Made by a program: the position numbers and the translations under genes
Source of the DNA: Sialis fuliginosa
Lineage: Eukaryota; Arthropoda; Insecta; Megaloptera; Sialidae
Direction: 5' to 3'
DNA length: 64,000 nt
Assembly (NCBI GenBank): GCA_961205875.1
Contig: OY540819.1
Location: forward strand, 8,868,501 to 8,932,500
Part shown: positions 1 to 64,000 of the stretch, piece after piece
Layout: the number at the start of each line of letters is the position of its first letter
Position numbering within the stretch: the first letter of the stretch is position 1
Notes under the pieces: model-generated
The model's database searches: none
The model's input: only the letters and a program-made list of their open reading frames with translations
Told to the model about the DNA's origin: nothing

Positions 1-829
1 TGCATAAGCTACTCTATTATGTTACAGGTAAAAATTATGTGGATTAATTTTTTACGTTTTAGTCAGTAGATGGGAAAACGATATTTCATAAAAATTATAT
101 AAAATTTCAGTTGGATGTATAATACGTTATATCTATTTCAACTAAAAACTCAATTTCAAAAATTATAAGCACTACCAGTTACCACTAAGTATATTAGAAT
201 TAGTTCATTGATAATAATATATGAAAATTATACTGTAAAGTATAATATTAAATAATTAAACTGAAGATATAAACGAAATACCATTTATTGATTAAATGGA
301 GTACCTACGACTACTTTCTCGATTATTTCTGTATGTCTATTGGTCTGTGAACGCTCTACATTCAAAACGATGACATTTTAAAATTAAATTCTTGTATATT
401 TACTCTTTTCAATTTTTGTAAATCATAATAGAAATAAAAATTGTGAATAAAAGCTGTAGAGAATGGCAGTTTTTTTAATTTTAATTTTTAACTACAGTTT
501 TCATATCAAAAATATATAATAATTATTTATTAATTTATAAATAATACAGTATTTTAGTTCCTAAATATATTTGTATTGTATTCGTAACAAGAATGCATGT
601 ATCGATGTATCTCTTAATATAATGGAAGATGAAGAATGTCATATAATTACACGACACCCCAGATAACTTCTTTATACACGCCACTGTTTGCAAGTTAAAA
701 TCTGACAGTTACAAAACATAACATTTTTAATAAACGCGACGGATTCTAATTAGATTTATCAGTGAACAACACAAAAAGTTACAGCACATATTAAAAAAGT
801 TTGAGCGTTCTCAAACCTTGCCCCCTCCC
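1..829. other. AT-rich spacer, nothing recognised
   Basis: AT-rich sequence with scattered poly-A/T runs and no open frame of useful length. A few short GC-containing words appear near 655-745 but form no repeat, RNA gene or exon that I can support. It would be upstream flank of the candidate promoter that follows. Confidence 0.5.
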
Positions 830-921
830 TCCCCCCAACCCAGTCACTACCGCCGCGCCGTCGTCCGCCGCTTCGGTCGAGCGTTTTATAATTAAAAGCT
901 AATTTCCTCTTTTAATTACAG
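830..921 (+). promoter_or_regulatory. Candidate promoter of the gene starting at 1007
   Basis: A C-rich stretch (about 820-840) and a CpG-rich block (850-883) stand out sharply from the AT-rich surroundings. A TATA-like word TATAATTA begins at 887, and an initiator-like TTACAGTTG has its CA at 919-920, 33 bp downstream, which is the normal spacing for a TATA/Inr core promoter. The same bases can be read differently: TTTCCTCTTTTAATTACAG (903-921) also looks like a polypyrimidine tract plus a 3' splice acceptor, in which case 922 would be the start of an internal exon. Both readings give the same coding start and donor. Cap-site or RNA data would decide. Confidence 0.4.
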
Positions 922-1006
922 TTGTGTGTGATCCAATAAGGCTTTTTTCCCTTTTCTGCGCCCGACAGATTGTTGAGTTGGGCTCGTGTATATCAGCTCT
1001 TCGATA

Positions 1007-1036
1007 ATGGTTAACCCGAAACGACGCGTTGACCAG
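1007..1036 (+). CDS. Candidate first coding exon (10 codons) of an unidentified gene
   Basis: ATG at 1007 has A at -3 and G at +4, a favourable initiation context, and is followed by codons for MVNPKRRVDQ, ending at CAG|gtaaaa (donor GT at 1037-1038). The donor is in phase 0. The peptide is basic (PKRR) and could be the start of a nuclear protein, but ten residues are too few to identify a family and I do not name one. The 5' untranslated part would run from about 920 to 1006. No following exon that continues this frame convincingly is visible; the best downstream acceptor, at 57181, would continue in frame for 13 codons. If the call is right, most of the window is the first intron of this gene. 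It could also be a chance ATG plus donor in a GC-rich patch. Confidence 0.4.
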
Positions 1037-1212
1037 GTAAAAAATACTCAGAACTTACATTATTAATAGAAATAGAACATCCAACTTACTTGTAAGTTTT
1101 CAACTGTTAGTAATTCAACAATTGTATTGTAATAAATCGAACCAGTAAGTCATATATATTTTTATGCTTACGAAGTACTAACGTTTGATTTTTTTTTGAA
1201 CTATTACCTTAA

Positions 1213-2007
1213 GGGGTTACATCAAATAAATGATACTTTTTTAGAAATTTTTTTTAGAATAATAAAAAAACAATAAAATTAAATTTAGAGAATTTATTGT
1301 AGAATGTACATGTCACAAAACTTACAAAAACAATTTTTTTGATGAAATATAAAACAAAATTGTGACTTTAGTGTTGTTATACTGAGTGCATCTTTTTTGT
1401 TATGTGCTCCACTACGGAAAACAAAATTTCCATGGATCTACGTGCAGAAAAAAAATTATGTCGTTATTTACATGAGTTTTCTCATCAAAATACACAAGAT
1501 TATTAAAAAATATCGATTTTTGCAAATTATGTATCACTTTGAACAAAAAGTCGTGTTTTTAATGAAAAAAAAATGACCTTAAATTATTTATAATAACCAT
1601 AATTGTTAATCAGTCGTGTGTACTTATATGTAAAATGTATCTAAGAAGTTACAGTTAAAATTTCATGTCGATGGGATGGAAAATGGCCAAGAAACGTTTT
1701 CCGCAGTTTTCAAAAACGTGATTTCGATAGAAATGAATTTAAAGTTTGAAAACTGTTTTTTTTCGAGACTATGTCGGTTTGGCGGTTTTCGGTTGCTAAT
1801 TTTGATTCTGTAGCCCCTTTGCATTATCATTTACTCATTATCACTAATTTTTCACCATTGCTTTCACCATCCAGGTTGTTTCGTTCGTTCAGAGACACTT
1901 TGGAAATTCAGCTCTAAAAATTAAATATTTTTACTTATAATTAATTTTGAATACTCGTATGTATGTACATCATTTAAACCAATAAAAAATTCATTAGATG
2001 CAACCCC
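1213..2007. mobile_element. TTAA-flanked TIR element, 795 bp, non-autonomous
   Basis: TTAA at 1209-1212 and again at 2008-2011 flank sequence that begins GGGGTTACATCAAATAAA and ends as the inverse of GGGGTTGCATCTAATGAAT, so there are imperfect inverted termini of about 19 bp. The TTAA duplication is the signature of piggyBac-type (or Kolobok-type) transposition. The inside is AT-rich with no transposase-length frame, so this is a MITE-like derivative. It lies 170 bp after the candidate splice donor at 1037. Confidence 0.55.
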
Positions 2008-2011
2008 TTAA

Positions 2012-2970
2012 TTTAATTTTTGTTTATTAAAATAATAATAACAATTTATAATATAATAAACAGAAAGATAACTAACTCGATAGGGAGACTTGAGAGGGGG
2101 AAAGAGTAAAAACTAAACTATATATTTTCTTCTATCTCAGTGCTTATTCTTTAAAAACTTTAAAGTAATCAAAATTCAATAATAATAGGTGAAACCTATT
2201 AATCAAAATAAACGGGTATAAAATTGTGTTTTATTATAACAGTGTTTATAAAGCGTTATGCGCGTTCTTAAAGGTTAATATACATGAAGGTGGAATTACC
2301 TTTAGTATAGTAGGTGTTACCTTATCATCCTATGGATACATTTGTATAAAAAAACAACGTTTAGATCGTTTTTTTCCTATAGATTATGATTTATCTTGAT
2401 GGTGTGGGAGTTTCATGGGTTATATTAGGGTTTCTTGTTATATAATACTATGTTTATAGTGTTTTGGGTTTTTATTAAATAATAATTATAAGTTGTTTAG
2501 GGTGAATCTACTTTTTTTTATCATACAATATAGTTATTCCATAGATCCTGCCACAATTCTGGGTTTATAGTTCTTGAATAAATTAGGTATAAATAAAAAA
2601 CTATTAATAAAAGCAATCGTAAATTAAATATATAGACTCGAGATTTATTATTTTAATTTAATATTTTGTTTTCTGCATTCGTAATAAATATTAAAACATT
2701 GTTAATTTTCATTACTTGTCTATAAAAGTTCAGCAGGTGCCAGACAGTAAAAATTTTCATAGTGATGATTATCTTTAATTTTAGCAAAAAGCAGATGTGT
2801 TTCAAATTGTAGCCTTGAGCGCTAATTTTTAAGTGCCTTTTTAAATAAGGACTTTGTTTAATCAGTAGTTAATAAAGACTAAAAAATTTACAAGACTTCT
2901 TTATTTTTAGCATTTAATGTAATAAAGATCTTAATAAGCAACCCCAAAGGGTTTTGACATGTTACAACAG
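2012..2970. other. AT-rich spacer, nothing recognised
   Basis: Long AT-rich stretch with low-complexity runs. I see no TIR pair, exon signal or island here. Confidence 0.5.
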
Positions 2971-2974
2971 AATC

Positions 2975-3400
2975 TTTTGCTTAAATTGCTTCAACATGTC
3001 AGGTTTTCGAGATATCCTAAAGAACGCCAACGGAGCAACATAAAAGTTCCAAAAATTTAATTTTGGTCATATTAATGAATTTGTACCAAAGCAGGTAATT
3101 TTTTCTAAAATTTTCTTTCATGGTAACAAATAGTACTGTCTTTCACCTTTAAAATTAATTTTTATTGTTGACTATACGATTTTTTGTTGTGGCGATATAC
3201 TAGTTTGAAAATATGTGATTTTTGTTATATTTGTGTAAAGTATAGTGTAAAGTTCATTTTAAAGGGGAAAGAACTATTTGTTGCCACGAACGAAAACCTT
3301 AGAAAAATTGTTTTGGTAATAAATTCATAAATATGACCAAAATATTCATTTTTGCGCATTTAAGCTAGGATAACTAAAAAACCTGATGTGATGAAGCAAA
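2975..3400. repeat. Diverged palindromic (foldback) element
   Basis: About 150-170 bp at the left (TTTGCTT..CAACATGTCAGGTTTT, through TTTGGTCATATTAATGAATTT and GGTAACAAATAGT) is repeated in inverted form at about 3250-3400 (GCCACGAACGAAAACC, AATTCATAAATATGACC, AAAACCTGATGTGATGAAGC). By eye the arms differ at roughly one base in four to five, so it is an old insertion. No target duplication could be fixed. Such long arms with a short loop fit a foldback or MITE remnant. Confidence 0.55.
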
Positions 3401-4390
3401 AATGTTCATTCAGTTCTGGTATAAAAATGATATCAACATGTGTTATTATTATGATTTCGATTTGAAAAAAGAATATTTTTTATTATAGTGTAAACTTTTA
3501 GCCTTTGGATATGTAACAGTATTTTTGTTAAAATAATATCACGTGTATTTAATTGATTAATTATCTACTGTTTATTAACATGCAAAACGGCAAGCAAAGT
3601 CGATAGATTAATATTCAAGTAGATAGATTTTCTTGACAGCACATCGCAGTTTTACATCAATAGATTTTAATCGAAGAAACAGGGTTGAATTTACAAATAT
3701 ATCACCCCCGAATTTTTTTCATAAAAATAAGAACTGAACCAGTTTTCATTTGAAAGTATATATGTAGTTAATAAAGAAAAAAAATGTAGAAGACTAATTT
3801 TGAAGAAATTGATACCTATATACTGATTCTAATAGCTTAGTATAAACTTATTAAAAATAATAATTAAATAATAAAATTTTCAATGGAAAATGAGAAATTA
3901 ATGAAATACCAAAACCTAGTTTATCGAAATAAAAATACGAATTTCAATTTGATGATGATGAGAAGCATTTCTTGTCGACTGGATTACTCCTTTTCCAACA
4001 GCTCAGTGGTGTTTTTGTCATTTCTGTGCAATTAGTTTTATTTTATGAATGCTATTGTTTCACAAGGGATGTCTGACGGAGTAGGAGTTTGCTGATGGGT
4101 CAATCATCGCAGAATTATAGGTATAGGGGGTCTGATACATGGGATTTGAGGGTTAGGGACACTTTGGTGTATGGATGAAAAGTTTTTTTTTTTTACTTTT
4201 ATAGTTTTAAATTGCAGTTTTTTGTGTATTAATTTCAATTTATTTGGAAATAATTTAAATTGGAATTGTGTAATTCTTATCCTAACCTAAAAGAATGACA
4301 AGTTATTCGAATCTCAAGAAGTGCGTGTGCCTTTTTATATTATTTTGATAGCTACATGATATTTACTTATGTTAAATTCAATATTTAAAT
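3401..4390. other. AT-rich spacer with one mixed-composition patch
   Basis: Mostly AT-rich. A patch at about 3960-4170 is less AT-biased but contains no exon, repeat or RNA gene that I recognise. Confidence 0.45.
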
Positions 4391-4399
4391 GAGTGTACT

Positions 4400-4640
4400 G
4401 TTAAATACGTCCCTGATCCTGCAATGTTGGACATGGTATTGGCTGGCCATCGACTCGGACAAGACAAATGATTTCGTTGAAGGCAATGGACAGCGCCAGC
4501 CTGACGATTATGAAGAAGTGTTACGATGAGTGTGGTGAAGATTTTTTATACGATGATGGATAAGTTATTGCCCGTCTAGTGCCTTTATATTACGTAACGC
4601 TAGAATCATGTATTATTGATAGGCAGGAATGGTTAATAGA
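4400..4640 (+). pseudogene. Possible decayed retroelement coding fragment
   Basis: This stretch is clearly more GC-balanced than its neighbours and reads in part like the region near the C-terminus of insect non-LTR reverse transcriptases, where a WAGH-like block (here ATTGGCTGGCCATCGACTC) is followed by a basic segment and a proline-rich segment. Frames are broken by stops and shifts. The similarity is to a pattern I know, not to an aligned sequence, so this may equally be unrelated single-copy DNA. Confidence 0.18.
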
Positions 4641-5029
4641 TTTATTATTGTATCAAGGTGTCAGGAAAGTCCTTGGGAAAATCTTTGTATATTTTAGTTT
4701 GAAGTAACTAAAAATTAAAAGTTCTTTTTACTAATTTTAGATTTTTTTTTGACCAATATAATGTTTGTAATTTTTGATACTTTTGAAACATTTATGTTCA
4801 AAGAAAGTTTTTTTCTCAAAAAAAGAATTAAATAGGTTTTTTTTTAAAGAATGTCTTGGGAAAATAGTTAATGAGTTTGCAAATTTCTTCAAAACGTCCT
4901 GAATCCGAATAGTTTATAATATTATCTATAATTTAATTTATAAATCTGTAGGTTCAGTTTGTCGATGTAAACATGTTTTTAAGTCGTTTTACAGGCAATT
5001 CATAAGTTTCTAAATTTTTGTTTTAAATG

Positions 5030-5115
5030 TTTGTTTGTTTCGACTCTACAGGAAAATTACTGAACCGATTTTGATGGGATTTTCACTGTTAGAAAGCCTA
5101 AAATCTTATAATTTT
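5030..5115 (+). repeat. Relic of a dispersed Helitron-like repeat
   Basis: Contains the phrase ACTGAACCGATTTTGATGGG followed by TTTCAC and GAAAGCCTAAAATC, shared in variant form with 5900, 26250 and 49530 in this window. This is the 5'-proximal body of a common insect interspersed repeat. The ends are not recognisable. Confidence 0.45.
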
Positions 5116-5439
5116 TTTAGGTTATATATTAATAAATATGAAATATTATGCAGAACCGCATTAAGGAAAATTTATAATGAGTATTTTCTAATTAAAATAT
5201 ATAAAATAAAAAATAATTTCAAAACTAAACTAACAATTTAAATTGATTGATTAGGTTAGTATAGAAATACATATATTTATTAATGCTAGATTAGATGTTT
5301 AATAGAAACCATTTCACCTCCAACTAACAAAATTGTTCACTGCTTTAAAAAAAAAACACTATCTCAAATAATTCTTATATTTTATCAGTAGCAATCATTG
5401 GCAGTAAAAGTATTATATTTCTTACCATTTATTAGAAAT

Positions 5440-5575
5440 TTTCAACATCGGTTACGGTGGTATAGCACACTCGATGGATGACGCGGCAGTATCTTGTACT
5501 TCCCCCCCTTTACCCCCTCATAGCCGCCTGTGGGTGGTAGCGGCAAACCTGTCCACTACGTGTTCTCTTTCGGCC
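5440..5575. other. GC-rich island of unknown role
   Basis: Roughly 130 bp rich in CpG and CCCC runs (for example GCCGCCTGTGGGTGGTAGCGGC) inside AT-rich DNA. It has no long frame, no TIRs and no match to the other repeats here. Candidate conserved regulatory element or an unrecognised exon. Confidence 0.3.
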
Positions 5576-5826
5576 ATCATTATACTGATGAATATAAATG
5601 AATGAAATTCAGTCTTGAATATTTGATGATGTTAGGATCTATACACAATCGATATTTGTAAGTGCGAGGTATTCGTGTGCGTAGATCTACGATGCGACAA
5701 TGTTGTATGTGTGTATTGTATTGTGCATTGTGATGTATGTACGCCCCCCTTTCCCCCCTAACATATTGTATTTGTTTTCTTTATGCTTATTTTTGTATCT
5801 GTCTGTTAGTTATCCATACTTCCATA

Positions 5827-6120
5827 TCCATACTAATATTATAAATGCGAAAGTGTGTTTATCTGTCTCTCTGTCTGTTTGTTACCTTTTCATGGCTAAA
5901 CCGCTGAACCGATTTTGATGAAATTTGGCAGTGAGATAGCTTGCATCCCGAGGACGGACATAGGCTACTTTATATTTCGAAATTTCAACCTCTAAAGAAT
6001 TGCAATGGGGTGGAATTTTTTTTTTTTTAAAGTAATTAATATTTTACCCTCCGTTATATATGAAGGGTTGTAAGTGGTTTTATTCGATCCGGCAGGAAAA
6101 ATACTAGGGGGAAAAACAAC
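5827..6120 (+). mobile_element. Helitron-like repeat, 5' end present
   Basis: Begins TCCATACTAATATTATAAATG immediately after an A, as expected for Helitron insertion between A and T, then continues with GCGAAAGTGTG, a GTCT-rich segment and GAACCGATTTTGATGAAATT. The phrase is widespread in lepidopteran genomes. No hairpin plus CTRR terminus follows, so the 3' part is missing or too diverged. A minus-strand copy of the same 5' end is at 42217. Confidence 0.5.
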
Positions 6121-6832
6121 CCTCTATCTCGCATAGGAGCCGAGACATTTACGATTTTGTATAATGAAAGAAAACTAAAAATAAGAAAAATGTAATATTA
6201 GTAATATTATTTTTTAATGATGGTATTATATGATAACGAAAATTAGAATTTTCTTTTTCAGAGATTAACAATAATTAATGCCTAGTGAGTTAAAGATTAA
6301 TCGTAAATTTTTCACTAATGGAAAAACATAAAACTTCTTGATATAAACATTTAATTTTTAAAAACATTAATCATTTTTAAATTCATGTAAAATTAGATAG
6401 ATTGTTTTGCTCTCAGTATTAAAATTAACATAAAATGTATTAAAATATCATTAATAAAACATTAATTGATATAGGCGTTTAATTTTTTTGCATATTCAAA
6501 TTAATAAAGTAATAATAGCCATTGTAATTTACATATATTATAATAAAATAATATTTATAGAGGAAGTAATTAAATTTTAATAAAAATAATTTTCTGTTTT
6601 ACTGCTTCAGTTTAATAAAGATGAGATATTAAATAATATAACGATATTTCAATACCACTAGACATGGATCACTGGAAAGTGCACCAGGGCGATCAGGGTA
6701 GGAGGCGCACTCACTCAGATCCTGGGTTCAAACAGCACAATTCAAAATATTTATTTTGTCATTTTATAATTTTAATTTTTTAATAATATTGTCTAATTTA
6801 CTATTTATTTTAATTGAAAAATTAATGCCCGG
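6121..6832. other. AT-rich spacer
   Basis: Nothing recognised except a GC-richer patch at 6660-6730 ending CTGGGTTCAAACAGC, which faintly resembles a Pol III B box (see rejected items). Confidence 0.45.
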
Positions 6833-6835
6833 TAT

Positions 6836-7036
6836 TATAAAGAATTTGCTTCAGTGTAAATGCAAATTAGCTTCCAGCTAACGCTATCTGCTAAGCACTC
6901 ACAGATGTAGCGAATGAAATCGTACATACTATTACCTTGACGCAGCAGTTTCATAACAATTTGACACCTAGCAGATAGCGTTAGCTGGAAGTTAATATGC
7001 ATTTGCACTGAAGCAAATTCTTTATAATACCGGGCA
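6836..7036. mobile_element. Harbinger-like MITE, group B copy 1 (201 bp)
   Basis: TAA at 6833-6835 and 7037-7039 flank an element that starts TGCCCGGTATTATAAAGAA and ends with its inverse. The inverted arms extend to about 70 bp, including GCTTCCAGCTAACGCTATCTG and its complement, and are nearly perfect. A TAA/TTA duplication is typical of PIF/Harbinger transposons. No coding capacity. The same terminal 17 bp occurs on four other elements in the window with different interiors. Confidence 0.8.
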
Positions 7037-7299
7037 TAAATCCAATAAATGCAATAAAATCTATAAAATAAAACCTGCTATAAGTTTCAATAAATAAAAA
7101 TAAACGAAATAATAAACTCAACATATTTTCAGTCAATAAAACCATTATTAATGCTATCTGTTTATCGTATCAAAATCATATATCTTCATACCCAAGTAAT
7201 TTTGCCATACATTCTTATAGAAGCATTGTATACATGGCTATGCATATATACATATATGTGTTGTATGAATGTGTGTATACATAACCTAAAACAACCACA

Positions 7300-7430
7300 C
7301 TGTGAAGGAAGGGTGGCGCGGGTTAGGGTGAAGTCAGACCGAGGGAGAACGGGCCATATATTTCTAACGGCAATGATTCGGAGAGCAGTTAACCGCGGGG
7401 AGCCCCGGTCGACCGTCCCAGTCTAGATTT
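7300..7430. other. GC-rich island of unknown role
   Basis: About 130 bp with many CpG (GGTGGCGCGGGTTAGGGTG, CGCGGGGAGCCCCGGTCGAC). It falls in a 91-codon open frame (7151-7426) whose first half is AT-rich low-complexity sequence, so the frame is probably chance. Candidate conserved element. Confidence 0.3.
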
Positions 7431-7543
7431 GTGCATGCAAAAAATATATGTATGTACGAAAAAAGTCTGCACTTTTATTATTCACGCAGTTTTTGATCGT
7501 AAAAATTGTCAAAATATTATTTCGCTGCTTTATTTATATGTGA

Positions 7544-7887
7544 CTAGTTGTGCCCGCGGCTTCGCTCGCGGGGACTATTTAGAATTTTTGAAAAATATAC
7601 TTAGTTGAATTATTTTAGATCTTTTTTATTCTACACAGTTCTTTACTACGTTATATTGTTCAATATTTAACGGTTTAACTTTTTTTAAACTTGATGTAGA
7701 TACTATAATCGTCACTGCTTTTTCCTCATGTTACCTAACGTATGAAAATATATACAAAAACCTGGGCAAAGAACATATCTATGAATTAAAAAAAACACGT
7801 AAATCGGATAAGTGGTTCTCGAATGATACGCGCACTAACGGACAGACAGACAGATAGACGTTGCGTTTTATAATATACATATATAGA
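7544..7887 (-). mobile_element. Non-autonomous Helitron-like element (344 bp)
   Basis: Read on the minus strand it starts TCTATATATGTATATTATAA after an A (complement of 7888), has a GTCT-rich block followed by CCGTTAGTGCGCG, and ends with hairpin CCCGCGAGCGAAGCCGCGGG, then CACAACTAG followed by T (complement of 7543). 5' TC, subterminal hairpin, CTAG-3' and A/T flanks are the Helitron terminal rules. A diverged + strand relative lies at 27045. Confidence 0.65.
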
Positions 7888-8039
7888 TGAATATAGACTA
7901 TTTTTATGCGATATTTTGAAATATGAAATTCTTTTAGGTAGGTATTCGGTATAAATTGAAAACTTTTATTACAAATGCTTTTTCAAAAAAATACTATAAA
8001 TACATTAATTAAAAAGGAATTGTATTTGTATACTTAAAT

Positions 8040-8290
8040 ACATACTAATCAAAGAACTTAATTACCTATTAATGTAATTAAGTACTTATGTAAATTTGTT
8101 AAGGAGGCTGGTTACAATCTTTAAGAAGTGAGTGGTAAGAGGGGGTCGTCTATACAAAAACATGCAATTAAGTTCATTTTTAGAATGAAAAATATTGCAA
8201 TTACTTGAAGTACTTAAACTTAAGTGTATTCATTCGACAATGTACTTGAACTTACAATGACTACAAGTACAGTAGTAGATAAGATTGATA
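8040..8290. repeat. Tract rich in ACTTAAGTACTT-type words
   Basis: Dense degenerate repeats of AAGTACTT, ACTTAAGT and CAAGTAC on both strands, interrupted by a spacer at about 8095-8190. Similar tracts occur at 13440-13610 and 33300-33485, so this is a dispersed family, perhaps the body of a palindrome-rich MITE. Confidence 0.45.
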
Positions 8291-9469
8291 ATTATCAATA
8301 TTAATACATATCTACCTACATCAAATAATAATTACAATTTTAAATATGGTATTTTTAAGAACTTTCATAGCGACACTTTAATAAAAAATAAAAAAACATG
8401 TTTGTTCTTGATGAAAATTTAATTTTGACATATTTCTTAGAAAAAGAGAAAAAACTTTATGACCATCTCATTTTAGATGCATTGGTTTATATATCTGACT
8501 TTTTATAAAAACAAAATTTTAAAAAAATCACACGAGCATAATATATCATTTAAAATACAAAATATAACAATGAATCTTCACAAAACGTTGACAAAAATTT
8601 GTGCAAGAAAAAGTAATTAATGTCTAAGTTTTGCAAAAAAACTAATGAGGTTTTTTGTTTCCATATTTCCTTTGTTCATTCACTCAACAAAAACATTTTA
8701 TAGTAAATTAAACAGAATGTAATAGAATTCATACTTCCCAAATTTTAGAAACCACTCATTTCATTGTTTCAGTTAAAATTGTATAAACGTGTATTACCAA
8801 TAATGGACCCATTATTATGTAGAGTGTCTAATTAAAATTTTACACAGAACCGTAATAACAATTATCTACTTTTTTCATTTTGTCTGGCAGATCAATTATT
8901 AAAACGTGTCACATTATTGATCCAAAAATTATCAGATTTCAGTTTTAATTATTTACACATACAGTGTATCCAGATTATCCGTAAATATTTATTTGATTAA
9001 GTTTTTTAGAAGCCAATACGACTAACACAACCTTTTAGATTTTTTATCATTAATTTACACAATTACCTAGTAGTTAACCCTTTTCCCACAAGTTTACTTA
9101 CAATAGTAATTTAATTGGTCATTTCAAAAACTACATCAGCAAATATGTTACTTCCTTGGTTGGATGGTTGGGTGACATACCAAAATATTAATTTTTTTCA
9201 AGATATCTTCAATTTCCTATAATATTGGTCTACAAAGTTTGTTGTAAAATATTCCCTTACAAAAATTTATCTCAATTTGCTTTAATAAATCGTGTTTTGT
9301 TTTTTTAAATTGATATTTACTTTGACATATTAAATGTCATTTTGACGTTTGCGTAAATTTAGATTTAGATTGAAATTGCCAAAAAATAAAAAATATGCGA
9401 AAAAAAAAATAATCAGATGCGTAGTAAAATTGTATAAAAATGAAATGGTTTACAAATGCCAGGTAATTT
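8291..9469. other. AT-rich spacer, nothing recognised
   Basis: About 1.2 kb of AT-rich DNA without TIR pairs, islands or exon signals that I can support. Confidence 0.45.
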
Positions 9470-9474
9470 ATCTG

Positions 9475-9590
9475 AACACTTTATCGGTTTTTATCTAAAT
9501 TGTTCAATAATGAACTACCTTTGGTGAATTTAACACGAAGAAGCACTGTGCATTTACTTGGCAGATGTTTTTTTTTTTTTTTTTTTTTTG
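9475..9590 (+). repeat. Dispersed repeat G copy 1, ending in a T tract
   Basis: Contains TTTATCGGTTTTTATC, AAATTGTTCAATAATGAACTA and GCACTGTGCATTTACTTGGC, then AGATG and about 22 T residues. The same block is at 48797 (+) and, inverted, at 61491. The homopolymer directly at the end of the shared sequence suggests a retroposed end (A/T tail) or a mutable tract inside a larger element. Confidence 0.55.
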
Positions 9591-10425
9591 TTGAAATGAG
9601 ATATTTGAGGGTAGTTTAATGTGACATAGGGTTAAATTAGAGTACACTATTGCAGATTCATTGCAAAAACAACTTAAGCGAGTGACTTTTTGAATTGACT
9701 AACTGTGGTAGTTGTTCGTTGAAGTCTGCGATGATTTTTCACACTATAAAAAAAGGTATTCGCATAAAAATTTTCATTTCAAAGTACGCCCATGGCCCCT
9801 CCTCTCTCCCCTTAGTCTGCTACTGAAAAACTAGATTAACTAGAATCTGATTTTTTTGATTATTTTTTATCATGACTATATGTATAATGAATATCAAATT
9901 GATATTAATTAGTACCAATATAAAAATACATATAAATCGATATTACTTTTATCAAAGTTAAAGTTTTATTAATAAAATTATAAAAGTAATTGAGTACGAT
10001 TCGCAGAATTTGTTATCCGTTTAAAAATTAATGTTTTTAATTTAAACAGATCCAATATTTACTCTCTCATTGAATGCTTCATTACTTAAAATTAAATTTA
10101 ATTAAACACGAATTCACTGTTTTATACAATTAAAAGTATGAGTAAGTAGGAATAATTAAATTTATACGACAATCTGCTCGATTCTTTGATCAAAGAAGGA
10201 TTTGGCAAAACATTATTGTAACACTTATTTAATGTTTAATTCATTAAGTCTCTAACTTATTTATTAATTGTTTTCTTATATTAATTAACTGTTGAAATAA
10301 AACGATGGACAAAGGTACAACATCGTTATAAATTTATTTGAACAGCTAGTGAACCTTTATCATTGTTTTACTTTTTAAAAACAGAAACGATTATGTCTTA
10401 ACGAACTTGAGTAATTTGATGATTA
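9591..10425. other. AT-rich spacer
   Basis: No structured feature seen; one pyrimidine-rich patch (9783-9815) resembles a fragment of a repeat also hinted at near 13650-13690. Confidence 0.4.
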
Positions 10426-10429
10426 TTGA

Positions 10430-10720
10430 GTGCAAAAACAAATTAGCTTCTAACTAACGCTATCTGCTAAGCACTCACAGATGTAGCGAGTGAAATCGTA
10501 CATATGATAAAACTGACGCATGCGGGATAAGTACAATCAGTGACTTGAAATAAGTGCTGCCAAGTGTACCTCATAAAATGCATAGCATTTACATTATTAT
10601 ACATTTATTACCACTGCTTTAAAATATCAAGCAATTTCATAATAATTTGGAACCTAGCAGATAGCTTTAGCTGGAAGTTAATTTTTTTGTATTCAAGCAA
10701 ATTCTTTATAATACCGGACA
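10430..10720. mobile_element. Harbinger-like MITE, group B copy 2
   Basis: Shares GCAAATTAGCTTCYARCTAACGC-type sequence, the CACTCACAGATGTAGCG core and the terminal CTTTATAATACCGGACA with the element at 6836-7036, but carries about 100 bp more in the middle and a decayed left end. The open frame 10564-10800 crosses its border and is not a gene. Confidence 0.65.
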
Positions 10721-11225
10721 TCAGTGACTCGTTTAAGTCGTTATTTTCAGTTGATTTAGCAGTGCTTATTTGTAAAATTAAGCATTTCAGAAAAAGTTAG
10801 TTATTGTATTGTTTTTTATGCTTTTAAATTAAAAATATAAGCAAATGAATGTTTTGTAATTAGTAAAGTTACCATAAAAAACAATAAAAATACAAAAAAA
10901 CTATCGTGATATTGTCACTTCTAAACTGAGCAACTTTTGTTTGAAAGTTTTTTTTTGCAAACAGCTTACTTTTCGAATTAAAAATTCGCTTAAACGAATA
11001 TTTTTCAAGACTAAAAAGATTCGTTAAAAAAATGAATAATTTTTGAATTACACATCTCTATCACACGTACAAATAAGTTATGATTGATTGACTGCTCTTG
11101 CTTCTTATAAAATATATATGTATGTAGATATACTTACATTCTGAATTCATATAAACTTCTAAATGCGCAACACATTTTTACTTAAAAGTTCATATATTAA
11201 AATAATAGACAGTTCATTCTACTTC
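10721..11225. other. AT-rich spacer, nothing recognised
   Basis: Low-complexity AT-rich sequence without recognisable repeat borders or exon signals. Confidence 0.45.
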
Positions 11226-11229
11226 ATTA

Positions 11230-11520
11230 AAATTTTCTTTACAGTCAGTGTGACGGACAGATTGGCAACTTGGGTGCGTGAAAGGGATGTTTTCGGGGGA
11301 AGAGAAGGGGGTGAACGCAGGCAAGCAACAAGATAGATGAGCGCCATAATTAAAACTAGTAACGGAGCGTTTGTCGAGACAAACCTCAACAGGGCCGCGA
11401 ATCTGGTACCCCCCTCGTTTACCCGCACCACTAACGTGGCACCGCCGCGGCAGATTCTCAGCAACCGACAGTGGCGGATGCTTCACGAGAATGGGGTGGC
11501 TAAAAATAGGTGTGAAAATA
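11230..11520. other. GC-rich island, possible conserved element or exon
   Basis: Nearly 300 bp of balanced to GC-rich sequence (CGGGGGAAGAGAAGGGGGTG, GGCACCGCCGCGGCAGATTC) within DNA of about 70% AT. Overlapping open frames exist in three registers on both strands (68 to 90 codons), which is what a GC-rich, stop-poor patch gives by chance, so none is called as coding. It has no TIRs and no second copy in the window. Best guess is a conserved non-coding element. Confidence 0.35.
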
Positions 11521-11906
11521 ATAAAAGTTTCGTGACTACATAGACATGTTGACTGTCGAAAATGTTAAGATGATTATTTAATTAAACTTGGTTTTATTAA
11601 GATAAAAAAAACTTTTTAAGACGAATGGGGGGTGCTTTTTCTCTTCTTAACACGAAGAAAAATATTTGACTCAGAATTTCTTTAAACGGGAGACAATTGT
11701 AATTTTTCCATATTAATGATAATACACATTGTAAAGGATCTGCTGAAATTTTGCTATGCTGCATCGTAAATATTAAACGTTGTATTGTATAAAATATAAA
11801 ACGTTTGTTGAGACAAGTCTACCCATCTTTATTCAGCAATGGACAGTATGGATACATCTCTCTCTCACACACACACACATGATAACATTATTTAATAATT
11901 TTTTTA

Positions 11907-12057
11907 GTTGGTACCTTGTCAAAATTGATTAATACAGAATTAGGTCGAAACACGATGTGAAATGATAATTATGAAAAAAAATGTTTTCATTATTTTAATA
12001 ATTATCATTTTGCATTGTGTTTTGAACTATTCAAATCAATTTTGACAAGGTACCAAC
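11907..12057. mobile_element. TTA-flanked MITE (151 bp)
   Basis: TTA at 11904-11906 and 12058-12060 flank termini GTTGGTACCTTGTCAAAATT and its inverse (about 26 bp). Inside, GATAATTATGA and TAATAATTATC form a second inverted pair, so the whole element can fold into a long hairpin. The TTA duplication fits PIF/Harbinger. Confidence 0.75.
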
Positions 12058-12060
12058 TTA

Positions 12061-12875
12061 AAAAAAATCCCAGAGAAAAATCAATATTAATTATAGTTGG
12101 ACTCCTATAAGTTCGAATTCCCCTACATCGAAACAGAAGTTGTTTCCCTCACTTTTTACGCATGCGCAAACGGTGAGAAAATAATTATTAGAGTGGTTTC
12201 ACAATTATATAAATGGAAATATACGTACAACGTTATTAAACAGACGAAAAAAAAAACAATATGTAATCAAATATTTACAATAGTACTCAAATAAAACTCA
12301 AATATAGTCAATATCTTCTTTTCAAGAAATGATAAACTGTCAGATAACTTTTAAATTTTACCACCAGGGAGTTATGTTAGATCGCTCTGAGTAAAGTGTG
12401 CGAGAAAGAGAGAAAGCTATCCCCATCTCATTTCATTAGATCAGTATTGTGATGGAAGGGGTATCCTGTAAGTTCTAATTCCGAGAATTTTTGGTCCCGT
12501 ATCTTAAGAGTTCTACTGTATGTACAAGTCTTGAGGCAGTCCACTGCAATATGTGACGAACCGTTGGCCGATAACACGACCAAACCGACGCGGCTTACAC
12601 CCAGAAGCCAAGATCCATATCTACTGTATGTGTATTTATAAAAAAATGTTTCCATTTAAAAGCATCACACATCTTTTTACAATAAATCAAAAATATTCTC
12701 TCTAAAACAAAAATATTCTTCTGTAAATATATTAAAAGTCCTTATTACATTCATATATCAGTTAAAACATCCTCTTCATATTCTGTTATAATATGATATG
12801 ATATAATAGGTACAGATAATAATCCTAAACGTTCACTTTTATCTAAAGGGTACTGCAGATCTGTAGTTCTTTCAA
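12061..12875. other. Mixed spacer
   Basis: AT-rich with a slightly more complex stretch at 12430-12620 that has a 75-codon minus-strand open frame (12428-12655). Its product has no recognisable motif and composition alone can explain it, so no gene is called. Confidence 0.35.
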
Positions 12876-12879
12876 ACGA

Positions 12880-13010
12880 GCCGCCATTGACGCTCTGCCG
12901 TGAGTGCGTCGAGCGGGGTAAAGCAGAGTGGCAGGGGGCGTGGGGGGGTACACGAGATAGGTCCTCTGTAACGCGGTTAGGAATTTTAATGAGACCATTA
13001 CCGCCATTAT
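12880..13010. other. GC-rich island with G runs
   Basis: GAGCCGCCATTGACGCTCTG, GTGGCAGGGGGCGTGGGGGG and CTGTAACGCGG followed by TTAATGAGACCATTACCGCC. The right part has two TAAT/ATTA-type homeodomain cores. No repeat match in the window. Candidate regulatory element. Confidence 0.3.
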
Positions 13011-13439
13011 TATTTCGTATATAATTGTTTTGTGTAAATAGGGAAATGTGACTCTTAATTGGGGAATATTTTGAATGCGACAAAGTTTAGAAATATCGCT
13101 GTAATAATTAAAAGCGTATAATTATTACGGCGAAATATTTGTGTGACGTGTATTGAATGCTTTGTGTTGTTCGCCGAGGTTGTTGGCTTTTTATATTTGT
13201 GTAACTTTGAGTATGTTTTTACTGTATGTAGTTTTCTTGAAAAATTGGGTTTTAGATAAATTGAATGTTTTTTTTTTGGCGTCGATTCTTTTGTTTTAAT
13301 ACTCATACCCGAGTTACGGACTTCTGGTGCAACTTGGGGGTAGGATGAAGTATTTAATAATTTAATAAAAAAATGTATATCTTTCGTTGTACTTCTTATA
13401 TCGCTGCACATATTTTTCTATTATATTTAATTACTTTAT

Positions 13440-13612
13440 TTTGAAGAGGAAAAATTGTGTACGAGTACAAAAAAGTACTTTATTTTTTCCAAAAATTGTA
13501 CTTCAGTACAATTACAATTACTCTACATAATTATGTAGGTACTTAAGTGCAAGTACATTGCCAAAAAAGTACTTAAATGCAAAGCACTTAAGTACATTTA
13601 AATTGCCAATAA
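13440..13612. repeat. Tract rich in ACTTAAGTACTT-type words
   Basis: Contains many AAGTACTT, GTACTTAAGTGC and ACTTAAGTACATT words on both strands; second of three such tracts in the window (others at 8040 and 33300). Confidence 0.5.
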
Positions 13613-14122
13613 AATGTATTTTAGAACAAATACAGAAATTTTTGTGAGTTGTGACCCCTTCACCCCCATCCATGGGTACGCCAATGGCAAATAGTATTAC
13701 AAAAATGTTTATTAATAAATAATGAGATAAAATAAAAGTAATAAGTAAAATCGATTTAATATTAAATTAATAGATCAGAAAATATTTAATTTGATAGAAT
13801 TACAGAAAATATCCAATCATATAAATCCGTTACTACAAATAGAAGTAGATAACTTCTAGACAGATGTATTAGAGCTCTAAAGCTAGTTGGTTTTCTCAAT
13901 TGTAAGCATAGTAGATATTTGTTCTCAGTAGGATAAATTAGAAGTTGTAAGGTTTTCTTTATTATTAACCTCTTTAGTTTTACCCAACTGTAGATGTTAT
14001 TCAATTGAAATTATATTGTCTATTTGTACGTCTGCTTCAAATCCGACGTCATGTAAGTACTTTCATAAACATTCCTTACTCCAAATATTTAGGAGTCAGG
14101 CGTTTTATTTTTTAAAAGGTAA
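13613..14122. other. AT-rich spacer
   Basis: Starts with a short C-rich repeat-like fragment (13648-13690), then AT-rich DNA with no structure seen. Confidence 0.4.
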
Positions 14123-14124
14123 TA

Positions 14125-14292
14125 AGGTACTGGCACCAGTTATAGCCACTATAAGAGCAAGGTTTACTGTTTTTGTGATACTAATAAAACAAGTGATTCT
14201 TTATTTAATCAACTTAATTACCAAAGTCTGCAAATATAGTTTGTTTTTTAAATTATAGCCTTTTATTTTATTTATGTTTTTTCTGTAGTGAA
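14125..14292 (+). mobile_element. MITE family A, truncated copy 1
   Basis: Starts AGGTACTGGCACCAGTTATA after TA (14123-14124), matches the first ~165 bp of full-length family A elements through TTTATGTTTTTTCTGTAGTGAA, then stops matching. The right half is absent; a second, nearly full copy in the same orientation begins 188 bp further on. Confidence 0.75.
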
Positions 14293-14437
14293 TCACGACC
14301 GTGACCCGACATAAGTGATTTTGAAATATTTAATCTTGAGCATACGTGATCATGAATCAAAGTAAAACAAATTTGCATGATTTAATTTTATCGGAAGTAA
14401 GTCCGTAAGTATATTTTGAAAGTAAAAAAAAAACAAC

Positions 14438-14440
<3 letters not shown>

Positions 14441-14471
<31 letters not shown>
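14441..14471. repeat. (AT)n microsatellite
   Basis: About 15 uninterrupted AT units, lying between the two family A copies and ending a few bases before the second one. Confidence 0.9.
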
Positions 14472-14472
<1 letters not shown>

Positions 14473-14479
14473 CCAACTA

Positions 14480-15020
14480 AGGTAAAGGCACCAGTTATGG
14501 CCGCTATAAGAGCAAGTTTTTATCAATGGGCTTGTTTTTTATAATTCTCATGAACTCATGTTACTAATAAAACAAGTAACTCTTTATTTAATCAACTAAA
14601 TTACCAAAGTCCGCAAATATAGTTTTTTTTTTAATTAATGTCTTTTATTTTATTTCTAATAATAATATTTAATAAATAATATTTATATCTAAACTAGTAA
14701 TGAGCACGCAGTGATGGACACTTGCTAATGATTACAATTTGATAAATACTACGACACAAAAGATATAAAAGAAAGATTCGTCAAATTAGAAACAATGTAA
14801 AGCAGTTACTATGATAATATAATAATTAATAAATGTCCACCATTTTGATACCTATTGGCCGATTGTCATCAAATCACGCTGTAAGACAGTTAAATGTATA
14901 TAACATAGATTAATATTCAGAAATGGTAGTAATCAAATATCAACAAATATTTCTAATTCAGTACATTTAATTAAAAAATGGCCATTACTGGGGCCATATC
15001 CAAGACTGGTGCCAGTACCT
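14480..15020 (+). mobile_element. MITE family A, copy 2 (about 540 bp)
   Basis: Begins AGGTAAAGGCACCAGTTATG after TA and ends ACTGGTGCCAGTACCT. The inner part carries the family hallmarks: CTATAAGAGCAAG, ACTAATAAAACAAGTAACTC, CACCATTTTGATACC, AATCAAATATCAACAAATAT and CCATATCCAAGACTGG. No coding capacity. Confidence 0.85.
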
Positions 15021-15289
15021 AATAGACTATTGATTTAATATTGTAGTTAAATAAAATTTATTTTTATGTAATAAGCAGATTTTAGTTAAATTGTAAAATG
15101 AAAATTCTTTTTTGTTTATATACTTTCCATAGAACTGTACTTTTTACATCAGAACCGGCCGTCCAGCCCCATTTTTGTAAAATTTTTCAATGAGGATAAC
15201 GACCTATCAAAATTAGTTTAACGATATGATAAAAACACATACATACGTATCGCGAAATAAAAGAATCACTGGAGGTAAATCTGCAGCAA

Positions 15290-15500
15290 TAATAATCCTG
15301 GCTGTATTCATTACCTTGAATACCCGTTTAATTAGCTCATTAGCTGTGTAATTGATGCCTGGGGCAGCGCCGCGACGCCAGGGCGGGGGGTGGGTGGGTG
15401 GGTGGAGGTAGCGACGGACGCTCGCACATCGATCCGCGTGCGACTCCGTGCTGCTTAACTCGACTGGAATGAGTTATAGACAAATTGGATAATTGGCGAT
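15290..15500. promoter_or_regulatory. Candidate enhancer or promoter island with a G-quadruplex motif
   Basis: Left part has packed homeodomain-type words (TTCATTACC, GTTTAATTAGCTCATTAG, TGTAATTGATG). The right part is GC-rich (GCAGCGCCGCGACGCCAGGG) and continues with a run of five G blocks separated by single bases (15381-15403), a canonical G-quadruplex pattern. No repeat copy and no exon frame. AT-rich homeodomain words next to a GC-rich island are typical of conserved regulatory DNA, but conservation cannot be tested here. Confidence 0.4.
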
Positions 15501-15556
15501 CATTAAATGCGAAATTGTTGAAAGTTATTATGATTTATATATGTGTATATTTGGGT

Positions 15557-15573
15557 GGGGGGGGGGGGGGGGG
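15557..15573. repeat. Poly-G tract (17 G)
   Basis: Uninterrupted G run following GGGT. Length polymorphism and sequencing error are both likely here. Confidence 0.9.
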
Positions 15574-15999
15574 TATGATAAATGTTTTTATTTTACTGAC
15601 TTTACTGTAAATTTGTAAATAATGAGTTCCAATTGCGTTAATTGGTTGATTTTGAGTAGCTGTATTATTTTTAAAATGACTATATATACGTATGCTTATC
15701 AATTTAATTAATTAATACATATTTCTCTTTTACTTTTGGATTTTAATCAGTCATATATTGGTAGTTCTACAAACGAGGGAATTTTGGACGGCCCGACTTA
15801 TTTCGTAATTATAAAAAGCTGTCAGAATCACATAACGTAAAAATAGTAACAGTTTTCTTATGATATTGCAATGTCGAATTTGTACTTCTTTGATTGTATG
15901 TATTGTTAAAATATCAAAAAATACGAAAACTAGAATAAATAAAGAAATTTTCTTGTAATTTGTAAATTCTATTATACATTTATAGCATTTGAATACATC
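15574..15999. other. AT-rich spacer
   Basis: Only an 84-codon minus-strand open frame (15751-16005) of AT-driven composition (Phe, Ile, Lys, Tyr rich) with no family signal. Not called as a gene. Confidence 0.4.
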
Positions 16000-16090
16000 C
16001 CCCAAGTGACGTCAATTCCCACGCGGCCGCTGATTGGTCAAGGTGCTGATGAGACTACCTTGTCTTTATATACCTTGGATTCAGCCTAAT
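16000..16090 (+). promoter_or_regulatory. Candidate promoter: CRE, inverted CCAAT and TATA
   Basis: A perfect cAMP-response element TGACGTCA at 16007-16014 is followed by a NotI-like GCGGCCGC (16023-16030), ATTGG (inverted CCAAT) at 16033-16037 and TTTATATA at 16065-16072. This order and spacing look like a classical upstream-factor plus TATA promoter. An initiator is expected near 16097 but that stretch is A/T-rich with no CAGT; TCAG at 16081 is too close. It could instead be an enhancer. No gene body is visible in the next 1 kb. Confidence 0.35.
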
Positions 16091-16870
16091 AAAAAAAGTT
16101 TATTATTATATTTATACATGTTATTTATATTTACATAGATAAATATAGTTATGTATGTAATGTACATAATATACAATGTACGTGTATGTCAGAAAACAGT
16201 GTAAGATAGATATTTTCTTCATGTTTTATAGAGCAATTAACGCAAAAATAGCAAACCATGAACTGTTAGAAGTTGGGCTCAACAACTGGCACTAATTATA
16301 AAGAGAGTTGCAAAAATATTATGGTCATTATACAATGTTTATGTCATTGGAAACAGACAGGGCTCATTAATTCCACGGTTATTGTTGAGAATCTCTCGCT
16401 CTGCGATGACTATTTCTATGATAATTCGTCAATTAAATGTGGGAAACGTGGCCGCGGCGGCGTAAAATAAAATTGTTGATAAACAAATTAATTTAGGAAT
16501 CTGGAAGGAACGAGTGTGCCATTTAATTTAATTAATATTTTTTTGGCGTGAAATCGAATTCAGTGGCTTGTTTATACTGTTTTTATCGGGCTAGTGTCTT
16601 TTTGACTACGGGTGTTTTTTCATGTGTGAAATAATTGATGGTTTTGTTTGGGGTTAGGAAGATGGTATAATTTTGTATCTGTCGGCAATGTCGGTTACTG
16701 ATTTTGATAATTTAAGGCTCGTCGTAGATGGGTTTAAAATTGAAATATAAAAAAACATTTCACTTCCAAGAAAGGTAAAATATCGAAATTAATTATTATG
16801 ATTGTTGCTAACCTATTTATTTTTTGATTTTCATATAAATGGCGTTTTCTGGAAGATTTAAAAATATAAT
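16091..16870. other. Spacer with a mixed-composition patch
   Basis: The patch at 16270-16460 is less AT-biased and ends in AAACGTGGCCGCGGCGGCG. A 65-codon + frame covers it but has no recognisable motif. Might be a conserved element linked to the promoter-like cluster just upstream. Confidence 0.35.
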
Positions 16871-16876
16871 TTTACA

Positions 16877-17109
16877 CGATTTCCTCACTAACTACTGAAC
16901 GGATTTTATTTCGCTTTTCACTAATGGATAGGTTAGGTTTAGGTATATAATTTGTGGATATTTTGTGTAAATTATACAAAGTCGGGAAAAAATCAATTCT
17001 TGGTGAACCGTGTGTTGGGTGAGCATGTTGGGTTGGCATGTTGAATATTTTAGGTCACTATATGATTTTGTGGATATTAACCCAGGTAACACCGGGTCTA
17101 ATGCGCTAA
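16877..17109 (+). mobile_element. Helitron-like repeat, 5'-truncated copy
   Basis: Contains ACTACTGAACGGATTTTATT, GGTTTAGGTATATAATTTGTG and ends TTAACCCAGGTAACACCGGG then TCTAATGCGCTAA. The hairpin (CCCRG/CCGGG) and the CTRR-type end match the copies at 26617 and 33953. Confidence 0.6.
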
Positions 17110-19035
17110 AAATATATAAAACGTATTGAACTGTTGAAATATGAAACAAATAAGAAGCCATTGATAAAACAACAGGATGAAATAAAGTCATACATAGAAT
17201 AGAATTAAAATATATCTCAAACATTAACAAAAACAACAATTAATGTAATATAAGAAAGTGTTAACTTATGTAATTTCTTCTGTATCGTATATACAAAAGT
17301 CTTTTATTTAATAAAATATATTCCTAATATAATGCACAATCGACACCACTGTACAGAATTGTGTATTATTGTTGGCTATGCGAACAAACACGTTAAATCA
17401 CAGAAATTAGCATGTAAAAGAGGATATATTTGATTAATAAAATGAGTTGCGCAAAGATATTGTGGTGCCTTTTTTTCATTAAAATCCGGTTAATAAAAAT
17501 GCCAGTGGCATATCATTATGGCCGCTGACAACTCTAAGAAAACTGGTATTTGTGAAGCCAAGTTCTGCGCTAATAAGTTTTGATACGTTCAAATTGACAA
17601 CGGATATTTGATTATTAAACAATGGGGATAATTGTCTTTATTTTGTGTATTAATATATAAATTTTTTTTAAACTTTCTTATTCTTTTTACAAAATAAATG
17701 TCAGTGATTTCTAATTTTTTATTTAGAAGAAGATTCCTGCTGTTACATTTTATAAACAAGTTAATAAAAAATTACCTTTGGTATTAAAAAGTAATACTAT
17801 CTTAAATTGAGTAAAAAATAAATTGGTTGAGTAATTATTGTAATTATAAATTTATATAAATAACCGTACCATCGTTACGTTAATGATTTATACGTTTCTC
17901 TTATTAACGATCAATTCTATTTTAAATTAACACATTATTATTCCATGTAGAATAATCTATTTCCGTATGCTATATATAATGTGATAATTTGAAATAAAAT
18001 TTCATCATGAAATTATTGACATACATAGTTACATTTAATTATAGACATTTTCCGCGGCTTCGTTCGTATGTATTGTTACTTTAATTTATTGATGGTTTCA
18101 AAAGGTAAATCGTACATTTTTCTTAGTACGTTTTTGATCTATAGTTAAAATTAAATTATTGGTTTAATTATTTATTTTTTTAATCAATTATCATAAAGTC
18201 TAAACGAATTATAGGGTTTTACGTTGAAAACAGTGAAAGTCCCACCAGAATCGGTTCAGAATAAAGTCGGAAATTACAAACGACAGAAAAAAATTGGATT
18301 ATTTTGCCTACAATTTCTTTATGCGGACAAATCGTACAGATTTATAATTAAAGTATTGATTATTAATTATTTTAGTTATGTTATAAACTATTTAAATGAG
18401 TCGTTATATTTAAAAAATCTTTATTAAAATATTTTAACGTTGTGATAAAAAAATCAAAACATACTTTTTTAATTAAGTCTCTTTGACAATATTTGTGAAA
18501 GTGTAAATTAATTATCTGTAGAAATTTAGTTTTATAACTGGAAATAATTAAAAAATAAAGACATAAAATAACGTTTTATGATATTTATTTAGAACGTGCT
18601 ACTATCACTTTTTGATTATATTAATATAGACACAGCCAGGAAATGTTAATATTAAATAAATTAATATTTTATTAACTCATTAAATTTGACAACTGTCCTT
18701 TTAAATATTTTTCTACCGTTTCGAATTTTGTCCATTAAAATTTTTTATAAATGAATGCATTAAAACTAACTAAAGTATAGTTTTACAGTAAAATTAAATT
18801 TTTTTGTGGAATTATATATTTTTTAAGGTCCTTGAATCTACTATTATCTTAATGACGTATGTCTGTCTGTCTGTGAATACTGCAGCTAAATAAGTGGAAC
18901 TCACAAACATGAAATGTCAAACTCAAAGTTCTTGTATACTGTAAATGTGCACCTTCAATTTTTGAAGAGCATCACTGAACCGCAATTAAATGTTTATTTT
19001 TGTCAGTTTTTTGACAGCTCCTTCGTGTTTATTGT
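17110..19035. other. AT-rich spacer with small relics
   Basis: About 1.9 kb of AT-rich DNA. Visible relics are TCCGCGGCTTCGTTCG at 18050-18067, a decayed end of the 7544-type Helitron repeat, and (TGTC)n at about 18859-18875. No gene signal. Confidence 0.45.
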
Positions 19036-19039
19036 ATAT

Positions 19040-19055
19040 GGGGGGGGGGGGGGGG
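19040..19055. repeat. Poly-G tract (16 G)
   Basis: Uninterrupted G run following TTGTATATG; a second example beside the 15557 tract, in otherwise AT-rich DNA. Confidence 0.9.
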
Positions 19056-19928
19056 TAAGGTGTAGGTATAGGAAAATTGGAAATGGACCAATCAACTTTT
19101 TTATAAATATTAGTTTTCGAAAAATTTAATGTATAAAAACGTCTTGTGGTGTCCACAGTTGAATTTCTAAATAGGGATAATTGATTGAGAAGGTTATCAA
19201 TATTATATGATCGATATTAATATCATCTGTTTAAATCTGATGATAAATAAATAACAAAGAAAGTTGGAGTAGAATTTGTATAATATAAATATGAGTTTCT
19301 CTATAATATTTTCATTTGGTTTAAATACCGAAATACGTTCGTTACAAAATGAAATATATTTAATGTACACATATACGAATGTAATAAATAATATCATGTG
19401 TACAGAGAATAGAATTAAATAATACAATTATACACTTATAGTTTACTTCAATACTTTCGAGTTGATAATTTAATTTGTAAAATTTCCACAGTTCTCCAGA
19501 TTGTGTCTGTAGTACGAAATTGAATAACATTAAGCAAATATTAAATAAGCCTACAGTAATGTCAATTTTAGTGCTCATTAAATTTGTCTTTACTTAATTA
19601 ACAAGTAGCTTTGCTCGGGCGAATCGTTTTAAATAATTAATTAACTTTTCAACAGTTCGTTGATTGAACAAATAAGAATTGTTGTATTATACACGAATAC
19701 CATATAATATTATACTTGTTACGAATAATAACTTATTTAGTAATGTAAGAAATCAGAGGAGATCTCGAGTGCTTTAATTATCACGGAAACCAATTGATTC
19801 AAAATGTGGGCGGCACCCACAGTGGTTCTCAATAAGTGTATTTATATTATTTTGTACAAAAACATGTTTTAATTATTTAACTTTTTCATGAAAATAAAAA
19901 AGAAAATTTTTCAAAAGTAAATTAGCCA
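19056..19928. other. AT-rich spacer
   Basis: A short relic TAGCTTTGCTCGGGCG at 19608-19623 resembles the GC hairpin end of lepidopteran interspersed repeats. Nothing else recognised; the two overlapping minus-strand frames here are AT-composition products. Confidence 0.45.
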
Positions 19929-19931
19929 TTA

Positions 19932-20473
19932 TAGTCCTCGGACCCGGCTTTAAATTTTGAAATAAAAAATACTTCTCTGAAACTTCGTGAATGGATTCAT
20001 TTTGGCGTAACTTACAACTTTTTTATCTTCGAAAATTTTTAATGTGGCATGCGTCAAACATAGTTATAGGAAATTTACGAATAACCCTTTCTTTTTTACT
20101 TGAATTACAATATTTTATAATGCAAACATCGGAAAATATATTGAACTACAAAAATATTGGTGCATTAGCGAGACCTACACCCTCAATATGTCAAATTCAT
20201 GATGTTATGTAATTTATAAATAACCGGTTGATTTTTGCACAATTGCTAGATAAATAATAGTAAAATGTTATGGTTATACTGGCCTACAAAAATCAAGGGT
20301 CTTTTGCCCTGACCTACGCCCTAAACATGTTTCACGCATGCCACATCAAAAACGCCCCAATTCTCAGAATTTTTGAAGATAAAAAAGTTGTAGGTTACGC
20401 CAAAATGAATCCACTCACGAAGTTTCAGAGGAGTATTTTTTATTTCAAAATTTAAAGCCGGGACTGAGGACTA
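19932..20473. mobile_element. TTA-flanked foldback element (542 bp)
   Basis: TTA at 19929-19931 and 20474-20476 flank termini TAGTCCTCGGACCCGGCTTT and an inverse end GAGGACTA. The inverted arms continue for about 130 bp (ACTTCGTGAATGGATTCATT, TTGGCGTAACTTACAACTTT and GTGGCATGCGTCAAACA on the left with their complements at 20333-20473), with several mismatches and a central non-repeated 270 bp. Harbinger-type target duplication; no transposase frame. Several short ORFs here are within the arms. Confidence 0.75.
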
Positions 20474-20476
20474 TTA

Positions 20477-21470
20477 CTTTAATCAAGAAAGTCTTAAAAA
20501 AAAAAACTATACTATCTTTAAACTTTTTATTGAAATTTGGCTAAAAATCTCGATTCAAATTATCGAATCGATGATATCAAATATGTTTTGGAATCTTTTC
20601 AAACCACCAAAATCTTGTTCTTTTAAAAGTTGCAAGATTCCCAATTTTCTAACATTTTACTTTTTTTCCACTTTAGAAAATTCATGTATTGCGGTGGTTG
20701 CGCGGATAAGAGATATTTCAAAAATATTGCTGCATATATTATATAAAAATAGAAATGTCATTTTTGATTACTTCAGTAGTTTTAATTTGAGATAAAAGCA
20801 ATATTATAAATGGATTCTTTTGAAAAAGTTCAATCTTTTTATACAAATAAAAATCTTTATATTTCATTTAAATTAAATTAATTTATTTATGTCACAAGCG
20901 ATTTGTAAGTAAGTGTATTAAGAAGCTTTTAAAAGCAAAGTATTACGAAATACGAATAAAATTTTGCTGATTATTAAGTGTTTTCTAAAAATATCTTCGT
21001 TCCACATTCACACATTACCGTTAAATGTGTTTTTGTCATTAAAATAACATTTTTACATTAACACTTACATAAAAATCAATTTATTTAATGGACATTCCAA
21101 CGTGTTAGTAATTTGACAGAAGATACATTTTATTTAACAAGTAGCAATGCAAAATAAATTAGCAAAAATCATACACTTAGGAATTTGAAAACCTTTTAAG
21201 ATACTCATTTGGACGATGTTCAGTATGCTGAGATTGTTTTTTCGTTTGTATTGAAAGATGTATTATTTTTATATAAATTCTGTTTTACACGGGACACTTT
21301 GTATTTTTGTATAACAAGTAATTATTTAATTACGTTGTTTCGCATACCATTCCTTTTTTTCAACTATTTATGACAGCTTGAATTCTTTTTCCTTAGTTAA
21401 TTAGTTTGTCTAAACCTTAAGTCTAAGGATTGATAATAGAGGAACATAAAATTAATATGGAGGTTCTCTA
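20477..21470. other. AT-rich spacer, nothing recognised
   Basis: AT-rich DNA with a weak unassigned repeat-like texture; no borders, islands or exon signals found. Confidence 0.4.
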
Positions 21471-21472
21471 AT

Positions 21473-21770
21473 ATCCGGTTTAATAAAGGAGCTAACAAAT
21501 TTGCATTTTTCAAACGGGGTATTAATTCTGTGATAGTATCTATGGATTTGTTATGCAATCTAGAGCAGTTATACTTCAACTTATTGGTAACTCTGACTGT
21601 ACAAAATAACTTTCATAATATCACCACTATTTTAATACCGTTGGTGTTAACATACCACGCGTGCGCGAAACTTTTCAAACACTTCAAGAAATTTCAAGGA
21701 AACTGTCAGATAGTTTGGAAACCTCATTTGAAAGTACTTGCGAAGTTGCAAATTTACCGAAAAAAAACAA
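21473..21770. mobile_element. Harbinger-like MITE, group B copy 3 (diverged)
   Basis: Left end ATCCGGTTTAATAAAGGAGC is a decayed form of the group B terminus. The body (AAACGGGGTATTAATTCTG, CATAATATCACCACTATTTT, TACCACGCGTGCGCGAAAC, ACCTCATTTGAAAGTACTTG) is the inverse of the element at 54450-54722. The right terminus is lost. Open frames on both strands run through it but are not genes. Confidence 0.65.
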
Positions 21771-21774
21771 TATA

Positions 21775-22806
21775 ATCATTGATTAAAAACTGTTAAAAAA
21801 ATATTGAATTATGTGATCATCTGATTTTTTCATTCCTCAAAATTTTAGGTGGTTGTATTCTTACAATAAAATAACGTTAGTGTGAAACGATCCCATGTTG
21901 TTTTTCTTAGCAGATTTTTAATTTTTGACAACTGGGTCGTTGTTTTTGTCTCACATTTATTCTCGAATTCTGATAAATCAGTTAGCACATGCCATATTCC
22001 TTTTGTAAATAAATATTTCATAATGTTTTGAAATGCATTGCTAAAAGATTTACATTGCTTCTAACTAGATTGTAAAGTTCCACTTAAATTGAGATACGAG
22101 TTCATTTGTTAATAGGTATGCATATGTTGTGCTGAAATTATTATAGCTTTTAATAAAGCACTGTGACCTGTGGAGATATATTGAAATGTTTAATAGCTTT
22201 AAATAATAACTTTATAATGGCTACGGATTTGTTCGTCGGATGTTTTTTATTTGTTATCTTCCCCCTTTTAATTGTTTCATTTATGGTTTATTGTTTTTAA
22301 TTTGGTCCTAAGTATACTAAATGATTTTCAGATTTAAAAATTATTTTTCGATTTACAAAAAATATAATTCTTTTTAGGGAATGTTTTGGAATAATTATAT
22401 TGAGATATAAGTGGGAAGAAGAATTCTTCCTATCTTAAAATCTACTTGTTAACAAAAACTCGTATATTAACTTTACAAAATATCTAAATCTGGCTACGTG
22501 CTGATTTATTTAATCCATAATCGATTTCAGTTGGGTAAATAAACGATATCTGGAAAAAAATATGTTTTGTCAAATACACATTATCATATACTATGGGCTT
22601 CAGAAGTCGTCTGCCACCGTAAATATCAGAATCGCTTACAACAGATTCGACAATATTAAGACAAACATCATCAGTTATCTTTTTCTAGGGTAGAGCTTAT
22701 CAGTATTTTAAATAAAAACATATTTAAATACTAAAATTCGGAATATGAAATATTTATTACCACAAATTTTTTTTCAATATATTACATAATCATTTAATCG
22801 CACATA
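21775..22806. other. AT-rich spacer
   Basis: No feature supported. A patch at 22595-22680 is slightly more complex but has no recognisable identity. Confidence 0.4.
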
Positions 22807-22808
22807 TA

Positions 22809-23325
22809 AGGTAGTGGCACCAGTTTTGGATATGACCCCAGTAATGGCTATTTTTTAATTAAATGTACTGAATTAGAAATATTTGTTGATATTTGATTAC
22901 TACCATTTCTGAATATTAATCTATATACATTTAACTGTCTTTCAGCGTGATTTGATGACAATCGGCAAATAGGTGTCAAAATGGTGGACATTTAAACTAA
23001 TTATTAGTATAATTTATGCTTTACATTGTTTCAAATTTGACGATTCCTTCTTTTATATCATTTGTGTCGTAGTACTTATCATTCTGTAATAACTAGCAAG
23101 TGTCCATCACTACGTGCTCATTACTGGTTTTATTTTATTCATTACTGGAGAAAAAACATAAACAAAATAAATGTCTATAATTTAAAAAACAAACTATATT
23201 AGCGGACTTTGGTAATTAAATTGATTAAATAAAGAGTTACTTGTTTTATTAGTAACATGAGTTCATGAGAATTACAAAAATGGTAAACCTTGGTCTTATA
23301 GTGGCCATAACCGGTGCCAGTAACT
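22809..23325 (-). mobile_element. MITE family A, copy 3 (517 bp)
   Basis: TA at 22807-22808 and 23326-23327 flank AGGTAGTGGCACCAGTTTTG and ACCGGTGCCAGTAACT. The interior follows the family in inverted orientation relative to 14480: GATATGACCCCAGTAATGGC, ATTTGTTGATATTTGATTAC, GGTGTCAAAATGGTGGACAT, AAGTGTCCATCACTACGTG and AGAGTTACTTGTTTTATTAG. No coding capacity. Confidence 0.85.
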
Positions 23326-23327
23326 TA

Positions 23328-23777
23328 TGTAGTGACCCGCGTGCACAGGGCTAATACGAGTGTTCTCAACCGTGCGCTTCCTGCTTCGATGCAACGCCAT
23401 TCCACTGATAAGAGGAGCAAGTCCATGGGAAAAACAACCAGGTGCTTATTTACATTAATTATCTGTAGACGTATATCACTTGTTTAATTTATTTGTTGTC
23501 ACATTTCATACATTGATAACGACATGCTGATAACGGCTTTATGTGATGTAAAAGGTTTTATGGTATGTTTTAGAATGGCAATTTGTTTAACATTTGATTT
23601 TGACAATTATGGCATTCTTGGAAATTAGTTCAGGATGAATTTGATCGTAATTTGATAAAATGTTTTGAGGTCTTATGAAAAGATAAACATAACTTGCAGG
23701 TAAGGTAGCGAATTGTATTATTTTGTTTTTAGATTTCTGTTGAAGTTAAATTGTTAAAATCCGTAGATAATATAATA
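23328..23777. other. Spacer between MITE A copy 3 and the Polinton-like element
   Basis: The first 120 bp (23330-23450) are more GC-balanced (GACCCGCGTGCACAGGGC, CTTCGATGCAACGCCATTCC) and could be a small conserved element. The rest is AT-rich. Confidence 0.35.
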
Positions 23778-23783
23778 CAACTG

Positions 23784-24419
23784 AGTCAAAACACGTCAAG
23801 TGGACCCCCCTTTTACCACTTAATGATAGAAAACTTATTAAAATATAATTATCGAAAGTAGTCATACCTAAGAATCATCCCTCAAAACAGTTTTTGAAAA
23901 TTTTGAATTTAACAACAATTTTTTTAACAATAAAAATTTTCGGTACTTTTAATTAAAAAATTGATTGTGAAAAAGCTATTGAAGATAACTTAACGAAATT
24001 TTCAGTGATTATAGTTAAATATCTATATTTTCACATAAAATCCTTTTGCAAATTTCATTTGTTTATTATCATATTTTTTATTAACTTTTAAATAAACAAA
24101 TTGAAATTTTAATGACTTCTCAGTACGATAATCGAATTTTTTTTTTTTAGTAATATGCATTATACATTTAAGTAGTTTATTTCGAAATAAAATTTCACTG
24201 CCCGGTATTAGTTTAAATAATATGAATTTTTATGTGACGCAGCGGCGAGCGGTACAAGTGCCGCGCGCTACTGAGCTTAGCCGTTAAGACTGTAGATCGC
24301 TACAAATTACAGAATTATTGAATAAATGATTTTTACAATACAATTTTTTTTGTATTTATTTATATTTTTAACAATATTTGCACAGAGTATTTAAGACATA
24401 TTTATAAAAAAGTATTATT
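23784..24419 (+). repeat. Left 636 bp terminal inverted repeat
   Basis: Pairs with 24972-25607. Contains a GC-rich block at about 24235-24295 (GTGACGCAGCGGCGAGCGGT, GCCGCGCGCTACTGAG) in an otherwise AT-rich arm, and a T12 run at 24137-24148 that has the same length in the other arm. The only mismatch I see is GTATTTAAG here against GTAATTAAG in the other arm. Confidence 0.95.
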
Positions 24420-24424
24420 TAGAT

Positions 24425-24718
24425 TCAACAGTCGAATAAAATAAACATTTTAATAAAATATAATGAAAAAATCAATAAATGCCTTAGATTAGTTCGTAAT
24501 TTTTTTTTCTGTTGTTTCTTAAGTACTACATTTGTAATACTTTTCTCATCTTCGGAGAAAACTTTGCATTTAAGTGAGTCTTTATTGACACTTTCGAAAA
24601 AATGAAATTGACGCTTTTTTTTAATTGTGATTGCTTGGTCATGTCGCGATTTATATTTAACTTCATGGGAATCATGCTCATCTTGAGTACAAAACCCAAA
24701 ATTTACAGTGGCTAATAT
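24425..24718 (-). other. Open stretch of about 97 codons inside the Polinton-like element
   Basis: On the minus strand there is no stop from 24718 down to TGA at 24425-24427. The encoded peptide is hydrophilic and basic, with segments such as DEHDSHEVKYKSRHDQ and SEDEKSITNVVLKKQQKKK, unlike the Ile/Tyr/Phe-rich peptides of chance AT-rich frames in this window. There is no ATG near its start, but TATTAG at 24713-24717 could be a splice acceptor. It may be a leftover exon of the parent element. I do not recognise the family, and chance remains possible. Confidence 0.25.
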
Positions 24719-24971
24719 TTAAATTATTATTAAAAACTGCGACACGGACTAAATTTAATAATAAAACACAGCTTTCACGAAAAAAAATCTTTGTTAGTGT
24801 AGCATGCATTTATGCTAAGAAACTAGTAAAAAACAAATAAATCTTGATAGCTACCGGAATTAACTTGTTTTATATTTATAAATAACAAATGAAAACTGAT
24901 GGTGAAGCTTATTTTTTTTATCTGAAAATATTAGTCAGTTGGAAAAATAATTTTTAATACATACATACCTC

Positions 24972-25607
24972 AATAATACTTTTTTATAAATATGTCTTAA
25001 TTACTCTGTGCAAATATTGTTAAAAATATAAATAAATACAAAAAAAATTGTATTGTAAAAATCATTTATTCAATAATTCTGTAATTTGTAGCGATCTACA
25101 GTCTTAACGGCTAAGCTCAGTAGCGCGCGGCACTTGTACCGCTCGCCGCTGCGTCACATAAAAATTCATATTATTTAAACTAATACCGGGCAGTGAAATT
25201 TTATTTCGAAATAAACTACTTAAATGTATAATGCATATTACTAAAAAAAAAAAATTCGATTATCGTACTGAGAAGTCATTAAAATTTCAATTTGTTTATT
25301 TAAAAGTTAATAAAAAATATGATAATAAACAAATGAAATTTGCAAAAGGATTTTATGTGAAAATATAGATATTTAACTATAATCACTGAAAATTTCGTTA
25401 AGTTATCTTCAATAGCTTTTTCACAATCAATTTTTTAATTAAAAGTACCGAAAATTTTTATTGTTAAAAAAATTGTTGTTAAATTCAAAATTTTCAAAAA
25501 CTGTTTTGAGGGATGATTCTTAGGTATGACTACTTTCGATAATTATATTTTAATAAGTTTTCTATCATTAAGTGGTAAAAGGGGGGTCCACTTGACGTGT
25601 TTTGACT
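24972..25607 (-). repeat. Right 636 bp terminal inverted repeat
   Basis: Inverse of 23784-24419, same length, including the homopolymer run. Followed at once by CAACTG, the second copy of the target duplication. Confidence 0.95.
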
Positions 25608-25639
25608 CAACTGTTAGTCCTTTTAGAAATATATTTTAG

Positions 25640-25918
25640 GAAGACAAAATTTGCTAGCTAGCAAGCACTTTCAAATGGGGTATCAAACTTATATGATAGC
25701 TTTATTGGAGTTTTTGACAGATAATTTCATACATAGGAAGTAAAATTAAAGATATGTCAAGTATATTTACTAATCTTGAGTAAAAACGGTAAAAACCAAC
25801 TTACTGCGCATGCAAATATCTGTTAAAAACTCAAAGAGAACTGTCATATAAGTTTGATACCTCATTTGAGAGTGCTTGCTAGCTAGCAAATTTGCTAGCT
25901 CCTTTATAATACCGGACA
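25640..25918. mobile_element. Harbinger-like MITE, group B copy 4
   Basis: Ends CCTTTATAATACCGGACA; inverted inner arms AAATTTGCTAGCTAGCAAGC and GCTTGCTAGCTAGCAAATTT, then CTTTCAAATGGGGTATCAAA against GATACCTCATTTGAGAGTGC. The left terminus is decayed. It lies only about 30 bp from the Polinton-like element's right target duplication. Confidence 0.65.
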
Positions 25919-26190
25919 TGATTTTTTTTGCAGGTAAATTCTTGGTAATACTGAGCAGATGCGATTTTATTTTCCAAGAACGAATTATATATGTTTCAAC
26001 AACTATATTTTCGTACATACGAAAAATATAGGTAATGTAAATAAAAATTGAAAAACTTAATTGATATATAAATAATATATTTTTTAAATTCCTGTTTTTA
26101 AAAGTTGTTAAAAAGTAAGCTTTAAGGTACTTATAAACGATCATATTTCTTTTATCTGCACCAAAATTACATAAAGTGGTCCTTTTGTCA

Positions 26191-26617
26191 TCTTTATATA
26201 TAAAAATGAATGTTTGTTTGTATGAGGCTTATAGACTCGGGAATTACTGAACCGATTTTAATGCGGTTTTCACCAATAGTTTTTCATGGCTATTAATATT
26301 TTATGAAGATCTATGATTTAACTTTAAACAAATTCTTTATCAAGTCGTGTTTTTATGAAAAACTAAGATTTAACATTACAAAAATTCTTTATCAAGTCGT
26401 GTTTTGTTTCTAAGATGTCACAGCATACAACTGAAAGAAACACATTTTTTACTGACAGTAATATGAAAAATTAGGTATATAATTTGTGGATTTTTTGTGT
26501 AAATTTTACGAAGTTGGAAAAAACAATTCGTGGTGAACTGTGTGTAGTGGGCATGTTGGGTGGGCATGTTGAATATATGTGGATATTAACCCGGGTAACA
26601 CGAGTCCAATGCGCTAG
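26191..26617 (+). mobile_element. Non-autonomous Helitron-like element (427 bp)
   Basis: Starts TCTTTATATATAAAAATGAA right after A (26190) and ends CCCGGGTAACACGAG, TCCAATGCG, CTAG followed by T (26618). A subterminal hairpin, TC start, CTAG end and A/T flanks with no target duplication fit Helitron rules. Includes ATTACTGAACCGATTTTAAT and TTAGGTATATAATTTGTGG, shared with 16877 and 33776. An internal tandem repeat CAAATTCTTTATCAAGTCGT-like is visible at 26328-26405. Confidence 0.7.
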
Positions 26618-27040
26618 TAATCAATAAAAATAAAAACCTGCAATTATTAAATATTGTTTTTATTGTTTCAAAAAAGTTTTAGTTTTGGGTAATTCCAAGT
26701 CAATAAAATCTAATCGAGTAGGTGACGAAGTGAAGTGTGTAGAAGAGATTGAGTTAGCTGCGGACTCCTCCTTGACGATAATTACTGGCACGTACAAAGC
26801 CGCCTTGTCTGTGTGTGTGTGTATGTTCTCGGTAAATATTTATCTGGCCACTCAAATCGTCAAAATGCACAAGTACCGCTCTGTGTAACAGCGTACGTGA
26901 ACATTTTATTATTTTTATTAGTATCTAACTAAAGTAAATATTGATGTAGTTTTGCGATGGAAAGATTGTACGATTGTTATAAATAGTATGTTATTTTAAT
27001 TATGTACTACTTCGATAAAAAATAGGCAACATTTAAATTG
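26618..27040. other. Spacer with one mixed patch
   Basis: The patch 26680-26890 is less AT-biased and has a 67-codon + frame (26685-26888) with a (TG)n stretch near its end; no motif recognised, probably not coding. Confidence 0.35.
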
Positions 27041-27044
27041 TACA

Positions 27045-27345
27045 TCTATATCCTTAATATATTATATAAAGTTCAACGTCTGTCTGTCTGTCCGTTAGTG
27101 CGCTTATCACTCGAGAACTACTTATCAGATTTACGTGGTTTCTTTTTTAATTCATAGGTACATTCTCTGGCCAGGTTATAGGTTATATTTTGTTACGTTA
27201 GGTAACATAACAACTAAGTAGTGACGATAATAGTAAATCAAGTCGGAAAAAAATTTGCCGTTGGCGCGCTATTTTGTAATACGCTGTCTAAACCGTTCAA
27301 TATTGAACAAATTAATGTATTAAATAACTGTGTAGAATCAAAAGA
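27045..27345 (+). mobile_element. Helitron-like repeat, 3'-truncated relative of 7544-7887
   Basis: Starts TCTATATCCTTAATATATTA after A (27044), followed by CAACGTCTGTCTGTCTGTCC, GTTAGTGCGC and ACTTATCAGATTTACGTGG, the inverse of the 7544 element. No CTAG hairpin end is found. Confidence 0.55.
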
Positions 27346-27599
27346 TCTACAATAAAGTGAGCAACACCATATGTTTAATTTTTATATTTAAGCCACAATG
27401 ACTGCTTTTATGTTACAAAGAATATTGAAAATATTTAGGTTTTATTTACGTGGACTTATGACCTGCAAAACATTAATCCTTATCGATATAAATTATTTCA
27501 TTGTCATAAGTACTTAATGTAGATATAATTTGCCCTTTACAGCATCCAATTTGGTCGTATAGTTTAGAAAATATCGAAATATATATACGGGAACATATT

Positions 27600-27700
27600 A
27601 TTCGCGCGATGGCGACCCGTGACGCGGCATGCGGCAAGGAGAGAGCGTGCCAACTAGTAAAGTATAAAAGAAAGTCACTAAAAGGGCTTTGTTCCAGTTT
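27600..27700 (+). promoter_or_regulatory. Candidate core promoter: GC island, TATAAAAG and initiator
   Basis: A CpG-rich block (CGCGCGATGGCGACCCGTGA, GCGGCATGCGGC; 27601-27632) is followed by a consensus TATA box TATAAAAG at 27663-27670 and an initiator-like TTCCAGTTT whose CA is at 27695-27696, 33 bp after the TATA start. The spacing is the same as at 887/920. An ATG at 27707 opens only 13 codons. This could be an alternative promoter of the gene beginning at 1007, the promoter of an unspliced or non-coding RNA, or chance. Confidence 0.4.
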
Positions 27701-29640
27701 TTACTTATGGTTAGTGTTTCACGAGGAAATATTAGATGTATAATTTAAGGATATTTTTTATAAAAGTGAAGTCAAAAAAAAAAACAATCGTTGGAGCGGT
27801 ATCGATATATTAAAACAATATTTAATAGGTTTATTACAGATTAAATTTATATCCCCGATAAAACCGCGCCTTCAATAAATATAGTCACATAACTGTCATT
27901 CAAAAATAAATTTTAAGCTACTTTTAAATGTTTTAGATGTATTTTTTTCTAATTGTAAATTGCCGAAGGAAAAGTTTATTATTTTTTTTTTATGCAATCA
28001 CTTTTCCGTAGGGTCTGTTTGGATACTTGAATTGGGTTTTGTATTTTTGTTCTCCAATTTTTTTGCTAAGTTATTCAAATTTGAAAATCGAAAAATATAT
28101 AATTGTGACTTTAAGAGCTGATGAAAATCAAACGAAAAAAAATTAATGCGAAAGAACTCAACTCTTGATATTTTTTTAAACAATTTAAATTACTACGCTC
28201 CTGACTGCCAACCATAAATACTAATTTAATAAATTTATTGAATGTATGTCATAATTAGAGCAGGCTATATACAAAGTTGGGAGAATAAAATAATAATTAA
28301 TTAATTAACTTAATTAATTAAATCATTAGAAATACTTGAGTTCAGATATATTAGTATAATAATAATTGGCTACTTTGTAAAGTGATGTTAGTGTATGTTT
28401 ATTTATTTTATACAATTTTAATTAAACAAACTTCTTAATAGAGTAAGTCGGGATGGTTCTAATTTAATGAAGTAATTATTTTTTATACCGACTCTTAATT
28501 GTTGTAGTAATTGTGTGGGTTTGTAAAGGAATGAAAATAATGATTTAAAATTAACTGGTATGTAACAAATAAGTGTAACATTTCGTTTATTTAATCATAG
28601 GATGTAATAAATACGTATAATATAAATATATTTAAATTAGACTATGTAAGTTTTCATGAAAAAAATTATATATCCATTTATAGGGATCTCTAATGTAAGG
28701 AAATAGGTATATAAATTATTTTTTTTATTCCAATGATGTGTACTTTCAGAATACGGAATACTAATTAAAAAATATAATTTTTCATGTAATAGGTATATTG
28801 CTATTTAATTGATATTTATAGACTATTGACGTTAAAAAGTTGATTTTTGTAAAAAAATAAATATTTAAAATACTTATATGTTTCAACTCATTGTATATTT
28901 TTTATAGAGAATTAAATTTCCCATAAAATTAATATTGAACTTATTTTTATACAAATAATAGTTGTGAGAGCCTTTTAGACGTTTAAACAAATAAATCACT
29001 TACAATTTGTGTAACTTTTGATACGTTGAATTGAGGGTCATTATTTTGAAGACACTTGTAGATGTCCTTAAAAATTTTTCAACAGTTATCATGAATCAGT
29101 AATACCAACTTTAGTACTAAAGAATCATTTCCCCATGTTATTTAAATGGGAAACAGAACCCCCTTTTGCGACATCTCTTAAAATTGAACTACAGGATAAT
29201 CCTTCGGCAAGGATTTATTTTAAGTATAAACTAACTTATTTCGTAACGAGAACAAATGTTCATTTTTTTAAACATCCTAGTATACATATATACATTAGTC
29301 ATTTTTAAAACAATTAATATACATATGCGTCCATATTTTTTTATAAGGGGAAAATAGTGCAGCGTTGTGTCTTTTTGGGGGGTAGGGGTGATTAGAATAA
29401 TATTTTCCGTACTATCCGTAGCAGGCGTAGATAATGCACTACTGTGGTCAAGAAAATGATAAGGATAATCGGCGTTAATTCAATTGAAATAAGCGTTTAA
29501 TATTTAAGGACGAATATAACTTTTGTTCACTTGCCTTTGATTCCATTTATATCTAAAAAATAAATAAAACAAAAACAACAGAATAGAAATTTAATCAAAT
29601 TGACAAGAAAGCAATAGCAATAATAAAGTTTGAGAAACGC
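27701..29640. other. AT-rich spacer, nothing recognised
   Basis: About 1.9 kb of AT-rich DNA. A G-rich word (TTGGGGGGTAGGGG; 29374-29387) is the only departure. No TIR pair or exon signal seen. Confidence 0.45.
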
Positions 29641-29780
29641 TGGCACATCTCGTAGAGACGAAATCGTGCGAGAGAAATGTTTGTTCGTATAACACGGAGT
29701 TGATCAAAGAGTGCGCTGCGTTCGCCGCCGCCGCCGCCGTCGTTGCCGCCGCCACTCGTGTTTGTCAAGAAGATGATTGT
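29641..29780. other. GC island with a (GCC)n tract
   Basis: GCGTTCGCCGCCGCCGCCGC followed by CGTCGTTGCCGCCGCCACTC (29719-29758) in AT-rich flanks. Frames on both strands encode short Ala or Gly runs, a by-product of the triplet repeat. Triplet tracts of this sort occur in 5' untranslated exons and promoters, so an unrecognised first exon is possible. Confidence 0.35.
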
Positions 29781-30204
29781 TGCGGTGATTGTCTCTTTCA
29801 TTTTCCTTCGCTTTTTTATTTTTGCCTCTTTAATCGAATTCCTCTCGGATTTTGTGATTCATGTAAGGATCATTGTCAAATGTCAAATCGATTTTTATTT
29901 AAGTTTCAAGTAGTTTTTATTTGTCAACATAATTTATTGCTTTCTATTTATCTTTAACTGTATTATTTTTTTGTTCTCGTTTTTCAAATTGATTTTGATA
30001 GTTGATGTATTTGGTTTTTGTTTATTTAGATTATTTTATTAATTGGAATCGATAAATTAAGGATATTTTTGGTTTACTGTAAAAATACCTAGGGTGAATT
30101 AATGTATTCCTGCCATGGTCGGAATGTTTTAAAATACTTTCTTTTATAAAAATACTTATGAAAATAATATTAAAAATCTAGAATCATTGAGCAATATAAG
30201 TCTT

Positions 30205-30485
30205 GGCAAGAACCCCAGTAATGGCAAATTTTTAATTATTATATAATTTTTAAATGTACTGAATTAGAAATATGTGTTGATATTTGATTACTACCTTTTC
30301 TGAATATTTATCTATATACATTTAATTGTCTTACAGCATGATTTGATGACAATCGGTCAATAGGTGTCAAAATAGTTGACATTTAAACTAATTATTAGTA
30401 TAATTTGTTTATTAATTATTATATTATCATAGAAACTGTTTTACATTGTTTCAAATTTGACGATTCTTTCTTTTATATCTTTTAT
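30205..30485 (-). mobile_element. MITE family A, partial copy 4
   Basis: From CAAGAACCCCAGTAATGGC to ACGATTCTTTCTTTTATATC it follows the family, including TTGATATTTGATTACTACC and GATTTGATGACAATCGG. The first TIR is decayed and the second half is missing. Confidence 0.7.
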
Positions 30486-30967
30486 TATTTATAATAATTA
30501 TAAAATTGAATTTTTTAAATAGTAATTTGATATTGTTTTCTCCATATTTTATTTAAATAAAATGCTTTTTATTGGATAATATTACAGCTACGTTTGTTAT
30601 GAAACAAATCTTGATATTAAGTATAATTTTTTCCTACGTTGAACTTAACTTAAGTTTAATTTTAAGATACATATTCCAAAGAATTAATTGAAGATAGCAT
30701 TTAAATTGTCAAAGTTTTTTTAACAAATATTTAAAAATGTGACACGAATATAGGTGCGTTCACTCTGTTTTTTATGTTTCTAAACGAATAAAATTTGTAC
30801 TATTTATAGATTCATTCTTTTTATAGTTATAAAAGTTTATTTTTTTATGATAATAATAACAATTTTTAGCGATTTTAAACATAATTTTACTGGTACGAGA
30901 AATCAATATTTTATGTTATAAACATAAGAAAATAAAAATGTGTATCTAATTTATTTTATTGTTACAG

Positions 30968-31037
30968 ATTTACAATACATACATTGACATCATGGCTTCT
31001 AGTATAGAGTGTACAAATACCATAAAACAATCTTAAG
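30968..31037 (+). other. Candidate 70 bp exon with in-frame stop
   Basis: TTTATTTTATTGTTACAG (ending 30967) is a good acceptor and AAG|GTAAGG at 31037/31038 is a near-consensus donor. All three frames contain a stop; the one starting at phase 0 reads through ATG at 30992 and stops at 31034-31036. If real it would be an untranslated exon or a poison exon. It sits in AT-rich DNA where acceptor-like words are common. Confidence 0.25.
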
Positions 31038-31039
31038 GT

Positions 31040-31663
31040 AAGGACATTTTTATAAATTATACTATAACCAAATACACATTATACAATCTACACTTGACAT
31101 TGTATTTTAATATTATATCCTGTTCAGAGTCGGACAAATTAAATAATAATCTAAAAATAGCTTTATACGAATTAAGGAAATGTGTCATTATAAGTTTTAT
31201 TTTTAACCTGTGAAATTCGGATGTCTTTCAGCTATTAATTCTGTTTATAGTTATTTATATAGATATAGCAGCTGCACTTTTAGAATGACACGTTTAAAAT
31301 AGCACCGGTTTAGCATTTATAGGAACACAATAATTTGTTTATTTATCTGACATGGATTTTTTTATTTTCAAACTTTAAAATAAGTAAAATAATGCTAATG
31401 AAATTTTATTACCAGGCTATCAAATTGAGTAAGAAATAAAAAATGCATTTTATATATTCAATTTACAGTGAAATTTCTCTAAATTGACAAAATAATCGGC
31501 CACTTATAAAAATGGTATTTTGGTTCAAAAAGTTTCACTTACATTAGTGGATAATATCGTAAGATTTTGATCGAAATGTTAATTAGTCACTTTTCAACCG
31601 GAAGTGATGGGGACTTGCAACCCTGAAAAGGTATGACACTTCAAGACAAGATCTTTCAAATGA
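31040..31663. other. AT-rich spacer, nothing recognised
   Basis: No repeat border or exon signal supported. Confidence 0.45.
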
Positions 31664-31665
31664 TA

Positions 31666-32232
31666 AAGTACTGGCACCAGTCTTAGATACGACCCCAGTA
31701 ATGGCTATTTTTTAATTAAATGTATTGAATTATAAATATTTGTTGATATTTGATTACTAGCATTTCTGAATATTAATCTATATACATTTAACTGTCTTAC
31801 AGCGTGATTTAATGACAATCGGCCAATAGGTGTTAAATGGTGGACATTTAAACTAATTATTAGTATAATTTATTCATTAATTATTATATTATCATAGCAA
31901 CTGCTATACATTGTTTCAAATTTCACGATTCTTTCTTTTAAATCATTTGTGACGTAGTATTTATCATTTTGTAATGATTAGCAAGTGTCCATCACTGCGT
32001 GCTCATTACTAGTTTTACTTTATTCATAACTGGAGAAAAAACATAAACAAATTAAAAGGCTATAATTTAAAAAACAAACTATATTTTCGAACTTTGGTAA
32101 TTAAATTGATTAAATAAAGAGTTACTTGTTTTATTAGTAACATGAGTTCATGAGAATTACAAAAAATAAGCCCGTCAATCACAAAAACAGTAAACCTTGC
32201 TCTTATAGTGGCCATAACTGGTGTCAGTACCT
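31666..32232 (-). mobile_element. MITE family A, copy 5 (567 bp)
   Basis: Begins AAGTACTGGCACCAGTCTTA after TA (31664-31665) and ends ACTGGTGTCAGTACCT before TA. Longest copy; carries the family landmarks including CCGTCAATCACAAAAACAGT and AACCTTGCTCTTATAGTGGC. Confidence 0.85.
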
Positions 32233-32234
32233 TA

Positions 32235-33005
32235 TCTAACTTGTCTATTTTAGATCATTATGTCTATTGTCTATTTTCAAATCATATTATAATAATCTTC
32301 AAAGATTTCCAATAATTTCCTCTGACGAATAATATTCGGTCTCACAATCAAAACACATATCTACCAACATATTATTTTCATTATAATAATATATGCAAAT
32401 AATATATTATCAAAATATTGCACAATAGCGTACATCAATAAATTATCAATATATTATAAATAAATGTATAAAAAAAACAACAACAGTAAAGGCGTCTTCT
32501 GATGATATATTCACCCCAGAAGCTAAACAAGTCACTCTGGCCGTGATCCAACCACTGGCCATTTCTTTGTGTGTTTTATTTTCACTGTTATTTGGCCAAA
32601 GAATGTGGGAGATGGTTCCCTTAGCACTTTGGGCTGCTTTTAGTTCCATGAATTTAAGTGCTAATATAAATTACTATAAACAAATTAGCAAGCGGTCGAG
32701 ATAATTGCTCTGTAATATGTATTGGATGCTGATGAGATTGATTGTGTTTTATTTTAGCAGATGTTAGTCGTTATTTACTATAAGAATGTCTTTATAATGT
32801 TAAATTAAAGAGAGAATATATTGAATTTATAGTGTGTATTTTTATTATATTTTTCTAGTCAAATTTAGAATTAATTTAACTGTGGTATTTGGGTAAAATT
32901 ATACTGGAAATGATAATAATTCTCAGTTATATATTTTGTAGAATCCTGAATACATTCCTATTTGAATTAGTTCTTTTGATTAGGTGTAAGTAGAGTTGTC
33001 AATAC
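32235..33005. other. AT-rich spacer
   Basis: A 67-codon minus frame (32446-32649) has a somewhat more protein-like composition (Ala, Ser, Thr, Gly) around TCACTCTGGCCGTGATCCAA but no recognised motif. May be a short transposon relic. Confidence 0.35.
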
Positions 33006-33009
33006 TTAA

Positions 33010-33300
33010 AATATCTGCCAGGGGAATGACGGGACTTTCTTATACGTAATACTGAGAGTGAACAGTGTACGTGTTTCTAATTTTATTAAAATATATTTCT
33101 GACAAATTACTACAAGATAGAATTAAATTAATGAGACATAAATTATAATATGTATCAAATAATTTTTAAACGTAATCACTAAACCGGAAATGGATGTTTA
33201 CTTTTACCAATTTTTGAATTATTTTTAAAACGGTGCGAATAAAAAACATAGTTTTAGATAAAAATTGTCGAGTATGTAATTTTTTATAATTGATGTATAT
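33010..33300 (+). mobile_element. MITE family C, copy 1 (right end lost)
   Basis: AAAATATCTGCCAGGGGAAT, GACGGGACTTTCTTATACGT, ACTAAACCGGAAATGGATG and AAAAATTGTCGAGTA match the element at 34531-34985 in the same order. No right terminus; it merges into the ACTTAAGTACTT tract. Confidence 0.6.
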
Positions 33301-33485
33301 TTTATTGTACATATAGTATAAAAAAGTAAAAAGTATTTTAAGTACATTTAAAAATAGTAAAAAATACCTGATACTTCAAGTACTTAATTAACAAGTACTT
33401 CACAAGAAATAACTTGAAGTACTTAATACTTCAAGTATTTTTTTATAACACTTGATTTTAACAAGTAAAATACTTGAAGTATATT
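33300..33485. repeat. Tract rich in ACTTCAAGTACTT-type words
   Basis: Repeated ATACTTCAAGTACTTAATTA, ACTTGAAGTACTTAATACTT and similar words, with palindromic pairs throughout; third such tract in the window. Confidence 0.55.
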
Positions 33486-33775
33486 TAAAAAACAAATATT
33501 AATAAATAAAATATTAAAGAGAATCGTGGAAAATGTTGGCAACTTCTGTTTTAAAACGTAAAGCCTTTCTTTTTAATAAAACATTTAAACAAAATGAGAT
33601 AAAACCATACAAATATTTTAATTAATTTAATAATTAGTATAGTTAGCAGTGTAACAAACAGTCTTCTTCGGAATTAATATAATAATTAATTATGGTAGAG
33701 GTAAATTAAATTAAATTGTAGTAGAAGACCTACGCTTAGACTAAAGCAACACATTATTTTCCGATAGTAATGTAA

Positions 33776-33953
33776 AAAAAAATTCTCAGTAACTACTGAA
33801 CGGATTTTTTTATTTTGATAGGTTAGGTTTAGGTATATAATTTGTGGATATTTTGTGTAAAGTCTGAATAAAACAATTCGCAGTGAACTGCGTGTTGTGG
33901 GCATGTTGAATATGTGGATATTAATCCGGGTAACACTGGGTCCAATGCGCTAG
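33776..33953 (+). mobile_element. Helitron-like repeat, 5'-truncated, 3' end intact
   Basis: Contains AACTACTGAACGGATTTTTT and TTTAGGTATATAATTTGTGG and ends ATCCGGGTAACACTGGGTCC then AATGCG and CTAG followed by T. Same family as 16877 and 26191. Confidence 0.65.
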
Positions 33954-34528
33954 TCGTTAATAAAATTGCAAAATAAAAGTTTTAACTCATGTAATTTCCA
34001 GCACTTCAAAATTTATAAAATGAAACATACAAAACGAAAGTGGTAAAAGTGAACATAACACAGACTGAAGCCAGAGCCAAGGGGGTTTGAGTTGTAATGA
34101 TTATTTACAAGGCTGAGAATATCTAATAAGAATATAGAGGAGTGAAACAGACGTCTTCTTAGAGCGAGACGGAAGATACAAAGCGGAATTAACGTTAATG
34201 AAATCTCTTCCATATCCATGTGTCTCTCGTTTTAATTAGGTACAGCCCCAACTGCCCACCCCTCTGCATCCTTTCGTTCCTTCCCTACCCTCACACTTAT
34301 TTAAAGATGCTAAAATGTTTGGGTAGAATCCTCCAATTCGTGTGAAGGTTCTGCTGATTGCGTTATGAAGTATATGGATTTTGTTGATGAAGTATTAAAT
34401 TGGATGCCGTTTTATTTTTCGTTCTTCAAGGAAATGTATTATTCGTGCGGATGTTGGTGAAATTTTATACAATGGTGTTAACCTAAATAAACATAGATGA
34501 ATATTGTACCTATTCTGTATTGACCACT
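33954..34528. other. Spacer with a C-rich patch
   Basis: The patch 34230-34300 (CAGCCCCAACTGCCCACCCC, CATCCTTTCGTTCCTTCCC) is pyrimidine-rich and follows TTTTAATTAGG; possible conserved element. The rest is AT-rich. Confidence 0.35.
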
Positions 34529-34530
34529 AA

Positions 34531-34985
34531 GAAGAAAATATCTGCCATGGGAAACACGGGACTTTCTTATACATAAACCGTGCACGTGATTCTAATTTTA
34601 TAAAAAAATCTGACTAACTAATAAAAGATAATAATAATATAAACAATACATGTAATGTAACATTTAATTTTTTAAAAGTAATTACTTAACCGGAAAAGGA
34701 TGTTTAATCTTGTCAATTTTTGAATTTTCGAATTATTTTTGAAATAAGAAAAAATGTTTTAGATAAGAATTGTCGAGTAAGTTATTATCTATAATTTATA
34801 TCCCATACTTTTTTTTCCAACGTTTATGATTAGCCAGAAATATTTTTTTACATAACTAATTAGAATTTACTCTGAGAATTACATATAAAAAAGTCCCATG
34901 GTATTTATGGTAAACTAGTACACTGTTCAATCTTTTTAATATGTATAAGAAAGTCCCATGACACTCATGACACATATTTCTTCTC
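34531..34985 (+). mobile_element. MITE family C, copy 2 (about 455 bp)
   Basis: Left end GAAGAAAATATCTGCCATGG followed by GAAACACGGGACTTTCTTAT; right end is the diverged inverse, GTATAAGAAAGTCCCATGAC then ACTCATGACACATATTTC. The arms are roughly 40 bp with mismatches. No fixed target duplication. Confidence 0.6.
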
Positions 34986-36200
34986 TGTTATGAATCATTT
35001 GAAATATAATTAAGTTTTTTTTCGTACACCTAGTAAAAAACCGCTGTAAGTCAAAATACTATAACTTTATGTCACGTAAATTCGATATTCTCAAAAAATT
35101 TATTATTGAAAATTTATCAAGTCTGTCCAGTATCGCGTACCGTATGCCTTTTCAATTTATTCGATTATTTTATTTTGAATTAAACTTGTGAACAGCACAA
35201 TATCATTCTAATTTGTATTATGTGGATTTATAATTTTGAATTATTAAAAAAAATATTGATTTTGGAATCATTACACAATATTACACATATTTCCAATTGC
35301 ATTCAGATTTTTCTCATTATTACTTCCGAAGATATGGCCAGGGTACAAAATAACTTTAGTGAAAAGAAAAAGATGTAGGGGGGAGGCAGAGAGGACCACA
35401 GTAAAAATAAAAAAATAAAAGGTACAACCTAAAATTTAATATTTCATAAAATACAAAATATTGTCGGTAAGATTTGGCCCTTGCCTGAACTGAATTATTT
35501 TCTCATAAAGGACACAGTAGAAAAAAACATCGTTAGATATAAAACTACAAATATAAGAACCTGTTCTATTAAACTTAATAAATTAAATTTTTATTACAAT
35601 TTTGAAATATTTCATTCAAATATTCGATTAATTAATTTCCGAACAAAAACATTTAATTTCCAACTTCCTTTTGAAACATGACTATTATTAATTACACATC
35701 CTTTTTAAAATTCATAATATCGTCATGCATTGTGAAATAATATTGTTACATACACCGTATATGCAATTTCCTCGTTTAAAACGCGTCTAGGAAGAACGGA
35801 GTTGAGATGCTACAACCAACATCATTACGAGATTTCATTTTCTCAGTTATTTGCAGATAACAAGACAGGGCGAACTCCTTTCCTTCTGCCCCGCCAAATG
35901 TTATTACACTGTCTTAAAACAAACAACAGTAAATTAACTTTAAAATATTAAATATGTATTCAAATATTGCGTTGAGTTATAATGGAAACGTCACAAAAGA
36001 TAATTAAAAATATATACATACATACATCGTCTTGTATATACAATGTTTTAATATGTATATATATACAATAATATACATATGCTATCTGGTGGGGGTGTAC
36101 ATAATTGTATATATTGTTTATATAAAGGCGGTATATTACATATTTTATATCATTAGTTCCTAACTTTGGGTCTAGAAAGATTATTGATAGATCTATCAAT
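34986..36200. other. AT-rich spacer with one balanced patch
   Basis: The patch 35765-35905 (AACGCGTCTAGGAAGAACGG, TCTGCCCCGCCAAATG) is less AT-biased and might be a conserved element. A purine-rich word near 35370-35395 is the only other departure. Confidence 0.4.
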
Positions 36201-36204
36201 AATT

Positions 36205-36639
36205 TTGTTTAATTAAATATACCAAATTATAAATATTTGTTGATATTTGATTACATACTGCCATTACTGAATATAACCATTTAAACTTAACGCTAAAACA
36301 GTTTAATTTGATGACAATCGACCAATGTATGTCAAAATGGTGGACTTTTAAACTAATTATTAGTATAATTTATTTATTAATTATTATATTATCATAACAT
36401 CTGCTTTACATTGTTTTAAATTTAACGAACTTTTGTGTCGTAGTATTTTGTATTTATTAGCATTATTCGTTTTACTTTATCCATTACTATAACTTAAAAA
36501 AAAAAACAATATTTGCGGACTTTAGTAATTAAATTGATTTAATAAAGATGTATTTCTTTTATTAGTAACATGAGTTCATGAGAATTCCAAAAAATAGTAT
36601 ACCTTACTCTTAAAGGAGCCAAGACTGGCGTCAGTACCT
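36205..36639 (-). mobile_element. MITE family A, copy 6 (left end decayed)
   Basis: Matches the family from ATTTGTTGATATTTGATTAC to the right terminus GACTGGCGTCAGTACCT followed by TA. The left terminus (36150-36205) is no longer recognisable, and the part between the mid-element blocks carries several small deletions. Confidence 0.75.
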
Positions 36640-36641
36640 TA

Positions 36642-37350
36642 TTATAAAATATATTTTTTGATGGGTCGTTAGGTTTGTTAAGAAATAATGGGTTGCAATT
36701 TTAAAGTAATTGAGATCTATTAGTTAAATTTTATTCAATACTAATTATATTCTGATGGAATAAATTCATAATTTTCTAAGTGATTTTTTTACAGCAGTTA
36801 GTTCACGATTTTGTTGGAAATATCCATTTTGACCTTCCCCGAATCCCTCTGACTATATAAAAGAGCGAAATTTTAAAATTAGGATCAATTTTCTTCAAAG
36901 AAGAAAACATACTATTTTCTAAAACGATTTTACAACAAGAAACGGATGTTTTTGATAAAAGTTGTATAGAATCTATGCACTTATAAATAAATGACATATT
37001 TAATTACATTAATTTATTATGTATGTACTTTATCACATTCAAACCAGCAATATACAAATCATACCTATGAATAAATAATAATATCAATAATTATGTCTTA
37101 TACCGTAGAAGTGAATCGAATTAGTATTTTATCGATAGCAAACAATCGAATAGGATTTTTTAAATATGATTCAATACAACTGAAAAATTATGTAATGTGT
37201 AATACATCAATCTGCATATATATCTTATAAAATTATTATTTAATCAATCTATTGTACTTATGTTGAACTATTTTATGGTATTAATGCTTATATTTCGTCA
37301 CTTGGTATCAAGATAAAATTAATACAATTAGCATACTTACAAAAAGTACT
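36642..37350. other. AT-rich spacer, nothing recognised
   Basis: AT-rich DNA with one short minus-strand frame of chance composition. Confidence 0.45.
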
Positions 37351-37352
37351 TA

Positions 37353-37720
37353 CATCTAAGGAAGTTGGGATCTAAGCCAGCTTTGGAGAGGTGAATCTAG
37401 ACCAAAAATAAGGAGACACGTGTTCGAGAACTCATCTTGGCAGCCCTTATTAGTAAAGATATTAAATTTTTTAAATTGGTATATTTCCTTAAGTTCTTAT
37501 TTACCGTTATAAGCATCTACGTGTTCTTTGGATTATAAGCCGGCGCTCTACACGCGCGTAACTACGGTACATAAGAGCTTAAGGAAATAAAACCAATTTT
37601 CAAATTTTAATATATTTACTAATAAGGGCCTACCCAGATGAGTTATCGAACACGTGTCTCTTTATTTTTGGTCTAGATTCACCTCTCCAAAGCTGACTGA
37701 AATCCCGACTTCCTTAGATG
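37353..37720. mobile_element. TA-flanked palindromic element (368 bp)
   Basis: TA at 37351-37352 and 37721-37722 flank CATCTAAGGAAGTTGGGATC and its inverse. The inverted arms run about 140 bp (GGTGAATCTAGACCAAAAAT, GAGACACGTGTTCGAGAACT, CCCTTATTAGTAAAGATATT and the complements at 37580-37720), with a short GC-rich loop (GCCGGCGCTCTACACGCGCG). A TA target suggests Tc1/mariner-type mobilisation. Confidence 0.75.
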
Positions 37721-37722
37721 TA

Positions 37723-39010
37723 ATGTCCCCTTGTTAATTAAATTGGCAGCTGAATGATAAAAAAGAATACGGTGTTCAGGATCTACTGTTTTTATTTTAG
37801 TTTAATTTTGAATACCTATTTTTTTTCCTATGTGACTGCTTAACTAATTTAAATTTATTATATTAATAATTTTATATCACGCCTTTGAAATTGATATTTT
37901 ACTTACTGTGTATACGTAAGTTATTTTACTCATTTTATGTAGTTTTCATTAAAAATATTAAAATTGATAAAGCAGCTGAATAATTGAAATCCATGAAGTG
38001 TAGCTTGCATTTATTTTAATATTTTGTTTTATGTTTGTTTGTTATTGCAATATCTTTCGTTATGCTGGTTAAGAAATATTATTATTCGAGTATAGATTTA
38101 GTCATGTTAGAGTGAAACTGTAAAATAAATGTGCTTGGATTTGAAATCAATAATATTTTATGAAAACGAGTAATGCCTGTTATGTATAGCTCTAAAATAA
38201 TTATTTAAATAAAAATTTGTAGCTACTTATTCATTGTTAGTAAATATTACTGAAAAATGTTTTCTTATAAAAGTTCTAATTAATTAATTAAAATATTTTT
38301 ATTTTCTCAAATACGGCTGTATCTTTGAATCTAAACCATTGTTTAGAGCATTTATTAATTTGATTAATACGTAAGTACAGTGAATACTTTTGTTATTAGA
38401 CTCATTACTGCATTTCAATCATAATAAAAAGAAAGAATATGTGATATTATTGGTTAATTGATAAATCGGCTTTTTAATAAATTTTAGTCATGTTTCTTTA
38501 GAACACGACTGCACTATTAAATTAACTTTTTCTCACATTTTTCTTCGTATGAAGTATCCTCTAATCCCTGATTTTAATATCAATCAGTACTGAAATATGA
38601 ATAAGTATTAACTATTCATTGAAACATGAAGAAATATACGTAAAATTTATAAAAAAAAAAAAAATAGTTGTTTTACTTATCTTTTTTATTATTAATAATA
38701 TAAATTTCTGTGATCCAAAACTCACGAATCTGACACTAAAAGAAGTCCATGAAACTGCTGTTGCCTGGGGCCTGAAAAGTTCATAAGACAGTCAAATACA
38801 AATAGAAGAAACTGTAAAATATAATGTGCCAAGATTTATACGATTCTATCACAGACTCAATGTTTTTAATAGTATATTGATTTATTGAAAATATGAGATA
38901 ATATTAAAGTTCTCGACCGAGATTACACACTTATTGACCGGAAGTGGTCCAGACTTTGCCGCTGCCGTCACACAAAATAAAAAATAGATCACACGTGTCT
39001 ACACGTACAC
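37723..39010. other. AT-rich spacer
   Basis: Mostly low-complexity. A patch at 38730-38830 is slightly more balanced with no identity found. Confidence 0.4.
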
Positions 39011-39013
39011 ACT

Positions 39014-39051
39014 TTGTGTGTGTGTATGCGTGAATGTGTGTGTTTGTGTGT
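39014..39051. repeat. Interrupted (GT)n microsatellite
   Basis: TTGTGTGTGTGTATGCGTG followed by further TG units. Confidence 0.8.
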
Positions 39052-39054
39052 ACT

Positions 39055-39755
39055 ACGTATTGTTTGCATCAAAATATTTGGTATGTTGTGGTTGTATGAC
39101 TGAATGAACATTTGTATTTTATAGAAAAGAATTTATGTATGTATATTGTAACCATAATTTTTTTTTTTAATTAATTTAGCACAATGTATTTGAACTCTTG
39201 CTTGGGATTTTTTTGACCAACGTTTCTTTATATGGTACAGTAGACATAATTAATACTAATCAGCTTATACTTACAAGAAATTATTGTTTTAAGAATTTCG
39301 GAAGAAGATAAATACACTGTTTGGCGACATAGTACTTTGTAACTATAAACCACACATACTTTGCAATGATCTTAAAATGTTTATTATACGGTTGGGTATT
39401 ACACATTAAAATTTCAAATAATTTCAATGAATGGTTTAGTAGTTGCAGCTGTTTAATTAAAATTTCAAAAAATTTACCAGTTTTTAGTCAAGGGGGTTAA
39501 TTTAGTAGGTCTACGTTTAATGTTTATATTGCAATTGTTTTTGAGTCGATAAAATCGAAAGAGTATTTTATCAATTGTTTTGTTTATAAATAAAAGAAAC
39601 CCATGATGACATATGTTTTTATATTATGTCAAAAACTATCTCCGATATCTCTTATTATAGAAAAATAAGCTTTCTGTATTTCCTGAGCAATAAGCTATTA
39701 ATTAAAACCTTCCAGAAATAATGTAAAAAATATATTAAGTTGTATTTTCTTCTAT
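39055..39755. other. AT-rich spacer, nothing recognised
   Basis: AT-rich sequence with no repeat border, island or exon signal. Confidence 0.45.
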
Positions 39756-39757
39756 CA

Positions 39758-40045
39758 CCCATGTAGGAAATGCCAGCCTTGGCGATGGGCCCAAACTTGA
39801 CCCAGTATTGGGTTGCCAGTGCTGCTTTCTCGATATAGGTTCCAATCTAGTCCAACTTTCAGATATCGAACTTCGGGTCACCTATTCTTTACCCAAGATT
39901 GCGCGAATTTGGGCCAGCCTTGGTACGACAAGCCTTGGTTGAGTCTTGAACGAAGTTATCATTTGTATCTTATTGTTACCCAATGTTGGCTAACATTGGC
40001 CCAAGCCAGAGCCAACCATGGCCCCTTTGTAATTTCCTACATGGG
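39758..40045. mobile_element. GC-rich MITE with CCAAG/CTTGG arrays (288 bp)
   Basis: Ends CCCATGTAGGAAATGCCAGC and its partial inverse ATTTCCTACATGGG (14 bp perfect). The inside is unusually GC-balanced for this window and is filled with short inverted words such as TTGGGCCAGCCTTGG, TTGGCCCAAGCC and CCAACATTGGGTAAC-type variants, so it can fold extensively. A 109-codon + frame (39813-40142) runs through it and is judged a by-product. No target duplication identified. Confidence 0.6.
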
Positions 40046-40673
40046 CAATGATAAATTGTTTAAAAAAATAATTTTTATGACTCAATTTCAAAAAACTATC
40101 TTGATCTATATATGTATAATTTCATTTTATTATTATATCTGAAATTTTTACTACAAGAAATAAAAATTATATCAAACAATAATATGTACATACACAAATA
40201 TAAAAGATATGTACATATATATATCATGCATATATACACAGTACACATATGTATATATATAGTATGTTAGTTTCAATGTGCGTACGTGCCAGTGTGTGTA
40301 TTTGTCGAGGAAGTAACTAAATAGTTTGTCAACATGAGAATATAGTGAGCGCCCGACTTTATTGTATTTTTCTGATTGAAGGTTTTAGATTACTTTTTAT
40401 TTCTTCTCCTTTTCTATTGTAATGATATTGTGTTTTCCTCTCCACCGTTTTTCATTCTCTTGTTTTGGTTAATATTTATGAATATTCACGTTTTGTAAAT
40501 TGAATTTTTATTCACACGTTGTTTTCATTCATATTTCTATTATTGCATAGTAAAAGTAAATATAGCTAATGGTAGTAATGAGGTGCTGATGGTAATTAAT
40601 GCTAAATAATTTACAAAGATATTTTGTTTTGTTATCTGATTAAGACTTTGTATGTAAATATTTGTATTGTATA

Positions 40674-41187
40674 AGGTAGTGGCACCAGTCTTGAATATGA
40701 CCCCAGAAATGGCTTTTTTTTAAATTAAATGTATTGAATTGGAAATATTTGTTGATATTTGATTAGTACCATTTGTGAATATTAATCTATATACATTTAA
40801 CTGTCTTACAGTGTGATTTGATGACAATCGGACAGTAGGTGTCAAAATGGTGGACATTTAAACTAATTGTTAGTATAATTTATTTATTAATTATTATATT
40901 ATCATAGCAACTGCTTTACATTGTTTCAAATATTATGATTCTTTCTTTTATATTTTTTGTGTCGAAGTACTTATAATTTTGTAATGTCCATCACTCTCAT
41001 TACTGGTTTTACTTTATCCATTACTGGAAAAAAAAAAAAAAATAAAATAAAATAAAAGGCTATAATTTAAAAAAACAAACTATATTTACGGACTTTGGTA
41101 ATTAAATAGATTAAATAAAGAGTTACTTATTTTATTAGTAACATAAGTTCATGAAAATTATAGCGGCCATAACTGGTCCCAGTACCT
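40674..41187 (-). mobile_element. MITE family A, copy 7 (514 bp)
   Basis: Begins AGGTAGTGGCACCAGTCTTG after TA and ends AACTGGTCCCAGTACCT before TA; the duplication may be TATA (40670-40673 against 41188-41191). Family landmarks are present, with an expanded A-rich stretch at 41027-41055. Confidence 0.85.
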
Positions 41188-41189
41188 TA

Positions 41190-42105
41190 TATTTCTTTGT
41201 GCAAAAACTACAGTTAAATATAAAATAATATGGTACATATTACTACATATTGAAGGCTACCGAAACCAAAATAACTAAATCGATTCTGTGGATTTTTTTT
41301 AAATTCTCCTCTGCCTTGTTTTTATGACGATGTATAATGGAACATTACTATTGTATTTAAAACTATATCATAAAGTAGTAAAATTGTTTAAAAATGAATA
41401 TGAGTCAGTAACAAGCGGAAATAATTTCTTTGAATTAAATAAATTTTAAAACTGAAATCTACAGTACCTATTTAAAAAATCATATTACAATGAACAGTGA
41501 AATAAAATATTAATGCTCTTTGTATTTTGTTCATGTTTTGATTAAGCCGGTCGTAATATAATAGAAAATTATTGACTGAAATAAATGTTTGATTTTTTGT
41601 ATTCTATATTTTATATTCAGTGTACTACAATTTTGGTCACTGAATTATTCAACACTGTATTGAATTTTAAAGTGAACTAAAAAGGTTAAAACACAATTAT
41701 ATCGATGTATATTTTACAATGTACCGCTGTAAATACTTAGAGTTAATTGAATTTGTAGTTAACAGTGATTAAATATTTAAATAACACTGAAACTGATTTC
41801 AGGTTCTGATACAGACCGGCATAAATAAACATACAATTTTTATTTTTTTTGAAAGGGAGGGAATGCTTAATATACTTACTCCAATCCATTCTAAAAACAT
41901 TGGGCAGTAATATTTTTTGACCAATGACTTTTATCTTCATCTAGCTGTTGCGACTTCGTTCCCATGGAAGTTAGGTTAGACATAAAACCCACGAAGAAGA
42001 AGAAGGTCAGGTAATACAGATTTTTGTTATGATAGTCGATAAAACAGGGCACGCGTGAAAATACATACATACCCATTTATTTATTTAATACATTTTTCGG
42101 GATAC
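41190..42105. other. AT-rich spacer
   Basis: No structure seen apart from a short GAAGAAGAAGAAGG purine tract at 41993-42006. Confidence 0.4.
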
Positions 42106-42109
42106 AAAG

Positions 42110-42217
42110 TAGTTTATGTCCTTATTCAGGACGCAAGCTGCCAAATTTCATCAATATCGGTTCAGCGATTTAGCCGTGAAAATAGACACACTTTCACATT
42201 TATAACATTAGTATGGA
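42110..42217 (-). mobile_element. Helitron-like repeat, 5' end, minus strand
   Basis: On the minus strand begins TCCATACTAATGTTATAAAT after an A (complement of 42218), continues GTGAAAGTGTG and CGCTGAACCGATATTGATGA. Same 5' end as 5827. Truncated after about 100 bp. Confidence 0.55.
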
Positions 42218-42350
42218 TTTGCTTTTTCTGTATCGATGTACAACAATTTTTGAGCGAGTTGGTAAGACAATAATACTTTTAGTTTTCCAAATCTGACCTT
42301 AGAATTATATTACAGTCATTTGTTTCCTAGTTATAGGTGTTATATCAAAG

Positions 42351-42519
42351 TTAAAGGCCTCTATACACCACCTAATTTCACATCAAATCTGTAGGGATAA
42401 TCTGCAGGATCCCTATAAAAGGCAGGATTATATAAAAAAACACTACTTACTATAACAGTTTCAGATTTACCCCCACTCTAACTCGACCCTGCAGATTGGG
42501 AGGTGTATAGAGGCCTTAA
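42351..42519. mobile_element. TTAA-flanked short MITE (about 160 bp)
   Basis: TTAA at 42351-42354 and 42516-42519 flank GGCCTCTATACACC and its inverse GGTGTATAGAGGCC, with CTGCAGG-type words repeated inside. TTAA duplication fits piggyBac-type transposition. Confidence 0.6.
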
Positions 42520-42760
42520 GTGTTAAAAATGGCTGTAATACAGTAATATAAAAAAAATAATACAAAAATAATTCATTGGATTCAGTAAAAAAAATTTATC
42601 ACGGTCCGTGGAGGATTTCAAAATTGATATAAATTTTCTTTTCTTTTTTTTTTGCAAATTTGGAGGACACATTATTGTTGAATTCGTTTTTAGAACCCAT
42701 AAATATGTAATAGACACATTGTTCAGTTAAGAGTATCTACAAGTGGCCTTGTGTTATCAG

Positions 42761-43014
42761 TAGAGATTGGAAAAATACTTTTTCAACTATTGCGTAAAAA
42801 TGCATTTATTGTAATTTTTATTACATATCTCCACCGTTTTCAGAAAACTGGTTTGACTGAACACAATTTGAAATAAACTATTTGCAACTACCTTTCCAAC
42901 TATTTTAAAACTATTTGCGACACTTTTTACTGCTTCGTTTGCACTAATTATTATTAAATTGTAAAAAAAACTATTTTCCGAAAAAAAATTCAACTAGTAA
43001 CTTTCCAATCTCTA
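42761..43014. mobile_element. hAT-type MITE (254 bp) with exact 8 bp duplication
   Basis: GTTATCAG at 42753-42760 and 43015-43022 flanks TAGAGATTGGAAAAATACTT and an inverse end AACTTTCCAATCTCTA. The 8 bp duplication and TAGAG-like TIR are hAT hallmarks. The interior has repeated CAACTATT words (AACTATTTGCAACTACC, CCAACTATTTTAAAACTATT) and no transposase. Confidence 0.85.
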
Positions 43015-43199
43015 GTTATCAGTAAACTTAATAAAACAACAACAAAAACTTTATGTGTAAAATACAGAAAAATATGAATAAAGGCACACGATTGCGTCGT
43101 CCCCAGATAGTTCTGTTGTATGTTGTACGTGTATGCACACGACACATGTGTATTAATAGACTCGCATACACACAAATAACAGATACACAAATAAGTCAG

Positions 43200-43400
43200 A
43201 GTCTCATAAATCCGATAATCTCGCAGTGTTAGCTACACCTGTTACCGCCGATTAAAAATATTGGCCCCAACTCGGAGCAAAATTAGAACTGGAGCGCGAG
43301 AGGAGATTGATCTATCGGCGAAACACAATCCGTCCGATTTATAAATTGTGTTTATGTTGTTCTGTAATGATCTCAGTCGGCTTATGGTCGTTAATTGACA
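43200..43400. promoter_or_regulatory. Candidate conserved regulatory element
   Basis: Balanced composition with ordered motif-like words: GATAATCTCGCAGTG, ACCTGTTACCGCCGATTAAA, CGCGAGAGGAGATTGATC, CGTCCGATTTATAAATTGTG, GTCGTTAATTGACATAAG. No repeat copy in the window, no open frame and no TIRs. AT-rich homeodomain-like and GATA-like words within a long intron suggest an enhancer, but only comparison between species can show it. Confidence 0.3.
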
Positions 43401-43545
43401 TAAGTGTTATATACGTTATGTCATAGTTTTTACAGTACTTATCGTCAAATCGGTATGTTGTGATTTGATGTGAACAAGGGTTACCAAACAGAAGAGGGTC
43501 ATGTATAAAATTGTGAAATATACAGTAGACCGAAAAAATGCATAA

Positions 43546-44023
43546 GGCGGCTATTACACTATCAAAGAAATATGACAGTGTAATAAGTCAACTTTTATAA
43601 TATTTACCTTCATAATATTTCTATGATCATAGTTAATGACAGTCTCTTATATTTGATCAAAGTTTTTTGACGTTAAAAACAAAACGGCGACTACCAAGTT
43701 ATCACTGACAGTTACAGTTACATAATTATTAATATATGAATATCAACAAAATCCAGTATTATATGATAATCTTCTTATTGATTATAAGAAACACAATACA
43801 CGGTTGTAAATTCAAACCTCGATCGCGTCAATTGACGAACATCCACGCACTGATATTCAAAAGGCACCAAAAAAGAAGAAAATATCCCTAGATAATATTG
43901 AGAAAATATTATCAAATATTTTATGTAGTGTAATAAACCAAAATCTCGTATTTTATCAAAGAAATATGATCAAATCTTTGTCAAAGATCTTTGACATATT
44001 TATTTGATAGTGTAATAGCCGCC
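43546..44023. mobile_element. PIF/Harbinger-type MITE (478 bp)
   Basis: TAA at 43543-43545 and 44024-44026 flank GGCGGCTATTACACTATCAA and its inverse; the arms match over about 32 bp with few differences. Internal repeats of TTGATAGTGTAATA-like and TATCAAAGAAATATGA words. No transposase frame. The GGCGGC terminus plus TAA duplication is typical of PIF/Harbinger elements. Confidence 0.8.
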
Positions 44024-44074
44024 TAATACAAAAACATAATACATAAACAAGGAACGCTTATAGTTTCGCTCTGT

Positions 44075-44310
44075 CCGTCCGTCTGTCTGTCGATATAAAT
44101 TCTATAACGATTAAGATGAAATTTGATGTACGGTCGTAGATTGATAACCCAAAATCAGAAATGATGAAATTTTGAAGAAGAAAAATTATTGGACCCCCTT
44201 CCAATAGACTGAAAAATAAAATCCATTGAGTGGGGTGTTTTTAGACAGGTCTCATAAAAAGCAACAAAATATTTGATTTTAACCCTTTAGTCACGATATA
44301 TTTCTTTTAA
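44075..44310. repeat. Dispersed repeat I, copy 1
   Basis: GTCT-rich start, then CCAATAGACTGAAAAATAAA, CATTGAGTGGGGTG and TTTTAACCCTTTAGTCACGA. The same succession in diverged form is at 58045-58230. Probably the 3' region of a lepidopteran retroposon; not assigned. Confidence 0.5.
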
Positions 44311-44529
44311 ATCTTTATTTACACTGTGATAGGCTGTACGTATCTACCGTGCAAAAACAGATTATTTGTTGCTGTAAACAAAAAACAGGTTTCATGTGTA
44401 GAAATAATTATTTTTTGTTATTTAGATATAGTTATAATTGTTTTGGCTTCTGAACACCTTATTTACAACACAAACAAATAAACATTTCTTTGAAAGTGTG
44501 AAAACAGGATATTCGGTTTGGACGTAACC

Positions 44530-44956
44530 CAGCGATTCTCAACCTGTGGGGCGCGCCCCCCTAGGGGGCCGTGATAAAACTAAATGGGGCGCGTGAGCAT
44601 ATCGAGAAAAAATATTAAAAAAATTATTTAATTTACTGCAATAAAATACATTCTGACATAATAAAAAAATAAAATACACGTTTATATTAACACTGATAAT
44701 ATACACTTATAAATAGGATTGTTTCAGTACTATACAGTGTATTTAATAATAAACTAATATTAAATTAAAAACAAGATTAATAATTATTATTAGTGACTCC
44801 CTTGGGTCTGTCTTGCAGAGCAAAGTTTTTCGAAAGAAAATACAATTAAATTAAATAGAAACTTATATTACAATTACAGCACGATGGGGGGAGGGGGGGG
44901 GGTAAGAATTGTGATTGAAAATTGGGTCTCAAATACTAAAAGTTTGAGAAACGCTG
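44530..44956. mobile_element. hAT-type MITE (427 bp) with exact 8 bp duplication
   Basis: ACGTAACC at 44522-44529 and 44957-44964 flanks CAGCGATTCTCAACCTGTGG and an inverse end AGTTTGAGAAACGCTG. The CAGNGNTTCTCAA terminus is the well-known hAT (Charlie/MER5-like) end. Contains a GGGGGG-rich segment at 44885-44902. No transposase. Confidence 0.9.
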
Positions 44957-44965
44957 ACGTAACCG

Positions 44966-46280
44966 ATCCTTACCTGATATTATGATTAATCTAGTGGTCA
45001 GTATCTGATTAATATATTTCCGTTGATAACTCATATTTATCTATACACGAGTAGGTACTTGTATCACGCTCTTATCATATCAATATAACAACAACGGTGA
45101 TTTTTAATTAACTAGAATATATTGTTGTATATGAAATTATAACATTGTAGTTGGTATGCGACATAGTTTCAAAAGCATTTTAATATGTTGCAATATTGAA
45201 GAATATAAACTTTATATGCATATTTGTCTATAGTACATTATGAAAATATTAATACAAAAATTTAAATACATTTTACATTTTTAAATTTTTTTTATATGAC
45301 ACGTCACCAAACCTTTATTTTAATTTGATTTTAGGTCTTAATGATAACATTGAAAATACATATTTTTTTCTCTTTAACATGGGATAGTCGTGTATTTAAA
45401 AAAGTTGGCACAAACTCCATATATTTTTCATGATTTTATAAGATATAAATTTATTGAAAAAAATATTCATGTAAAATAGAAAAAAAATCTTATTATTTTT
45501 TCTTTCTATCCCCTCCCTCCCCATCCTTCCTAATTACCCGTAAAAGAAACGTATAAAATTTTCATATACATTGATTTGTTTATTTATTTTTATTATTTTG
45601 TTATTTCTGGACACATAAAGTTATTAACTTTATTCTTTGATCAAAATATTTGTTAATATTGCAGGAGTTTTTATGGCCTACAAAAATTGTTTTTTTTACT
45701 TGTTTTTTTAGAAATAATGTAATTTTATAAGTAAATTTTGAGGGAAACAGAGAACATCATTCCCCTTTTAACATAAAAACTGGCTTTGTAACCTAAACAA
45801 ATAAATGGCATTAATATAGCACATTACTTCATTAAATATGCATTTCGTTGTTAATTTTGTTAACCAAGTTTTTTTCTGGTTGGCCGCTGATAGGTTTCTG
45901 CATAACTAGATTCAAATGGCTTGTAATGTGCTTCAAATTACATCGCCGATATCATATTAGCACTATTTTAAAAAACGATTTTTCAAATCGCTCGGCTATA
46001 AAAATTGGTAATTAAAATTTCAATTAACAATAAATCATTTCATAATTAGATTTTTGACATTTAGGACAAATATGTACGATATATGAATTCTAATTTAAGG
46101 TTTATTAATTTTTAATTCATATCTTGTTTTAAATAAGAAATGATTATCGTGTTTCTAGTACGTGCTTGTATGTATTTATGTTCTATGAACGCTTGTTTGG
46201 CAATAGAATTAATTAAATACATTTTTCATTACTGCAATAATATTCGTAATAGATTTGATATATAGTTTTTTGGTTTTCAT
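44966..46280. other. AT-rich spacer, nothing recognised
   Basis: About 1.3 kb of AT-rich DNA. A pyrimidine-rich patch (45510-45530) is the only departure. Confidence 0.45.
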
Positions 46281-46283
46281 ATA

Positions 46284-46834
46284 AGGTACTGGCACCAGTT
46301 ATGGCCGCTATAAGAGCAAGGTTTACTGTTTTTGTGATTAACGAACTTCTTTATTGTAATTCTCATGTTACTAATAAAACAAGTAACTCTTTATTTAATT
46401 AATTTAATTATATATGTAGTTTGTTTTTTAAATTATAGCCTTTTATTTTGTTTATGTTTTTTCTCCAGTAATGGATGAAGTAAAACCAGTAACGAGCACG
46501 CAGTGATGGACATTTGCTATGATTACAAAATGATAAGTACTACGATACAAAAAATATAAAAGAAAGAATCATTAAATGTGAAATAATGTAAAGCAGTTGC
46601 TCTGATAATATAATAATTAATAAATAAATTATACTAATAATTAGTTTAATTGTCCACCATTTTGACACCTATTAGCCGATTGTCATCAAATCTCGCAGTA
46701 AGACAGTTAAATATATATAGATTAATATTTTCAGAAATAGTAGTAATCAAATATCAACACATATTTCTAATTCAGTACATTTAATTAAAAAATAGCCATT
46801 ACTGTGGTCATATCCAAGACTGGTTCTAGTACCT
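46284..46834 (+). mobile_element. MITE family A, copy 8 (551 bp)
   Basis: Begins AGGTACTGGCACCAGTTATG after TA and ends GACTGGTTCTAGTACCT before TA. Same orientation as 14480. Complete set of family landmarks. Confidence 0.9.
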
Positions 46835-46836
46835 TA

Positions 46837-47385
46837 TTTATTATGTTTATTAATTAAAGACAAGAACAGTAAGATTAAATTGTTACAGCCAGTAGAAATA
46901 TAACTGTAATAAATTTGATTTGATAGGCGTTTGAACTATTTCTTGCCTTGATTACCCCAGTGCTCAAGTCCTCCCAATAATCCATATTCGGTGTGATTTT
47001 AAACGTTTTTACTCGATGTATGTATATACTTAAAAAAAAAATTCAACAACCTGCAGAAAGCGTTTAAATAAATAAACACAATTTTCAAAATTTAATATTT
47101 TCTTAAGGACGCGACGTGGTAAAAATAAAAAATAAATTAAATTTAAATAACATTAATCTATCATATAAAACAATTTAATCATGGATTTGGTTCATAGAAT
47201 AACCTCCTTAATACATTAGTGCAAAGCAGTGTCCATTTGCAAAACATCCATTTGTTTTATAGAAACAATATTTAGATATGAAAATTAAAGCTAAAATATG
47301 CTATTTTATAATGTGTACAACCCTATACATAACATTATTGAATACAGAATGTAAATAAACTTTTAATAGTAATGATTTCAAGTTG
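46837..47385. other. AT-rich spacer
   Basis: Nothing recognised. A moderately complex patch at 46920-47000 has no identity. Confidence 0.4.
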
Positions 47386-47389
47386 TGAA

Positions 47390-47530
47390 GTGAGATGACA
47401 CACGTATATCTCATTAGCGCACACTTTTGTGCCAGTTGTACATTTTAATGAGCAGCCCGAGTTGTCACTGTTAATAAGTCGTATGAATGACAATTTTTAA
47501 TGATAAATTCGGTTAATTGTGAAGCATTTG
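47390..47530. promoter_or_regulatory. Candidate conserved element with clustered TAAT motifs
   Basis: GATGACACACGTATATCTCA, TTAGCGCACACTTTTGTGCC, TTTTAATGAGCAGCCCG, TTTTTAATGATAAATTCGG and GGTTAATTGTG. Homeodomain-type TAAT cores alternate with CpG-containing words, including a short hairpin GCACACTTTTGTGC. No repeat copy seen. Confidence 0.3.
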
Positions 47531-47764
47531 TTTAATTAAAAACATATGCAAATGTCTTGGTCTAAATTTAGTGGTTGATAAATATACAGCTGGTCAATTA
47601 TATGTGTGTTTTGTGAATTTCGTTTCTTGTTTTTAATTGCATGGTTAGTTCAATGGATATAAATAAATATAACATAATTTCAAAAGATTTTTTAAGATGA
47701 GTTTTTATGTCTATTTAAAAATATGTATGTACGGCGTATTATCAAGAATATTTATTATTTATTA

Positions 47765-47998
47765 CTTTTGTGTCTTTGTATTTATTATTTTGTAATCATT
47801 AGCAAGTGTCCATTACTAGGTACCCATTACAGCAGGTCTTACTTTTTCCATTACTGGAGAAAAAACATAAACAAAATAAAAAGCCATAATTAAAAAAAAA
47901 AACTATATTTGTAGACTTTGGTAAAGTTCTTGAGAATTACAAAAAAAGTCCACCAATCCCAAAAACAGTAAACTTTGCTCTTAAAGCACCAAGATTTA
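47765..47998 (-). mobile_element. MITE family A, partial copy 9
   Basis: From TTTGTGTCTTTGTATTTATT through TTTGTAATCATTAGCAAGTG, TCCATTACTGGAGAAAAAAC and CAAAAACAGTAAACTTTGC; only the right ~230 bp of the minus-oriented element, with a decayed terminus. Confidence 0.7.
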
Positions 47999-47999
47999 C

Positions 48000-48795
48000 A
48001 TACTTACAACGCGAGAAATTAAAAAAAATTCCGGGAACTTTTTGATCAGCCTATGCACGAATCAAAAAAAGGTATATGATGAACGTAATGTAAACTTTTA
48101 AATACTACTGGTGTAAAGAGTATTTACATAAAACATGCACACATATTTACCGTTCACATCGAGTATATATGTATACTCGATTCTGAATTATTTGGGAGGT
48201 CTCCATTACGTCAGTTTTGTACATTACATAATATAGACATTCAAAGAGCGGCATCACACAATTAACAACATGACTAATAAATGAGAGGGGGGCGCTCTTT
48301 GGGGGGCTCTCTGTATTTATTTATCCGTACTTGAAAAATAATTCAATATTGTGAACACACTTTCAAATAAACGGCGGATTCTTTTGATCGAACGAGATAG
48401 CAGAAATGTGATAATGATGTCATAGAACATTGCTTGTTTCAGGAAGGTTTAATAGGATTTTATCCCATTAAGTTCAGATATATAATTTTCAATAGGTATA
48501 ATTGCATAATTTAAAAAAAATCGATTTTTTCATTTGCTCTGATTTTTAACTTAAGTTATTGTAATCGGCCCGAAAATCAAGATAAAAAATTTCAACATAT
48601 TTGATTGTATGTTTCAAGGTCACTATAGTATATTTACTTAGGGTGTTTTTTTATTTATTTTTATTTTTATTTTTTCGGTCCCATTGGCCTATGTTTTATA
48701 GATCAAACCTGTGAACGGTACAAATCGAGTCTTTTTCTCATATGATTAACATGTGAAAAATTATTTTTTTTACTTTTGCGTGAAAATCTCTAAGT
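48000..48795. other. Spacer with one GC-containing patch
   Basis: The patch 48255-48425 contains GAGGGGGGCGCTCTTTGGGG and later AAACGGCGGATTC and CGAACGAGATAGC; unexplained, may be a conserved element. The rest is AT-rich. Confidence 0.35.
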
Positions 48796-48796
48796 A

Positions 48797-48890
48797 ATTT
48801 ATCGGTTTTTATTTAAATTGTTCAATAAAATTAACTATCTTTGGTGAATTTGGCACGAGGAAACACTGTGCATTTACTTGGCAGAAGTTT
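48797..48890 (+). repeat. Dispersed repeat G, copy 2
   Basis: TTATCGGTTTTTATTTAAAT, TGTTCAATAAAATTAACTAT, GGCACGAGGAAACACTGTGC and ATTTACTTGGCAGAAG, followed by TTTTTC. Same block as at 9475 and 61491. Confidence 0.6.
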
Positions 48891-49500
48891 TTCTTTAAAA
48901 ATAATAATAATTAATAATGGCAAATTTATACCAGTGGCTGTAAATCATTTCGTATTTTTACGAAACTAGTATGATTCATTCTTACATCACTGCTGCTTTG
49001 AAGTAGGTGGAATGAATGTTTTTATGATGAAAGTGGACATTACAAAAAAGGCATCTTCGAAGACGTAAAAATAATATTTATTTGATGTTTGTATGATTCA
49101 TTATTGTGTTAATGTAGATTTGTAATTACTTATTTTTGAATACATAATTAGATAATTTTTTTACATGGTGTCTCTTTAAAAACAATACAAATACTGTTTC
49201 AAGGCATAGAGAAATATAGTTTGGATAAAATTTTGCAAATATCGGAGAAAATGAACTAAATCTAAATTCTAATCTAGTAGTCTAGTTCTTAATTAACTCT
49301 TTTGTTTACTTGATTGTAGTTGAAAAATAGCACGAACACACGTACCAACAATGTAAAGATTTAATTCACCAAGTAGATACTGAACAGCTTGTCTTTTTTC
49401 TCTGTCTTCTACATTTATTTTTATTTTCAATCTTACTTATATATCAAATAAGCTCTCTATACAATGATTTTTTTTAGTTTATATTTGGTTTATTTACATA
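48891..49500. other. AT-rich spacer, nothing recognised
   Basis: AT-rich DNA without repeat borders or exon signals. Confidence 0.45.
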
Positions 49501-49504
49501 TACA

Positions 49505-49640
49505 TAATCAATTTTAACTTGATACCACCTAACTGATTTTGATGGGGCTTAATTGCTAGAAAGCTAAAGATCTTACTATTAGAATGAGTTAATTTGTTTT
49601 TAGCTCTATGTTAAAGAAAATTTTGTATTTGTATTTTAAA
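49505..49640 (+). repeat. Relic of a dispersed Helitron-like repeat
   Basis: ACCTAACTGATTTTGATGGG, GAAAGCTAAAGATC and TTTTTAGCTCTATG correspond to the body of the 5030 relic. Ends not found. Confidence 0.4.
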
Positions 49641-49854
49641 ATAAAACTAGGGCTATATCCATGGTAGAAAGATACAATGTTATTGTTTCTATAAAAATTA
49701 ATAAACTTTGTTTTTAGTTGTGCTGCTGACTTCATGCGTTGTAAGAGAAATATGATAATTTATGAAAAAAATTAAAATTAATATTTTCTAATAAAAATAC
49801 ACAAAAATGGAAAGGATAATATAACTAAACCATCATCATTGTTGCCATGATGGG

Positions 49855-50162
49855 AATGCAGTGTCTATATTTTTAGAGCAGCCAGTCGCGCAGGTGTTAA
49901 CTATTTTTGAAATACAAGCGAGCGATTCTAGTTAACAATAATATCAAGATTAAAACCAACATCCACAGCATTAGCAGTACATACAAATAGTACAGGGCAT
50001 ATTTTTGATTATAAACAAACTAAAATTTTAGATAATGAAAAACATAAAGCTAAACGTTACATTTCCGAAATGTTACACATAAAAAGAAACAATAATACAA
50101 TTAACAAGAAAACTGACATATCCACATTATCTACTATTTACAACACAATTTTAAATAATTAA
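49855..50162 (+). pseudogene. Penelope-like element, GIY-YIG endonuclease C-terminus (decayed)
   Basis: From 49932 to the TAA at 50160-50162 there are 76 uninterrupted codons. The peptide includes ALAVHTNSTGHIFDYKQ, then KILDNEKHKAKRYISEM, then LHIKRNNNTINKKTD and a terminal IYNTIL. This order (H..TGH.FD, K.LD.E....R.ISEM.HIK, N..TD...L...Y) is that of the end of Penelope-like retroelement polyproteins, where it forms the second half of the GIY-YIG endonuclease. Just upstream (49861-49930) the bases still spell a frameshifted YIGQTSR-like start of the same domain. An intact element would have a reverse transcriptase several hundred codons upstream; none is visible, so this is a 5'-truncated copy, as is usual for such insertions. 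Confidence 0.75.
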
Positions 50163-50460
50163 TTATTGTCATTTTTTAAATCAATTTTTTCGTTCCTTAG
50201 TAACTATTTGAGTTACTAAGAGATTTGTTATTTTTTCAAACATTTCCGTAGTCACATGAATTTTATTGAGATAACGACATCTTTCTCAAATTTAAATCTT
50301 TATTAATAGGTATATTTCTGAATTTTTATTTTAAAATATCAATATTTTGCATTATATTTATTGTATTTAATTGTTACTTATTATATTTTAGCCTGACGAT
50401 GATTCTGTGAATCGAAAGCTTGCGGTTTCCTCTTCTTTAATAAATTTTGACGTTTAAACA
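50163..50460 (+). mobile_element. 3' untranslated part of the Penelope-like copy
   Basis: Follows the stop codon and contains GCCTGACGATGATTCTGTGA then ATCGAAAGCTTGCGG, a phrase of the type found at the 3' end of arthropod Penelope-like elements, near 50392-50430. The exact 3' end is uncertain. Confidence 0.5.
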
Positions 50461-50735
50461 AACAAGTTTGTTTTTATTTTTAACAATAATATCAATATAT
50501 TTGATATTTTGAAATTTAACATACTTACTTATAATAATACATTATGCATATATTTTATACATCCATTTAATTAATATAATCAATAATAATTAATATTTCT
50601 AGAATCTCTACAACCACTCAATCAAGGTATACACGTGTTTCCGGTTATTTCCCACCCGGAGTCTGTGTATCCGGTTAGTTTTCTTTCACCCCTGTTGTGA
50701 TCAAATGCCGCTGCACCACGCGACTTGCTGTTGGT
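50461..50735. other. AT-rich spacer then balanced patch
   Basis: AT-rich to about 50600, then ACACGTGTTTCCGGTTATTT, CCCACCCGGAGTCTGTG and ATCCGGTTAG: repeated CCGGTTA words of unknown meaning just before the C-rich tract. Confidence 0.35.
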
Positions 50736-50739
50736 TTAT

Positions 50740-50763
50740 CCCCCTCCCCCTCCCCCTCCCCCT
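50740..50763 (-). repeat. (CCCCCT)4 tract, G-quadruplex pattern on the minus strand
   Basis: Four exact CCCCCT units. The minus strand therefore has four runs of five G separated by single A, an ideal quadruplex pattern, and the homopurine-homopyrimidine symmetry could also form a triplex. An 80-codon + frame (50725-50967) starting in it encodes a proline run and is not judged a gene. Confidence 0.9.
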
Positions 50764-50769
50764 ACACTC

Positions 50770-51128
50770 TTACCACAACCGTCAGAACGTCCCCAAGCTA
50801 GAATTCCATCAGCGTTGACTATATTATGTTTTATGGACACATTGGTGTATAATGTGAAACTTTCCAATAGTTTATGTGCGCCGTTTTTTCTTGTTTTGGT
50901 AACAAACAGAAGAAGTTATTACCGAGGAAGTATATATGTATTATACCTATATCGATACTTAAAGTAACGCATGTGTCACTCAGTTGCCAGTGTTGCTAAA
51001 ATTTACTTAATTTTATTTTTAATTCCGCAACTGTTTATCAAAATTAGGATTTCAAAATAATATCATTAGTTAGAAGGTTAGAGGCCACATGTTTAGAATA
51101 AAGCGAAATTCAGTTAAAATGGTGGCTA
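50770..51128. other. Spacer, nothing recognised
   Basis: The first part (50770-50900) is balanced in composition, then AT-rich. No exon signal supported. Confidence 0.35.
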
Positions 51129-51138
51129 GTATCTAGTT

Positions 51139-51858
51139 CGGTGATTCTTAACCTTTTTTGACTCACGGAACACTTTTGATTGTAAAAAAAATTGCGGAGT
51201 ACTATCTTAATGAGTCATTAAGGTCGATAAAAATATGCAGAACATTTTTTTTATTAAAAACTACGCATTAATTTTCAGTAAAATATAAAAAATACATTCA
51301 TAAAAGCTTAATCAACATAATTTGAAAAAAAAAATAACTGTTAAAATTTTAAATCAAAAATGTAATACTTGAGCTTATCGGTTTTTGCAGATATGTGATA
51401 ATGCTACCCTCATTAATTTCTTTATCAATATTCCTAAGTCTTTCACTTTTTTAGTTTTAATGTTCGTAAATGTTGAAAACTCTGGAAAAATTGTCTGCTT
51501 TTATGGAAAGAATTGGATACTCGGCTTGCACAAAAATACAAATTCAGAAAATTTTAAAATGATTCGTCGACAAACTAGTTGTTCGTCTACATGAAATGAA
51601 AATTCGTAATTCGACTAGGTATTAACTGCAACAAATGGATTTCGAATCCAATCGTAATTTTCTGTATTTAAAGAAGGAAAGTAATGTAGAATATTTTCTT
51701 CTAATAATGATTTAATCATTTATTGCTCTGTAAAACGACTAAAATAAGATTAAACACAGCTTCTCAAATGTATTGTAAGTATTAGGGATGAAAATCGGGA
51801 TCGCTAGCGTTGCTTGTGAATTGTTTTTATTTCGTGGAACACCGGTTAAGAACTACTG
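51139..51858. mobile_element. hAT-type non-autonomous element (720 bp)
   Basis: ATCTAGTT at 51131-51138 and ATCTAGTC at 51859-51866 (7 of 8 identical) flank CGGTGATTCTTAACCTTTTT and an inverse end CCGGTTAAGAACTACTG. CAGTGNTTCTTAA-type termini and 8 bp duplications are hAT hallmarks. Subterminal ACTCACGGAACACTTTT pairs with TTTCGTGGAACACC. No transposase frame of useful length. Confidence 0.8.
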
Positions 51859-51867
51859 ATCTAGTCT

Positions 51868-52858
51868 TTCATTTTCATGAAAATTTTCAGCTAATCATTA
51901 ATTTAGTTTAGGTAAATGTTGCATTTAAATAGTATAAAGTTAAAAGACACATTTTATTAATATTATATTTTATAATATCTCATTATAATTTATTTAATTC
52001 GGTATATAGAAGATAAGTTCGACAAAGAAATGTTTGATTTTTTTTTGTTTTGTTTTTATTTTTTATGTAAATGTTAATTTTTAATATGTATTTATTTTTG
52101 TAAACGTACAACAGGAATATAAAATTACGTGGTGTGTAAAAAGGTGATAGTTATTTTTTATTTTCCACTGTTTATGATGAAAATAGTCATAAAATCAACA
52201 TTAATTTTATTTTTATAGTTCTCCTAATTATGTATATCTGGGATTAGAACTTTACATATAATACAAATTATGAATTCATATTAAAATTTAATGTTCTGTG
52301 ACTAGATTAAACGCGAATTAAATAAAATTAAGTATCTAGTTATATTTATGCGAAGTTAATATATTAAGAAATTTTTGAATAATTTCACAGTTCCCTTTTG
52401 TGATTGAGTAATTTTAAATTTTAGTATTTCAAATTATGTTTATAAAATTTTTAACAAAATTATTGTATTAGCAGACAATTATTACTTCATTAAAATATAA
52501 TATATGTTTTGCATAAAAATTTTATTTTATTGAGGATGTAGGTACATTATAACTGTGTGTAGATATAAATTTATATCTTCTGTAAGAAAAACAGGGTCGG
52601 TTTGTGAAGTAATTTTTATTTGGCCCGCGATGATAATTATATTTTTCTGAATTTTCCATGCAAAAATAATTTAAAACATGCAAAATAAATTAGGGCTCTA
52701 CACGTGACAGTTTTTCCATTTACATATTTTAATGAAAAAAAAAAACAAACGAATCTAATACTTTATATTGATTAATATTAAATAATAAATATTTACTAAT
52801 GATTGAACCCGTCTCGTCTAAAATGTGTTAAAATGTCTGTTTGACTTAAAAATTAAAT
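51868..52858. other. AT-rich spacer, nothing recognised
   Basis: About 1 kb of strongly AT-rich DNA without borders or islands. Confidence 0.45.
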
Positions 52859-52865
52859 ACAATTG

Positions 52866-53390
52866 AGGGGTTTGCAGCAACAACGAGTTAACTCCATTTT
52901 TAGACCAAACAGAGTTAACAACCGTTTCTTGGGGGAAAAAATCATTCTTTCATTTGGTTCAACAAAGAGTTACCTACCGTTGATGAGTTAGCTGCTTCAT
53001 TCGCTTGGGTCAAAATGGAGTTAACTCCAGGAGCGGACTCTTTTTTTGGGCTTAGAATTTAGTTAGTACACTCGTTACTGTGTTCTTTCTTGAAATAAAC
53101 CAATTTTCTTGAAAATTGTTCTTATTCAATGCTTCCTTACTTTAAAAAGAAAATAGTTTTCAACTATTTGGGTCAAAAAGGAGTTAACTCCAGAATAAAA
53201 TTGACTCTAGAATTGCGAATTTGACGAATTTCTCAATGGAATTTGGCCAAAATATGAAGTGGTAGGTGACAAATAATAATTGGATGAAGACAAAGGCGAT
53301 TTAAATACATTCTCCATTTTTTTAACAGTTTTCTCTATTTTCCCACAAATTATAAAAACTGGAGTTAACTCCTTGTTGCTGCAAACCCTT
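52866..53390. mobile_element. MITE (525 bp) carrying repeated GAGTTAACTCC palindromes
   Basis: CAATTG at 52860-52865 and 53391-53396 flanks AGGGGTTTGCAGCAACAACG and an inverse end TGTTGCTGCAAACCCTT; the arms match over about 38 bp. The palindrome GAGTTAACTCC occurs at 52885, 53019, 53181 and 53362, and GGGTCAAAAWGGAGTTAACT is directly repeated at about 53007 and 53171. CAATTG is itself palindromic, so the 6 bp duplication is less certain than it looks. No coding capacity; superfamily not assigned. Confidence 0.75.
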
Positions 53391-53439
53391 CAATTGTCTT
53401 CTGTAGGCTTTCGTGGCTGTTGTCCACATGAACTAAATT

Positions 53440-53510
53440 TCATTTTCTGAAACACTTCTGAAGAAGATTCCGACATGACAATCGAAACGTCAAGTAAGAA
53501 AATACAACAT
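53440..53510 (+). repeat. Possible 3' tail of another retroelement
   Basis: CTGAAGAAGATTCCGACATG then ACAATCGAAACGTCAAGTAA. A GAAGA..C..C...ATCGAAACGTC phrase is common at the 3' ends of arthropod Penelope-like and other retroelements. No coding remnant is recognised upstream, where the MITE at 52866-53390 lies. Confidence 0.3.
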
Positions 53511-53514
53511 TAAA

Positions 53515-54445
53515 AAAAACTTAGTTCACATTAAATAATTATTTTTGAGGATTTTTTATTTGACTGAGTGAGAAAAAACATACTTAACTTAATTATGAAT
53601 GTACCTATAATTTAAAATGAAAAATACATACTTACAAATAAAATATCCCGAAGGAAAACAATTACTTTTAATGTTTTTCAAAACACCTGCGTACATAGAC
53701 ATATTCGAGTAGTTATGTGTCCACAAATAATAATTTAAAATATAATTTTCGACGTATTTATACCGTTGTTAAAATTTTAATAACAGACTAGATAATAAGC
53801 CGTGATGTATTTATTACACTTGTATGATGTTATTAAGAACAATAAAAACGTACTTGTGCAGGATTTATGTTTTTTCTACGGAATTTATCGAGCATATATT
53901 TCGAGATTTATATTTCAAGTAGTTTTTGTATGAGTGAGTAATTAAAGATATTATGTTCTCATAATTGTTTTCAACTTATCGGTATTTTTTTAGAGAAGTA
54001 TACTTGAAATAAATACTATGTAGTAAGTAGTAACTGTCAGAAAAATGTTAAATACAATAATGGGAAAAGATTATTATTTAATCGGTAAATAAATCTCTGC
54101 TAAAGTATAATTAATATTATTATAATTATAATTATTATATATCGGTTGTCATAGACAATTTTTTAAATTCCACGGAACTTAGGTGGTGCATAAAAAAAAT
54201 TAACAATTCGGAATTTCTTTAAAAGGTTATAACTTTTTTGTCAAATTAAATAGGTATTTTTTGTGGTTTCTTAAGGCACTTTTTTTATTTAGAATTGATT
54301 TGTTTTAAACATTTTTTTATTGATTTTCATTTTCGAGTTATAAGTTTTAAGTTTAGCTTTTCATAATGGTATATTTGAACGTGTTTTTTTTTTTACTTTA
54401 CTTTTCAATATGTTCAGAAATAATTTATTGGCCATAAACAATACT
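53515..54445. other. AT-rich spacer, nothing recognised
   Basis: No feature supported in about 0.9 kb of AT-rich DNA. Confidence 0.45.
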
Positions 54446-54449
54446 ATAA

Positions 54450-54722
54450 TGTTCGGTATTATAATCAAGCTAGCAAAATTAGCTTGCAAGCAATTCCAAA
54501 TGAGGTTTCAAACGTATCTGACAGTTCTCTTAAAGTTTCATGAAATGTTTGACAGTTTTCGCGCAAGCGTGGTATGTAAACACCAACGATATTAAAACAG
54601 TGGTGATATTATGAAAATTATTTTGTACGTTAAATTCCATAGATACTAGTACAGAATTAATACCCCATTTGAGAGTGCTTGCAAACTAACAAATTTTGCG
54701 AGCTCCTTTATAATACCAGACA
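54450..54722. mobile_element. Harbinger-like MITE, group B copy 5 (273 bp)
   Basis: TAA at 54447-54449 and 54723-54725 flank TGTTCGGTATTATAATCAAG and an inverse end CTTTATAATACCAGACA. Inner blocks GCTTGCAAGCAATTCCAAAT and ATTTGAGAGTGCTTGCAAAC extend the inverted arms. The body is the inverse of the element at 21473. Confidence 0.8.
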
Positions 54723-54725
54723 TAA

Positions 54726-55445
54726 GTTCTTCTAAATAACTAACGATTTGCTGAAAATAACAAATTACAAACTGATATAAATTTGGATCGAATTTCAGTT
54801 TCGCAAATATATGAACAGTTGATCAAATATTTGCATGCATCTGAAACATTTTCGATTTCCCTATGTACCGTTGTTAAACTCTACACGTAACGAGTCGTTA
54901 ATTGCAAGAATACAAAAAATAAAATAAACACAATATAAAAAGGTTGTTACTCCTTAATGTGGTCTTAAAATAATGTTTACGACGTGTAATTTTATTGACG
55001 TTTAACTTACGGAGCTACTTGATTTAATTGCAGGCATCAGAAATTAAATACATTCTAAAACAATAATAAAGCTGACGCACTTATAAGTGAAACCAGCGTT
55101 TATTCATCACGATTAGCAGCAACCTAACTCCATAAAGGGTTTGAATATTTAATAGTGCATCACTAATTTAGAAACAAATGAGCCTAGAAAACCATTAAGA
55201 TGGTGATCTATTGTTTAGTGATGCAACTTATACTTTGTGGGGATTGTTGGGAAATTTACAATTTCTCTTCAATTAAAAAATACTTGCTTTAAGTTGATTC
55301 AGTAATCAAAACGATTCTCTCTGTTTTAAGCCACTCTAGGATTTAAAAAAAAACGATTTTTTGCTGCAACAATTCTTTAACATCATAAAAACAATATGTA
55401 CTTGATTATATAGTAAAAAAATCGGCTTCACTATACTTACTTATA
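54726..55445. other. Spacer with a mixed patch
   Basis: The patch 55070-55260 (GAAACCAGCGTTTATTCATC, CGATTAGCAGCAACCTAACT) is slightly more complex than the surroundings. Nothing identified. Confidence 0.35.
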
Positions 55446-55450
55446 CTGTA

Positions 55451-55839
55451 CAGTGTATTCTAAGTTGATTAAGATATAGGAAATTTAACATGGGGACAAT
55501 TAAAAATGTTGTAGTAATCTTTGGTCAAATTTAACGATGTGTGATTGGTGCATTTTGAAATGCCGCCTCGAAACTAACTGATAAATTTTAAATTAATCAA
55601 CAGTATTTTGTTCTCAACTTTAATTTCATTAATTTAAGCATCCTAGATAAAATTATAATAATATTTTTTGGCAGATATAAATATGAAAACAAAATACTAA
55701 TTACAATTTTATTAAATTTTGTGGCGGCATTTCAAAATGCACCAATCACACATGATTAAATTTGACCAAAGGTTACTACAACACTTCTAATTGCCCCCAT
55801 GTTAAATTTCCTATGTCTTAATCAACTTGGAATACACTG
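55451..55839. mobile_element. Tc1/mariner-like palindromic MITE (389 bp)
   Basis: TA at 55449-55450 and 55840-55841 flank CAGTGTATTCTAAGTTGATT and its near inverse. The arms are about 120 bp (GATATAGGAAATTTAACATG, GTGTGATTGGTGCATTTTGA, AATGCCGCC and their complements at 55718-55839) with only a few mismatches. A CAGTG start and TA duplication are typical of Tc1/mariner elements. Confidence 0.85.
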
Positions 55840-56139
55840 TATGTATATTTCATTTCATATACATGGTATAAGAATGTAAAAAAATTACAGTGCAGAAGGT
55901 GCTTAAGGTTACTCAAAAGATCAGTAGGGTACGCTACGTAAAACTTACTGCTCGTAAAACTTTAAACGCGTTTTTCTCGAAACCACTTTTTTCAATCTTA
56001 TATTGCTTCAACACGTTTGAAAATTTGACAGTAGCTTCATAATTACATCCTTTATAGAAGTACTTAGGGGTTTTTTGATTCGATGTAAACTTTTTATTTT
56101 ATAAGCAATTTACTGCCTTTTTGGAAAAAATCGAATTTT

Positions 56140-56365
56140 TACTAAAGTCAAGAATATCATGTCAAATTTTGGAGAAATAGAGAGGGGCGTCTTTTTGCAT
56201 ATCTAGGTATGTGGGGTGTCAAAATGTAGATCTCAATTAGTAGAATATGACCTTATTTTTATATTTTTTTCTAACCTAAAAATGCACCTGTGGCTCCAAA
56301 CAGTCCACGTAATACTTCGGAACTCTTATGACATACACCCGTGTATGTCTTGACCGAATTTTTTT
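56140..56365 (-). repeat. Dispersed repeat H, copy 1
   Basis: GGCTCCAAACAGTCCACGTA, ATACTTCGGAACTCTTATGA and CATACACCCGTGTATGTCTT, preceded by a diverged GGGGCGTC..TCTAGG segment. The inverse succession is at 62845-63055. Probably the end region of a retroposon. Confidence 0.55.
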
Positions 56366-56868
56366 AATGATAAACACTCACTGCCAAATATGTCAAAAAC
56401 CAAGACTTTAATATATTTCACAAGAAAAGTCCCTCTCGTCTCTGAAAGTTACAGCATTCACTGCATCGTAGTTCAATATAGAATATCCCTGCAGTGGGTA
56501 GGGTGTTTGATGAAAAAATAATAATGTTTGTGGGTTTTCTTGAATAGTACGGGGGTGGGTAACACACACAAACAAACACACACACATTGTAGTGGTCGGT
56601 GCTGTTGACCTTTGTCAGTTTTGTTACAATGCCAGTGCAATTTTGGAACGTCATTTTAGGAAGTGACATTTTTTAAATTTAAAATGTTATATACATAGGT
56701 ACTGTATAATGTAGTTGCAAAATGATTTTTTTTGTCTGAAGAAATCTTGTTATTATATAGGTAATCTTATTTTATAATCCTCTGATACCATGGATCATAA
56801 ATACGACGTTTTTACTAAATTCTCTGTTAATGCAGAATATTTTGAATTGAATATTCTATGTAGTAGGT
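56366..56868. other. Spacer, nothing recognised
   Basis: Contains an 83-codon minus-strand frame (56418-56669) over a short (AC)n stretch; no motif, not called. Confidence 0.4.
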
Positions 56869-56870
56869 AC

Positions 56871-56987
56871 CTATACTCTATTTCATTTAAGAATACAGTG
56901 GTTGCCGTGGTTTTTGACGGTAAAATGCACGATTCGTACCGTCAAAACCCCAGAAACCACTGCATTCTTAAATGAAATAGAGTATAG
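56871..56987. mobile_element. Short palindromic MITE (117 bp)
   Basis: CTATACTCTATTTCATTTAA, GAATACAGTGG and TTTTTGACGGT on the left pair with ACCGTCAAAACC, CCACTGCATTC and TTAAATGAAATAGAGTATAG on the right, leaving a loop of about 16 bp. Arms are near-perfect over about 50 bp. Possible TA target. Confidence 0.75.
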
Positions 56988-56999
56988 AGATAAATAAAG

Positions 57000-57118
57000 C
57001 CTTGGCAAATAAGACAGCGCTGCAGTATTACCACTTCGATCATTATCGATACCATTCACACAGTTTGAAATCTCATGATCGAAGCGGCGACGCTTCAGTG
57101 TTGTCTTATTTGCCAAGG
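57000..57118. mobile_element. Second short palindromic MITE (119 bp), 12 bp from the first
   Basis: CCTTGGCAAATAAGACAGCG, CTGCAGTATTACCACTTCGA on the left pair with TCGAAGCGGCGACGCTTCAG and TGTTGTCTTATTTGCCAAGG on the right; arms about 47 bp with several mismatches. Sequence unrelated to the neighbouring palindrome. The two open frames across it are products of the palindrome. Confidence 0.75.
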
Positions 57119-57181
57119 TTTAACTATTTATATGATAGTTATTGTCAGATTTTTTCTAATTTTTCTTTCTTTTTGTTTCAG

Positions 57182-57221
57182 GTAATGATTCTTGTCTCGA
57201 TGAAAACAGTTGAATTGTTGG
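57182..57221 (+). other. Candidate 40 bp microexon
   Basis: TTTCTTTCTTTTTGTTTCAG ending at 57181 is the best polypyrimidine tract plus acceptor I found in the window, and TGG|GTAAGAG at 57221/57222 is a good donor. Between them one frame is open (VMILVSMKTVELL plus one base). It would be in phase with the phase 0 donor at 1036. If the donor is ignored, the same frame continues to a stop at 57236-57238, giving a possible short terminal exon. No protein family recognised. Confidence 0.3.
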
Positions 57222-57239
57222 GTAAGAGCGACAATTAAA

Positions 57240-58040
57240 AATATGATAGATATAACAACAAAAAATCGAATAACAGTTGAATCAGACTTTATTGTGAAAT
57301 TTATATTAATTAAGTTTAATTAAGTTTCTATAAAAATTAAGTCCATAGACAATATAACACAAATTGATGACCTTGTCAAAGATTAGATAAAGATAGGTAA
57401 CTTAAAAAAATATTTTATATTGTGTCAAGCATTCCTACAAAGAGATAAAAATTAATAAACAAAAATATATTTTTGATTTATTTAGAAAAATAACTAAACT
57501 AATTGTTGGTCCACTACAAAAATTATTCGGAAAATGTAGTGGTGATAACACAGAATTATCCCGTTTACAATTTGCTTTATTCGATATACAAAGCATGACA
57601 GATTTGCAAAGGCAAAACATTTTAACATGTCAAATAGTACAGATGAGAATTAACATATCTATTGTTGAACTATTACCAAACGTGTCTGTAATTTTAAATG
57701 CGTCCTAACAAAACAGACCAACACTGAAATGGACGAGCGTTCGTTTATGATTGTCAGTTTATGATCATCATTACCTTAAACTCGAAATTTTATTACTGTT
57801 TTAATTTATTTAATTATAGTGTGCTTAATGACATTTTTGAATAAGGGGAATACCTTTTTAAAGATTATGAATAAAAAAATAATTGGTAATTTCGTATTTT
57901 AACGGGGGTAATTTTTTATATTTTAACGGGAAATAGATTCATTATATTGGTATTTTAAAAAAAAAAAAACGAAAAAATAAGATAAGCTAAGGAAATTTTC
58001 GATCCGGAATAATTTTTTTCTCATTTTTTGGATAATTTTT
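57240..58040. other. AT-rich spacer, nothing recognised
   Basis: AT-rich sequence with a poly-A run near 57957-57970. Confidence 0.45.
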
Positions 58041-58044
58041 AGAC

Positions 58045-58260
58045 AATATAGTACTTACAAATTTTTAGACTCCCTTCCCATAGACTGAAAAGTGTTCTCA
58101 AAATTATTTTTTTACTTATCTCATTGAGTGGAGTATCTTAAGATAGATCTTCTAAAATGCAACAAACAATGTTTTAGGGCCTTTTGATTTTAACCCTTCA
58201 GTCACGAGATATTTTTTTTGCAAAGTCATTATCAAAGGGTGCCCCCTAAAATCTAAACTA
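58045..58260. repeat. Dispersed repeat I, copy 2
   Basis: TCCCTTCCCATAGACTGAAA, CTCATTGAGTGGAGTATC, AAAATGCAACAAACAATG and TTTTAACCCTTCAGTCACGA match the order of words at 44160-44310 with divergence and small indels. Confidence 0.5.
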
Positions 58261-58261
58261 T

Positions 58262-59255
58262 CGATGCAACAAATCTGAAAAAAATTCAGAATGTAGCTTT
58301 CAAATAGTACTTTCAATGAAAATTATAACGAACACTTAAAAAAAAAGTTTTTAAAATACCTAACTCTTTTTTTTATAAATCGTACACACGTACATTTTTA
58401 TTAATATTTTTGTTTTTTTTTTTGTAAAAAAAAAAAACAATTGCGTTTTATCTCTTTGGTTTTAAAACCTACTTCTCAAATATAAACTTATTAAAAAAAG
58501 TTATTTGATACATTTTCTATGACATGTATTCATATTATTACCCGTTTTTCAATATTTTTAAATTTATCAGTGTTTTCCCTTAGAAACAAAAAGTAAAAAT
58601 TCAATGTATCCATGTCAGTTTTAACTCTATCTTATTTAACAACCTATAAATTTCACAATTTTTAATTAAAACTAAGTATGAGAACACAATAAGGAAATAA
58701 AAAAAAACTAAACATAACAGTAATTTGTTAACTTTAGTGAAATAGGTAATATAAATTACTGGGGAGGTAAACACAATTACAAATTGTTATATGTATAATA
58801 ACAGTACGCAATTAATTAAAGTTACAATTTATTAAAATTAATAATGGATGTTAATAGTTAGTATAATTATACTATGCGGATAAATATTAATTTACATTGG
58901 TCGTGTATTGATTTACTAAATTACCAAAGTTTAATTTAGTTAAATCCATTGTGTTAGAATTGCAATTAATTAGTTTTCAAATAATAATTATATTATTTAT
59001 TTATTTACACGTACTTTACGTTGTTCAGCTCGATAAAAATATTATTGTGTATTAAAATTTATCAAATAGTATTCCTGTTTTTAAATTTTATCCAATCTAT
59101 CGCTGTTTATCGATATTTAGTGTATTCAACACTAGTTATAATTCAATAGATATTTTCTTGTTCAATTGGTAGGATACATATTTACAAATAATACATAAAT
59201 TGAAATAATCGATTTTAAAATTTTTATTCTCTTTGATTTTAATTTCGGTGGATAA
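58262..59255. other. AT-rich spacer, nothing recognised
   Basis: Strongly AT-rich with long homopolymer runs (about 58408-58440). Confidence 0.45.
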
Positions 59256-59259
59256 AAAA

Positions 59260-59798
59260 ATGTACTGGAACCAGTCTTGGATATGACCCCAGTTATTTTA
59301 AAAATAAATATACTGAATTAGACATATTTGTTGATATTTGATTACTACCATTTCTGAATATTAATCTGTATAAATTAAACTGTCTTACAGCGAGATTTGG
59401 TGACAATTGGCCAATAGGTGTCAAAATGGTGGATATTTAAACTAATTCTTAGTTTGATTTATTTATTAATTATTATATTATCACAGCATCTTCTTTACAT
59501 TGTTTCAAATTTGACGATTCTTTCTTTTATATCTTTTGTGTCGTAGTACTTATCATTTTGTAATCATTAACAAGTGTCCATCACTACGTGCTCATTACTG
59601 GTTTTACTTTATCCATTACTGGAGAAAAAACATAAACAAAATAAAAGGCTATCATTTAAAAATCAAACTATATTTGCGGGCTTTGGTAATTAAATTGATT
59701 AAATAAAGAGTTACTTGTTTTATTATGAGAATTATAAAAAAGAATCACAAAAACAGTAAACCTTGCTCTTGTAGCGGTCATAACTGGTGCCACTACCT
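59260..59798 (-). mobile_element. MITE family A, copy 10 (about 540 bp)
   Basis: Left end TGTACTGGAACCAGTCTTGG is partly decayed; right end AACTGGTGCCACTACCT before TA. Family landmarks are all present in minus orientation. Confidence 0.85.
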
Positions 59799-59800
59799 TA

Positions 59801-60165
59801 TAATATTCTAAAACTACAAATCACATAAACTTTGAAATTTTTAAATTAAAATGTTTTTTGTACATTTTTATTACGTATCAATATTTTAATTTTGTTTTGT
59901 AGCTACACCCTTTACATAAATAATCATCTGTATATAGATTAATATAAAGATAGATAGATAGATATATAAACATCTTTATTTCCATAAAAAACATACAAAG
60001 ACAATAATAGAATAATATAATAATAAAATAATTATAATAATAAATATGGGATTTGTAGATTTCTTAAATGTTAATGATGAAGGGCAGAGACTTTATATTT
60101 TTTGGTACACAGTTGTATACATATTTTAATTATAGAGATGCACTATTATATAAGTAGATGCACGT
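59801..60165. other. AT-rich spacer with a (GATA)n microsatellite
   Basis: About four GATA units at 59949-59965; otherwise AT-rich with nothing recognised. Confidence 0.5.
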
Positions 60166-60169
60166 AGTG

Positions 60170-60216
60170 TATTACGTATAAGAAAGTCCCGTGGTACCCA
60201 TAGCAGCTTTTTTATT
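60170..60216 (-). repeat. Terminal fragment of MITE family C
   Basis: ACGTATAAGAAAGTCCCGTG followed by GTACCCATAGCAGCTTTT is the inverse of the family C left end (AGCTGCCATGGG..CACGGGACTTTCTTATAC). Only this end is present. Confidence 0.5.
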
Positions 60217-61485
60217 TAATAATATGTTTTTATAGTACAGTATGTAGATGGTTCGCATAATATGAATAAATTAAAAAATAAACAGTGCAATTATTTTTAT
60301 TACAAATCTATTCTTGTAATTATCTGTGAAATCTACAATAGTCAAGTTGTAATAAATTTAATTAATATTAATTGTTTGTTTGAAGTAATGCAAACAGAAA
60401 AACACTGTCTTCCAATGGCCAGTTAATGATATAACTTGCATTTACATAGATTCTAGATACAATGGTTTTAATTAAAAATTAACTCTTCTTTGTTAAAACA
60501 TTTACCAATCTGTTGACTTAGGAAATTTTCTGTAAATATATCTATGTTGACTTCTATTTTAATCGAATTTCAATTAAATTTTATAAACAAGTACATTTTT
60601 ATTAAGGTGAAATTAATTATAATTAAATACATTTTACTACTGGTTATAATATATTTTATGAAATAATGGAATACAGTAAAAAACAATAATTTTGTAATTA
60701 AAATTATTTCAATTAAGTATTAGATTATTAATTGTACGTAATATTATTTGAAATAGAACAGATTATTGTGTATATTAATTATAATTAATGTATCTCTAAA
60801 TAACAAAATCACAATATCAATAAAACAATTAATTAATAGAAAATGTAGGTATATATTATATGTACAATTTTGTACATATAATATGTTGGAAATATGAATT
60901 TAATAGCTTCAAAAATTCCTTGGATAATATAATAATTATAATTATATGACTTTTACGTCTCGTTGATTGTTTTTGATCTGTTGTACCATTAATACCGTTT
61001 TACAATCCACATATTTCTAAAATAAAAATTCGAAAATCATAGTAGAACGTAGCTCCATTGGAAGAATTATATTCTGTAATAAAAACTTAAAAAAGTAAAA
61101 ATAAAACCGACTTAGAAAATTATAATAATTTAATTTAACAGTTTTTGAAGCCGATTTTTTCTTCTTCTTAAAAAGTTATTAATTGGCTTGGCACCGTCTT
61201 CAAAAACTATTAAATTTTATACTTTTCAGTGTTTTAAGGTTTTTTTAACTAAAAAGTTCATGGTCAGAGTCAGATGAAATTTATATAGGCCAAGCTCAAA
61301 AGTATACTCCTTCAAACAAGTTTTACCTTTACCGAATATATTTGTCGTTATGCCCGAAAACATGTAAAAAAATATATACAGAAAAATCAGAAAAATCAGG
61401 GGGGTGTACTCTTTCAAAAAAACGTTCAAATAGATAGGATACATATTTGATATTTGTCGGAGTTATGCCCGATCATACATAAAAA
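60217..61485. other. AT-rich spacer with weak repeat words
   Basis: Nothing clear until about 61140, where TTTTTGAAGCCGATTTTTTC and TTGGCTTGGCACCGTCTTC echo the tail of lepidopteran retroposons. A 72-codon minus frame (61226-61444) has no motif. Confidence 0.35.
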
Positions 61486-61490
61486 AAAAC

Positions 61491-61575
61491 ATCTGCCAAG
61501 TAAATACACAGTGCTTCCTCGTGCTAAATTCGCTATAGGTAGTTAATTATTGAACAATTTAAATGTAATTTAGAT
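61491..61575 (-). repeat. Dispersed repeat G, copy 3 (inverted)
   Basis: CATCTGCCAAGTAAATACAC, AGTGCTTCCTCGTGCTAAAT and TAATTATTGAACAATTTAAA are the inverse of the block at 9475 and 48797, again with an A/T tract (AAAAAAAA) directly at its outer end. Confidence 0.6.
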
Positions 61576-61589
61576 GTAACCCCTCTCCC

Positions 61590-61940
61590 TTACACACGAT
61601 TTTGAAATGGGATCGTCCTCAAGCCAGACTCAACCATCCAACCAAGTTTCATTAATATCGGTTTAGTGGTTCATGAGATATGCGTGTGACAAGGATTCCG
61701 GGGACATACACACGAACGGACACACGGACGGACAGACAGACAGACAGAAACGGAATGAAAAGTGTTTGTCTTGACGTGAAACGGAAATAGCAATTTAAAA
61801 TTTTGAAATCGGATGACAATTTTTTTTGTCTCATTCTAAAACGATCACAAAGCTTCTCGTATCTTCGATATTGAGAGGAAGCAATAATATCGATTAAATT
61901 GAGAACCTCCTTCATTTTTGAAGTCGGTTAAAAAATGAAG
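61590..61940 (+). mobile_element. 3'-end-like fragment of a retroposon
   Basis: CATCCAACCAAGTTTCATTA, TCATGAGATATGCGTGTGAC, (GACA)n, GTCTTGACGTGAAACGGAAA and a final CTCCTTCATTTTTGAAGTCG then GTTAAAAAATGAAG. A closing TTGAAGTCGGTTAAAAA is a common end of lepidopteran interspersed repeats. No coding remnant. Confidence 0.45.
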
Positions 61941-62840
61941 CGTTATCAGTCTCTGCTTTTTGAGAATCACTTCAACATCCACCCTTGAAATTACCGCTGC
62001 CCATTTAATTGGTTGTCATCTTGCACATCCACCCACCACTTTGCTTCGATAATAAAATATAAATTCGTAGCAATTTTAAAATAAAATTATTCCACATGTC
62101 GAGACAACGCATATTTGTGTATACAGTGAAATTTTAAAAGCAAATTAGGTTGCTCCATATATGAGAACGATATTTCGTTTAATTTACGCCCCAATAAAAA
62201 CATTTGGGAAAAAGGTTTTTGCTCATGAGGGCTTGGAACATATAGTTACGTAATTGTTTATTTGTTCAGACTTCGGATTGTATAATTTTATTTTGATATT
62301 CGTATAAAATTTTCGCCGAGTACTGAAATGTACGTATAAATGAAGCGTATAGGCGCACACAAAAGCATAGCACATGTACACTTTTATATCGTATTATATG
62401 GTTTTATGTTTAATATGAAATAGAGTGGCTGTTCTTTGTAACAACAACAATATAATACGTGTAGTTTTTTTTTTATATTATTTTAGTTAAAAATTACGTA
62501 CATATAAACATAGGAATTGAAAAGTTGCTATTAAACTGGTAAATTAAATATTTTATTGGATGTGTTAAATTTTGTAGTATTTTATTATCGCAGCTGTTAT
62601 ATTTTATTAATATTTATGATTTTATTTTATATATTTGTTATATAGATTAATATTAATGTCGATAAAATTTAATTTAAAACTTTATCGGAATTAATTGTTT
62701 GCATTTATACTGGAAAATAATATTATTTGGTGGAGTTGACTACCTTCTGTAAGCTTTAAGTGGAAATATTAATACAACGTTAATTGTATATTCTAATATG
62801 ATAAAAAACTATAAGGAGCTGTAATTATAATAATAATAAA
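61941..62840. other. Spacer, nothing recognised
   Basis: The first 100 bp (61970-62050) are balanced (TTACCGCTGCCCATTTAATT, CACATCCACCCACCAC); the rest is AT-rich. Confidence 0.4.
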
Positions 62841-62844
62841 AAAT

Positions 62845-63055
62845 TCGATCAAGACATACACGGGTATATGCCATAAGGGTTCCGAAGTACGTACTACGTG
62901 GACTGTTTGGAGCCAAAATAAAAAATAGGGTCAAATTCTACTGAATGAGATCTATGTGGTATACATGCCTTGGTATAAAAAAATATTTTTTTGCCTAGCT
63001 TCAGCTTCTTAGCGTCTCCCCTGAAAAATTAAAAAAAAAATGTACATCTTTTACT
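62845..63055 (+). repeat. Dispersed repeat H, copy 2
   Basis: AAGACATACACGGGTATATG, CCATAAGGGTTCCGAAGTAC and TACGTGGACTGTTTGGAGCC form the inverse of 56140-56365. Confidence 0.55.
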
Positions 63056-64000
63056 AGAGGGCTTCATTTTACATGTCCTATTTCTTTACTTTCAAACGAT
63101 ATTGTTTAAACAAAATTTACAAAAAATTATGCGTTTCTGTATTGAACATTAATAAAATTTTAATATACTATAAAGAAGAAATTTAAATCTTCAAAATGCA
63201 TATCTTATTGTCGGATTTCGTTTATAGAAATGTTATAAATAAATTAACAAAATTATCCTAATTTAACAAGCATACAAATGTACATATATTATAGAAAACT
63301 GAATACGTTTCGTAGATATAAAAATTAAAAATAATATTGACTTTGCGTCTCTACAATTGTTCAAATATTCATTAAATTCACTTAAAACTAATAAAAAGAT
63401 GCAAATTTTACTTTTGTATTGATTAATCTCGATTTATATATTTTTATTAAAAGCTTCTATAAAAAACATAGAATTAATACTCTTCTAGAGACCCTTCTCA
63501 GTCCAAAAACAACACGAGAACCGAAAGCATTCCAAATAATTTTACTTTACAATTAACGCATTTGCTTAAAAAATATTTTGATGTTCCCTTAATTTACCTT
63601 TCACTCACAATGGAAACTGTTTTTTCGGAGTGTTTTAATTGTCGGGAAAACATCGCCCATCAGAGAAAATAAACCCGGTCGTTTTTACGTTGGAGTGTTT
63701 TTATAATATATAATATATTCGTGTGTGTTTAGCGCCAGATGTTTGGAATTTATTTAACAATTTCAAAAAGAGATCGTACTGCGTTTTGTATTAATTTATA
63801 TAAATAATATTAAACTTTTGTACAAAATAGAATAATCAAGTAGGTACCTAAAAATATAAGCTCTTTATTTTTACAGCGGTTCTATTTATTTTACAGAAAA
63901 ACGAGGTTTTATGTTTTTCAGTTTTACACAAATAAAAATTTGTCAATTGCGAGTCGAGCCTCGGGTACTAATGTCCCTTACCGTATAGTTTTTCAATATG
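63056..64000. other. AT-rich spacer to the window edge
   Basis: A balanced patch at 63600-63690 (GTTTTTTCGGAGTGTTTTAA, AACCCGGTCGTTTTTACG) and the last 50 bp (GCGAGTCGAGCCTCGGG) are unexplained. No exon signal supported. Confidence 0.4.

Follow-up and report, generated by a model that had tools for sequence, protein, structure and literature searches.

The question raised by this locus is what kind of mobile element occupies about 1.8 kb of a Sialis fuliginosa contig, and whether it is a miniature derivative of a Polinton/Maverick, as proposed in an initial annotation. The window, which is the whole 64,000-nucleotide stretch that was analysed, spans positions 8868501-8932500 of contig C11 in a 392-Mb genome of 20 contigs. 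With borders set by a comparison of 17 copies, the element is 1826 bp long (23783-25608), reads GAGTC...GACTC, and lies on the minus strand, reversed with respect to the coding copy L011. It is flanked by the target-site duplication AACT, on the left at 23779-23782 and on the right at 25609-25612. The left terminal inverted repeat (23783-24419) and the right terminal inverted repeat (24972-25608) are separated by a 552-bp core (24420-24971). Over the 636 bp apiece at 23784-24419 and 24972-25607, the arms differ at a single base, at 24390, which confirms the near-identical arms and the core length first reported.

When three or fewer mismatches are allowed, a 23-base probe from the terminus matches the window at the two arm ends only. 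In 100 shuffles the mean number of matches was 0.00, and the arms are therefore far beyond chance. No further copy of the element is found in the window by arm or terminal-probe comparison, and the joined 400-bp flanks have no second, uninterrupted match there that would represent an empty site. Viral contigs searched with the terminal 18-mer, phage records and Rfam likewise gave no match. The arms are A/T-rich except for a GC-rich patch (24240-24310, mirrored in the right arm) that is common to all arms of the family extending that far. Its predicted folding is not unusual (z of -0.87 as DNA and -1.09 as RNA), and it is possibly an enzyme-binding or promoter region. A 19-mer from this patch hits one contig (L001, 63% GC in the part analysed) over 21 bases only, which was judged a chance match.

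The window also contains other repeats. A repeat of approximately 575 bp with inverted ends (consensus TATAAGGTACTGGCACCAG...CTGGTGCCAGTACCTTATA) is present in eight copies, some partial, at 14478-15024, 22805-23331, 30199-30508, 31663-32238, 36205-36642, 40670-41162, 46280-46839 and 59255-59802. It looks like a putative Tc1/mariner-type miniature element with TA duplications. A near-palindromic repeat of approximately 247 bp lies at 25647-25893, about 35 bp past the right border of the element, and parts of it also occur at 54446-54731 and 21684-21755. Other near-palindromic or inverted-arm elements are found at 37350-37723, 55449-55841 and 19931-20474, and by eye their borders fit TA duplications.

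A search of the genome with the arm gives at least 38 matches. The 38 matches listed correspond to 17 two-armed copies on 10 contigs (34 matches), one split arm (two matches) and two weak matches, one with 80% identity along 80 bp of the query and the other with 81% along 65 bp. Among the matches listed, the two-armed copies are that of the window and L010-L025, and these 16 others were compared with their flanks. The split arm, L026, is a single arm in two parts, 985-1140 and 8674-9156, between which about 7.5 kb of other sequence intervenes; pairing of the listed arm matches reveals no second arm for it.

The boundaries of the element are different when read from the window alone and when read from the family. 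In the window, AGTC...GACT is bordered on both sides by the string CAACTG (23778-23783 and 25608-25613). Direct repeats of 6 bp with this separation are found at only about 0.0009 per window position (56/62158), so some form of duplication was credible from the outset. Polintons have 5'-AG termini, and the AG...CT ends with CAACTG on each side made a 6-bp duplication the favoured reading of the window. The other symmetric reading takes the ends as TG...CA and the duplication as the 2 bp AC; its outer-match chance is 0.0025. Both were dropped after the comparison of 17 copies. In all 17, a G stands immediately before AGTC (AGAC in L022) and a C immediately after GACT. These two bases are therefore part of the element, which does not start at AG as the initial annotation had it, and its ends are GAGTC...GACTC.

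With these ends, the target-site duplication is 4 bp in 11 of the 17 copies and 3 bp in the other six. A C precedes the duplication in 8/17 copies, a G follows it in 4/17, and both are present in 3/17. If the ends are instead counted from AG, 6-bp repeats appear in two copies (the window copy and L020) and a 5-bp repeat in L025, and the remaining 14 copies have no exact repeat. The string CAACTG is thus present at both borders as reported, but as a 6-bp duplication it is a coincidence, with C and G chancing to flank AACT. A target preference for C ahead of the cut may perhaps have aided it. The short copies that the Polinton proposal predicted do exist, but with duplications of 3-4 bp in place of differing 6-bp ones. 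Twelve of the 17 duplications have A or T as their first base and T as their last.

Of the uninterrupted relatives that carry these arms, L011 (3.8 kb) is the longest. The Polinton proposal predicts a polymerase (PolB), an integrase and an ATPase in such a relative; L011 instead encodes a transposase-like protein in two frames, 403 and 295 residues long, both of which match a large family of such proteins. No Pfam model matches these frames, including the polymerase and ATPase models. A homologue, P0054, models as an RNase H-fold integrase/transposase. Three conserved acidic residues are seen in the RNase H-like core of this model (45 of 120 listed homologues aligned), and D314 is the putative third catalytic acid. 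Read across from P0054, the L011 protein is predicted to have an RNase H-like catalytic core. The conserved aspartates of its second frame are at 58, 143 and 184, as counted from motifs.

The core of the window copy retains a fragment of this gene. A 63-residue transposase remnant (24521-24709, minus strand) matches the second L011 frame at its residues 223-285 with 94% identity. It is contained in a 97-residue open frame (24428-24718, minus strand), which cannot supply the enzyme because the remnant lies beyond the putative catalytic aspartates. A frame as long as this one arises in 14 of 1000 random cores, and it ranks second among 238 window frames in charged residues. Searches of Pfam, PHROGs, protein clusters and viral contigs give no match to it, and the best PDB match has an E value of 1.3. 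Its origin is recognisable only through L011. Across 120 window frames, no Pfam match is better than E 0.003.

The element almost certainly belongs to the cut-and-paste DNA transposons with RNase H-fold transposases. More specifically, with a probability of about 0.93, it is a non-autonomous internal-deletion derivative of such a transposon, with terminal inverted repeats of approximately 0.63 kb. The common arms, boundaries, duplications, deletion structure and near-identity of the copies support this directly. The window copy has the ends of the coding copy without its catalytic part. When reversed, it consists of positions 1-903 of the L011 form joined to 2880-3779, with the junction at 24706-24707, where the two alignments overlap by 2 bases. 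All 16 copies other than L011 have both ends of the L011 form minus one or two middle stretches. One junction is common to L015, L016 and L020, another to L018 and L019, and a third (1202|3160) to L021, L022 and L024, which have additional losses. The recurrence of the same junctions at different loci suggests that shortened forms multiplied after arising. The whole second frame is kept in L013 (98% identity), much of it in L014, and part of it in L012.

Apart from L010 and L011, the two-armed copies are 0.9-2.3 kb long. L010 reaches 9.2 kb because a Gypsy retrotransposon is nested inside it (L010:1091-8791). This retrotransposon is young, with long gag and pol frames and 1200-bp repeats that are 99.67% identical. 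At 1826 bp and with 17 two-armed copies found, the element falls outside the strict definition of a MITE, for which published limits are a length under 600-800 bp and a high copy number.

Over the first 590 bp, arms of different copies diverge by a mean of 0.54% and a maximum of 1.5% (451 pairs from 31 arms; the short L023_R, L024_R and L025_R were left out). Divergence between arms of the same copy has a mean of 0.40% and a maximum of 1.2% (14 copies, same 590 bp), and the two arms of the window copy are identical across this region. Because homogenisation between inverted arms can occur, within-copy identity is an imperfect clock. The divergence of approximately 0.5% between copies indicates, at the level of sequence, that the spread of the family is recent.

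In the proposed mechanism, a fuller form, of which L011 is one copy, would encode a transposase of approximately 690 residues, probably in two exons separated by a predicted intron, with an RNase H-like core. This enzyme would bind the arms and excise the element. Insertion at a short staggered cut, followed by fill-in, would produce a duplication of 4 bp and sometimes 3 bp. About 2 kb of the middle is missing from the window copy, probably through a repair event, and what remains is the arms plus a short piece of the transposase gene. Transposase from fuller copies could then mobilise such a form in trans.

Within this mechanism, the superfamily is probably Sola2, which would make the element a non-autonomous form derived from a Sola-like transposon, as judged by comparison with published descriptions of Sola2. 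The likeness lies in the 3-4 bp duplications, most of which have A or T first and T last, and resemble the AWWT given for Sola2 duplications (PMC3627910). A Sola2 element is described with a 4-bp A/T-rich duplication, and only the eleven 4-bp copies have that length. The same mechanism may alternatively belong to a transposase of another or unnamed superfamily near Sola, for example one with mixed 3- and 4-bp duplications. The six 3-bp copies favour this placement, and no library used names an L011-type protein; the only label, on the homologue P0113, is Cc8L18.2-like. In addition, Academ elements are described with 3-bp duplications (PMC5199201) and with two duplication lengths (PMC10045372). 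The AWWT-like duplications in 12 of the 17 copies argue against it, and we consider this placement unlikely.

A miniature Polinton/Maverick, with 6-bp duplications and mobilised in trans by a Polinton integrase and polymerase, is very improbable. Polinton-type family-B polymerase frames do exist in the genome, with at least 43 PF03175 matches on C1, C2, C7, C8, C9, C13 and other contigs, some at L028-L033. Ten of these matches share one score (70.7 bits) and nine of the ten lie in open frames 1362 residues long, which suggests that the genome holds real, recently multiplied Polintons. However, no listed match comes closer than 98 kb to any two-armed copy, and the smallest distance, on C2, is approximately that. 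The open frames of L010 and L011, the longest of the copies, were catalogued, and the other 15 copies align to L011. PolB, integrase and ATPase are absent as genes of the element from the L010 and L011 frames, and the integrase domain in L010 belongs to the nested Gypsy polyprotein.

The element does share inverted repeats of hundreds of bp with Polintons, and its arm length lies inside the 46-1447 bp range given for intact vertebrate Mavericks (PMC8097293). Arm length is described in the literature as an unreliable classifier. The ends have none of the (AGT)2, (AG)3 and (AC)3A motifs given for vertebrate Mavericks in the same source, and the element departs from Polintons in its duplication length, its termini and its coding content. 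Family-wide boundaries and the coding copy have already refuted the Polinton reading. The initial annotation named duplications of a different length and arms of another kind of element as evidence against itself, and both are found outright. It also named the lack of an autonomous Polinton relative, and no relative found carries Polinton genes. What stands of the proposal is a shortened, non-autonomous element that has moved recently and must rely on a trans-acting enzyme. Miniature Polintons would not be a wholly new class in any case, because Polinton-1N1_DR, a name of the non-autonomous type, has already been published (PMC9341505). The N in such names denotes non-autonomous families, as documented for other elements. 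Literature searches for miniature or non-autonomous Polintons returned nothing under those phrases beyond the naming of Polinton-1N1.

A Foldback or Galileo-like element of the P superfamily has a similarly negligible probability. Galileo in Drosophila also forms a deletion series from long inverted arms with the transposase lost, and its two-arm derivatives average 1.7-2.2 kb (PMC3573991). Unlike this element, Galileo is described there with 7-bp duplications, and the L011 frames are without any Pfam match. Chimeric assembly can yield near-identical long inverted arms, but an assembly artefact or a plain inverted duplication of host DNA, the least credible reading, is refuted: the ends are exactly the same in 17 copies spread over 10 contigs, and these copies have different flanks and each carry their own duplication.

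The non-autonomous cut-and-paste derivative shows how a single copy can mislead. A chance C and G around a 4-bp duplication mimicked a 6-bp Polinton signature, and comparison across the family resolved it. With one coding copy, 16 deletion derivatives and arms about 0.5% apart, the family is a compact case for the origin and spread of shortened transposons. It is a tentative idea, somewhat short of even odds, that it represents a Sola-like insect lineage with unusually long arms, staggered cuts of 3 or 4 bp in one family, and several independent deletion lineages that are still multiplying.

Among known systems, the Sola2 elements described from amoebozoa (PMC3627910) likewise have a large transposase, 4-bp A/T-rich AWWT duplications in one species, and derivatives without most of the transposase gene. 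They differ in their arms, which are 12-21 bp compared with approximately 637 bp here, and in having 4-bp duplications where 6/17 copies here have 3 bp. Short non-autonomous Sola2 relatives, also in an insect, are described from the genome and bracovirus segments of Cotesia congregata (PMC7822920), and the comparison with them is one of description, not of sequence. The kind of element is thus not new. The Cotesia congregata forms are miniatures, whereas the two-armed copies here, L010 and L011 excepted, measure 0.9-2.3 kb.
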